In this document: positions 1 to 41,990 of the stretch, one piece after another
Position numbering within the stretch: the first letter of the stretch is position 1
How the letters are laid out: each line of letters begins with the position of its first letter
IMG/VR virus record: IMGVR_UViG_3300048117_000033
Span: 1 to 41,990 of that record
Length of the DNA stretch: 41,990 bases
Origin: a virus
Reading direction: 5' to 3' (one strand)
Position numbers and translations under genes: made by a program
The notes under the pieces: model-generated
What the model saw: only the letters and a program-made list of their open reading frames with translations
Told to the model about the DNA's origin: nothing
Database searches by the model: none

Positions 1-48
1 GAAGCTTTAATCTCAGAAAAGGATGACGAAACCACCGATGAGGAGTAA
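1..48 (+). CDS. C-terminal end of an acidic protein (partial)
   Basis: The first 15 codons in frame 1 are open and end in TAA at 46-48. They encode a very acidic tail (EKDDETTDEE), followed after 5 nt by the primase-helicase start. An acidic C-terminus just upstream of a T7-type primase-helicase would fit a single-stranded DNA-binding protein of the T7 gp2.5 kind, whose acidic tail contacts polymerase and helicase. The body of the gene lies outside the window, so this is only an inference. An acidic tail alone is not diagnostic. Confidence 0.5.
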   Translation, partial: EALISEKDDETTDEE

Positions 49-53
49 GGTCA

Positions 54-1727
54 ATGCCTTTCGTAAAGTTCAAACTCCCCTGCCCAGAGTGCGGGGGAAG
101 CGACCCAGTTTCTATGAACGAAGATGGGTCAGCTTGGTGCTTTAGTTGCAGCACTTATTTTAAAAATTACAGCACATCGGAAGTGCCTAGCGATACGACA
201 ACGGAATTTGACACGTATCAACCAAAACAAAATGTAAATACTTTAACAGGTTCAACGCCTACTTTTAATGCCCTCACGGATAGAGGGATTAGTCTAGCGA
301 CTGCCAAGAAGTACGGTGTTAAATCTACAACTACAGTTGGTGGTCAGATTACAAGCCACCATTATCCATATTACAGCGGTGAAGATTTTGCGGGTACAAA
401 AATCCGTAAGCCAAACAAGGACTTTGCGTGGACAGGGAACGCTAAGGATAGCAGTCTATTTGGTGAGCAGTTGTTCAAAGCAGGCGGCAAGTTTATCACT
501 GTTACTGAGGGCGAGTGTGATGCGATGGCAGCATACGAACTCATGGGCAGTAAGTGGCCTGTAGTTTCTATTAAGTCAGGGGCACATGGAGGTGTCCGCG
601 ACATCAAAGATAATCTAGAGTTCTTAGAATCTTATGATGCCATTGTATTAAACTTCGATAATGATAAGGTTGGTAAGGAAGCTGTTAAAGCTATTGCCAA
701 GCTATTCACTCCCGGAAAAGCTAAGATTATGACGTTGCCATCAGACTTCAAAGATGCTAACGACATGCTCAAGCAGAACAAGCATTCAGCCTATGTTCAA
801 GCTTTCTGGGATGCAAAAATCTACACACCATCTGGAGTTCTTAATCTATCAGAACAGCTAGGTGCGTATCGTAAACTCCGATCAGAACGCAAGGAGGCTA
901 TCCCATTCCCGTGGGCAGGTCTTAATAAAAAGCTTGAAGGTCTTCGAGCAGGTGAACTAGTAACGCTAACAGGCGGCACAGGCTTAGGTAAGTCTAGTGT
1001 TACCCGAGAGATAGAACACTGGCTTATCAACAAGACATCCGACAACGTAGGCGTGGTAGCTCTTGAGGAGAACTGGAGCAGAACCGCAGAGGGCATCATG
1101 GCTATTGAAGCTAATGCCCGACTACACCTCGATAGCGTTAAAGATTCTTTCACAGATGACGAGCTTGACCAGTGCTTCCAGAAAGTGTTTAGCGGTGATA
1201 ACGAGGGGCGCGTTTGGATTCATGCTCACCACGGTGTAAATAATATTGACGATATCTTTAGCAAGCTTAGGTACATGATTATAGGCCTTGACTGCAAGTG
1301 GGTCGTAGTCGATCACCTACACATGCTAGTTCTATCTACACTAGAGAGCGACGAGCGTAAAGCTATTGATAGTATTATGCACCGACTCAGGACTCTTGTA
1401 GAAGAGACAGGCTGTGGGATGATATTGGTCTCTCACCTGAGAAGAGTTGATGGTAATCGTGGTCACGAAAATGGTATCGAGACAGGTCTGTCACATCTGC
1501 GTGGCAGCCAATCTATTGCTCAGCTGTCAGACTGTGTTATATCTCTTGAGCGCAACCAACAAAGCGATGATGAGGTCGAGGCTTCTACAACCCGCGTAAG
1601 GGTTCTTAAGTCTAGATACACTGGCGATGTAGGTGTAGCCACCCATTTGTTATACGACCAACACACTGGGAGATTGTCTGAGATAGACCATCAAGCAGGA
1701 GAAGATTTAATTGGAGATGAATTATGA
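54..1727 (+). CDS. Bifunctional DNA primase-helicase, T7 gp4-like
   Basis: Replicative helicase fused to a primase; it unwinds the fork and primes the lagging strand. The N-terminus has a zinc ribbon with C10, C13, C29 and C32. A TOPRIM primase core follows, with E153 in VTEGECDAMA and D203/D205 in NFDNDKVG. The RecA-like helicase half has Walker A GGTGLGKSS (308-316), Walker B ending in D421 (KWVVVDHLHM), and the T7-type motif SHLRRVDG plus LRGSQSIAQLSD near 461-494. The length of 557 residues matches T7 gp4 (566). The start follows a GAGGAG-type ribosome site at 41-46. The gene overlaps the polymerase start by 4 nt (ATGA), so the two are probably translated together. The C-terminus is mildly acidic (EDLIGDEL), as in T7, but lacks the terminal Phe that contacts T7 polymerase. 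Confidence 0.96.
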   Translation: MPFVKFKLPCPECGGSDPVSMNEDGSAWCFSCSTYFKNYSTSEVPSDTTTEFDTYQPKQNVNTLTGSTPTFNALTDRGISLATAKKYGVKSTTTVGGQITSHHYPYYSGEDFAGTKIRKPNKDFAWTGNAKDSSLFGEQLFKAGGKFITVTEGECDAMAAYELMGSKWPVVSIKSGAHGGVRDIKDNLEFLESYDAIVLNFDNDKVGKEAVKAIAKLFTPGKAKIMTLPSDFKDANDMLKQNKHSAYVQAFWDAKIYTPSGVLNLSEQLGAYRKLRSERKEAIPFPWAGLNKKLEGLRAGELVTLTGGTGLGKSSVTREIEHWLINKTSDNVGVVALEENWSRTAEGIMAIEANARLHLDSVKDSFTDDELDQCFQKVFSGDNEGRVWIHAHHGVNNIDDIFSKLRYMIIGLDCKWVVVDHLHMLVLSTLESDERKAIDSIMHRLRTLVEETGCGMILVSHLRRVDGNRGHENGIETGLSHLRGSQSIAQLSDCVISLERNQQSDDEVEASTTRVRVLKSRYTGDVGVATHLLYDQHTGRLSEIDHQAGEDLIGDEL

Positions 1728-3487
1728 ACCTAGTATTTGACATTGAAGCTAATGGCTTAGAGCCAGATAAAATATTCTGCATTGTTGCTTATGATGTAGA
1801 TACTCGTGCAACTTACAAGTACGATGTAGATAACTTAGAAGATGGTTATAGACTTCTTTCTTCTGCCGATAAACTAATTGGTCATAATATCCTATGTTAC
1901 GACATGCCTGTAATCAAGAAGATTGCGGGTGTAGACCTGACAGATAAAAAGATTGTAGACACCTTAGTTCTATCTAGATTATTTAAGCCGACTCGTGAGG
2001 GCGGTCATGGTCTGGAGTCTTGGGGCTATAGACTCAAGTACAGTAAGGGCGATTACGGTGAAAGCGAGGAAGCTTGGGAGGCTTACTGCCCCGAGATGCT
2101 TGAGTATTGTGAGCGTGACGTACTACTGAATGTAAAAGTTTATCATGCCCTCAAGCAAGAGAGCCGTGGGTTTACACCACAGGCAGTGAGACTAGAACAT
2201 TCGGTAGCTGCTATTGTTAATCAACAACGAGACAACGGCTTTGTTTTAGATGTACAAAAAGCTATGCTACTAATTGCCGAGCTTAACGATAAATTAGAGG
2301 AGGTAAAGCAAGAGGTCCACAAAGAGTTTGTACCCCGCGTTAATATCACAGAACTCTACCCTAAGTATACGAAAGCAGGAGTACTCTCTAAACTCTCTGA
2401 AGACTTTTATGGTAACGGTGTCCGACTCACCAACGAAGAGTGGGAAGCCATGAACAAAACCAAGAAGCCTATCAAGCGTGAGACAAGCACGGAGTTTAAC
2501 TTAGGTTCTCGCAAACAGATCGGAGAGTATCTGATAGAGTTTGGATGGAAGCCTAAGAACTATACACCTACTGGTCAGCCTATCGTGGACGAAGGGACTT
2601 TAAAGAAAGTTACAGACATCCCTCAAGCCCAGATGATTGCACAATACTTAATGCTGCAGAAACGATTGGCTCAGGTCAACAGTTGGATAAAAGAACTAAA
2701 CCCAGACACAGGTAGGATACATGGCTATGTTAACCCTAATGGTGCAGTGACATCTAGAATGACACACTCACACCCTAATACTGCTCAAATACCAAGTACC
2801 AACTCACCTTATGGTGAAGAGTGTCGCGCTTGTTGGACTGTACCAGAGGACCACAAACTAGTAGGTATTGATGCGTCAGGGTTAGAACTACGGATGCTTG
2901 CACACTACCTCGAAGATAAGGACTATACAAATGAAATTCTCAACGGAGACATTCACACAGCTAACCAAAAACTTGCAGGACTTAAATCAAGAAATCAGGC
3001 AAAGACATTCATCTATGCGTTACTATACGGAGCAGGAGATGCAAAGCTTGGAACAGTGGTTGGAAGAAATAGAGCAGCAGGTAAAGAACTTAGACAATCA
3101 TTCTTTGATAATCTCCCATCATTTAAGACTCTTACGTCTAGGGTACAAAGAGAAGCTAAGCACGGATTCATTAAAGGGTTAGATGGGCGTAAAATAACTG
3201 TGCGCTCTGAACACGCAGCTCTTAATAGTTTACTGCAATCAGCAGGAGCTATTGTAATGAAAGAAGCTTTAGTTATTCTAGACAAGAAGATCAAAGATCA
3301 AAAGCTAGGTGCTAAGTTTGTAGCTAACGTACATGATGAGTGGCAGATAGAGTGTAGCAATAAGGATGCTAAGCGCGTAGGAGAGTTAGGCATTGAGTCT
3401 ATTGTCCAAGCAGGTATAAATTTAAAACTCAACTGCCCGCTTGATGGAGACTACAAGATGGGGAGTGGTTGGCATGAAACCCACTAA
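1724..3487 (+). CDS. DNA polymerase, family A (T7 gp5-like)
   Basis: Replicative polymerase with proofreading. The 3'-5' exonuclease domain has D6 and E8 (VFDIEANG), D60 (GHNILCYDMP) and the YxxxD motif Y128/D132, so proofreading looks intact. Polymerase motifs are A with D383 (GIDASGLELRM), B (RNQAKTFIYALLYGAG: R423, K427, Y431, Y435-G436) and C with H537-D538-E539 (NVHDEW). The O-helix residue Y431 corresponds to T7 Tyr526 and E. coli Phe762. In phages a Tyr there is associated with a virulent, T7-like lifestyle. At 587 residues it is shorter than T7 gp5 (704). It sits between the primase-helicase (4-nt overlap) and endonuclease VII (14-nt overlap). Confidence 0.97.
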   Translation: MNLVFDIEANGLEPDKIFCIVAYDVDTRATYKYDVDNLEDGYRLLSSADKLIGHNILCYDMPVIKKIAGVDLTDKKIVDTLVLSRLFKPTREGGHGLESWGYRLKYSKGDYGESEEAWEAYCPEMLEYCERDVLLNVKVYHALKQESRGFTPQAVRLEHSVAAIVNQQRDNGFVLDVQKAMLLIAELNDKLEEVKQEVHKEFVPRVNITELYPKYTKAGVLSKLSEDFYGNGVRLTNEEWEAMNKTKKPIKRETSTEFNLGSRKQIGEYLIEFGWKPKNYTPTGQPIVDEGTLKKVTDIPQAQMIAQYLMLQKRLAQVNSWIKELNPDTGRIHGYVNPNGAVTSRMTHSHPNTAQIPSTNSPYGEECRACWTVPEDHKLVGIDASGLELRMLAHYLEDKDYTNEILNGDIHTANQKLAGLKSRNQAKTFIYALLYGAGDAKLGTVVGRNRAAGKELRQSFFDNLPSFKTLTSRVQREAKHGFIKGLDGRKITVRSEHAALNSLLQSAGAIVMKEALVILDKKIKDQKLGAKFVANVHDEWQIECSNKDAKRVGELGIESIVQAGINLKLNCPLDGDYKMGSGWHETH

Positions 3488-3908
3488 TCAGCTAGAGTTT
3501 GAAGCCTTTATAGATGATGGCGAACTAGGCTCAGAGGAAGGAAAGGTTTGCAGCAAATGCAAAAAGTTCTTACCTCTAAGCGCCTTTAGTCCTACCAGTG
3601 GTGGCAACTATCTACGACCTGAGTGCAGGGCTTGTAACCAAGAACTGACCAGAGTCAGAGTTAAACTTAGAGAAAAGCACGGTATGCCGCCAAAGGATTA
3701 TGTCTGCCCAATATGCAAAGGCAACGAAGAAGATGTTAAAGGTAAGGGAAACACTCGCAACGGGTCTTGGGTTATAGACCATTGTCACGAGACCGATAGC
3801 TTCAGGGGTTGGCTATGCCACAAATGCAATAGGGCATTAGGCGGGTTCGACGATGACACATCGCTTCTACATAATGCTATAAATTATTTAAAAGGAAAGT
3901 TGAAATGA
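3474..3908 (+). CDS. Recombination endonuclease VII family protein
   Basis: Predicted Holliday-junction and branched-DNA resolvase of the T4 endonuclease VII (gp49) type, which trims branched DNA before packaging. It has two zinc-binding Cys pairs near the N-terminus (CSKC, CRAC), then the family core: YVCPICKG, the catalytic segment WVIDHCHET, FRGWLCHKCN and the following LGGFDDD. The open frame extends upstream to a TTG at 3441, but the ATG at 3474 has GGGGAG 8 nt upstream and is the better start, giving 144 residues. The last 4 nt overlap the next gene (ATGA). A T7-type resolvase gene also lies 1.2 kb downstream, so the phage seems to encode two unrelated junction nucleases. Confidence 0.92.
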   Translation: MKPTNQLEFEAFIDDGELGSEEGKVCSKCKKFLPLSAFSPTSGGNYLRPECRACNQELTRVRVKLREKHGMPPKDYVCPICKGNEEDVKGKGNTRNGSWVIDHCHETDSFRGWLCHKCNRALGGFDDDTSLLHNAINYLKGKLK

Positions 3909-4762
3909 AAAAGCTAGAGAATGTAGTACCCGATATATACTCACATCTTGAAGATCTTTCTCGCGGCACTGCTCTACCTATCAGCGAAGAAGAAATAGAT
4001 AAGGTCGTGGCTAACATGAAAGAATCTATTATGGCATGGGCTAGTCCATCTAAGCGTAATAGAAACTTTACAGTTAGAATGTCTAACATAGGAAAGCCTG
4101 ACAGGCAGCTATGGTTTGAAAAGAGAGACACTGACACCGCTTCAGATATAGATGGAGCTACGCAGATTAAGTTCTTATACGGTCATCTCTTAGAAGAAGT
4201 TGTACTGATGCTTGTTCGGATGGCGGGGCACGAAGTAACCGACGAACAGAAAGAAGTGTCTGTCGATGGCATTACAGGACACATGGATAGCAAGATAAAC
4301 GGAGAAGTAGTCGATGTTAAAACCGCATCAAGGTTCGCCTTTAATAAGTTTAAAGAGGGTAGACTAGCACAGGACGACCCCTTTGGTTATCTGGGGCAGC
4401 TTGCCGGATATGAGAAAGCAGAGGGCACATCTAACGGGGGCTTCCTAGTTCTAAATAAAGAAAGCGGTGAGCTATGTATGCACATCCCAGAAGACTTAGA
4501 TAAACCTAACATAGAATCTAAAATAGGTAAGCTTATACCCGCCTTAGATATTGACACACCTCCTGAACTTTGTTACTCTCCTATAGAGGATGGCAAGAAA
4601 GGCAATATGAAACTACCAAAGGGTTGTTCGTGGTGTAAGTATAAACACCAGTGCCATTCAGATGCTAATGACGGACAAGGATTGAGAGTCTTTAAATACT
4701 CCAAAGGTCTCACATATTTCACTAAGGTTGTAGTTGAACCAAAGGTTGAGGAATTTCTATGA
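3905..4762 (+). CDS. PD-(D/E)XK exonuclease (RecB/Cas4-like)
   Basis: Predicted DNA exonuclease, occupying the place of T7 gp6 exonuclease: host DNA degradation, primer removal and recombination. Visible motifs are GHLLEE with H94, GHMD with D128, VVDVK with D137 and K139, and QLAGYE (Q165, Y169), the standard PD-(D/E)XK series. A Cys cluster CSWCKYKHQC (C241, C244, C250) near the C-terminus resembles the iron-sulphur cysteines of Cas4 and AddB. The usual partner Cys near the N-terminus is absent: the segment reads IGKPDRQLWFEK. The cluster may therefore be zinc or an incomplete Fe-S site. Ribosome site AAAGGAAAG precedes the start, which overlaps endonuclease VII by 4 nt. Confidence 0.88.
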   Translation: MKKLENVVPDIYSHLEDLSRGTALPISEEEIDKVVANMKESIMAWASPSKRNRNFTVRMSNIGKPDRQLWFEKRDTDTASDIDGATQIKFLYGHLLEEVVLMLVRMAGHEVTDEQKEVSVDGITGHMDSKINGEVVDVKTASRFAFNKFKEGRLAQDDPFGYLGQLAGYEKAEGTSNGGFLVLNKESGELCMHIPEDLDKPNIESKIGKLIPALDIDTPPELCYSPIEDGKKGNMKLPKGCSWCKYKHQCHSDANDGQGLRVFKYSKGLTYFTKVVVEPKVEEFL

Positions 4763-5055
4763 ATGGTAAGAAAGCAAAAAGAATAAGGCGGCACTCTCGG
4801 GTGCTGCTAGTTTCTTGGCTCAAGACATTATTGAGTGAAGAAGAAGCAGAGAATGTAAGTATAAAGAACTATAAGCAAATGATGCCTGAGCAAACACACG
4901 CCTTTGTTCAGGACAAGTTTCTACTCAACGCCTACCACCCAAAGTGGATCGTTAAGAAGATCAATCAGTTGACCGCTATATACTCAGATTTAAAAATAGA
5001 AGATGTTAATTTAGAGTTGATACAGCGGCAAGTAAATAAACTTCAAGGAGGCTAG
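4759..5055 (+). CDS. Hypothetical basic protein
   Basis: 98 residues, starting 4 nt inside the exonuclease gene (ATGA). The N-terminus is strongly basic (NGKKAKRIRRHSR) and the rest looks helical with alternating charged and hydrophobic residues (e.g. FLLNAYHPKWIVKKIN). No catalytic motif or membrane segment is seen. I do not recognise the family. Its position between exonuclease and endonuclease I suggests a role with the replication and recombination enzymes, and the basic N-terminus would allow nucleic-acid contact, but neither is shown by the sequence. Confidence 0.75.
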   Translation: MNGKKAKRIRRHSRVLLVSWLKTLLSEEEAENVSIKNYKQMMPEQTHAFVQDKFLLNAYHPKWIVKKINQLTAIYSDLKIEDVNLELIQRQVNKLQGG

Positions 5056-5061
5056 GGTACA

Positions 5062-5538
5062 TTGAAAAATGTAAGGAAAGGATTCAGGAAGCAGAGAGTG
5101 AAAAGACCAGTAGAGAAAGACATCCCTAAAGGGTATGACTCGAACTGGGAATACGAACTACATCAGGGTATCCTAGATAACTGGGAGTTCCACACAGACA
5201 AGGTGCCCTACGTGGTTGAACATACTTATAGCCCAGACTTTATCAAGACTTTAAACGGTAAGAAGATTTTACTTGAAACTAAAGGAAGGTTTTGGGACTA
5301 CGCTGAGTATAGTAAATACATCTGGATAAAAAAGATTCTACCCGATGATACTGAGCTTGTGTTTCTTTTTGCAAATCCTAATGCACCTATGCCTCAAGCT
5401 AAACGTAGGAAAGATGGCACTAAAAGAAGTCACGGTGAGTGGGCAAGTGCTAATAACTTCCAGTGGTTCAGTGAAGATAGTATACCTGACAACTGGATTA
5501 ACGCTAAAAAGAGAGAGGACTTTAACGATGAGCGTTGA
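5062..5538 (+). CDS. Endonuclease I, Holliday-junction resolvase (T7 gp3-like)
   Basis: Junction-resolving endonuclease of the T7 gp3 family, which also helps break down host DNA. The active-site pattern is present: E30 in SNWEYELH, D59 in HTYSPDF, and E72 with K74 in LLETKG, matching T7 E20, D55, E65 and K67. Downstream segments KRSHGEWASANNF and IPDNWI match the family's SYGEFCEKHGI and IPAEWI regions. The start is TTG: no in-frame ATG lies nearby, and a strong AAGGAGG (5045-5051) sits 10 nt upstream. Length 158 residues (T7: 149). The 3' end overlaps the DUF3310 gene by 11 nt. Confidence 0.93.
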   Translation: MKNVRKGFRKQRVKRPVEKDIPKGYDSNWEYELHQGILDNWEFHTDKVPYVVEHTYSPDFIKTLNGKKILLETKGRFWDYAEYSKYIWIKKILPDDTELVFLFANPNAPMPQAKRRKDGTKRSHGEWASANNFQWFSEDSIPDNWINAKKREDFNDER

Positions 5539-5827
5539 GAAAGACACTACCGCGAAAGATTGGGATAAACTTAGAAGTCCCTATTGGAAGATGTCGCGAG
5601 AAGAAGCGGGAGAAGATGTAGTTAATAACCCAAGCCATTATAACTATGGAAACATTGAGTGTATTGAAGCCATTGAAGAGAGCATGACACCTGAATCATT
5701 TAAAGGTTATCTAAAAGGAAACTGCCTTAAATATCTTTGGCGCTACGAGCGTAAACATAAATCAGAACAAGACTTACGTAAGGCTCAGTGGTACTTAAAT
5801 AAACTTATAGATAAAGTAAGTGGCTAG
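5528..5827 (+). CDS. DUF3310-family protein (T7 gp1.7-like domain)
   Basis: 99 residues. The core NNPSHYNYGNIECIEAIEE, then GYLKGNCLKYLWRYERK and AQWYLNKLID, is the DUF3310 signature, found in many phages and in the nucleotide kinase gp1.7 of T7. Whether this short form has kinase activity cannot be told from sequence; no Walker motif is present, as in gp1.7. Placement beside the reductase fits nucleotide metabolism. The start ATG at 5528 was chosen because a purine-rich GAGAGAGGA lies just upstream and the domain begins soon after; the open frame extends further upstream without support. Confidence 0.85.
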   Translation: MSVEKDTTAKDWDKLRSPYWKMSREEAGEDVVNNPSHYNYGNIECIEAIEESMTPESFKGYLKGNCLKYLWRYERKHKSEQDLRKAQWYLNKLIDKVSG

Positions 5828-5842
5828 TTGGAGTAAAATGTA

Positions 5843-5983
5843 ATGAACGATTACAGTAGGAAAGATGAGAGAAGAGATCAGTTCCTAAGAAAGAAAAAAT
5901 TTAAAGATGTAACCTCTTCTTATAAACTTAAAAAGTTTAAGAAAGCTGAACTTAAAAACAAACGACAAGTAAAGGAAAACTAA
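5843..5983 (+). CDS. Small very basic protein, 46 residues
   Basis: A short frame from ATG 5843 to TAA 5983 fills the only gap between the DUF3310 gene and the reductase gene. TTGGAG lies 9 nt upstream. The product is highly basic and rich in Lys and Arg (e.g. RKKKFKDV, KLKKFKKAELKNKR). It ends directly before the reductase start. No family is recognised. Good ribosome site, exact fit to the gap and no overlap argue that it is real. Confidence 0.6.
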   Translation: MNDYSRKDERRDQFLRKKKFKDVTSSYKLKKFKKAELKNKRQVKEN

Positions 5984-7867
5984 ATGGACAAGTATCAACA
6001 GTTTATACATAAATCACGATACGCTCGATGGCTTTCAGAAGAAGGTAGGCGTGAGACTTGGGAAGAAACAGTACAAAGATATGTAGACTTCTGGGTTAAC
6101 CGCAAACAAATAGACAAGAAAACAGCTGAGCGTTTGTATGATGGAATCGTAACACAGAAAGTAATGCCGTCTATGCGCTGTATGATGACAGCAGGTGAAG
6201 CATTGGACAAGGACAATGTAGCAGGGTTTAACTGTAGCTACCTAGCTATCGACTCGCCTCGAAGCTTTGATGAGTTGATGTACGTTCTTATGTGTGGGAC
6301 AGGTGTCGGCTTTAGTGTTGAGCGTAACTTTATTAATAAGCTTCCTATTGTAGCAGAAGAGTTTCACCCTACAGATACTACGATTGTAGTGGCTGACAGT
6401 AAGATTGGTTGGGCTAGTGCATTCCGTGAGTTGATTGCTATGCTGTACGCAGGTAAGATACCTAAGTGGGACATGAGTAAGATTCGTCCTGCAGGCGCTA
6501 GACTTAAAACCTTTGGCGGTCGTGCTAGCGGCTCTGCTCCTTTGGCTGACCTGTTCCGCTTCTGTGTAGAAGTCTTTCAGAAAGCAAACGGTCGTAAACT
6601 AACAAGCATTGAGTGTCACGATGTTGTATGTAAGGTTGCAGACATTGTAGTTGTTGGAGGCGTTAGACGTTCAGCACTTATAAGTCTATCAAACCTATCA
6701 GACATTCGCATGGCTAAGGCTAAGACAGGTGCGTGGTGGGAAGCAGATGGGCACAGACGACTAGCTAACAACAGCGTAGCGTACACCGAGAAGCCAGACT
6801 TCGAAGCCTTTATAAACGAGATGAAGACTCTATACGAAAGCCGTGCAGGTGAACGAGGATTGTTTAGTCGTGTCGCTGCTCAAAACATTGCAGCTCGTAA
6901 TGGACGTAGAGATTCTGAGCAGGACTTTGGTACTAACCCTTGCTCTGAGATTATCCTACGCAGCAATCAGTTCTGTAATCTATCTGAGGTTGTTGTACGT
7001 GAAGATGATACAGCTGAAACACTAAAAGAAAAAGTAGAGTTAGCTTCTATCATTGGTACGCTTCAGGCTACTCTCACAGACTTTAGATACCTACGAAACG
7101 TCTGGCACAAGAACACAGCTGAAGAAGCACTACTCGGACTAAGCATGACTGGTATCATGGATAACAAACTATTGTCTGGTCAGGAAGACCAAGAAGAACT
7201 AGAAAAAACTTTGGAGAACTTAAGAGATGTCGCTATCGCAACTAACAAGAAATGGGCTAAGAAGCTTGGTATTGAACAGTCTGCGGCTATTACATGCGTT
7301 AAACCTAGTGGTACTGTTTCTCAGCTTGTTGATTCTGCTTCCGGCATTCACCCTCGTTTCTCTAAGCATTATATTAGGAGAGTCCGCTCAGATAAAAAAG
7401 ACCCACTTGCAGTCTTTATGGAAGCAGCAGGATTCCCAGTAGAGCAAGATGTAATGTCAGAGTCTTCTGTGGTATATAGCTTCCCCGTTAAAGCACCTGA
7501 CTCTAGTGTAGTAGTAAAAGAAGTAGGTGCAATGGAGCAGTTAAAACTCTGGAAGACCTATCAGAACTCTTGGTGTGAGCATAAGCCAAGCATCACTGTG
7601 TACTATACAGATGACGAGTACTTACAAGTAGCGCAGTGGATATGGGATAACTTTGATATCTGCTCAGGCATTAGCTTACTACCTGTCAGCGATCACGTTT
7701 ATCAGCAAGCCCCTTATGAAGATATAGATGCAGAACAATACACTCAACTGTTGGATTCTATGCCACAGAACGTGAACTGGAATGACTTAGTTTACTTCGA
7801 GCAAGAAGACAACACCACAGGCTCTCAAGAGTTAGCGTGTGTTGGCGGTGCTTGTGAGATTGTTTAA
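5984..7867 (+). CDS. Ribonucleotide reductase, class II (adenosylcobalamin-dependent)
   Basis: Converts ribonucleotides to deoxyribonucleotides for phage DNA synthesis, using vitamin B12 rather than an iron or glycyl radical. The family core NPCSEI holds the radical Cys (C320) and catalytic Glu (E322). FNCSYL (C84) and FCNLSE (C331) give the active-site redox pair, and the C-terminus carries the shuttle pair C619-x4-C624 (ACVGGACEIV). The arrangement matches the monomeric Lactobacillus-type class II triphosphate reductase. At 627 residues it is about 110 shorter than that enzyme, so the allosteric insertion may be reduced. AAGGAAAA precedes the ATG by 5 nt. Class II enzymes free the phage from oxygen and iron but need host cobalamin. 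Confidence 0.93.
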   Translation: MDKYQQFIHKSRYARWLSEEGRRETWEETVQRYVDFWVNRKQIDKKTAERLYDGIVTQKVMPSMRCMMTAGEALDKDNVAGFNCSYLAIDSPRSFDELMYVLMCGTGVGFSVERNFINKLPIVAEEFHPTDTTIVVADSKIGWASAFRELIAMLYAGKIPKWDMSKIRPAGARLKTFGGRASGSAPLADLFRFCVEVFQKANGRKLTSIECHDVVCKVADIVVVGGVRRSALISLSNLSDIRMAKAKTGAWWEADGHRRLANNSVAYTEKPDFEAFINEMKTLYESRAGERGLFSRVAAQNIAARNGRRDSEQDFGTNPCSEIILRSNQFCNLSEVVVREDDTAETLKEKVELASIIGTLQATLTDFRYLRNVWHKNTAEEALLGLSMTGIMDNKLLSGQEDQEELEKTLENLRDVAIATNKKWAKKLGIEQSAAITCVKPSGTVSQLVDSASGIHPRFSKHYIRRVRSDKKDPLAVFMEAAGFPVEQDVMSESSVVYSFPVKAPDSSVVVKEVGAMEQLKLWKTYQNSWCEHKPSITVYYTDDEYLQVAQWIWDNFDICSGISLLPVSDHVYQQAPYEDIDAEQYTQLLDSMPQNVNWNDLVYFEQEDNTTGSQELACVGGACEIV

Positions 7868-8093
7868 GAAGAAAAAAGAAGCTACTGTTGTAGGCTTCAA
7901 AGTTCTTATAAATAGCGAAGGGAATGTCGTGACAGAAATGTCCGGCATCCCTGAGCAAGACTTACATACAGTCTTCAAGGGAGACGAACTAGAGATCATA
8001 CGATCTATTGTGCGCTTAGCTAAACCTAAACTACAGGACATGCACAAGTTCTTAGAAGACGAACTGAGCGCCTTGAACCATGTTAAAGGTTGA
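7839..8093 (+). CDS. Hypothetical small protein
   Basis: Up to 84 residues in another frame, beginning inside the end of the reductase gene. There is no ATG near the 5' end. GTG at 7839, 7848 or 7854 or TTG at 7842 or 7860 are all possible, and none has a clear ribosome site, so the start is uncertain. The N-terminus is basic (RLFKKKKE), followed by VVGFKVLINSEGNVV and an acidic, helical C-terminal half. It overlaps the next gene by 14 nt. No family recognised. Confidence 0.65.
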   Translation: MLAVLVRLFKKKKEATVVGFKVLINSEGNVVTEMSGIPEQDLHTVFKGDELEIIRSIVRLAKPKLQDMHKFLEDELSALNHVKG

Positions 8094-8295
8094 TGGATTT
8101 GATGAAGCAATAATCGGGACCGCCTCAAGATGTGGTAGTCCCGATATACTTGCTTATAATGTAGATAAGATTATTGAATTAATAGTAAGAAAAGATGGGA
8201 TGGCAATAGACGATGCGTGGGAATACTTCGAATATAACATTCTATCGAGCTATATGGGCGAGACCACCCCAATCTTTATTTTTCCTACCATTTAA
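8080..8295 (+). CDS. Conserved small phage protein (LDGxDxAIIGTxxRxG type)
   Basis: 71 residues. The pattern VDGFDEAIIGTASRCG, then AYNVDKIIELIV, AWEYFEYNI and MGETTPIFIF matches a small family I have seen in many phages (Asp-Gly at the start, TxxRxG, then FN or YN and GExTP near the end). Its function is unknown to me. It is the last rightward gene: its 3' end overlaps the end of the convergent leftward gene by 11 bp, so there is no spacer between the two transcription units. Confidence 0.8.
   Translation: MLKVDGFDEAIIGTASRCGSPDILAYNVDKIIELIVRKDGMAIDDAWEYFEYNILSSYMGETTPIFIFPTI
8113..8145. other. Inverted repeat near the convergent gene junction
   Basis: ATCGGGAC (8113-8120) and GTCCCGAT (8138-8145) are perfect 8-bp arms around a 17-nt loop, inside the last rightward gene and about 150 bp before the point where the two transcription units meet. 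It could slow or end transcription from either side, but neither side has a proper T-run, so a terminator is only one possibility. Confidence 0.4.
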
Positions 8296-8569
8296 CTTTA
8301 TGCGACCAGTAACGTGCAGATAGCTTAGAAGGCTTGCTATCCTGTGCGTTATGTCGCGCATAATAACTCTTCTTTCTGGCTTTATCCTTAGCAGTAGTAG
8401 GATTCTTTCCTGCTCCCCTCACTCCCTGCTGACCAAATCGAATTGTTTTTATTTTATCGCCTACTTTGGCGACAACCACATGGGACTTCTTAGGGTGGTT
8501 AGGTGTACGCTTAGGTTTATTAAACCCAGATACACCTGCTCTAGCTAATCGCGGGTCTTTCTTTCTCAT
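8285..8569 (-). CDS. Conserved small basic phage protein
   Basis: 94 residues, strongly basic. It contains MRKKDPRLARAGVSGFNKPK, then KSHVVVAKVGDKIKTIRFG and a C-terminal KLSARYWSHKVKW, a pattern I know from small conserved proteins of marine and other environmental phages. I believe it belongs with the DUF5872-like group, though I cannot confirm the number. The VVVAKVGDKIKTIRFG segment looks like a two-strand beta hairpin. It is the last gene of the leftward unit, overlapping the previous one by 4 nt (ATGA). DNA binding or packaging is plausible from composition only. Confidence 0.8.
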   Translation of the reverse strand: MRKKDPRLARAGVSGFNKPKRTPNHPKKSHVVVAKVGDKIKTIRFGQQGVRGAGKNPTTAKDKARKKSYYARHNAQDSKPSKLSARYWSHKVKW

Positions 8570-8814
8570 CGTTTCTTCCCCTTATGTAAGCCATGTCGGG
8601 CGTGTTGCTTACCCTTTCTGGTGGCTTGCCGTTTCTTTTTATTAGCTGCCGCTAGTTTCTTTCTACCTGCAGCAGTGGACTTCAGCTTAGCAATAGTCTT
8701 TTTAGGTGCATATACCTCACCAGTTTTTGAAGACTTCTTACCGCTTGCCGTAGTCCACTTCTGAGCTGTCCACTTCTTTAAAGACCTTTGTGGTTTACGT
8801 AGTGTTGTAGCCAT
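8566..8814 (-). CDS. Small highly basic protein, DUF5872-like
   Basis: 82 residues, almost a third Lys and Arg. SLKKWTAQKWTTASGKKSS followed by TGEVYAPKKTI is a recognisable segment of small phage proteins (usual form: LKKWTxQKWRTxSGKxS, GERYLPxxA). The rest is Lys-rich and probably disordered until DNA bound. It shares a base with its neighbour's stop (TAATG) and overlaps the next gene, so it is co-translated within the basic-protein cluster. Confidence 0.8.
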   Translation of the reverse strand: MATTLRKPQRSLKKWTAQKWTTASGKKSSKTGEVYAPKKTIAKLKSTAAGRKKLAAANKKKRQATRKGKQHARHGLHKGKKR

Positions 8815-8996
8815 TACTTATACCCTCCACCTGCTTTCTTATATTCTCTAGCCAACATCTGAGCCTTCCTAGCTGACCACTGACCCGCCCTGCCGCCTTT
8901 AGAACCTGCTTTAATTTTATTAAACAGTCTCTTACGCATTGCGGGTTTAGTATAGTTTCCTGCCTTATTAACTGTAGATTTTTTCTTGGTGGGCAT
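8814..8996 (-). CDS. Small conserved basic protein (NKAGNYTKPxMRKRLF type)
   Basis: 60 residues. The sequence NKAGNYTKPAMRKRLFNKIK, then GSKGGRAGQWSARKAQMLA and a C-terminal KAGGGYK, matches a short family found in many aquatic phage genomes, often beside other basic small proteins. Function unknown. The N-terminal MPTKKKS tail and central helices resemble a small DNA-binding protein. The start lies 10 nt downstream of the stop of the large basic protein gene. Confidence 0.82.
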   Translation of the reverse strand: MPTKKKSTVNKAGNYTKPAMRKRLFNKIKAGSKGGRAGQWSARKAQMLAREYKKAGGGYK

Positions 8997-9006
8997 AAGC
9001 GTTACC

Positions 9007-10380
9007 TCACATTTTCATTGCTTTGTTCATGGCTTTTGCGTACGGATCTGCACCTGTTTTTACACCGTATTTAGTTTTAGGTACTTTGATAATCCGGGGG
9101 CTTACTGGAGATTTTGCCATACGCTTTGGTGCAGTCATGGCTTTACCCATTGTCAGTTTACCGCCTACTCGTCGCATACCTCCAGAGGCCGGTCTCATAG
9201 TTCCGCCAAACATACGACCAAAGATACCGCGACGAACGCCAGATGTTCTCTTAGCCTGTCTTTTAAGAGATCCAAATAACCCGCGACCCTTGTAGGCGCT
9301 TTTAGAAACTTTAGTACCGACTGCGCGTTTCTTACCTATAGCTGTTCGAGTCTTACCTAAGATTCCTCGTTTCTTGAAGCGGTTTATCATAGGGCTTCCT
9401 GTAGCGGCCTTTCTTTTAACACCTGTAAGCTTAGCTCTCATTGGGTTTGTGTTTGTTCTTCGAACCATGCGCTTTATCATGCCGCCAAACATACGTCGTT
9501 GTCTTGTGGCAGTAGATGGACGACCTCTACGAGAAGTAGGTGCCCCTATGCGACGACTAACTCCTGCACGACTTCTACGTCTAGCTGCTGCTGATCTACG
9601 TGCTGCTAGGTTCTGAGATCTTGTGTTAGGTCTACGTGTAGGCGCTCTACGTGTTGTACGTGTTGTAGGTACTCGACGAGTAGGTGCGCGTCTGCGCGAT
9701 GGCGCTCTACGTCTCATTGCAGCCATGCGTCTACGTGCCGCTAACAAACGTGCTCGTCGTTGAGCAGGTGTCATGCGTGTAGGTGCTCGTCTGCGCGAGG
9801 GCGCTCTGCGTTTTGCTGCCGCTGCTCGTCTACGTGCCATGAGTTGATTATACGCTGCTGTGCCGCGTTTAGGCATTACTGCAGGTCTACTTGTAGTTGT
9901 TCTAGGCTTCAACCCCACACGCTTACGTAGCTTATTCATTGCAGCTTGTTTAGCCGCTTTAGTTAGACCGTACTTTTTAGTGTAGTTGTTAATTGCCTTA
10001 GTGCCTTTACCTCGCTTAATTGCAAACTTTTGAGCTTCACTTAATAGTCTCTTCTGGTCTCGACCAAGACCTGCTCTAGCTTTAGACTGGCTACGTCTCT
10101 TAGCTGCGGCTCTTTGTGCAAGAGTTTGTCTAGCTGTTTTAGACATTGCAATGCCGCCACGTTGTTGTGTAGGGGCTTTACGTTTTGCAGGGGCTGCTGC
10201 AGCTTTTCGTTGGTCTCCGTATTTACGGGTATAGTCTACCATTTGTTTTGTAATAGCTCCTGCGCCTTTCTTAACTGCACCTGCTTGAGCGCTTCCTAGT
10301 AATCTCTTTTGTGCTGCACTTAGAGCACCGCCCACAGCCTTCTTGGTACGCTTGGCAGGGGCTTTCTTTTTGTATGGCAT
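9007..10380 (-). CDS. Large Arg/Lys-rich protamine- or histone H1-like protein
   Basis: 457 residues of extreme basicity. Residues 22-55 and 107-138 are two copies of a module (QKRLL..AQ..A.K.G....I..YT.KYG) that may fold as a small helical domain. Between about 180 and 290 the protein is mostly Arg, Ala, Pro and Thr, including an exact 12-residue duplication RRAPSRRRAPTR at 191-202 and 225-236. The C-terminal third has Gly/Arg/Met-rich segments (RGIFGRMFGGTM). This composition resembles protamines and the tails of histone H1, so condensation of phage or host DNA is the obvious guess. No enzymatic motif is seen. It is encoded with three other basic proteins downstream of the lysis genes. Confidence 0.85.
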   Translation of the reverse strand: MPYKKKAPAKRTKKAVGGALSAAQKRLLGSAQAGAVKKGAGAITKQMVDYTRKYGDQRKAAAAPAKRKAPTQQRGGIAMSKTARQTLAQRAAAKRRSQSKARAGLGRDQKRLLSEAQKFAIKRGKGTKAINNYTKKYGLTKAAKQAAMNKLRKRVGLKPRTTTSRPAVMPKRGTAAYNQLMARRRAAAAKRRAPSRRRAPTRMTPAQRRARLLAARRRMAAMRRRAPSRRRAPTRRVPTTRTTRRAPTRRPNTRSQNLAARRSAAARRRSRAGVSRRIGAPTSRRGRPSTATRQRRMFGGMIKRMVRRTNTNPMRAKLTGVKRKAATGSPMINRFKKRGILGKTRTAIGKKRAVGTKVSKSAYKGRGLFGSLKRQAKRTSGVRRGIFGRMFGGTMRPASGGMRRVGGKLTMGKAMTAPKRMAKSPVSPRIIKVPKTKYGVKTGADPYAKAMNKAMKM

Positions 10381-10398
10381 AATAATCTCTCCTAAGTT

Positions 10399-10803
10399 TT
10401 ATTTATTTCGGCTTACGCCTTTGGTCTTCTCCACAGTTCTCATAGCACCTAATCCAAGCATACCCATGAGTACTGGCATCATTGTTGATATATCTAATAC
10501 AGGGACCGTAATGGTAGAATCGGCAACAGCAAGCGCAAAATTTGCCATTGGGATAAGAAGGTAGTTGCTCGCGAGTCCAAGACAACAAGTCCAACCAACA
10601 GCCGGTCTCCAACCTGACACAAATAAACTCTTGTGTGCCGCTTCTGTCTTATTAACTTCAATCTGCGCTTTCGCAAGGTCCTGCGCGTGTCTTTCAGCCA
10701 TTGTCGATAGTTCAAACGCAATCGCATTCTTCTTGTCTTTATCCTCTATGAATTTGTCTAATAATCCTGTAACAGGTCCCACTAATGAATTTAAATTTAA
10801 CAT
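10399..10803 (-). CDS. Holin, GTA/3TM type
   Basis: 134 residues. A helical, charged N-terminal half (1-58) is followed by SGWRPAVGWTCCLGLASNYL and a second hydrophobic segment near 105-122 ending MLGLGAMRTVEKTKG. The GWRPxVGW start, the LD...L.GMLGLGxxRTxEK end and the two to three membrane segments are the signature of the 3TM holin family first seen in gene transfer agents. It would form the inner-membrane lesion that lets the endolysin out. It sits in a lysis block with the membrane-anchored coiled coil and the M15 endopeptidase. Confidence 0.88.
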   Translation of the reverse strand: MLNLNSLVGPVTGLLDKFIEDKDKKNAIAFELSTMAERHAQDLAKAQIEVNKTEAAHKSLFVSGWRPAVGWTCCLGLASNYLLIPMANFALAVADSTITVPVLDISTMMPVLMGMLGLGAMRTVEKTKGVSRNK

Positions 10804-10810
10804 AGTATCC

Positions 10811-11287
10811 TCACTTCAAAGGGTTTGAAAGATAGTCCATACCATCCCACAAGTCCTGAATTTCCCTATTAATTGTTTTAAGTTTAGAGTCTAGCTTCTC
10901 AGCCTCAGCAGCTAGTAGTTCTGCTTTAGCTACTGTAGCCTTCATAGTCTCTATGTCTTTTTCTAATTGATTTACTTTGTCATCAACCTTCAACAGACTT
11001 GCTTGCTGCTCCGCTATTGTTTTGAGGTTGACACCTAGCTCGGCTAGTTTACCTTGAAGCTTTGAAACATCATTAGCCTCTAGCTCCTGCTCAATCAAAA
11101 GAACCTTTTCTTCAAGGGGTGTAATGTTAGGTATAAATAAACTTTCAACACCTTCTAGTCTTGAATATAAACTAGAGGCTGTCCACACACCACCGCCTAT
11201 AGTAGTGGCTAAAGAAAATACAACAGCTATGTAAATTCCTTTTAACTTAACGCCACCGATTGTTAGTTCTGCATCTGCTAAACTCAT
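10811..11287 (-). CDS. Membrane-anchored coiled-coil protein (possible inner-membrane spanin)
   Basis: 158 residues. A short cytoplasmic N-terminus (MSLADAELTIGGVKLKG) leads into one membrane segment near 18-40, then a long coiled coil (about 58-145) rich in Leu, Lys and Glu, ending in LWDGMDYLSNPLK. The same plan, with MSLAD at the start and LWxxMDxLSxNPL at the end, recurs in marine phages. Topology and position beside the holin fit an Rz-type inner-membrane spanin, but no lipoprotein partner (Rz1) is seen. The open frame has an ATG two codons upstream; 11287 is preferred because AGGTG is correctly spaced only from it. Confidence 0.75.
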   Translation of the reverse strand: MSLADAELTIGGVKLKGIYIAVVFSLATTIGGGVWTASSLYSRLEGVESLFIPNITPLEEKVLLIEQELEANDVSKLQGKLAELGVNLKTIAEQQASLLKVDDKVNQLEKDIETMKATVAKAELLAAEAEKLDSKLKTINREIQDLWDGMDYLSNPLK

Positions 11288-12123
11288 TCGCATTCACCTG
11301 TCATAAAGCACTTGTAGCCTTGAGCTGTAGGACCAGTAAGATAAAAATCTGAGTCGCTGCCTGCAGCTAGAATGTCTACTTCGCTCATGTACAGATTTAA
11401 GCCTATGTCGTCACCACCATTCAGGTAAACGGCTGTTAAGTTGCGTGTTGTGTTGTAGCCCATTGACACCCACTGTGCATTGGCATCATACATAATACTT
11501 GTTTGCTCAGCTGTAGTGTTAGCGTTTTCAATGCCCTGCTCTAAAAAGGCTACTGCATCTTCAGAGTTTGCTACAGATAGATAAGCTGAAGCGTTGTTGG
11601 CGTGAGTTTCAATATCATCTACTGACTGATTGTATGTATCTACATCTTCTTGAGATATAGAAAGAACTTCTTGGTTTGAAGAAACAAACTCCAATACTTC
11701 TGCTTCCTGTGCAGGCGTGGTAGCTTCTTCAACTCTTTCAGTTACTTCTACTACTTGAACCATTTCAATAACAACGTCTGCAAATGTTTCAACAGCATTG
11801 CTCATTAACTCTAGTTCATCCATAGCCTTGTTTTCTAATACAGCCTTGATGTCTCCATAAGGCTGATAGTTAGTAGCAAAGCTACTTAAAGCAGCGTTGT
11901 AAGCATCGAGTTGCTCGGTACTGATATGCGCTGTAGAGGATAAACTCCCGTCGCTTAGTGCATCACCGTGGTGAGCATACTCAGTAGCAGCACCTACAAG
12001 TGTAATACCTGTATCAATTTGATTTACAATAGCAGTAGAGGTGTCTAGTAAATTATCTAGCTCACTTGATGCTGTTACGGAACTTAGCGCTAACAGAGAT
12101 AATATCTTCAGCTTGTTCTTCAT
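11284..12123 (-). CDS. Exported protein of unknown function in lysis block
   Basis: 279 residues with a clear signal peptide (MKNKLKILSLLALSSVTASS; no lipobox Cys), so probably periplasmic. The mature part is acidic, Ala/Thr/Val-rich and mostly helical, with EVTERVEEATTPAQEAEVLE in the middle and the only two cysteines at the very C-terminus (YKCFMTGECE). No family is recognised. Its first 62 nt overlap the end of the preceding gene, and the start is supported by TTGGAG 9 nt upstream within that gene. It also overlaps the coiled-coil gene by 4 nt. It may act with the spanin-like protein or M15 enzyme in the envelope. Confidence 0.75.
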   Translation of the reverse strand: MKNKLKILSLLALSSVTASSELDNLLDTSTAIVNQIDTGITLVGAATEYAHHGDALSDGSLSSTAHISTEQLDAYNAALSSFATNYQPYGDIKAVLENKAMDELELMSNAVETFADVVIEMVQVVEVTERVEEATTPAQEAEVLEFVSSNQEVLSISQEDVDTYNQSVDDIETHANNASAYLSVANSEDAVAFLEQGIENANTTAEQTSIMYDANAQWVSMGYNTTRNLTAVYLNGGDDIGLNLYMSEVDILAAGSDSDFYLTGPTAQGYKCFMTGECE

Positions 12124-12688
12124 TTACAGTTTCTCCAATGTTTAGAATAGAATCATACCATCCTTTTGTTTTGCGGTTATAGTCTGGGATATAAATCTCA
12201 GGCTGCATTTTAAGAGCTAAGTAGGCTCTCTTTCCTGCTACTAGTCTAGAGTTTTGGAGTATTGGGCAGGGTGTACCTGATGTTAGCATAGCCTTCCAAA
12301 CCTCTAGAGACTCACACATTCTTGATACTGCTGCAACTTTCATGCCTAAGTCAGACAACAGCTTAGCATCTCTACGTCTATCACAGTTAGGGTCAATGTC
12401 GTATGTACCGCTACTGAACCCTACACCCACTGTTTGTAGTGAGCCGCCTGTACCTTTGAGGCAAGTATCCATTCCGTTAGACATATAGCTCGGTGTGATT
12501 GCAGAGCCTACTGGTATCTCGCTGCTGCTTCCTGCCCCGTTGTAAGTGTTGCTAACTGAATCGTCTTGTGTGTTGTTGTTACTATTTGTAGTCGAGTTCT
12601 CACCGTGAAAAGTATTTAAACTGCCTTCTTGAGCATTATCTGCTAACACAGACACAGACATAAACAACATAAACAAAATACGAAACAT
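12062..12688 (-). CDS. Exported protein with Asn/Ser/Thr linker and Cys-rich C-terminal domain
   Basis: 208 residues. A signal peptide (MFRILFMLFMSVSVLA) is followed by a low-complexity Asn/Thr/Ser stretch, then a compact domain with cysteines spaced as DTCLKGTGGSLQT, DPNCDRRRDAK, LGMKVAAVSRMCES and SGTPCP. Small exported phage proteins with this plan (polar linker plus GMKVAAVS..C...GTPCP) occur in several marine phages; their function is not known to me. The frame has a Met four codons earlier, but the ATG at 12688 shares a base with the endopeptidase stop (TAATG), the arrangement used elsewhere in this operon. Confidence 0.78.
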   Translation of the reverse strand: MFRILFMLFMSVSVLADNAQEGSLNTFHGENSTTNSNNNTQDDSVSNTYNGAGSSSEIPVGSAITPSYMSNGMDTCLKGTGGSLQTVGVGFSSGTYDIDPNCDRRRDAKLLSDLGMKVAAVSRMCESLEVWKAMLTSGTPCPILQNSRLVAGKRAYLALKMQPEIYIPDYNRKTKGWYDSILNIGETVNEEQAEDIISVSAKFRNSIK

Positions 12689-13035
12689 TAGTATTTCCAC
12701 ATGACTGGATAGCTATCTCTAGTATCTACGTGTATAAAAGTCTTAGCCACTCCAATGCCTCCAAAGCCCATAGCCATCGCATTCTTAACTATCTGATATC
12801 TTTGAGCGCCTCCAGAGACTTTAATGTCTGCGGCAATCCCACGGGCGTGTGTGCCCGGAACAGTCTTACGCGCCTCAATGCTATGATTTTTACTTCTATA
12901 TCCACTAGTTATGATAAACGGAAACCCACAGTTCTCTCGCAGCTGATCTAGCTTTCTAATAAACTCGATATCCATTTCATTTTCGCCAGTCTCTTGACAG
13001 TCAAAGTCTGACAGTTTAAAATATTTAAACTCCAT
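12688..13035 (-). CDS. Endolysin, peptidase M15 family
   Basis: Zinc peptidase that cuts peptide cross-links of peptidoglycan at the end of infection. Zinc ligands H63 and D70 are in GTHARGIAADIKV and H102 is in TFIHVDTRD; SGYRS near 44-48 is the usual upstream motif. At 115 residues it is a single catalytic domain with no signal peptide or wall-binding module, so it needs the holin to cross the membrane. AAGGAG lies 5 nt before the ATG, and the start overlaps the end of the giant virion-protein gene by 11 nt. Confidence 0.92.
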   Translation of the reverse strand: MEFKYFKLSDFDCQETGENEMDIEFIRKLDQLRENCGFPFIITSGYRSKNHSIEARKTVPGTHARGIAADIKVSGGAQRYQIVKNAMAMGFGGIGVAKTFIHVDTRDSYPVMWKY

Positions 13036-16000
13036 TGTTACTCCTTAGTTTATTTGTTAATACCTCTGAAGCTACTAAGCCACCTTCTGCAAACATTGGT
13101 AATCCTTTTAGTATGTCTTCACGCATCTTATCTGTTACTTGCATTACTGGTAATTTAACTGGTTCACCGTTCTGCATTATTTCTTTTAGTTCAATTTTAA
13201 CACCATACTTTTTAGCGAAGTTACTATCTAAAAGTTTAATAAGAGTTTTATCATAGAACTGTTTCATTTTTTCTCCACCAGTTTCTACGCCATCAACGAC
13301 TTCAATCTGCTGATTTCTTTTTGCTTGCATCCGTCCAGTAGTTAACGCTACCTCATCATATCCACCATCAGCTGCTTCAATCATTGCTTTTCTTAATCCG
13401 AGTAGTGCCCATTTCTTTTCATTCTTAAACGGAAGATCTGGAACTTCTGGAGGCAGAGAATCGTCAATAGTTTTTATTTCAGCCCTGACACGTTTTTTAT
13501 TATCTACATGCTCAGCCTTGTTTAAAATACCATCTTCATAATAGCTGTTTATTTTCTGTAACTGCTCAACAAGCTCTTTCTTTTTATCTTTTAACTCAGT
13601 AACTTCTTCAACTGTAAGTTTATTTGTGCCTACATTTTCTTTAGTAATGTACGAACCCTTAGCTTTCTGATGGGCATCGCTTTGAATTTCATCAATTAAA
13701 AGAACTTTACTGTTTCCGTCTTTAGGCTTAACATCTGCTAAACGTAGGTGAGCCACAAAGTTTTTAAGAGTGGGGAAATGTGAGTGAGTGAAATCCTTAT
13801 CAATTTTTTTAAATCTTGTAGGGAGAGCAACTGTTATTTCTCTATAATTTTTGGTGTTACCGCCCTCAAAAGCAAAATCTAAGTGCATCCTGTTAGCTGT
13901 AAAGTCTAAATCGCCACCAATGCCCTTCCCTGTTTCCTGTTCCTCTATTCGCTTAAAGACTGATTCTACTAACGCTTCATAAGCGTCATCGCTTAGATCG
14001 TCCATACCTTCAAGCTCTCCGGGGGAGTTGTTTCGCAGCCATTGTATCGTTGCAAATTCAGGATCGTCTTCAAACATCTCTGCAATATCTTCAAACGAAG
14101 GCGCGTCAGTATCATTAGCCCCTACAGTACCTTTCTTAGTTTCAACATCAAAGTTGGTTTCTTTCAAGTGCTGCTGAATCTCTTCTTTAGTTACAGACGG
14201 CTTAGCGGCAAACTTATCTTTTGCTCCGGTCCACTCTAGCTCTTCGTCAGTAACACCTTTATCTCGAAGCCTTTTAAGCATGACATCACCTGTGCCTTCT
14301 TTTTGATCTAAGTTCCCGGCTTCTTTTTCTGCCTTGCTAAACAGACCTGATTCTTTTTTATCAGCAAAGTACTTTATAACTTTTCCAACGAGCTGACCTT
14401 TACTATACTTACGTCTTTCTTTGCTTTCAGAAGGTGTCATAAACTTAGCGGAGCTTTCTTTAATTAGCCTATCAATTTCTTTCTCGGCTTCTTTAAAGTT
14501 TTTAGCTTTAATCTCTGCTCCTAGTTTATTATTGTGTATATCCATAGGTCTACCGACAGTATCCATTGTCACGTATTCCCGAATGTTTGCAGCCGCTAGA
14601 GCTGCTTTAGGGTTCTTAGATCTTTGCGTGATAAACCCTAAAGCTAAGTGAGCTGCAGCGTCACCCTTACCATCATAAGCTTCTTTCTCTGGATATCGTT
14701 GGCGTTGGCTCTTAGCCCATTCTAGGTCCGCACCTTTAATGCCTAGCGCTTTTGCGATAACTCCACCCGAGTATTTGCGATTACGTACTTTGCCGCCCTC
14801 AGCCATCTTAAGACTTCTAACAGGGTTTAGCTCATCCATAAATGCTGCACCCGCTTCTTCTGCGTATGAAACTCCAGTATACTTGTTAATACGCGCAGAA
14901 GGATTTTTAGGTGCATTGGGAACTAACTCGCCTACCAAGCCTCCTTCAACCTTCTTAGTTCTTTCTTTTTTCTCAACTTCAATTTCTTGTAGAGGGTCGA
15001 TCAACGAAGTGTTTTTAAAGTTAGAATAAAGGCTGTGTAGCTCAGAGTAAACTTTTCGTGCTGTCTCATCCTTACCTAAAGGAGTCTTCTCGTTAATTAA
15101 AGCGCGGAGTTTTCTGTCCGGCTTATCAGGATAAAAGTCTCCGTTTATTAATGTGTTGGCTTCGCTTTTGCTCATACCGTGATCTCTCAAGTACTTCCGA
15201 GTTTCCCGAGTACCTATTAGCATTTCGGAAGCTTTGACTTTACGATAAAGATCTTGAGATAGTTTTAGTTTAGTTTCTTGACGTTGTTTATAACGACCAA
15301 CTATCTGCCCACTGCTTTTTCTATAATCAACACCGATAGAAATAACTTCTTGGGTTTTTCTTTTGTAATCCCTTACAGCAAACTTCATGGTATTTTCAAT
15401 ATCTAGCTCTTTGAATTTGAAGCCAGTCAAATGTGCAGCAAGCTCAGGCTTCCAGTCTTTAACCTTACCAGTACTTTTATTAGGTCTTTGATCGAAAGAT
15501 TTATATAGTGTCGTAGCGCTTCCGGGCATTAGGGTTTCACCTAAATGATATATAAAGTTACCTGTTTTTTCAGACATAGATAGCCCCGGAGTAAATAACT
15601 CTTTTCCGTTCCTGTCTCGACCGTTAGAGTTCCATACCGCAGTTGCTACATCTACAATAGCATCTGTTAAAATAGCTTCGTCTACGTAAGGCTTTAACAA
15701 TGTCATAGAGAAAGAGGCAGTAGCATCTAGAATACGTTTATCAAACTCTGCTTCAGTTATTTCTCCCTCCGTCCAAGACCTGTGTGCAGCACGGAAAGGC
15801 TCTTTAATGGCGCTATATGAATCAACAAACTGAGTATCGTTTGTGTATATCTTATCTCCAACACGCACCACGTTACGGGGCGAGTCTTTAGACCACGGAG
15901 TTTCACTAAGAACTGCAATTGCTTTCTGTTCTTCGTCTCCAAAGCCTGCCATCTGACCAGTAAAATTAGCTAAAGCCGCCCAACCTGTTGTAGTTACAGT

Positions 16001-18550
16001 AAAACCTGCAGCTCTTTTTAGTCCTCTAGCTTTTAAATCAGGGACACCTGACAGTATTTCCTTGCCTGACTGCTTAACAATATTCTTACTTGTTCTTACA
16101 ATTTCAGCAGGAAATGAAAAGAAGCTACCGATAGGGAAGTCCTTAAGAGCTTTAATACCTTTAGGGACTCTATCGTAGTTAGGCATTGTGTTACGTACAA
16201 TATCAGCTGCTTGTTCTTCTAAGACCTCAATAGGGGCTTCAGGCATTGCCTTACGAAGAGTCGCAAGCTCGCTGTTGTAGTAATTTATTTTATAGAAGTC
16301 GTCTGTAGCTACATATACTTTATCTAATAATGTTTGAGTCTCTTTAGATACGCCTATCTTTTCTAGGTTTTTAGATAGTCTGCTTGTTAAGTTATCTGCA
16401 TTAGCTTCATAGCCTGCATCTAAAAGAGCACGGAACTCATTTACTCTTACGTTTGTGTTGATAATGCCAAGCCTTAAATACTTACCATACAAAGCGTCTA
16501 ACTCTTTATCTCCACCTTGCTTAACAGAATTAGCTAGAGTTTTAAATGTTTGCTGCGCTTCACCACCATAAGGGTTAACACCGTTAGCTACACCGAACTG
16601 TGCACCACCTGTAAAGTTTCTAATGTGTGTAATGTGACTATATACAGTCTTCAGTTTTTGAGAAACGCCCTTTACAGTCAACATGCTTCTGTAGATGTTT
16701 CCAAAACTAATCCCGTCTCCCGCACCTGATGAAGGATCTAGAAACCTTGCAGTCTTGCCTTTAATTTCATCTAAAATTTCAGGGGTTGTGTACTGCCCGT
16801 CAAGGCTAGTATTAGTACCTGTTATCTGAGCACTGAAGGTGTTGTTGTCTCGAGGCTGACCTTCTTTAAAGATGTAGCCTCCTGTATGTCCAAGCTGCTC
16901 TAGGTTCTTATAAAACTTATTAGTTTCTAAAAGATTAACCATCTTACTTACAGTGATTAATACATTCTCACTAGGCTCAGTAACCTCACCCATTAAAGCT
17001 CTAATAGGGTCTGGGATATCTTTCTTTTGAGACAGGATATTTTTATTAACTTTCCGCACAGACTCAAAGTAGTTGGCAAACTCTGAAGGATCACCTTCTT
17101 TTAATATATTATCTACTTGATCCTTAGCTTGCTGTCGTGCAAAAGTTTCTGAAAGGTTGGGGTCTCGCTTAAGATTTAAATCAGTTAAAAAATCTTCTGC
17201 GTCTAAACGGACACTTTCAGTAGGTTTATAGCCTGAGTCTTCGAACAAACGATAAGAACGTCTAATGTACTGCCCAGAGTTCTCAACAATTGTTTCCTTT
17301 AAAGAATCTTTAACAGCGCTAGAGCCTACAAGTTTTGCAGACATGGTATCGATAAGTTCACGGGAGTTGATTACTTCTTCGGCAACATCTTTAGGAAGAT
17401 TAAACTTTTCAACAAGATCAAAAACTTTATCTTCATGCTTCTGACCTCTGGTCCACGATATGTCCTTAGATAATAAATCAGTAACAGTATCCACCACCTC
17501 TTTTTTTTCTACTTCGTTTACGATGCTGTTTAAAGATTTTTGAAGTCTATTGGAAATGTTTTCAGCATGAGCAATTACTTGGCGTTGTGCATACTGAGAG
17601 TCTTCAAAAGCATTGTAAGCCTTTGGAGTAAAGTATCCACGAGTAGTTAAAAAACGGTTTAAGAATTTTCTTACTTTGCTATTAGCTTGTAGTTGAACCT
17701 GTGCCGAACCTTCAGGAGTTTCGGTTAAAACTATTTTATCTTCAGGTACTTTTAAATCTGACGTTTCTTTAGCTTCCTTTAAATATTGATATACTAGCTC
17801 GCCACGTTCTTCATCTGTAAGCTCAGGCAGTTTCTTCTTAAAAGTTTTATAAGCTTTCGCTCCTGCCTTTACAGTGCCGCCTAGTAAGTCAACCATTAGC
17901 CCTATGCCGCCACCTTCACCTATTAACTTAACGCGCTGCTCTAGATGGCTATCATCCTCTTTAATAGACATAAAATCAGAAAAAGTTTTTAGGTCTCCTT
18001 CGTCTAGAAACTCAGAAGCAGCGTTAAATAAGTTAGGCGCATCTGTATCCATTAATGCCTGATCTGTAAGGATACCAGAGATAGTCCCCTTAAGAAAGTT
18101 ACCTGCTTTGGGTAGCGCAGTGCCTGCTGCTTTATAAAAGCCCATGCCGCCTGCTAGATAGGGGGCAAGACTAGCCACAGCGCCTGTTACAGTTTCTGTC
18201 GGCTGTACTTTGCCTTTTTCATCTATTAAAGAGCTTTTGAATTTATCAGCAGCTTCGTCTAGGCCTAAAAGTTTTAAAGGGGTCGCCAGTTTATCTACGG
18301 CTTGGGTGTTAGACTTGCCCTTTAACATTTCAGAAATTGCTTTTGTGTTAGTATCAGAAGGCAAAAAAGAACTTGCAATTCGAGTACCGATATCAATAGC
18401 TATGTTCTTAGGCTGCTCAGCTACATTTAAAGCTACTCTTGCCAAATCAGTAACAGGACTACCTGCGGGTTTTTCTCCAGTAAGTTCTTGTTTCTTTTTC
18501 TTAGCTTCTTCTGCTTTAGCAAAAAGCTGTCCGCTTGCTCGTATCGCCAT
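13025..18550 (-). CDS. Giant internal virion / ejection protein with polyvalent-type C-terminal modules
   Basis: 1841 residues. The N-terminal ~1100 residues carry segments typical of very large marine-phage virion proteins: FLTTRGYFTPKAYNAFED (~300-320), SGQYIRRSYRLFED, SHITHIRNFTGGAQFGVANG (~640) and FPIGSFFSFPAEIVRTS (~810). By position and size it is the counterpart of T7 gp16, ejected into the cell. The C-terminal third is modular. Around 1290-1345 is GKGDAAAHLALGF...MDIHNNKLG, resembling DUF6973-type domains; near 1430-1460 is GVTDEELEWTGAKDKF followed by VTKEEIQQHL; near 1590-1700 is HFPTLKNFVAHLR, LLIDEIQSDAHQK and WALLGLRKAMIEAADGGYD. The last two belong to the modules seen in phage and plasmid polyvalent proteins. 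AAGGA 9 nt before the ATG supports the start. Catalysis is unproven. Confidence 0.85.
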   Translation of the reverse strand: MAIRASGQLFAKAEEAKKKKQELTGEKPAGSPVTDLARVALNVAEQPKNIAIDIGTRIASSFLPSDTNTKAISEMLKGKSNTQAVDKLATPLKLLGLDEAADKFKSSLIDEKGKVQPTETVTGAVASLAPYLAGGMGFYKAAGTALPKAGNFLKGTISGILTDQALMDTDAPNLFNAASEFLDEGDLKTFSDFMSIKEDDSHLEQRVKLIGEGGGIGLMVDLLGGTVKAGAKAYKTFKKKLPELTDEERGELVYQYLKEAKETSDLKVPEDKIVLTETPEGSAQVQLQANSKVRKFLNRFLTTRGYFTPKAYNAFEDSQYAQRQVIAHAENISNRLQKSLNSIVNEVEKKEVVDTVTDLLSKDISWTRGQKHEDKVFDLVEKFNLPKDVAEEVINSRELIDTMSAKLVGSSAVKDSLKETIVENSGQYIRRSYRLFEDSGYKPTESVRLDAEDFLTDLNLKRDPNLSETFARQQAKDQVDNILKEGDPSEFANYFESVRKVNKNILSQKKDIPDPIRALMGEVTEPSENVLITVSKMVNLLETNKFYKNLEQLGHTGGYIFKEGQPRDNNTFSAQITGTNTSLDGQYTTPEILDEIKGKTARFLDPSSGAGDGISFGNIYRSMLTVKGVSQKLKTVYSHITHIRNFTGGAQFGVANGVNPYGGEAQQTFKTLANSVKQGGDKELDALYGKYLRLGIINTNVRVNEFRALLDAGYEANADNLTSRLSKNLEKIGVSKETQTLLDKVYVATDDFYKINYYNSELATLRKAMPEAPIEVLEEQAADIVRNTMPNYDRVPKGIKALKDFPIGSFFSFPAEIVRTSKNIVKQSGKEILSGVPDLKARGLKRAAGFTVTTTGWAALANFTGQMAGFGDEEQKAIAVLSETPWSKDSPRNVVRVGDKIYTNDTQFVDSYSAIKEPFRAAHRSWTEGEITEAEFDKRILDATASFSMTLLKPYVDEAILTDAIVDVATAVWNSNGRDRNGKELFTPGLSMSEKTGNFIYHLGETLMPGSATTLYKSFDQRPNKSTGKVKDWKPELAAHLTGFKFKELDIENTMKFAVRDYKRKTQEVISIGVDYRKSSGQIVGRYKQRQETKLKLSQDLYRKVKASEMLIGTRETRKYLRDHGMSKSEANTLINGDFYPDKPDRKLRALINEKTPLGKDETARKVYSELHSLYSNFKNTSLIDPLQEIEVEKKERTKKVEGGLVGELVPNAPKNPSARINKYTGVSYAEEAGAAFMDELNPVRSLKMAEGGKVRNRKYSGGVIAKALGIKGADLEWAKSQRQRYPEKEAYDGKGDAAAHLALGFITQRSKNPKAALAAANIREYVTMDTVGRPMDIHNNKLGAEIKAKNFKEAEKEIDRLIKESSAKFMTPSESKERRKYSKGQLVGKVIKYFADKKESGLFSKAEKEAGNLDQKEGTGDVMLKRLRDKGVTDEELEWTGAKDKFAAKPSVTKEEIQQHLKETNFDVETKKGTVGANDTDAPSFEDIAEMFEDDPEFATIQWLRNNSPGELEGMDDLSDDAYEALVESVFKRIEEQETGKGIGGDLDFTANRMHLDFAFEGGNTKNYREITVALPTRFKKIDKDFTHSHFPTLKNFVAHLRLADVKPKDGNSKVLLIDEIQSDAHQKAKGSYITKENVGTNKLTVEEVTELKDKKKELVEQLQKINSYYEDGILNKAEHVDNKKRVRAEIKTIDDSLPPEVPDLPFKNEKKWALLGLRKAMIEAADGGYDEVALTTGRMQAKRNQQIEVVDGVETGGEKMKQFYDKTLIKLLDSNFAKKYGVKIELKEIMQNGEPVKLPVMQVTDKMREDILKGLPMFAEGGLVASEVLTNKLRSNNGV

Positions 18551-18562
18551 ACGTTTAGTTCC

Positions 18563-19813
18563 TTAAAGTTTGCTTCTGAAGTTATATGCTATATCGCCTA
18601 GTTCTTCTAGTATTTTTGTAGCTGTATTAATGTCTTTATTTTCTATTGCGTCTGCTACATCCATATTATTTGTAACTAAAGCGTTGAGTAATGTTTTACT
18701 TAGATCGTCTTTATAAGAATCTTTTAAAGCGCCATCTTGTTCCATAAATGTTTGAAAGATTTCAGATACTTTTACATACTCGTCGGTAGTTTTAATGTTA
18801 GTTAATTGTATATTTTCTGAACCTACCTTACTTGCAAACTCTTTAAGATAATCTGGATTCAACACAGTCCTTGCTTGAGTTGCAAAATTAAAATTACTTT
18901 GCATGGACTTTAACACTACAGATCCCATTTGTTTTGTATCAGCAGCTTCAATTACAGGCTTAGCTTCGGTGTCGCCCAGTATGTTAAACTTATCTTTTTT
19001 CTTCTCTTTTGTAATTGTATATAGTACACCGCCTACTTCTTTAAGTTCAAATGTTTTCTCAGTGATAAAGCGCTCTTCTTTAGGAGTTTTAGGAACTATC
19101 ACATTTGCATAGTCATAAGCTGTAACTAAGTTTTTAGTTTTATTATACTCTTCCATTAACGTAAGTACACGCTTTCTATTAGGGTCATTTTCCTGAATAG
19201 CTTTGATAGCTAGTTGTTCTCTATCGGCCCTGCTTGTTCCTTCAAATAAACCTGTAATAGCGTTTGTAACAGCTCCACCAACGGTTAAACTCTTTGCAGA
19301 TCTTATAGCATTTGCAGCGTCTAAATTAAACTCTTCAGTACTTTTAAGTTTTTTAGCTGCACTTAAAATTTCATTTCTTTTATCAACACGTTGTTTAGCT
19401 ATAGTCGTCAGCTCCTTTTCAACTAACTGTTGATACGCAGTAGTTCCTACTTCGCTTGGGTCTGCGTTCATTTTAAACTGAGCTTCAAATGTTGGTCGAA
19501 GAAGGTCCTTTTCGTATTCAACAGGATTAACTTTACCCTTTTCGCTTTTCATCATGGCGGTATGCTCGTCCATAACAGAAGAGGCAGCATTAGTCGCATC
19601 TTTAAACAACGCCTGCGAGCCTAATATTTCCTGCTTGTCAGCAAACCTTTCAGCTTTGTTTCTTAGAAACGAGTTCCCGATAGACATGAGAGCTTTGGAG
19701 CCATACAGTATTAAAGCTTCTTTACGATCTCTTCTTCTGGACTCTGCCGCTATTCTATCGTTCCGTTCACGAACGCCTGATAGCAATGATTCACCTAGTT
19801 TGTCAATACTCAT
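18563..19813 (-). CDS. Probable internal virion protein
   Basis: 416 residues, mostly helical by composition, Lys/Glu/Ala/Thr-rich. The N-terminus is strongly charged (VRERNDRIAAESRRRDRKEA), followed by a mildly hydrophobic stretch (ALILYGSKALMSIGNSFL) and another near SLTVGGAVTNAITGLF. No catalytic motif is seen. It lies between the giant protein and the other ejection candidates, in the place where T7 keeps its internal core genes 14-16, so a core or ejection role is inferred from position. AAAAGGAA precedes the ATG. Confidence 0.7.
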   Translation of the reverse strand: MSIDKLGESLLSGVRERNDRIAAESRRRDRKEALILYGSKALMSIGNSFLRNKAERFADKQEILGSQALFKDATNAASSVMDEHTAMMKSEKGKVNPVEYEKDLLRPTFEAQFKMNADPSEVGTTAYQQLVEKELTTIAKQRVDKRNEILSAAKKLKSTEEFNLDAANAIRSAKSLTVGGAVTNAITGLFEGTSRADREQLAIKAIQENDPNRKRVLTLMEEYNKTKNLVTAYDYANVIVPKTPKEERFITEKTFELKEVGGVLYTITKEKKKDKFNILGDTEAKPVIEAADTKQMGSVVLKSMQSNFNFATQARTVLNPDYLKEFASKVGSENIQLTNIKTTDEYVKVSEIFQTFMEQDGALKDSYKDDLSKTLLNALVTNNMDVADAIENKDINTATKILEELGDIAYNFRSKL

Positions 19814-19824
19814 TATTATTCCTT

Positions 19825-20424
19825 TTATTTTTCAGGTGGGGCTAATAAACTATTTTTTTCTTCCTCTTCTTCAGTTCCTTTTGGAGAAGCTAATAAGCTT
19901 TCTTTTGGGATTTCTGGAAGACTGTCCATCTGCTGTTTAATCTTGTTGGTTAAAACCCCGGGAGGAGGAGTTGTAGTAGTCTCAATGCCTTTAATCTTTT
20001 CTAAAGCTTTTTCTTCAAACTTAGTTCCAGAAGTCTCTTCGTCTTCTATTTCATCAATATCTTCGTCCGTATAAATTACAGGGTCCACATCTATTTTCTC
20101 TGCTAGCGCCAAGAACATGTATATGACAGGTTCAATTAGCAGCAACATTAAATCTGGATTCCACTTACCTTCTTGGAAGCCTTTAAAAAGTAACACTTGA
20201 GCTAGTTCACTTAAAGGCTCCCCACCGGCTACTGCTTGCATTAACGGAACATAATTATCTTCATCGATAATAAGACCAAAGAGATACTCAGAAGCAGAGT
20301 GAATGCTAGTAAACTCAGGCTTACGCTCAAAAGGCTGCGGATTTTTTGGGTCGTTAGTTAATGACTGCCCCGGGACAGGTCTATCCATCTTGGCATAGAG
20401 GCTCATTAATTCATTTTCTTGCAT
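19825..20424 (-). CDS. Conserved virion-region protein (PVPGQSLTxxP type)
   Basis: 199 residues. The segment RPVPGQSLTNDPKNPQPFE, then EFTSIHSASEYLFGLI, PLSELAQVLLFKGFQEGKW and NPDLMLLLIEPVIYMFLALA match a family seen in many marine phages, usually near internal virion genes, whose role I do not know. The hydrophobic LMLLLIEPVIYMFLALA helix is long enough to enter a membrane. The C-terminal third is an acidic, Pro-rich, low-complexity tail. The ATG shares a base with the stop of the upstream gene (TAATG), with GGAG 7 nt before it. Confidence 0.8.
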   Translation of the reverse strand: MQENELMSLYAKMDRPVPGQSLTNDPKNPQPFERKPEFTSIHSASEYLFGLIIDEDNYVPLMQAVAGGEPLSELAQVLLFKGFQEGKWNPDLMLLLIEPVIYMFLALAEKIDVDPVIYTDEDIDEIEDEETSGTKFEEKALEKIKGIETTTTPPPGVLTNKIKQQMDSLPEIPKESLLASPKGTEEEEEKNSLLAPPEK

Positions 20425-21464
20425 TATGCAGCTCCTCGCATGTAGTTTTGATACGCATTATGTAGCGTAGCAGTTTGCCCAACAGGGTTCTGACTGATGA
20501 AATTTGTATTGTTTGTATACATACTAGGGTTGAATCCTGTGTCGTATCCGCCAGTCCCGATGTCTGAGGTTGTTGTATTAATTGTTGGGACGCTCGCTAC
20601 AAAAGTGTCTTGACTCGGAATAGCGTCTGCATCGCTCATAGCCTTTGATTGAGCATAAGTTTCAACATAGGTTTCTGGGGCATCTAACACAGACTGTACA
20701 ATAGCTTCCGGAGCTTTTGAAATTCCTTTAATAGTCTCTTCTTTAAGTTTTCCCGGAAGTTCTTTAATAGCTTCTTTAAAAGTTTTCTTAGGTGCTTCAG
20801 CTAAAAGACTTTCACCTACGTCGGGTTTAGGCATATCTGTGATTGTTACTTTTCCGCTTGTATCTAAATCTACATCTATATCAGGTAAAGGTGCAGACTT
20901 CGCTAAAGATGCGTTCCATTTAGCAGCTGTGTATTTATTAGTACCCGTCAGCGTGTCCACAGAGAAAAGGTTTTTACCAGACTCTGCAAGCTTAGAGGCT
21001 TGTTCACCTACTACTTTAAAAGTATCCTTAAAGTTTTTACCGCTAATGTCAATACCTTTACCTCCGTTCATTCCAAATTTAGAAGTCATCGCTTTAAACG
21101 GCACATCTAGACCTAGTGCATTAGCTGCTGAGCCTACAACATGCCCTATAACTTTAGTTACGCCACCCGTAATAGTTTTAAATACATTACCGGCTTTTGT
21201 CCCTACATTGATTGCAGCGTTCATAAAGTGACCTGCGCCTTTTAATAAAATATTGCTTGACTTCATAAGCCAACCTGTGGCGCTTCCGAGCATTGACCCG
21301 AGTCCGGGGAGCAGTAAGCTTAAGCCTATTTGTCCTACAATACCTAGCTTACCTACGAACTTACCTATTTTACCTATAGTTTTTTTAATAGATTTACCTA
21401 CTTTTTTGACTACTTTTTTTACGCCTTTCTTTATTTTCTTCCACGCTTTACTTAAAAAACCCAT
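20424..21464 (-). CDS. Internal virion protein candidate with cationic amphipathic N-terminus
   Basis: 346 residues. The first ~42 residues place Lys at almost every third or fourth position (KKIKKGVKKVVKKVGKSIKK), as in membrane-active cationic helices. They are followed by a hydrophobic stretch, GIVGQIGLSLLLPGLGSMLG, and Gly/Ala-rich segments. The rest is of mixed composition with a disordered Asn/Thr-rich C-terminus. No known family. Its place beside the 761- and 416-residue proteins fits a core or ejection protein that crosses or opens the cell envelope during DNA entry. GGAG lies 8 nt before the ATG. Confidence 0.75.
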   Translation of the reverse strand: MGFLSKAWKKIKKGVKKVVKKVGKSIKKTIGKIGKFVGKLGIVGQIGLSLLLPGLGSMLGSATGWLMKSSNILLKGAGHFMNAAINVGTKAGNVFKTITGGVTKVIGHVVGSAANALGLDVPFKAMTSKFGMNGGKGIDISGKNFKDTFKVVGEQASKLAESGKNLFSVDTLTGTNKYTAAKWNASLAKSAPLPDIDVDLDTSGKVTITDMPKPDVGESLLAEAPKKTFKEAIKELPGKLKEETIKGISKAPEAIVQSVLDAPETYVETYAQSKAMSDADAIPSQDTFVASVPTINTTTSDIGTGGYDTGFNPSMYTNNTNFISQNPVGQTATLHNAYQNYMRGAA

Positions 21465-21478
21465 TATTATTTCTCCGC

Positions 21479-23764
21479 TTACCTAAAAATTCTGTCAATT
21501 TTACTTATAATTGTGTTCATAGTTGTTCGCCCCTTTGCAGCGTTAGCTTCGTTACCGATGGCTGTGGCGTACAACTGAGCCTTTCTATTCTGTTCGTTCT
21601 CATAAGACGCATTTAAATAACTAGACTCGTCTCTGAGCTGTTGCCACAGTTGAGCCAGTTCCGCGTTGTTTAGATTAAAAACATTTTGAGCGTGTTGTTG
21701 GTTCGCTGCATTCTGTGCCGCAGTGTTTATAGTGTTAGCTTGTCTACGCCACGCAATGTTAGATTGCTCAACCGCTTGTGCATTTGCCGCGTTCCATTGA
21801 TCTCTTTGAAGATCTACTTGTTCGTTAAACTTTTCTACATCAGCTCTAAGTTGCGCTGTAGCCTTTTCAGCTTCTAGTTCATTACCCGCTTCAATAGCTT
21901 CTTGTCTATTTATTTCTGTAGCATTAAACTGGCGCATAGCATTAACTTGGGCTGCGTTCTGTTGTTTAATTGTGGCAGAAAGATTAGACATAAATTTATC
22001 TACGTCTGTTTGACTAGCAGCGTTAAACTGTCTTGCTGCGTTTTCTGCTGACTGATTAGAAAGAAGTGTCTGTTGACGGCTTTGTTGGTCGAACATTACA
22101 GCCTGTTGTTTGTTGCTTACGTTTGTCATATCCATTTGCAAGAAGTTTTGAGCGTTTGTAATTGCAAGCTTTGTTTGTTGGTCAGCAGTTGCTAAGTCCA
22201 TTGAAGCTAAAGCGGTAGCATTTTGCAGCATAGTTTGTTGGTCAGCGTTAAACTCTGTTTGTACCATTGTTTGCATAAATCTGCTGTTAGCTAACTCAAC
22301 TTGTTGTTCTGCATTGAACTTAGTCATGTCAACATTAGCAACCATTGAAGCATTTTGAACTGCACGTTGTTGGTCTACATTTAATTGTGCAACGCCCATC
22401 TGAGCTGCGATGTTAGCTTGAGTAATGTTTGTTTGCATTCTAGCGTTAAGATTAGCTAACTCTGTTTGCTGTGACGCATTTAAATTGTCTGAACTGGCTG
22501 CGTTCAAAGCTGAGAGATTAGCAAGTCGCATTTGCTGATCGTTGCTCATATTTGCTAAGTCCATCTGTTGTTGGAACTCAGCGTTCTTAGCTAGGAAGCT
22601 CGAAGCAATTTGTTTATCTTGAGAGGTCGCCTCTTGAATAGCTTGAGCGTTGCTTTGAGCTAGCGGAACAGCGCTTTGGATAATAGCGTTAAATAGAGCA
22701 TCTCTACCTACTGTTGATCTGGACATACCGCGAGCTGCTAGTTTATTCTCGACAGATTTAAGAGCCGGTCTAGCCCATGCAGGTACTTCGCCTTCTTCCA
22801 TACCTGCCATTAAAGATTCCATTTGAACGCTTACAAGGGCTTCTTTAGGCAGACCAGATAAAGTAGTTTTAATAGTTTCTGGAAGGTCTTCCATTTGATC
22901 TGCAATTAATTCTGGATTGTCTGCAAGCTGTCTAGCAATTTCATCGTCTTTTAAGCCTTTACGTTTTAATTCTTTAATGGCTTTGTCTTTAGCTTGCGCT
23001 CCTTGAAGTGCTCGATTTTGCATTTCATTGTATTCATACATGCTCATAATTTGAGCTGCTTCACCTTCAGGAGCAGGAGTACCTAGAATAGCCTCACGCT
23101 GTTGTGCTTCCGCTTCAGGTGTGGGAGCTACTTTAGTAACTCTACCTGTTACTTTATCTACGTAAGAGCCTTCAGAGATTTCAAAGTCTTGTACTTGCGC
23201 TTTAGCGGCTTGCTCAGCCTGAGTGTCTCTAGCTACAGTCTCAGCCCGTTCGCTCAATTCAGGGGCATCTGCTTCAGCTACTTGAGATACTGTGCCAGTA
23301 GCTGCTCGAGTAGAGGCTAGATTGCCTGCTTTAGCTGCTGTCATTTCTGTAGCATCTACTCCCGGTACATTTTCTGTAACCGCAGTTTGGCCTACAGTAG
23401 CTGCAGGAGCCATGTTCGGTGCATCAACTGTTTGCGCTTTAACATCTGTAGGCGCAGCTACTTGCTCTATCATTCGATCAGGTGTGTCGTAATCTTCGCG
23501 TGTTTTTGCTACATTTTTTCGGGGGTCTGCAGCTACTAGCGCTTTGTCCGCTTCTGATTGAATCTGTGCAGTTGTTTTAGCTTTAGGTGCTTTTGATTTT
23601 GCCATTGAAGAAGTCCCTGTTGATTTCTTTACTGTTGTTTTTTTAGCCGGGGGAATTTTGCCTTCAGCCCGGAGTTTAGCAATAGCTGCTTGCATTTTTT
23701 TCATTGCTTCGGGGCTAAAGTTAAAGCTAAACCCTTTGCCCCGGAAGGCCCCTGCAAGTCCCAT
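21479..23764 (-). CDS. Long Gln/Asn/Ala-rich repeat virion protein
   Basis: 761 residues. A Lys-rich N-terminus (1-70) and an acidic middle are followed from about 380 to 640 by imperfect repeats of roughly 22-25 residues built round [LF]NAxQQxxLxN[AS] (e.g. KFNAEQQVELANS, EFNADQQTMLQNA, TADQQTKLAITNA). This should form a very long helical rod. The C-terminus is again Asn/Gln/Ala-rich and ends SKIDRIFR. Similar repeat proteins occur near the internal or tail genes of marine podoviruses. No enzyme motif. A core-shaft or ejection-tube role is inferred from shape and position. The ATG shares a base with the preceding stop; AGGA lies 7 nt before it. Confidence 0.8.
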   Translation of the reverse strand: MGLAGAFRGKGFSFNFSPEAMKKMQAAIAKLRAEGKIPPAKKTTVKKSTGTSSMAKSKAPKAKTTAQIQSEADKALVAADPRKNVAKTREDYDTPDRMIEQVAAPTDVKAQTVDAPNMAPAATVGQTAVTENVPGVDATEMTAAKAGNLASTRAATGTVSQVAEADAPELSERAETVARDTQAEQAAKAQVQDFEISEGSYVDKVTGRVTKVAPTPEAEAQQREAILGTPAPEGEAAQIMSMYEYNEMQNRALQGAQAKDKAIKELKRKGLKDDEIARQLADNPELIADQMEDLPETIKTTLSGLPKEALVSVQMESLMAGMEEGEVPAWARPALKSVENKLAARGMSRSTVGRDALFNAIIQSAVPLAQSNAQAIQEATSQDKQIASSFLAKNAEFQQQMDLANMSNDQQMRLANLSALNAASSDNLNASQQTELANLNARMQTNITQANIAAQMGVAQLNVDQQRAVQNASMVANVDMTKFNAEQQVELANSRFMQTMVQTEFNADQQTMLQNATALASMDLATADQQTKLAITNAQNFLQMDMTNVSNKQQAVMFDQQSRQQTLLSNQSAENAARQFNAASQTDVDKFMSNLSATIKQQNAAQVNAMRQFNATEINRQEAIEAGNELEAEKATAQLRADVEKFNEQVDLQRDQWNAANAQAVEQSNIAWRRQANTINTAAQNAANQQHAQNVFNLNNAELAQLWQQLRDESSYLNASYENEQNRKAQLYATAIGNEANAAKGRTTMNTIISKIDRIFR

Positions 23765-23934
23765 TACTTATTCCTATTTACAAGTTTTTGAACTGTATCT
23801 GATTCATAGATACGTAGACCTAGCCAAATGATAGTGAATAAACTAGCTATCGGTGGTAGCCACGCTGCTAAGGACATTACGCCTGTTGATGCTGCAAATA
23901 CGTCTACAGCTTGCTTTGTTTCTTCAGTCATCAT
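23764..23934 (-). CDS. Small single-membrane-segment protein, 56 residues
   Basis: A short frame fills the gap between the 761-residue gene and the next gene. It begins MMTEETKQAVDVFAASTGV, has one hydrophobic helix (MSLAAWLPPIASLFTIIWLG) and ends RIYESDTVQKLVNRNK. AAGGA lies 7 nt before the first ATG, and its stop overlaps the next start (TAATG). The same plan (TxEVKQxVDxxS..., LLTIIWxxIRIWETDTV) is common in marine phages beside tail-fibre genes. It could be a small holin-like or ejection-associated membrane protein; neither is shown. Confidence 0.78.
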   Translation of the reverse strand: MMTEETKQAVDVFAASTGVMSLAAWLPPIASLFTIIWLGLRIYESDTVQKLVNRNK

Positions 23935-23938
23935 AGTA

Positions 23939-24277
23939 TTATCCTTCGAAGTCTTTAACGGCTTGTGGCGTTGCGTCCACTACTGCTTGAGCCTGTGTTC
24001 GCAGTTTAGCGTCTTTTCTACCTCTAAGCCCTACTGGACCTTCTAAGGTATTTTGAGCTTTCCTGTAGTCCGCAAGTTTCTGATTAAAGGTATTCGTTTC
24101 AAGAAAAGCGCTGATGTCGTCTTCAATACTCTCCATAAAAGTATTAAACTCACCGTCATTTTTTCTTAGTGATCGCTCTCTTTTCCAAGCAGGAAAAAGT
24201 TTTTCTAGTTTAGCTTGAATTATTGTTTGCGCCTCTAGATCCGTAAACGGTTTTTCACCTTGTGTTGCACTAATCAT
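23939..24277 (-). CDS. Hypothetical protein downstream of the fibre genes
   Basis: 112 residues, charged and probably helical (IIQAKLEKLFPAWKRERSLR, FNQKLADYRKAQNTLEG), with no membrane segment or known motif. It overlaps the preceding fibre-like gene by 8 nt and has AGAGG 8 nt before the ATG. Position just after the two fibre genes would suit a fibre assembly helper, but no sequence similarity supports this. Confidence 0.7.
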   Translation of the reverse strand: MISATQGEKPFTDLEAQTIIQAKLEKLFPAWKRERSLRKNDGEFNTFMESIEDDISAFLETNTFNQKLADYRKAQNTLEGPVGLRGRKDAKLRTQAQAVVDATPQAVKDFEG

Positions 24278-24974
24278 TTAACTTACCTCTAATAGTTATT
24301 TCGCTCTGCTTTGTCATAAGCAGAAGTTTAAGATTTTCCAATCTAAAATACGCTTTGTCTCCATAAGTATATTTTTCATAATATTCGTCTGAATTTACAT
24401 TATAACTCGCAGTATTAGTGCTAGGAGTTCTGATATTAAATTGTTCAATTTGTAAATTTTGAGGTATCTCACTCGGAATTATTCTTAAGCTATCAAACCT
24501 TATATAATCAGTATTATTAGCTGTTGAAAAATGGGCCGCAATAAAATAAGTAATTTCACTTTGAGCTTTAAATGTTATAGCTTGATCCTGTAAAGGGTTA
24601 AACGTCGCTAACCACGGTTTTTCCGTCCATGTCGTAGGATCACTAGGTTCTTCTGATACTAGACCCATTTGTATATTAGTGGAGCCTAACCGAGTAACGT
24701 AATCATAATGGAATGTGTAATACTGACCCGGGATAGTTTCGAAAGATGTATAGACTTGAGATCCATATATGCCAGTTGTCGTAGAATATAGTCGATATTG
24801 GCCGAAATAAAGGTCAAAATTTGTACCACTCGTACCTTCTGTAAAATCACTTGCGGATGTTCCAGTAAACTGACTATCTTTATAATTTACCCTTATTTCG
24901 TGTTCATTCTTTTGTGCAGCAAACTGGGAATCAATACTAATTTCGTTTTTTAAAGTTTTTAAACTTACTCCCAT
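24270..24974 (-). CDS. Second tail-fibre-like or receptor-binding candidate
   Basis: 234 residues, rich in Tyr, Thr, Ser and Phe, looking all-beta (DLYFGQYRLYSTTTGIYG, PGQYYTFHYDYVTRLG), with a jelly-roll or carbohydrate-binding feel but no firm family match. It follows the giant fibre gene with the start overlapping the region just after its stop. The longer frame begins 11 codons earlier, but the ATG at 24974 has GGAGGAG 6 nt upstream and is preferred. Accessory fibre or adhesin is an inference from fold-like composition and position. Confidence 0.7.
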   Translation of the reverse strand: MGVSLKTLKNEISIDSQFAAQKNEHEIRVNYKDSQFTGTSASDFTEGTSGTNFDLYFGQYRLYSTTTGIYGSQVYTSFETIPGQYYTFHYDYVTRLGSTNIQMGLVSEEPSDPTTWTEKPWLATFNPLQDQAITFKAQSEITYFIAAHFSTANNTDYIRFDSLRIIPSEIPQNLQIEQFNIRTPSTNTASYNVNSDEYYEKYTYGDKAYFRLENLKLLLMTKQSEITIRGKLND

Positions 24975-24975
24975 G

Positions 24976-27900
24976 TTATTCTCCTCCACCAATTGTATCT
25001 GGACCAAAGCTATGTATTGCCCTAGAGTTAGGTAAATTACCTGTTGTTGTTTTGAATTGTTTTACAATTCCTGAATATTCAGCGTATTCTGATTCGCTGC
25101 TAAACGCTAAGGTTTTAGTTTGTTTATTATAGCTTAAGCGAGCCAAGTCGTTAGACTCTAAAAACACATCTCGGTTAGCATCAAAAAGTTGTTTTTCTTC
25201 GTTATAGATTTTTAGAACTATAGCCTCATCGTTTAGCCTACCAGAGTTTCCAAATCTAAACAAGCTATATGTGTAATTAGAATCCATATAGATTTTTGTG
25301 CCATCAGTTCCGTGTACTATATCTATGTCTTGTGAGAAAGTAGTGTCTTCTAATTTACCATTAACATACAAAGAAAGCCTGTCGTTATAACGGCTGTTAG
25401 TAGTAGTGGACGTAGTATATGTCGGCCCATGTCCTGTAATAATAACTTGGTTCCACTCGCCATTAGTTAGGGCGTTGGCTGCACTGCTTAAAACAGCAGT
25501 CGAATAAGTAGTTCCAGTAGTTTTATAGAATAAGTTTACGCCATTACTGCTATCTACATTTAAAAGTGTTTGTTTCCCGTCATCGTCGCCTATAGTTATA
25601 ATGTCAAAACCAGTGTCGTTACTTGTTTTTTTAATCCAAAACGAAAGGCACACGCCCGCTATGTTGTTGTTGTTGGAGTAACCATCCCATGTAACTACTG
25701 GGTTATTTGTAGCTCCTGTATCTGCTGTATATCCAGATAACGAGTTGCCTGTAGCTACATTAACTCTTTCTACATTATTAGTATCTGCTTGATCTCCGGG
25801 GACAATTACATTTGTAGAAGATCCTTTGTTTCCTTGAGTGTAAGGCCACGCCCCGTAAGAAAAACTATCGTTAATCGTTTCGGTAGTGCTGCCTGCTTTT
25901 TTATCGTTAAATATAATAGTTGATCCCGAAACATCGGTAGTCCACCCAGATATTTTATCTGCTTGAATTATAGAATATACAGAGTCTTCCTCTTTATCTT
26001 CTATTCCGTTTTTAAATATATGGTCCATGAGCATTGTTAAAGATATTTTAGAATTATCACTATTTGTAGATATGAACGCTTTAGCTCGCTCGTCCATAGC
26101 ATATCCTTCTTTTGTTTGCGGAGGAAAGACTAAAGTGTTGCTCGGTTGTGATGTGGTCGCAGTGTGGCTTTGATGATAGAAAGACACGTTGCCAATGCCA
26201 CCGTTGTTAGCCTGATCGCCCGGGGCAACTCCGTAACCTTTGTAACCCACTAAGTATGTGTTATTATCATTGCTCTCTAACATCGTAAAGACTCTACCGT
26301 CCACAACTCTTATAGCTTTTGCTCTTAGACCTGTTGTATTATCTACTGAGAGAAGTCCCGGCTCGTCTGTTTCGTTGTGGAAGACTTCAGTATGTCTACC
26401 GCTTCCTGCTCCTACACAGCCAAAATAAACACTAGCTTTTGGAAGACCGCACTTAGCTCCTGTCTCATTGGTAAATACTGACGGATTAAAATCTACGTAA
26501 CCTGTCGATGCGTCTGTTCTTTCGCTGTAAGAAATTCCATAGTCTATTACTCTGTCTACATGTAGAGTATCGTCGTGCCCTAGTTTTCCTGAGTTACATA
26601 TTTCAATAGTATTAGAAGCTCCGCTACTTGATCCTACATATTTTACTATTTGATCTTCAGCAAAATCATAAATGAGTCCCTTGTCAACAGTAGAGTGGCT
26701 GCTTTTTAAAAATATTTTTCCATTTTTTGCTTGTAGAAAATTTTGACCATAGCTATTATTAGTGCTATAATAATAAGTCTGATTGCTAGCAGTATGGTAA
26801 TTAGCAGGAGGTATAACTTTCCACATTGGGTTTCCGGGCTTAGTTAAATCGTAAATGTAGATCTGACCAGTGCCACGAATATCTATAGCTACTTTTTTAG
26901 GGAACTTTTTAGTTGAGCTTCTATAAGTAGCATCAGCATCTTCAAGATACCAAGAATGGTATTCTGTTTTATTTCTCCAAGCTCCTCCATCTGTATCATA
27001 AGCAGTATCGTAAACACAAACAGCGTATGCTGTACTGCTGTGTAAATTTTCTGTTGTTTCTTCGCCTATCTCGCTAGGTAAATCGGTTAAATCGAAACCT
27101 CCCTCAATTGCTAAATTGCCTGTTATTGTAACATCTGAAGCTTCTAGTTTAATAGTCTCAGAATCTAACTTTAACTCAGCTTGAGTATTACCCGCGTCAG
27201 TAACAGTTGATGATATAGAAGAGAACGTAGTAGGGACATTAGTTTTGTTACCTTGTATTTGCAATGTAAAAAGCTTAGAGTCATCACTAACATTGGTATC
27301 TCTAACAGTTACTATTGAAGGACCGTATAAACTGTTAGATGAAAAGATTTTAACAGCTTGACCTGCGCTACCTGCGTCTACTATAAGTGTAGAGTCACTG
27401 TTGTTGTCTCTGCCTAATATATTGCTATAGTCTACAGTTCCACCTATAGCTGCCGTGCCGGCTACTGTTACATCGCCAGTAAACGCAGCACCCGATAGGT
27501 CTGCTTTGCCTGAGATGTCTACTGTAGCGTCAGCAAAAGAAACATTACCGCTTCCGTCAGTTACTAATGCTTGTCCGCTTGTACCGTCAGTGCTTGGAAG
27601 TGTAAAGCCTCCTGTAGCTACAGTACCAGATGCCTTAATGTTACCATTAACGTCTAAGGCTTCAGAAGGCGTTGATGTGCCTATCCCTACTCTATCATTA
27701 GTAGCATCAACATACAGCGTATCTGTGTCTACAATAAAGTCTATATTTCCAACCTGAACAGCAGTCGCAGTTGTATTTAATCGCGACACGTTGTCATAGT
27801 ACAAAGTAACGCCACCGTCTTTACTTGCATTTATCATGTATTCATCTTCATCCGACAGGACCGCAAACGCACTTCCGTTTGTTTTTAATACTAAAGCTCC

Positions 27901-30828
27901 TTCACCCGTGTCTTCAATTATTGAATTACCACTGTCATTATGATAAATCGCTAAGTCACTGTCTGTACCAAACTTAGCTTTTACTCCATCGTTAAATAAT
28001 ACATCGCCAGTAAACGTAGCACCCGATAGGTCTGCTTTGTTTGTATCTAATGCCGCTATATCTACACCGTCTACTGTTCCTGAAAGGGAGATGTCTCCTG
28101 TAACGGTAATACCATCTGAAGTTGTTATTAATCTTTCTTGACCTTGCCCGTAATGAAGGCTTACTTCGTAGTCGCCTTGCCCCGTAAGTTTTATCCCTTT
28201 AACTAAAGGTATGTTACCACTACCTGATAGCTGTAAGTTGGTAGCAGATGAAATAACGAAGTTATTGTAAGAATGTAAGTCTGTAACACCACTAGAATTT
28301 GTTGATAAGTAAGTATTATCCCCTCCAAAATCATTGTCTCCAATTTCAAGTCTAAAAGTTTCGGGAATAAGAAGACCACCATCTGCTTCTATAAGTCCAG
28401 TAAACGTAGCACCTGCTAAGTCTGCTTTGCCTGAGACGGTGCTAGAGTCTACACTATAAACACCTGCACTATCGCGCTTCATAAATCCGTCGCTAGTAAA
28501 GTCACCATCAACAATAGCGTTAGCTCCTAATGTTGCTATATCTACACCATCTACTGTGCCGCTTACTGCGATGTTTCCAGTAACATCTAAAGCTTCTGAA
28601 GGATCATTGTTTTTAATACCTACATTGCCATCAGTATCAATACGGATTCCTTCGTTACCGCCTGCAACAAGGAATAAATCTCCGTCTGTTTCCGTGTTTT
28701 GGATAGTCATGTTTCCTGCTTCGGTTGCGTGTGCGCTACCATAAGAAGCAATAAAGCTTGACGCTGCGGCTGTATCAGTATTTAGATTGATACGCGAAGT
28801 ATCTGTTTGTGTTACTGAGCCAAACGTAGCTAAGCTAGCATCAGCATCAGCGCTGTCTACATTTAAAGAAGAAACAAGACTGGTCGTGTTCAAGCCTAGT
28901 TGTTTCGCACTTGCGTCCCAGAAGATACCAGAAGTTGTGCCGTCCTCTGCAAAGAAAGTAATGTCACCGCCTTCAGAGATTTTTAAGCGCTCGACACTCA
29001 TACCTTGACTTGGGTTTGTAGCTATTGTAATGCCTGTTCCATTACCGGCTTCTGCTGCGCTATAGTCAGCACGTATGTAGGCTTGTCTGGAATCCTCATT
29101 TTTAAAAAATATATACTGGAGATCAGCGTCTGTACTATCGCTCGATAATTGAAGGTTGTTCGCGAGGTAAAGCCTGTTAAATCTGCTGCTACCTGAGCCT
29201 AAATTAATCTCCCCGTCGTTGGCCGGGTTGGGGAGTAAATTGTCGCCTAGTGTTATTTCTGAATTCTGAGAACCTAAGGTTAGAGTAGAGGTAGCAGAGG
29301 ATAAAAACGCTTGATTCTGTACTCTAAGCCCTAGACCATTAGTAGCGTAAACCTGTAATGCGCCTAATGAGCCTGCCAGATTATTAGTAGTATCTCGATA
29401 GTCGAACGAAATATACTCATTCGCTGAGTCTACATCAAAACGGGTTACTTGTAGCACTGCATCGGCTGCAGTTGATTCTGAGGTAAAGTATCCCCTACCG
29501 ATACCGCTGAGCACTACTCCTTGTTCGGATTGAGCCGTGCCTATTGCTTCATGTCCGATTAAGAAGTTTCCGCCATCAAATCGAGCAAATTCATTGACAC
29601 CAGCTCCGAATGTTAAAGGTTTACCGACCGTGCCGTTTATTGAAACTTTTCCAAGAGTGCTATCTGTGCTTCCTACGCCCTCTACAGTTATTGTACCAGT
29701 AACTCCGTCAGCTTCTAATTTTAGTTCAGAGCTAGGAAGAGTAGTGTCACCTGTTGCTTCAGCAAGATTTTTGACTTTTAGTGTTACAGGATTATTTAAA
29801 TCAGTATTTTCAATATCTAACATTGCACCAGGATTCTCAGTACCAATACCTACGTTTCCTGCTGAGGTAATACGCATAAGTTCCGTGTGCGTTGCGCCTG
29901 ATTGGAACTTAATATCGTCTGTTCCTGCGTGTAGAATTAAACCGCCCGATAAATCGCTGTCGGTTGATAGAACTCCTGAGTCCTGCCAAGACGAGACACC
30001 TGTATAATCACTAGCTGTTGCAGTTAAAGTTATCTCTCCATTATCGCTACGTGCAGTTACGTACGCTCGCGCCAGTGCTCCGTTAACATTATTATTGGTA
30101 AGGATACCAGTGTCAGCGCTAATACTGTGGCTAACGTGCAGTCGTGCTGAGGGGTTTATTCCTATGCCAACATCGCCTGATGAGTCGATAAGCATACGTG
30201 TAGTAGAGTTTGTTTCATCCCGAAAAAGTAATTTACCGCCACCGCCTATAATATTAAAATCAGGATTATGGTCGGTATCTGTAAATACCAGTGTAGGCAC
30301 AGTGCCTTGTATATTAATGTTTCCAACAACGTCTAATGCTTGTGCAGGACTAGTAGTACCTATACCTACTCTATCATTAGCGCTATCAACATATAGCGTG
30401 TCTGTATCTACAGTTAAAGTAGTAGAAGTTACATTGGTGCTCGTTACATCAGTTGAAGTTACGGTAGTAATGTTAGCTGCAAGAAACGGATTAGCTACAG
30501 TACCTATATCGACATTAGAAGCTACAGGAATTAATGCATTTTCAGAAACATTTAAAATTTCAGTAGATGTATTGCCACCTACTTCTACAAAAAATTTAAT
30601 AAGATTATTGGTTCCGTCAATCTGAATTTTGTTGTTGAAATCTGGATCGCCAATTTTAGCAATAGCTCCACCTTGACCAGAAGAGCCGTCGTGTGCGTGG
30701 CCAGTTTCGCTTGGGTCTGTGCTGTATGAAAAAGCGTCTTCTAGTTTTCCAAAGTCATTGTTAAACAGTGTAGCTGATATTACATTACCGTTTGCGTAAG
30801 TGCTTTGTTTGGTGTATCCTGTAGACAT
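24976..30828 (-). CDS. Giant tail fibre with C-terminal LamG-like lectin domain
   Basis: 1950 residues. The N-terminus (TGYTKQSTYANGNVISATLF) is likely the virion-binding part. The middle is a long chain of fibre repeats: RVGIGTTSPAQALDV near 155, RVGIGTSTPSEALDV near 1050, several KADLSGATFTG and SGTVDGVDIA units. From about 1260 comes a distinct domain with YAVCVYDTAYDTDGGAWRNK and TEYHSWYLE, seen in other marine-phage tail proteins. Residues ~1725-1890 (LSFWIKKTSNDTG ... WNQVIITGHG ... LSLYVNGKLEDTTF) match a concanavalin/LamG-type sugar-binding fold. It should recognise the host surface. GGAG lies 7 nt before the ATG. Several repeat modules are also near-identical in DNA. Confidence 0.9.
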   Translation of the reverse strand: MSTGYTKQSTYANGNVISATLFNNDFGKLEDAFSYSTDPSETGHAHDGSSGQGGAIAKIGDPDFNNKIQIDGTNNLIKFFVEVGGNTSTEILNVSENALIPVASNVDIGTVANPFLAANITTVTSTDVTSTNVTSTTLTVDTDTLYVDSANDRVGIGTTSPAQALDVVGNINIQGTVPTLVFTDTDHNPDFNIIGGGGKLLFRDETNSTTRMLIDSSGDVGIGINPSARLHVSHSISADTGILTNNNVNGALARAYVTARSDNGEITLTATASDYTGVSSWQDSGVLSTDSDLSGGLILHAGTDDIKFQSGATHTELMRITSAGNVGIGTENPGAMLDIENTDLNNPVTLKVKNLAEATGDTTLPSSELKLEADGVTGTITVEGVGSTDSTLGKVSINGTVGKPLTFGAGVNEFARFDGGNFLIGHEAIGTAQSEQGVVLSGIGRGYFTSESTAADAVLQVTRFDVDSANEYISFDYRDTTNNLAGSLGALQVYATNGLGLRVQNQAFLSSATSTLTLGSQNSEITLGDNLLPNPANDGEINLGSGSSRFNRLYLANNLQLSSDSTDADLQYIFFKNEDSRQAYIRADYSAAEAGNGTGITIATNPSQGMSVERLKISEGGDITFFAEDGTTSGIFWDASAKQLGLNTTSLVSSLNVDSADADASLATFGSVTQTDTSRINLNTDTAAASSFIASYGSAHATEAGNMTIQNTETDGDLFLVAGGNEGIRIDTDGNVGIKNNDPSEALDVTGNIAVSGTVDGVDIATLGANAIVDGDFTSDGFMKRDSAGVYSVDSSTVSGKADLAGATFTGLIEADGGLLIPETFRLEIGDNDFGGDNTYLSTNSSGVTDLHSYNNFVISSATNLQLSGSGNIPLVKGIKLTGQGDYEVSLHYGQGQERLITTSDGITVTGDISLSGTVDGVDIAALDTNKADLSGATFTGDVLFNDGVKAKFGTDSDLAIYHNDSGNSIIEDTGEGALVLKTNGSAFAVLSDEDEYMINASKDGGVTLYYDNVSRLNTTATAVQVGNIDFIVDTDTLYVDATNDRVGIGTSTPSEALDVNGNIKASGTVATGGFTLPSTDGTSGQALVTDGSGNVSFADATVDISGKADLSGAAFTGDVTVAGTAAIGGTVDYSNILGRDNNSDSTLIVDAGSAGQAVKIFSSNSLYGPSIVTVRDTNVSDDSKLFTLQIQGNKTNVPTTFSSISSTVTDAGNTQAELKLDSETIKLEASDVTITGNLAIEGGFDLTDLPSEIGEETTENLHSSTAYAVCVYDTAYDTDGGAWRNKTEYHSWYLEDADATYRSSTKKFPKKVAIDIRGTGQIYIYDLTKPGNPMWKVIPPANYHTASNQTYYYSTNNSYGQNFLQAKNGKIFLKSSHSTVDKGLIYDFAEDQIVKYVGSSSGASNTIEICNSGKLGHDDTLHVDRVIDYGISYSERTDASTGYVDFNPSVFTNETGAKCGLPKASVYFGCVGAGSGRHTEVFHNETDEPGLLSVDNTTGLRAKAIRVVDGRVFTMLESNDNNTYLVGYKGYGVAPGDQANNGGIGNVSFYHQSHTATTSQPSNTLVFPPQTKEGYAMDERAKAFISTNSDNSKISLTMLMDHIFKNGIEDKEEDSVYSIIQADKISGWTTDVSGSTIIFNDKKAGSTTETINDSFSYGAWPYTQGNKGSSTNVIVPGDQADTNNVERVNVATGNSLSGYTADTGATNNPVVTWDGYSNNNNIAGVCLSFWIKKTSNDTGFDIITIGDDDGKQTLLNVDSSNGVNLFYKTTGTTYSTAVLSSAANALTNGEWNQVIITGHGPTYTTSTTTNSRYNDRLSLYVNGKLEDTTFSQDIDIVHGTDGTKIYMDSNYTYSLFRFGNSGRLNDEAIVLKIYNEEKQLFDANRDVFLESNDLARLSYNKQTKTLAFSSESEYAEYSGIVKQFKTTTGNLPNSRAIHSFGPDTIGGGE

Positions 30829-30831
30829 TTA

Positions 30832-32505
30832 CTATCTCCTAGTCGAGGGGGCGTAATTAATATAGAATCCGTTAATAGTGTACGGAGTATCTTGGTTTTC
30901 TGTTAGTATTTGGAAGCTTGCTGTGTAGCCGCTTCCCTGTAAAAACGCTTTCATTATTTCACTGTCGCCTGTTCCAAATAAACTGATATCAAAAACAGCA
31001 ATGCCGTAAACACCACCTTTAGATGTTGTAGGAAACTCAAACGTGCCGGGCTGTGGGGTGTTAATGTCGTTAGAGTTTAAAATAATATTCATTTTAACTG
31101 TTGCTGCTGCTTCAGGCGTTATAGAGAGCCTTACGTATTCTAAAGTCTTTGGAGTTCCTAAATCGCCAAAATCAAAGTTAGGCGTTTCATATACAGCATT
31201 AATGTTAGATTCTTGTAAGTTATCGTTTTCATCTAATTGATGAAAAAATTTTCCTTTATCGTGGAAGTATATAAATCCTTTATCGTCACCATGATATTTA
31301 ATTTCAATGCCTTTATTATTAAAATCAGATGAAAGAGCATAAGCTTTAATACCACGAGTTTCTGCCCACTCAAAACCGTTAGCAGTTAAAGTTCCTAAGA
31401 TGCCGTTTGAATCTAAAGTGCTTTCTGAGTCTTTAGAATAAAATAATCTATATTGAGACTTGCTTCGAATTACACAGCTAGTAATGTTATATTGATCTAC
31501 TTCCGAAGCTAGTACAGCAATGAGGGCTTGTACTTGACGACTTACAGAGCTTAACTCAACGTCACCAATTCTTGCTGTACCTGCGATTGTACGAATACCA
31601 TCGGGGGCTAAGAAAAGCAAGTCACCGCCAATTTCTTGTATGCTTCCTGCAGATAAGCAACCTACGTTTTTAGTAATAGGAACTACCGCTTCATTCTCAG
31701 CGTCGCCTAAGTTTATAACTTTAAATATACTGTTTCTGCAAAAAACTATAACATCATCACGGAAGCTTGTCAAGCCTACGATTTTTTCATCTAGTACAAT
31801 GTCTCCGTCATAATGGGTAGGTGTGATACTAGTTACTCCACCGCCTGCATTACTATAATAAAGTGTATTAGGGTTTTCTACATCACCGCCTAGTACCGCC
31901 CTAGTTTTGTGAAATGTTCCTACAGATGGAAATAAGTTGCCGTTAGCATCAACATCAATTTCTTTAATATTTACAGTACGAGTTCCAGAGCTATCAAAGT
32001 CTCCTAAACCCGTAATAGTAATAAGCAACGGCAGATTAGCTCCATCACAAACAATAACTCGACCATGCTCTACGTTATCTTCAAAAGCTATAAACTGTAC
32101 TTGATTGTCGTTATTAGTACGTTCTAATTCAACTTGATGAGATTGATGGGTTTCAGCTGTATATTCAGCACCAGTATAAGTTTCTCCCCCTGTAGTGTCT
32201 TGTAAGTGTATGTTCTGTACGTTTTCGGTAGCATCTACGTACGAGAAATATACTTCGCCTTCTGTTACAAATAAGACACCGTCTGCATATACTTGTAAGC
32301 CTCTTATCGGTTTATCGAAGTTTGTATTGTTAGGCGCTTGTGTATACTGAACATAGCCGTTAATTCTACGGTACCCGCCATCGGGGTCTACTTCATAGTT
32401 ACGAAGTTTTGTCGCTAGTCCGGGGTTAGATAGGATTTCAAACTCATTAAGGTTTGTATTTAACCCACCTTTACACGAGACACTAAACGGTTGTGTGCTT
32501 GGCAT
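30832..32505 (-). CDS. Tail nozzle / tail tubular protein B-like
   Basis: 557 residues, mostly beta. It opens with CKGGLNTNLNEFEILSNPG and ATKLRNYEVDPDGGYRRING, the usual start of podovirus tail proteins that form the nozzle (T7 gp12 or P22 gp10 role). Segments such as LYYSNAGGG and VGLTSFRDDVIVFC read like propeller blades. The gene follows the adaptor gene with a shared base (TAATG) and precedes the fibre gene by 3 nt, matching the T7 order 11-12-fibre. Family assignment to T7 gp12 or P22 gp10 cannot be settled by eye. Confidence 0.82.
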   Translation of the reverse strand: MPSTQPFSVSCKGGLNTNLNEFEILSNPGLATKLRNYEVDPDGGYRRINGYVQYTQAPNNTNFDKPIRGLQVYADGVLFVTEGEVYFSYVDATENVQNIHLQDTTGGETYTGAEYTAETHQSHQVELERTNNDNQVQFIAFEDNVEHGRVIVCDGANLPLLITITGLGDFDSSGTRTVNIKEIDVDANGNLFPSVGTFHKTRAVLGGDVENPNTLYYSNAGGGVTSITPTHYDGDIVLDEKIVGLTSFRDDVIVFCRNSIFKVINLGDAENEAVVPITKNVGCLSAGSIQEIGGDLLFLAPDGIRTIAGTARIGDVELSSVSRQVQALIAVLASEVDQYNITSCVIRSKSQYRLFYSKDSESTLDSNGILGTLTANGFEWAETRGIKAYALSSDFNNKGIEIKYHGDDKGFIYFHDKGKFFHQLDENDNLQESNINAVYETPNFDFGDLGTPKTLEYVRLSITPEAAATVKMNIILNSNDINTPQPGTFEFPTTSKGGVYGIAVFDISLFGTGDSEIMKAFLQGSGYTASFQILTENQDTPYTINGFYINYAPSTRR

Positions 32506-33275
32506 TAAACTAATCTCACTCTATCGTCTTTAACATAAGAGGGTGTTGGTTCTATTAAGTTTGAGCGCATACTTCTAAGACCTTTTTTATAGTCTTCTTG
32601 GGCGTATGCTGCTGCTTGTGGGCTGTCTTTAAACTGCCACACATAATATCTTGCTCGTGCTGTAAGCACTGTAGAGTACATATCTGGAAACACAAGGGTA
32701 TCTCCATGATTTACTAATTTTGTTGGTTGATTATATGCAAAAAACCAGACCTTATATTCTTTGTCTGGTATTGGACTAAGCCCAAACTTTCGAGAGTCTG
32801 GGCTTCTAATAACGCGGCTAGGTTCGCCATACGACTGATCTTCCGCATCATCTAAATTCTCTGAAACTCTTACATTATCTTTCCAGTCTTCTGTAGTGGT
32901 AAAACGTAAGTTGGCTCCTACATAGGGAGCTGTTTCGCCTGTTACGCCTACGGTAGTGATATAGAAGTTATCCCAATCTACTGAACCATAGTCGTCTTTA
33001 ATATTTGTACTGTCAGTTTTTAAATTATACCAACGCTGTCCTGCTGTTGTAGATACAGATACATTTCCGTACATTGGGTCAACGTCTCCGCTTGTGGCTA
33101 CTGACAAGAAAGGCCACTGCGGTTCTTGATTAATTATGTCAAAGTAAGCACGGTTAATAGAATTTTTAACATGTACTTGGATACCTCGAGCAGTTTCAAA
33201 ACTTGAAGAATCCAAAGGAACTTCATTTAGCTCTCGTAAGATATCGTTAGTTAATTCTAAGAAGGTTGTTGCCAT
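32505..33275 (-). CDS. Tail adaptor / tail tubular protein A-like
   Basis: 256 residues. The helical N-terminus TTFLELTNDILRELNEVPLD, then IQVHVKNSINRAYFDIINQE and PQWPFL is the conserved beginning of marine-podovirus adaptor proteins equivalent to T7 gp11. A beta-rich middle follows, and the C-terminus has a helical hairpin with FVWQFK-like features (YYVWQFKDSPQAAAYAQEDY). It joins the portal to the nozzle. AAAAAGG lies about 9 nt before the ATG; the gene is the first after the likely terminator behind the coat gene. Confidence 0.85.
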   Translation of the reverse strand: MATTFLELTNDILRELNEVPLDSSSFETARGIQVHVKNSINRAYFDIINQEPQWPFLSVATSGDVDPMYGNVSVSTTAGQRWYNLKTDSTNIKDDYGSVDWDNFYITTVGVTGETAPYVGANLRFTTTEDWKDNVRVSENLDDAEDQSYGEPSRVIRSPDSRKFGLSPIPDKEYKVWFFAYNQPTKLVNHGDTLVFPDMYSTVLTARARYYVWQFKDSPQAAAYAQEDYKKGLRSMRSNLIEPTPSYVKDDRVRLV

Positions 33276-33309
33276 AATTGTTTAGCCTTTTTATTTTAGG
33301 AAAAGATCA

Positions 33310-33329
33310 GAGGGGCTTTGACACCCCTC
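33310..33329 (-). terminator. Likely terminator or attenuator behind the coat gene
   Basis: On the - strand, GAGGGG and CCCCTC form a 6-bp G/C-rich stem with an 8-nt loop, 20-40 nt after the coat stop codon, followed by GATCTTTTCC. The T-run is only four bases, so it may let part of the transcription through, which would explain high coat and lower tail expression. This gap (33276-33348) also holds the ribosome site of the next gene. Confidence 0.55.
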
Positions 33330-33348
33330 GTCACTATTTGACTATATA

Positions 33349-34317
33349 TTAGTCGATTGTGTAGAAGCCTTTTAATAGCGCTTCTGGACGTAAAACTTTA
33401 CGACCAAACACATGTAGACCACGACAAATATCACCAAAGCTATCTTGGTCACGTAGGACCTCAGTGCTTGTAATAGTTTGTGCGGTTGCTACGGCAGACA
33501 TGTGACCTGCAAGAACTACACCAGAAGCAGTGTCTGGCGCGTTGGTGCCGGTGAGGTTGTTAGTTTTGTACATATCAAAACCACGTAGTTTGCCTGATGA
33601 TACTAGACCGTTACGGATTGAACCTTGACCTGCGTTGAAGTCTACAGATAGTAGCTTAGAGCTTGACTGAGACAGTTGCTCATAGAAGTCTGGACTTGCT
33701 ACAAAGTAACGACCTTCTTCTGGAACATTAGCTTCATCAAGTTCACGAGCAAAGCGAGCCATGAAATCTAGAGGGTCTACATCACCTGTAATATCAATAG
33801 ATGTAGTAGTCGTAGATAGATCACTAGCAACGGTATCGCCATCAGCAGCATCAATACCGATTGAAGTACCTGCACCATCAATCATTGCTTTCATTACATT
33901 AAAGTCGAACGCATCTTTCAAAGAGTATGCTGCAGAAGATGCTGCAACTTCTTTAAAGTTTACGTGAGACATTTTGCTTTCGATATCATCTACGATGAAT
34001 TTGAAAGCATTCGCTTGGTCTACAACCAACTGAGTTTCTGCATCAGTAAGCAGAGTAGCAGCCGTGTCTGAGCCACGAGTGTAAGCAGATACTGAGATTG
34101 TAGGTTCTTTGATGATGTTTACAGAATCACCGAAAGCTGAGATCTCGCCCGTGTAGTCTGTGTTAGTGATTGCTTCTACTACAGAAGACTTACGGAAGAA
34201 GTTAAGTACCTTCTTCGAGTAGACTTCTGGTAAGAAGTAACCATTACCTTGATTAGTACCGCCTAAGTCAAAGTTACTTGTTGCGGAGCCGTCGACTCCA
34301 GTTTGGAATTTAGCCAT
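33349..34317 (-). CDS. Major capsid (coat) protein, HK97-fold type
   Basis: 322 residues. The start MAKFQTGVDGSATSNFDLGG, then FLPEVYSKKVLNFFRKSSVV, FGDSVNIIKEPTISVSAYTRG and FKFIVDDIESKMSHVNF is typical of podovirus HK97-fold coat proteins. The C-terminal half includes the usual capsid segments RYFVASPDFYEQL and FDMYKTNNLTG. It forms the head shell. AGGAG lies 9 nt before the ATG. It is placed directly after the scaffold gene and before the tail genes, the standard podovirus order, and appears isolated by a terminator on each side of the scaffold-coat pair. Confidence 0.93.
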   Translation of the reverse strand: MAKFQTGVDGSATSNFDLGGTNQGNGYFLPEVYSKKVLNFFRKSSVVEAITNTDYTGEISAFGDSVNIIKEPTISVSAYTRGSDTAATLLTDAETQLVVDQANAFKFIVDDIESKMSHVNFKEVAASSAAYSLKDAFDFNVMKAMIDGAGTSIGIDAADGDTVASDLSTTTTSIDITGDVDPLDFMARFARELDEANVPEEGRYFVASPDFYEQLSQSSSKLLSVDFNAGQGSIRNGLVSSGKLRGFDMYKTNNLTGTNAPDTASGVVLAGHMSAVATAQTITSTEVLRDQDSFGDICRGLHVFGRKVLRPEALLKGFYTID

Positions 34318-34354
34318 TGTTATATTCTCCTAAAAGACAAAAAAAAATTAAAAA

Positions 34355-35206
34355 TTATGGAGCTACTCTGCCTTCCATTATGGCTTGGTCGATTTCTTCT
34401 TCATATTTATCGTACTGCGCCATAGACAAAGCAGCGATTTCCCGCTGAGTCCAAATCTTAGGCTGCTTGGCATCTACTGTAGTTGTTTTAGTAGATACAA
34501 AATCCGCTGCCGAAGATTGGGGTTGTGACTGTTTTGTCTTAGCCTTTGCTTCTGTACTAATGCCATTTTCCAACTTATAAAGATCAATAGCTTTGACCGC
34601 TAAAGTTGCATTGTCTGGGTTACTATAAATCCAATCTTGAATTTGCTCAGGTTGGTTTTGTGCCCAGTCGTGAAACTGCTCGTCTGTCTTAATTGTTTCG
34701 AAGTCTGGATGTTTGGTCCGTAGAGTTTCTTCTGCTTCGCGTTTGCGAATAGCTGATTCTCTTTCTTCGATAACAGACATCTTAGCTTTTAGTGATTCAA
34801 CTTGTTGCTCGCTTTGTAAGTGTGCAACAGTCTCCACTGTTTCATACAAGTCCGGATATTGAGTTTTAAACTCTTCAAGATCTTCAACTGACTTAGGTGG
34901 CGCGTATGTTGGTTCTGCAGCCGATGAGGTCATTTCAAGTTCTCGTTGCTTAAACTCTGCTATCTTATCGTCGTAATGCTTCTTAAGATCGTCGTATCTC
35001 TTTTTATAATTTGTTCTTTTCTTAGTCTCTGTCGCTGCTTCTTGAGGGGCCTCGTCATCGGGGGTAGCCTCTACAGCTCTAGATTCTTCGTAAAAAAGCC
35101 CATCCGCACTGCCTCTGCTTGGTCGGTCTGGTGTGTGCCAGTCCTTCTTGCTGTTGTATGGATTTGCTTCTGGTTCATTAGTTTCTTGTTCAATTGCTTC
35201 AGACAT
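34355..35206 (-). CDS. Scaffolding protein
   Basis: 283 residues, acidic and helical, rich in Glu, Lys, Gln and Ala, with a disordered N-terminus (SEAIEQETNEPEANPYNSKK), a coiled coil near 65-160 (YKKRYDDLKKHYDDKIAEFK, IEERESAIRKREAEETL) and a basic-plus-acidic C-terminal tail suitable for binding coat protein. Placement just before the coat gene fits. AAGGAG lies 9 nt before the ATG. The short A-rich gap after it (34318-34354) holds only the ribosome site of the coat gene. Confidence 0.85.
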   Translation of the reverse strand: MSEAIEQETNEPEANPYNSKKDWHTPDRPSRGSADGLFYEESRAVEATPDDEAPQEAATETKKRTNYKKRYDDLKKHYDDKIAEFKQRELEMTSSAAEPTYAPPKSVEDLEEFKTQYPDLYETVETVAHLQSEQQVESLKAKMSVIEERESAIRKREAEETLRTKHPDFETIKTDEQFHDWAQNQPEQIQDWIYSNPDNATLAVKAIDLYKLENGISTEAKAKTKQSQPQSSAADFVSTKTTTVDAKQPKIWTQREIAALSMAQYDKYEEEIDQAIMEGRVAP

Positions 35207-35247
35207 CGTGTCACTCTCCTTTTGGGGCTTTCAGTCTTTCAAGGTAG

Positions 35248-35272
35248 CTGTAGTGTTAGCTGTCCACTACAG
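35248..35272 (-). promoter_or_regulatory. Leader hairpin before the scaffold-coat genes
   Basis: CTGTAGTG and CACTACAG are perfect 8-bp arms round a 9-nt loop, in the 132-bp gap before the scaffold gene and about 40 nt upstream of its start. There is no T-run after it on the coding strand. It could be a 5'-end stabiliser or RNase processing site for the scaffold-coat message. No clear sigma70 promoter is seen in the gap. Confidence 0.45.
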
Positions 35273-35313
35273 GGTCTTGATACTTAAAGGTGGCCTCTAG
35301 GTTTAAATAAAAT

Positions 35314-35343
35314 GATAAGGGGTTCTTGCGAAGTAGCCTTATC
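35314..35343 (-). terminator. Likely intrinsic terminator before the scaffold-coat genes
   Basis: On the - strand, GATAAGG and CCTTATC form a 7-bp stem with an inner CTT/AAG pairing, followed by ATTTTATTTAAA. It overlaps the last codon of the gene at 35339-36208. It would separate the terminase-portal section from the scaffold-coat section. Confidence 0.55.
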
Positions 35344-36208
35344 CCTTTGAAAATAAGCTTGGGGCACGGTTGGCAGCTAGCATTTGTTTCTTAAGCTGTT
35401 CTTCCGCTGTGGTATCATACATCGTCCCTGCCTCTTTTTTCTTTTCGGTTTGAAGAGGGTTGTCGATTCTACCGCCCATTGCTTTTTTCATTAGCCCACC
35501 ATCATAAGCGCGTTCTGCATCGTCCATTGTTTTTTGGAGATTTTCAGCGCCTATTTGGTCGGTTGCTTTTCTGGTGAAAACAAATTCACCATCCGATAGC
35601 CTTGCGGGTATCGAATCTGATGTACCAGTGCCGGGACCTTCTACTTTCCCTTCACCGGAAAATTCAAATGCTTTTTCCATGATATCGTCAAAGATATCAC
35701 TTAACTTGGAATCTTTTTGTAGCATTGCCGAGAGGTACTCTTGGTCCTCTTCGTTTGGCAGTGCTTTATCTAACATGTGCTCAAAGTAATCTTTTTGCAT
35801 CTCGTCGTCAGGAAGTTGCGAAGCTTCTACTTCTGCCTTCTCTTCTTCTGGAATGTTATCGTAAGTATCTACAGGAGCTTCTGTTTCTTCTGTTGCTTCT
35901 ACTGGAGCTTTGTCGCTTGCCATTTCTGGAGGCATAGCTATCGAGCCTTCTGCTTTCTTTTGACGTTTATGAGGATATACAGACAGCTCTTTAATTTCTT
36001 CATCAGTAAAATCAAATTTTTTATTTTTAATTTTCATGTAAGCATTATGAACTTCCGTAGCATCTAAAGTAGACACTATGTTTTCTCTAGGAAATATTCT
36101 AAGAAATCTTTTATAATCCTCTTTAGTTACTTCTGGAGAGTCATGGCCTATAGTTTCGTCTTTTTTAGCTACTGAGCCTTTTGAATATTTCAACTTAGGT
36201 ACTTTCAT
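35339..36208 (-). CDS. Head- or tail-associated protein with SDSIPAxLSDGEFV motif
   Basis: 289 residues. The C-terminal half carries KVEGPGTGTSDSIPARLSDG then EFVFTRKA (189-214), a motif very common in phage structural proteins, often tail-related. The middle (90-180) is a long acidic, Pro/Glu-rich linker. Short Gly-rich motifs KYSKGSVAKK, KKAEGSIAM and AYDGGLMKKAMGGRI recur and echo those in other virion genes here. No catalytic motif. The gene follows the small gene overprinted on the portal gene by a shared base (TAATG), with GAGGA before the ATG. Confidence 0.8.
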   Translation of the reverse strand: MKVPKLKYSKGSVAKKDETIGHDSPEVTKEDYKRFLRIFPRENIVSTLDATEVHNAYMKIKNKKFDFTDEEIKELSVYPHKRQKKAEGSIAMPPEMASDKAPVEATEETEAPVDTYDNIPEEEKAEVEASQLPDDEMQKDYFEHMLDKALPNEEDQEYLSAMLQKDSKLSDIFDDIMEKAFEFSGEGKVEGPGTGTSDSIPARLSDGEFVFTRKATDQIGAENLQKTMDDAERAYDGGLMKKAMGGRIDNPLQTEKKKEAGTMYDTTAEEQLKKQMLAANRAPSLFSKG

Positions 36209-36441
36209 TATTTTTCCTCAATTCTTTGACGAGCTTCTGTCACTTGTTCTTTTAAGTTTGTTAGGTTAGCCAGAGAACTCACTTTCCCCTGCTTGCGGTA
36301 CAGCTCCAGTTCCGATGTTGCCACCGCCAGTGCCTGTAGCTCCAAGTTCCGGAGGTTGTTGAGGTGCTCCTTCAGCGCCTCCCATAGCTCCCGGTTGTTC
36401 ACCAACGGACTCAGCTTCGCTGCCATTTCCTTGTCCAACAT
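36208..36441 (-). CDS. Small helical protein overprinted on the portal gene end
   Basis: 77 residues, the first 59 codons in another frame over the portal's C-terminal coding region. It is helical: NNRELWEALKEHLNNLRNLE, then LELYRKQGKVSSLANLTNLK and EQVTEARQRIEEK. The LYRxQGKxxxLxxLxxLKExV ending is a pattern I know from small proteins encoded just after portal genes in other phages, where it may serve as a head-associated or portal-accessory factor. AGGAG lies 6 nt before its ATG, inside the portal gene. The overprinted portal stretch is a low-complexity Gly/Pro/Ala tail, the kind of sequence that tolerates a second frame. Confidence 0.75.
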   Translation of the reverse strand: MLDKEMAAKLSPLVNNRELWEALKEHLNNLRNLELQALAVATSELELYRKQGKVSSLANLTNLKEQVTEARQRIEEK

Positions 36442-38440
36442 TTTGTGCTCCTATTATTTGTGCGACCAGTGCTGCTTCTTCAGGATCGTTTAAAATTTCA
36501 TCTGGGTCTAAGTCTAAGCTGTATGCTAGTTCGCTAACAATCTTAGAGATCTTAACAAACGGTGCGATAGCAGGATTCTGAGCTGTCTGCAAGAAAGTGG
36601 TTAGTCGCTGACTGCGTACTTCTTTCTGCATCAAGCTGTTTGTGCCCATTGCTCTTACTTCTAAATCGCCTTCAATATCTAAATCACCCTCGAAAAACTG
36701 CATATTCCACTGGAAATAAGCTTCACCTAGCGGTTTTAACAGGTAATCATCTAGGTTCTTTACTACTGTTTTAATGTTCAAAGATGCTGCACCTAGTAGC
36801 ATAGACATGCCTGATGCGGTACGTGTCATGCTTTGTACGCCTGTTTGACCGTGTGAGTAGCTTGGAATGCCTGTTTGTTCGTCAGCAAGCTGTCTAAACC
36901 TGTCAAACATCATCATGTTTTCGTTAGAAGTGTTAGGAAACTTAACGCCATGTATAGCTTGTCCGGGCATACCTGCTTGTCTGCGGAATACTTTCCCGGG
37001 ATAGACTTCCATTGACTGCCCACCTACGAGAGCTGACTCATCAACATCAAATACTAGAGAGCCGCTTAACGCTAAGTTGTCAATAGCCATGCGAGCATGA
37101 CCATTCATTATTTGTTGGGAGTCGTCCATATTCTCAGCAACCCCAATACCAAAGAAAGAATAAGGATTACGCTCGTAAGAAAAGGCATTGTATGGGATTC
37201 TGAACGGTGTAAATGGGTTAATAACCCCACGTAAAAGCTTACCATTACTAATCCAAGCATTAACTTGAACTTCATCTAAATCATCTACCTCATCTGGTAA
37301 TTCCATGCCGACTTCTCGTGCATATTGAGCATCCATTACGCCCCAGTATTCAACTACTTCGAATTGATCTGAGCCGTAATCATCGGAACGGTGATCGTCC
37401 TTTAGTTCATGTTCGTAATCTTGTTCTTCGTAGTTAGCTCCCATTTCAATACATTCGCGGATTGCGTCGTCTTTGAAGTATGGTAGCTTAGCTAAAGCTC
37501 TTAGCTGAGAGCGATTGAGTTTATGTCTGTGGAAACTATACTCGCACTCTTCAATTGTGGTTGCACTTGGGTCTGGAAAGAAGTCCCAGATACTAACAAA
37601 CTCAATGCGGGGTACACGCACAAAAAGAGGATTGTACTTCCTTTCATTGGTAGTTTCATCTTTAGTCCAACGTCCAATAGTTTTATTAAAGTTAAAAGGT
37701 CCTTTGACAATACCTGTTCCAAACAGGGCAGCTTCAAAGATAGAGCTACGCAGTTCAGAGGAGCCGTTAGATTCTTCGATCTGATCGTGGATAAGCTTCT
37801 GCATATTACGTGCAGCTTCTTTAGCCGGAGAGACTTCTAAGACTTGTGGGTCTGGTGAAGCGCCTTCTTTCAGTTTGCCTTCAGCTTCTGCTTTCTTGAT
37901 TGCTTCTTCAAAGGGCGAGGAGCCATCTAAAAAAGTAGCTCCGGGCTTAAGAGTTTTACCGTCACCTTCATATCCTACGTCAAAAGGATTTGATTCTTTT
38001 TCTTCTGTCTTATTTTTCTCAGGCGCTGAGGTCTCTAAACCCGGAGTAGCATCAAGATGCTTGTAAGTCGAAACACCTTCTGGTATTTGAGTTTCACGTA
38101 CACCAATCGGAAATTGTCCTGTACCAAAGATAACATCAACAAGTTGTCCAAAAGCTGCCAGTACTTTAGTCTTAGTTACTTTTACAAACACTGAAGACTT
38201 TTCAGATTCGCGGAACTTTACGCCTTTGCCGTAGATGCCTCGAAAGTTGTGGTAAGCTTTAAGCCAACGGGCTTCGTCGCTTTCACGAGCCATTTGAGCA
38301 GCTTCGTATCGTTCTTCAATTAGACCTACAAAGCGAGAACGTATGTCGTCCTCCATCTCCATGTCTAATCCGCTTTCGTTCTCTACTTCTTCAAAGTAAA
38401 TTTCGTTAGAGGTTTCGTAGTTTTCGTTTTCTTCGTTCAT
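36266..38440 (-). CDS. Portal protein
   Basis: 724 residues, forming the dodecameric DNA gate of the capsid. After an acidic N-terminus the start RSRFVGLIEERYEAAQMARE, then DEARWLKAYHNFRGIYGKG, and the middle FRIPYNAFSYERNPYSFFG and GIGVAENMDDSQQIMNGHA match the large podovirus portals of marine phages. The conserved ASGMSMLLGAASLNIKTVVK with LKPLGEAYFQWNMQF follows near 545-585. The last ~60 residues are a Gly/Pro/Ala-rich tail that also encodes the overprinted gene in another frame. AAAGGA lies just before the ATG. The gene follows the 94-residue gene and precedes the head-associated genes. Confidence 0.93.
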   Translation of the reverse strand: MNEENENYETSNEIYFEEVENESGLDMEMEDDIRSRFVGLIEERYEAAQMARESDEARWLKAYHNFRGIYGKGVKFRESEKSSVFVKVTKTKVLAAFGQLVDVIFGTGQFPIGVRETQIPEGVSTYKHLDATPGLETSAPEKNKTEEKESNPFDVGYEGDGKTLKPGATFLDGSSPFEEAIKKAEAEGKLKEGASPDPQVLEVSPAKEAARNMQKLIHDQIEESNGSSELRSSIFEAALFGTGIVKGPFNFNKTIGRWTKDETTNERKYNPLFVRVPRIEFVSIWDFFPDPSATTIEECEYSFHRHKLNRSQLRALAKLPYFKDDAIRECIEMGANYEEQDYEHELKDDHRSDDYGSDQFEVVEYWGVMDAQYAREVGMELPDEVDDLDEVQVNAWISNGKLLRGVINPFTPFRIPYNAFSYERNPYSFFGIGVAENMDDSQQIMNGHARMAIDNLALSGSLVFDVDESALVGGQSMEVYPGKVFRRQAGMPGQAIHGVKFPNTSNENMMMFDRFRQLADEQTGIPSYSHGQTGVQSMTRTASGMSMLLGAASLNIKTVVKNLDDYLLKPLGEAYFQWNMQFFEGDLDIEGDLEVRAMGTNSLMQKEVRSQRLTTFLQTAQNPAIAPFVKISKIVSELAYSLDLDPDEILNDPEEAALVAQIIGAQNVGQGNGSEAESVGEQPGAMGGAEGAPQQPPELGATGTGGGNIGTGAVPQAGESEFSG

Positions 38441-38450
38441 TTAGTGTCCT

Positions 38451-38735
38451 TTAGAACTTTTTAGATATTGAAATGCCACGATAGCCTTTACTAGCGTTAG
38501 CTTTAATTGTAGTGTTTTTCCCTACTTTTTGTGCGTACGAATAGCTTTTACGGGTGTTGCCGAAAGAGTCTTTACTTTTGGTAGCAGTTAATGCGCCTTT
38601 ACGTAGTTTTAAAGAGGCTGATAGAGTTCCTCTTTGATACTTATGATTACCGCTTATTGTGCCCTCTAGTGCTGCAATGTTTTTAAAATCTTTGCGAGCT
38701 ACTAGTCCACCGTTGTTGTATTTCTTTCTAGTCAT
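38451..38735 (-). CDS. Small basic protein between terminase and portal
   Basis: 94 residues, basic and apparently beta-rich, with short repeating polar strands (GTLSASLKLRKGALTATKSK, KVGKNTTIKANASKGYRGIS). The N-terminus has KYNNGGLVARKDF, one of several GGLV-like motifs in this phage's virion genes. The frame extends back to a TTG, but the ATG at 38735, right after the terminase stop, is more likely. Function unknown; its place between the packaging motor and portal suggests a head-associated role. Confidence 0.65.
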   Translation of the reverse strand: MTRKKYNNGGLVARKDFKNIAALEGTISGNHKYQRGTLSASLKLRKGALTATKSKDSFGNTRKSYSYAQKVGKNTTIKANASKGYRGISISKKF

Positions 38736-38736
38736 T

Positions 38737-40422
38737 TTAGTATCCAAAGGTTGAGTCAACAGGATTAAATCTTTTTTCCATTTGCAATTGACGCATTTGA
38801 CTTAAGGTGTCGTTGATTCTAGGTCTTGACATTATTAAGTATCTAAGTGCATCGTATGCGTGATCTGAAGCGTTTGTGTTAACATCTTCAGGGTTAGATT
38901 TATCCAGAGGAATACTTTGAAGCTCACGTATCAGGTTGGGGCATGTATTAAATATTTGTACTCGTGGCCTACCGCTTTGTTGTAACTTCAAGTATTCGTG
39001 GATTTGTATTTTGCCTTGTATTCTATTCTTATCAGCTCTTCTAAGCTTGTGTCCTGCTCTTTGAAGTGTTTCACCGACTGTGGGTCCTGTAGTACCTGTA
39101 CGACTCCAACAAGCTGTATCTAGTACTCCGGGAACTGAGAAAGGATCTTCGTATTCCATGTCCGTTAATTTATCAGCTAACTCGGAACCTGTCAAGCCTT
39201 TTCTGTATAATTCTCGATATATAATCAATGTACCGTCACTAGGATCAACTGCACCCCAAACACAGGCACTCTCTGAAGCGTAACCGTAGTCAATACCTTT
39301 TATTCTTTCCCAGTGTAATGGGATCTCAAACGGGGGTATGACATGTTCGTGTCTATCGAACTCTACGAATGCTGCGCCTTCTGCAACATCCCAGTTACCT
39401 TCTAGTAGTTGTTGACGTTGAGTTGGCGGCAATGCTTTCAGCATCTGCTCGTAACGTCCGTCTGTAGCTAAGTAAGGGTTATCGTCTAGTCTCGCAGGTA
39501 TAAACTTTCTTGTTAGGCCATCTTGTCCCATAAAGGACTCATACGGTGGGCAAGGATCAATATATCTTTTCTTTACCCAGTTCGCTCCGGCACCACCGGG
39601 GTTAGCTGTACAACGCATATAAGGTACAATTTCAGAATCTGTAGTACGTAACCGCGAAGCTAAGTAGTTCCAACTGAACTCTGTGGGTAGATGTGTAATC
39701 TCATCAAACCCTATCCAACTATATGCTTGACCCTGATAGCGATATACATCTGCGTCTCGCTCCAAGAAACCAAACTCTACTTTAGCACCGCTTGGAAAGT
39801 TCCATAGCTTCTCTACTTCTTTGTACTTACAACCCGGGAAAGCCTTTGGATATAGCTCTCTGCTTTTGTCTATTAGCTCTCTTAGTTCTGGCATAGAGCG
39901 TCTAATGATTAAAGCCCTGTGAGCGCTCCTGTGAGCGTATCTAAGCGGGTCTACGAGCATAGCGTAGGACTTACCACCCCCTGCTGCACCACCGTACAGA
40001 ACGTCTGTCTCGCCCGATGCGAGGAAGTCTTCCTGCGGGCCTTCGTTAGGCTGAAAGATTATGTTCTCTTCTGCCTCGGCTCCTAAGCTTTTTGGAAGTT
40101 CATCTAGCTCGTCTTGGGTTACTACAGAGCCTTCAGTTGATGGGCCTTTATTGTCAAGTTTATTTAAAGTCTTTTTAGTATTTTTTATTGACTTTTTGTA
40201 GCTATCAACTTTGGCTTGGGCTGCCTTCAATTTCTTTTCTTTATGCTTTACTTCTTTCTTTGCAAGCATCTTTGCTTTTGTCTGGGAGTGGTAGTTATAT
40301 CCTTTACCTTTTGAGCCTTTTGCTCTACCTGACTTTTTGCGCGGAGTCCCGTCAACTTTTAATATGAAGTCACCGTTCTCGTCTGTTGCATAGTTCTCAG
40401 GGTTAGTGTCCCAATCATTCAT
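38737..40422 (-). CDS. Terminase large subunit (packaging ATPase-nuclease)
   Basis: 561 residues. Motor that pumps DNA into the head and cuts it. Walker A is GGAAGGGKS (144-152) and Walker B ends in D240-E241 (YSWIGFDEITHLP). The nuclease domain has D378 (RIKGIDYGYAS), D435 (VPGVLDTACW) and the C-terminal SDHAYDALRYL motif. An unusual N-terminal extension of ~110 residues is basic and coiled-coil-like (KKEVKHKEKKLKAAQAKVDS) and may bind DNA or the small subunit. The start overlaps the previous gene (ATGA) with only a weak ribosome site, so it is probably read by translational coupling. Confidence 0.96.
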   Translation of the reverse strand: MNDWDTNPENYATDENGDFILKVDGTPRKKSGRAKGSKGKGYNYHSQTKAKMLAKKEVKHKEKKLKAAQAKVDSYKKSIKNTKKTLNKLDNKGPSTEGSVVTQDELDELPKSLGAEAEENIIFQPNEGPQEDFLASGETDVLYGGAAGGGKSYAMLVDPLRYAHRSAHRALIIRRSMPELRELIDKSRELYPKAFPGCKYKEVEKLWNFPSGAKVEFGFLERDADVYRYQGQAYSWIGFDEITHLPTEFSWNYLASRLRTTDSEIVPYMRCTANPGGAGANWVKKRYIDPCPPYESFMGQDGLTRKFIPARLDDNPYLATDGRYEQMLKALPPTQRQQLLEGNWDVAEGAAFVEFDRHEHVIPPFEIPLHWERIKGIDYGYASESACVWGAVDPSDGTLIIYRELYRKGLTGSELADKLTDMEYEDPFSVPGVLDTACWSRTGTTGPTVGETLQRAGHKLRRADKNRIQGKIQIHEYLKLQQSGRPRVQIFNTCPNLIRELQSIPLDKSNPEDVNTNASDHAYDALRYLIMSRPRINDTLSQMRQLQMEKRFNPVDSTFGY

Positions 40423-40667
40423 ATCTTTTTAGCGATCTTCCCCAAACCTGCGTGGGAGATGTTTCGTCCTGTTTTATGCTTTAAATAGATTGATGCTTCT
40501 CGTAGGCTCAATGTTCGGTCCTTGACCATTGGCAGAATCTTTTCTAGTTCTTCTAGTTCTTCGGGGACTGAGTGCAGCAGTTTATCGTTGTTTGGGTCTA
40601 AGGTATAGCCAAACGGTATCGTGCTACTCGTCCTCCTCTTCGTAATAGTATTCGTCGTCATCTTCAT
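40419..40667 (-). CDS. Small protein resembling the 'recombinase' domain, next to terminase
   Basis: 82 residues. TIPFGYTLDPNNDKLLHSVP, then LSLREASIYLKHKTG and RNISHAGLGKIAKKI follow the order of the DNA-binding 'recombinase' domain of large serine recombinases (PFGYxLD...PEE...S.R.IA..L....G...S...L). There is no catalytic resolvase domain, so it is not an integrase. Short proteins of this plan often lie beside phage terminase genes, and it may help the terminase recognise DNA. Its start lies 44 nt inside the small-terminase gene. Two ATGs (40667 or 40661) fit the GGAG equally well. Confidence 0.75.
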   Translation of the reverse strand: MKMTTNTITKRRTSSTIPFGYTLDPNNDKLLHSVPEELEELEKILPMVKDRTLSLREASIYLKHKTGRNISHAGLGKIAKKI

Positions 40668-41061
40668 CGTACTCCATGTAGTCCGCTTCTAACACTGTCT
40701 CTTCTTTAGCGGGCAATATAAACAAACCACCTTGAGTGTTTACTGTTACATCAAGGCGGTCTGTTTTGCCTAATCCAACTCGATCTAGGATTTGTTGTGC
40801 GGCTTGTATACGCATGTTAGCTTGTGGTACTGGCTCAGTGCTGTCCATGATATCAATGAGCTTATATGCTGCTTTAGGTGCAGATTGTGCTAGGATGTTA
40901 GTCGCTAGATCGAGTATTTCAGTCTTTAAAGATTTAACAACTGAGGGGTAACTTCCTTCAGAATATCCTGCTAGTTCTGCGGCTTGCTTAGGATCACCTC
41001 CTACTTTAGGTAAGTTATCAAGGAAAGCTTCCTGCTTTTCGGTCAGTTGTTTGTTTGACAT
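40624..41061 (-). CDS. Terminase small subunit
   Basis: 145 residues. The N-terminus LTEKQEAFLDNLPKVGGDPK, then QAAELAGYSEGSYPSVVKSL is the helix-turn-helix of phage small terminases, which bind the packaging site and load the large subunit. A helical middle (APKAAYKLIDIMDS, AAQQILDRVGL) follows, then an extremely acidic tail (EYDEDDDEYYYEEEDE). It is the first full-size gene of the leftward operon, with AGGA 9 nt before the ATG, and it lies close to the long non-coding stretch that could hold the packaging site. Confidence 0.88.
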   Translation of the reverse strand: MSNKQLTEKQEAFLDNLPKVGGDPKQAAELAGYSEGSYPSVVKSLKTEILDLATNILAQSAPKAAYKLIDIMDSTEPVPQANMRIQAAQQILDRVGLGKTDRLDVTVNTQGGLFILPAKEETVLEADYMEYDEDDDEYYYEEEDE

Positions 41062-41076
41062 CTTTGTTAATCCTTT

Positions 41077-41139
41077 TTAGGCGGGTACTACTTTTGTGTA
41101 CTTTACGCCACGATATATAAATACAAGTTCTTTAGTCAT
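41077..41139 (-). CDS. 20-residue micro-ORF leading the virion operon
   Basis: ATG at 41139 to TAA at 41077 encodes MTKELVFIYRGVKYTKVVPA. AGAGG lies 9 nt upstream, and the frame is the first start downstream of the leftward promoter with a good ribosome site. The LxFxYRGVKY pattern recalls very small cyanobacterial and phage proteins (DUF4278-type), so it may be a real peptide. Alternatively it is a leader peptide that tunes translation of the terminase gene, which begins 15 nt after its stop. Confidence 0.5.
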   Translation of the reverse strand: MTKELVFIYRGVKYTKVVPA

Positions 41140-41178
41140 CGTATGATACCTCTTTTAGGTTTCTACGATTCGTTTTAA

Positions 41179-41194
41179 CGCATGAACCTATGCG
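41179..41194 (-). other. Small hairpin in the leader of the virion operon
   Basis: CGCAT and ATGCG form a 5-bp stem with a 6-nt loop in the leftward leader between the promoter and the micro-ORF. There is no T-run. The rest of 41140-41230 has no gene that I can support. Confidence 0.3.
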
Positions 41195-41239
41195 AGCTGT
41201 TGTTCTGGAGCTACCCAGTTCTTTATAACTATATAGTAT

Positions 41240-41268
41240 ATTATACACCTGTTTTAGAGTTTTGTCAA
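41240..41268 (-). promoter_or_regulatory. Leftward sigma70 promoter for the terminase-virion operon
   Basis: On the - strand: TTGACA (41268-41263), a 17-nt spacer, and TATAAT (41245-41240). Both hexamers and the spacing are exact consensus. Transcription should begin near 41233, about 95 nt before the micro-ORF and 170 nt before the small terminase. Use of a perfect host-type promoter for the virion genes is notable. Confidence 0.88.
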
Positions 41269-41285
41269 GCAGTTTATTAAAGTAC

Positions 41286-41314
41286 TTGACAAAACTCATA
41301 TCCATGTGTATAAT
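41286..41314 (+). promoter_or_regulatory. Rightward sigma70 promoter for the early module
   Basis: TTGACA (41286-41291), a 17-nt spacer and TATAAT (41309-41314), all exact consensus, with a likely start near 41321. It reads into the structured leader and then the gene that begins at 41970. The two start sites are only about 88 bp apart and the -35 boxes 17 bp apart, so two polymerases are unlikely to bind both at once. Confidence 0.88.
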
Positions 41315-41556
41315 AACTATATAGCCCCCCGGGTTATATATATATATATTAGATGAAATATACGTACTTATCTACACACCGGTTTAAAAGCTTAAAAGGT
41401 TTCTTTGCCTTTAAAGTCTTTAAAGCTGCCGCCCTAACTGGTTTACATCCAATTTCACCCCAAAATGTATAAGAATGTATATATATACGGGGTACCCCCC
41501 CTGGGCACCTGCCTACCCCAAAGACTCTAAAGTCTTCACGACCCGCACATCGTCTC

Positions 41557-41800
41557 CAAAGACTTTAAAAGTCTTCAAAGATTCCAGAGTATCGAACCTA
41601 GTTTACAAAACTAGAGAGACTTTGAAGCCTTTGTAGATTTTTAAATCTAAAAAATATCTCCAAAGTTTTCAAAGGTCTACAGAGTTTTTGAAGCATAAAG
41701 CTTCAACTCCAGAGAGCTTTGGAGATTTGGAAGATTCGAGACTCCCGAAGGGAGGATTGGCGCAAAAAACTTCACCGCTTCAAAGACTTTAAAAGTCTTC
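41557..41800. repeat. Direct repeat pair of a 20-nt palindromic unit
   Basis: CAAAGACTTTAAAAGTCTTC is present exactly at 41557-41576 and 41781-41800. Each copy contains a palindrome with 8-bp arms round one base, so each copy could be a protein-binding site or an RNA hairpin. Confidence 0.8.
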
Positions 41801-41856
41801 TAAATAAAATCTATGGCGCATACAACAAATTTATTATATAAATTCTCTACCGATTT

Positions 41857-41894
41857 TAGATATATATAAACTTTAAAATGTTTATATATATCTA
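41857..41894 (+). other. 15-bp perfect A/T-rich stem in leader
   Basis: TAGATATATATAAAC (41857-41871) is the exact reverse complement of 41880-41894, with an 8-nt loop. It is followed after 4 nt by the larger stem. Confidence 0.75.
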
Positions 41895-41898
41895 TTAT

Positions 41899-41965
41899 GT
41901 TCTCCAATTATTAATATTTAAAAAGAAGTTCTTGTGAACTTTTTAAATATTAATAATTGGAGAAC
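41899..41965 (+). promoter_or_regulatory. 27-bp perfect stem that sequesters a ribosome site
   Basis: Positions 41899-41925 are the exact reverse complement of 41939-41965. The 13-nt centre can add a TTC/GAA pairing over a TTGT loop. Twenty-two of the 27 pairs are A-T. The right arm holds the GGAG (41959-41962) that serves the ATG at 41970, and its partner is CTCC at 41902-41905. In RNA the ribosome site would be closed unless the stem is melted, cut or bound, so a temperature- or RNase-controlled switch is possible. Confidence 0.65.
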
Positions 41966-41969
41966 TATT

Positions 41970-41990
41970 ATGGTTTCAGCAAATTTCAGC
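41970..41990 (+). CDS. Start of a rightward gene (partial)
   Basis: ATG at 41970 with GGAG 7 nt upstream opens a frame MVSANFS that runs off the window. It is the first gene after the rightward promoter and the long leader, so it is probably an early gene. The ribosome site lies in the right arm of the 27-bp stem. Too little is visible to name a product. Confidence 0.65.

Follow-up and report, generated by a model that had tools for sequence, protein, structure and literature searches.

A conserved, probably structured leader RNA at the early promoter junction of HMO-2011-type marine podoviruses

Introduction

In the lambda pL-nutL-N leader, an early promoter is followed by a hairpin with a short linear motif, then by an RNase III hairpin at a ribosome site and a small basic first gene. 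Early polycistronic RNA of the T7 type likewise carries long RNase III hairpins, placed shortly before a ribosome site. In phage HK022, which uses the host RNA polymerase, the put elements (putL and putR) are promoter-proximal RNA structures that follow an early sigma70 promoter and suppress termination via the beta' zinc-binding domain (PMC9378689). Phages also make large RNAs rich in covarying helices, such as GOLLD and ROOL, whose function is poorly understood (PMC12286853).

Here we analyze the junction between the early and structural operons of an uncultured virus. The window, that is, the whole stretch of DNA analyzed, is a complete IMG/VR record of 41,990 bases, classed as linear. Among deposited phages, HTVC115P, HTVC103P and HTVC104P are nearest to it, and Roseobacter phages and HMO-2011 match more weakly, which places the virus with the HMO-2011-type marine podoviruses (PMC9038755). 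These phages are among the sea's most abundant. Keyword searches of two genome papers turned up no description of the leader region: PMC9038755 does not mention intergenic regions, promoters, RNA polymerase or noncoding RNA, and PMC6918029 uses "intergenic" for an rRNA spacer only. We propose that the leader is very probably a hitherto undescribed structured RNA produced as infection begins.

Results

The leader starts at a divergent promoter pair

The plus strand of the window carries the replication genes (DnaB-type helicase-primase, family A polymerase and endonucleases), and the structural genes lie on the minus strand, a series that reaches terL and terS. The contig breaks off 21 bases into gene 1, the first gene on the plus strand. 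Two perfect sigma70 promoters with 17-base spacers stand head to head at this junction (Table 1), the plus-strand -10 element TATAAT occupying 41309-41314. We note that the pair, at 41240-41314, forms the arms of a 38-nt inverted repeat (82% complementary), driving the early and structural operons apart. The RNA start predicted from the plus-strand promoter coincides with the 5' hairpin, and the distance from this promoter to the gene 1 ATG at 41970 is about 650 nt, the leader length originally proposed. The original prediction also held that no gene crosses the hairpins, and indeed no open reading frame of at least 60 aa overlaps 41062-41969.

RNA polymerase was not found among the window proteins scanned, so the host polymerase would serve throughout. 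By comparison, phage N4, with its hairpin promoters, itself encodes the giant virion RNA polymerase that uses them; here Pfam detects no polymerase domain in the 1950- and 1841-aa proteins of this incomplete contig. These two giant minus-strand proteins (1841 aa at 13025-18550 and 1950 aa at 24976-30828) have weak Pfam matches to DUF6973 and pentapeptide repeats, all under the curated cut-offs.

Perfect hairpins are concentrated in the leader

The leader was originally singled out for its CAAAG/CTTTG pentamers, and the count holds: ten occur in 41403-41800 against 0.84 expected from mononucleotide shuffles of that interval (n=2000, maximum 6), and no other 400-nt stretch of the contig has more than five. 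The actual unit is a hairpin of AGACTTT and AAAGTCT rather than the pentamer. This unit (AAGACTTTNAAAGTCTT) occurs at 1.53 per kb in leaders and 0.010 per kb elsewhere in the contigs, a roughly 150-fold difference, which indicates that sequence, and not pairing alone, is reused. The 20-mer CAAAGACTTTAAAAGTCTTC is repeated exactly at 41557 and 41781, as first noted, and exact copies of the AAGACTTTAAAAGTCTT unit in the window number only two, 224 nt apart.

The claim of at least ten dyads stands when imperfect or outside-interval ones are counted; perfect hairpins with arms of at least 6 within 41403-41800 number seven (beginning at 41409, 41521, 41559, 41598, 41634, 41688 and 41783), compared to 0.76 in dinucleotide shuffles (maximum 4). 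Similarly, seven perfect hairpins with arms of at least 7 are found in 41316-41970 against 0.50 in shuffles, and other stretches of the contig contain 0.23 on average and two at most. The element thus exceeds the interval first described: it also includes the 5' hairpin (from 41318), a conserved core (41422-41518) and the long hairpins LH1 (41857-41894) and LH2 (41899-41965). Among its smaller parts, the CTCCCGAAGGGAG hairpin with ATTGGCG recurs in five compared leaders besides the window, in two of them less exactly. The motif CTRGTTTAC occurs twice in the window's leader; a second copy is present in 49 of 135 leaders versus 0.7 in shuffles, at a median of 222 nt past the core start.

Table 1. 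Features of the promoter junction and leader, in window coordinates
Feature	Coordinates	Strand	Basis
sigma70 promoter toward terS and structural genes	41240..41268	-	TTGACA-17-TATAAT, 12/12 consensus
sigma70 promoter, leader RNA and early operon	41286..41314	+	TTGACA-17-TATAAT, 12/12 consensus
5' hairpin at expected RNA start, TATATAGCCC CCC GGGTTATATA	41318..41340	+	arm swaps, 38 relatives
Hairpin before core, CTTTAAA-GTC-TTTAAAG	41409..41425	+	55 distinct variants
Conserved core, CTGGTTTACA-N14-AAAATGTATAAG...TATATATA...CACCTGCC	41422..41518	+	nhmmer E 7.7e-23
Hairpin AAGACTCTAAAGTCTT	41521..41536	+	perfect-hairpin search
Hairpin AAGACTTTAAAAGTCTT, repeated unit copy 1	41559..41575	+	unit density in leaders
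Hairpin CTAGTTTACAAAACTAG, with second CTRGTTTAC core motif copy	41598..41614	+	motif in 49/135 leaders
Hairpin TAGATT-TTTA-AATCTA	41634..41649	+	13 distinct stems in relatives
Hairpin TTGAAGCATAAAGCTTCAA	41688..41706	+	perfect-hairpin search
CTCCCGAAGGGAG hairpin, then ATTGGCG	41742..41762	+	5 other leaders
Hairpin AAGACTTTAAAAGTCTT, repeated unit copy 2	41783..41799	+	exact repeat
Long hairpin LH1, 15 bp	41857..41894	+	both-sided pair changes
Long hairpin LH2, 27 perfect bp	41899..41965	+	3' arm with gene 1 ribosome site GGAG 41959-41962
Gene 1 start, MVSANFS..., cut by contig end	41970..41990	+	reading frame

Hairpin arms covary and the plus strand is preferred

Alignment of whole leaders with MAFFT and RNAalifold gave almost no consensus structure; the modules are too variable to be aligned as a whole, and hairpins were therefore tested singly. 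At least four of them covary: the 5' hairpin, LH1, LH2 and the 41634 hairpin. For the 5' hairpin, the mean MFE over 38 relatives is -6.85 with a leader's own arms and -5.33 with arms swapped between relatives; the best of 100 swaps reaches -6.07, so that the own partner arm is better in 100 of 100. In LH1, 9 of 15 pairs have changed on both sides and 92.4% of positions pair (0/500 shuffles). LH2 is 95.5% paired across 11 relatives (counted on ungapped arms; MAFFT alignment of the arms lost register), all 19 of its variable pairs having changed on both sides, and its outer arms hold their pairing at just 54% identity among relatives. The 41634 hairpin keeps a fixed place with 13 different stems, 98.7% paired, and has a covariation score of 1.03 versus 0.31 (0/500 shuffles). 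Arms that drifted independently in relatives had been named in advance as evidence against structure; the arms covary, and the structure reading survives.

Strand preference is clearest in the hairpin before the core, where the 55 distinct variants that keep four or more Watson-Crick pairs give 299 Watson-Crick, 40 G-U, 8 A-C and 38 other cells. The excess of G-U over A-C indicates that the plus-strand RNA is the form kept. In 61% of 64 relatives, the array is more stably folded than shuffled sequence at z below -3, with a slight advantage of the plus over the minus strand (p 0.02). Folding of the whole leader in the window gives the stronger z on the minus strand, which we judge to stem from the palindromic long hairpins. 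The long stems comprise 1457 Watson-Crick, 6 G-U and 6 A-C pairs, so G-U is no commoner than A-C, a scarcity partly built in by a search that scored G-U as a mismatch. Such nearly pure Watson-Crick stems are unusual for stems maintained solely as RNA; template switching or selection for perfect double-stranded RNA could maintain them. The tally over all single-mismatch stems (G-U 22 to A-C 44) reflects base composition and carries no strand signal.

Taken with the perfect promoter, the covarying hairpins and the G-U bias of the plus strand back the original suggestion of a structured phage non-coding RNA, and we consider it highly probable that the leader is a structured RNA. No Rfam family is matched by the leader at the gathering threshold, and the GOLLD and ROOL covariance models give no match at gathering score or in permissive scans. 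Other permissive Rfam matches, mostly of microRNA models to long AT hairpins, are weak and were rejected.

The core is conserved at the early promoter junction of relatives

Searches by terS, terL and DNA pattern yielded 239 virus loci, not counting that of the window. The core profile matches 206 fetched loci at E<=0.01, at the same junction wherever the neighbours are readable, and most relatives have a strong promoter of sigma70 type upstream. The sequence order of the core in relatives is CTGGTTTACA, 14 bases, AAAATGTATA, TATATATA and CACCTGCC; its distance to the promoter varies among about 200 fetched loci while its sequence is conserved. A broader profile also places weaker matches at this junction in HTVC103P, HTVC115P, HMO-2011, CRP-1 and CRP-2. 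Searched in a small database, these cultured-phage matches have E values of 0.0002 to 0.03 and are weak taken alone; their position adds weight. A scan of GTDB genomes for the exact core pattern found none, and blastn of the leader against phages returned short chance matches only.

Mutual information reveals no Watson-Crick covariation within the core, and a sequence conserved in this manner suits a protein- or DNA-bound motif equally. In the core at 41490-41510, after TATATATA, some close relatives have a G-run where others have a C-run (L097, L087, L149 and L163), and the run differs even between the near-identical leaders L097 and L087.

Downstream of the core, short perfect hairpins are lacking in 36% of relatives, more distant relatives have hairpins of other sequence, and the 3' modules differ between subgroups. 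Three leaders (L084, L090 and L099) have another 3' module with a common GTAGCTTGGAAAACGTCAAAACGACA block in place of LH1/LH2. Among 117 terS/terL loci, contig ends accumulate 250-1000 nt upstream of terS in 35; they are scattered there, consistent with assembly breaking off in a hairpin-rich leader.

The long hairpin LH2 covers the gene 1 ribosome site

In the window, LH2 spans the gene 1 ribosome site, and most of ten listed relatives show the same arrangement; in L143 and L149, LH2 is present and the site lies outside it. In many relatives, the first gene encodes a protein of 131-188 aa in which a Lys/Ala/Pro-rich linker accompanies a helical domain and a C-terminal coiled coil. No Pfam family above the curated cut-off and no PDB relative was found for the family, and structure searches of PDB and BFVD gave no convincing neighbour and no known RNA-binding fold. 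The helical domain is confidently predicted in the first-gene family of L148:4162-4578 and its relatives. In other relatives that carry the core (L086 and L005), the first gene is unrelated to gene 1, so the leader is independent of gene 1.

Discussion

Several readings of this element can be weighed against these observations. We tentatively favour a cis-acting early leader RNA in which the core acts on the host polymerase and an RNase III-type LH2 closes the leader. Host RNA polymerase would make this RNA as the 5' leader of the early operon from the perfect sigma70 promoter, and the emerging transcript would fold in order, first the 5' hairpin, then the hairpin with the core, then the run of small hairpins. 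Much as HK022 put and lambda nut sites do, the core may act in cis to adapt the polymerase to transcribing the early genes over long distances, and putative RNase III cleavage at LH2 would trim the leader and open the gene 1 ribosome site. Neither terminators nor extra promoters exceed chance in the early region, and the plus-strand genes of the window contain 7 intrinsic terminators against 6.2 expected. There is thus no direct sign that antitermination is needed, and we hold it as a preferred reading, not a demonstrated one.

The main rival is an ornate RNA acting in trans, with RNase III freeing the leader at LH1/LH2 as a stable molecule of about 550-600 nt comparable to GOLLD and ROOL. Its size and many covarying hairpins would suit such an RNA, as would a 5' hairpin at the expected start and long hairpins that could form its end. 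We nevertheless find it somewhat unlikely, given its location immediately upstream of the early genes, and an extendable cis leader better fits 3' modules that vary by subgroup and an array absent in 36% of relatives than a fixed particle would. More specifically, that the processed leader is a stable trans-acting RNA of a new large structured class, its near-perfect palindromes kept by active correction, is doubtful; if true, an RNA would be among the first infection products of a dominant marine phage group. The reuse of AAGACTTTNAAAGTCTT within and between leaders, at its 150-fold density, could also point to a decoy or antagonist RNA whose repeated hairpins titrate a host RNA-binding or defence protein, a very unlikely reading, though a decoy was among the roles first suggested, since the hairpins of distant relatives differ in sequence and the window has two exact unit copies only. 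A translational switch would instead have gene 1 or another phage protein bind the leader hairpins or CTRGTTTAC and regulate its own translation via LH2. The two copies of CTRGTTTAC, the Lys-rich coiled-coil family of gene 1 and the ribosome site within an LH2 arm accord with this, but the core is kept where the first gene is unrelated and gene 1 has no known RNA-binding fold in the searches made, leaving such a switch rather unlikely.

An origin or packaging site at the leader, with the palindromes acting as duplex or cruciform DNA, is unlikely, although near-perfect palindromes, long stems nearly free of G-U, an AT-rich conserved core and a position at the divergent junction all speak for it. 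Against it stand the G-U bias of the hairpin before the core and stems swapped wholesale with pairing retained. The iteron origin put forward in the original prediction is not supported either: stem sequences vary with pairing retained, and in place of several in-register direct repeats, the repeats are hairpins of differing sequence. Packaging by the adjacent terminase, raised as well, is weakened, as the core accompanies the early promoter and not terS, which lies about 8 kb away in HMO-2011, 4.6 kb in CRP-1 and 3.7 kb in CRP-2, with the core at the early promoter junction in all three; the scattered contig ends in the leader also define no single terminus. As a whole, the initial interpretation is thus partly supported.

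A conserved structured RNA at the head of the early operon would hint at how HMO-2011-type phages, lacking an RNA polymerase of their own, regulate transcription. The leader is a defined element, testable in cultured hosts, and represents a structured RNA family not included in Rfam. It differs from GOLLD and ROOL, which are Rfam families often found near tRNA islands, in being an early-operon leader. Compared with T7-type hairpins, LH2 is a helix of 27 perfect bp that extends over the ribosome site, with putative cleavage there. With lambda pL-nutL-N it shares a promoter, a hairpin with a linear motif, and a long hairpin at the first-gene ribosome site; a match to boxA or boxB is not established, gene 1 is unrelated to N by the searches made, and extra hairpins are present here. 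The hairpin and linear CTRGTTTACA motif follow the boxB/boxA order of rRNA leaders, with no direct boxA match. With HK022 put, the leader shares a position downstream of a perfect sigma70 promoter in a virus with no RNA polymerase among its scanned proteins. Two stem-loops make up put, which measures about 70 nt; the present leader, at about 650 nt, combines a core with many hairpins. The likeness is one of layout, and a similar action on the polymerase may be supposed by analogy.
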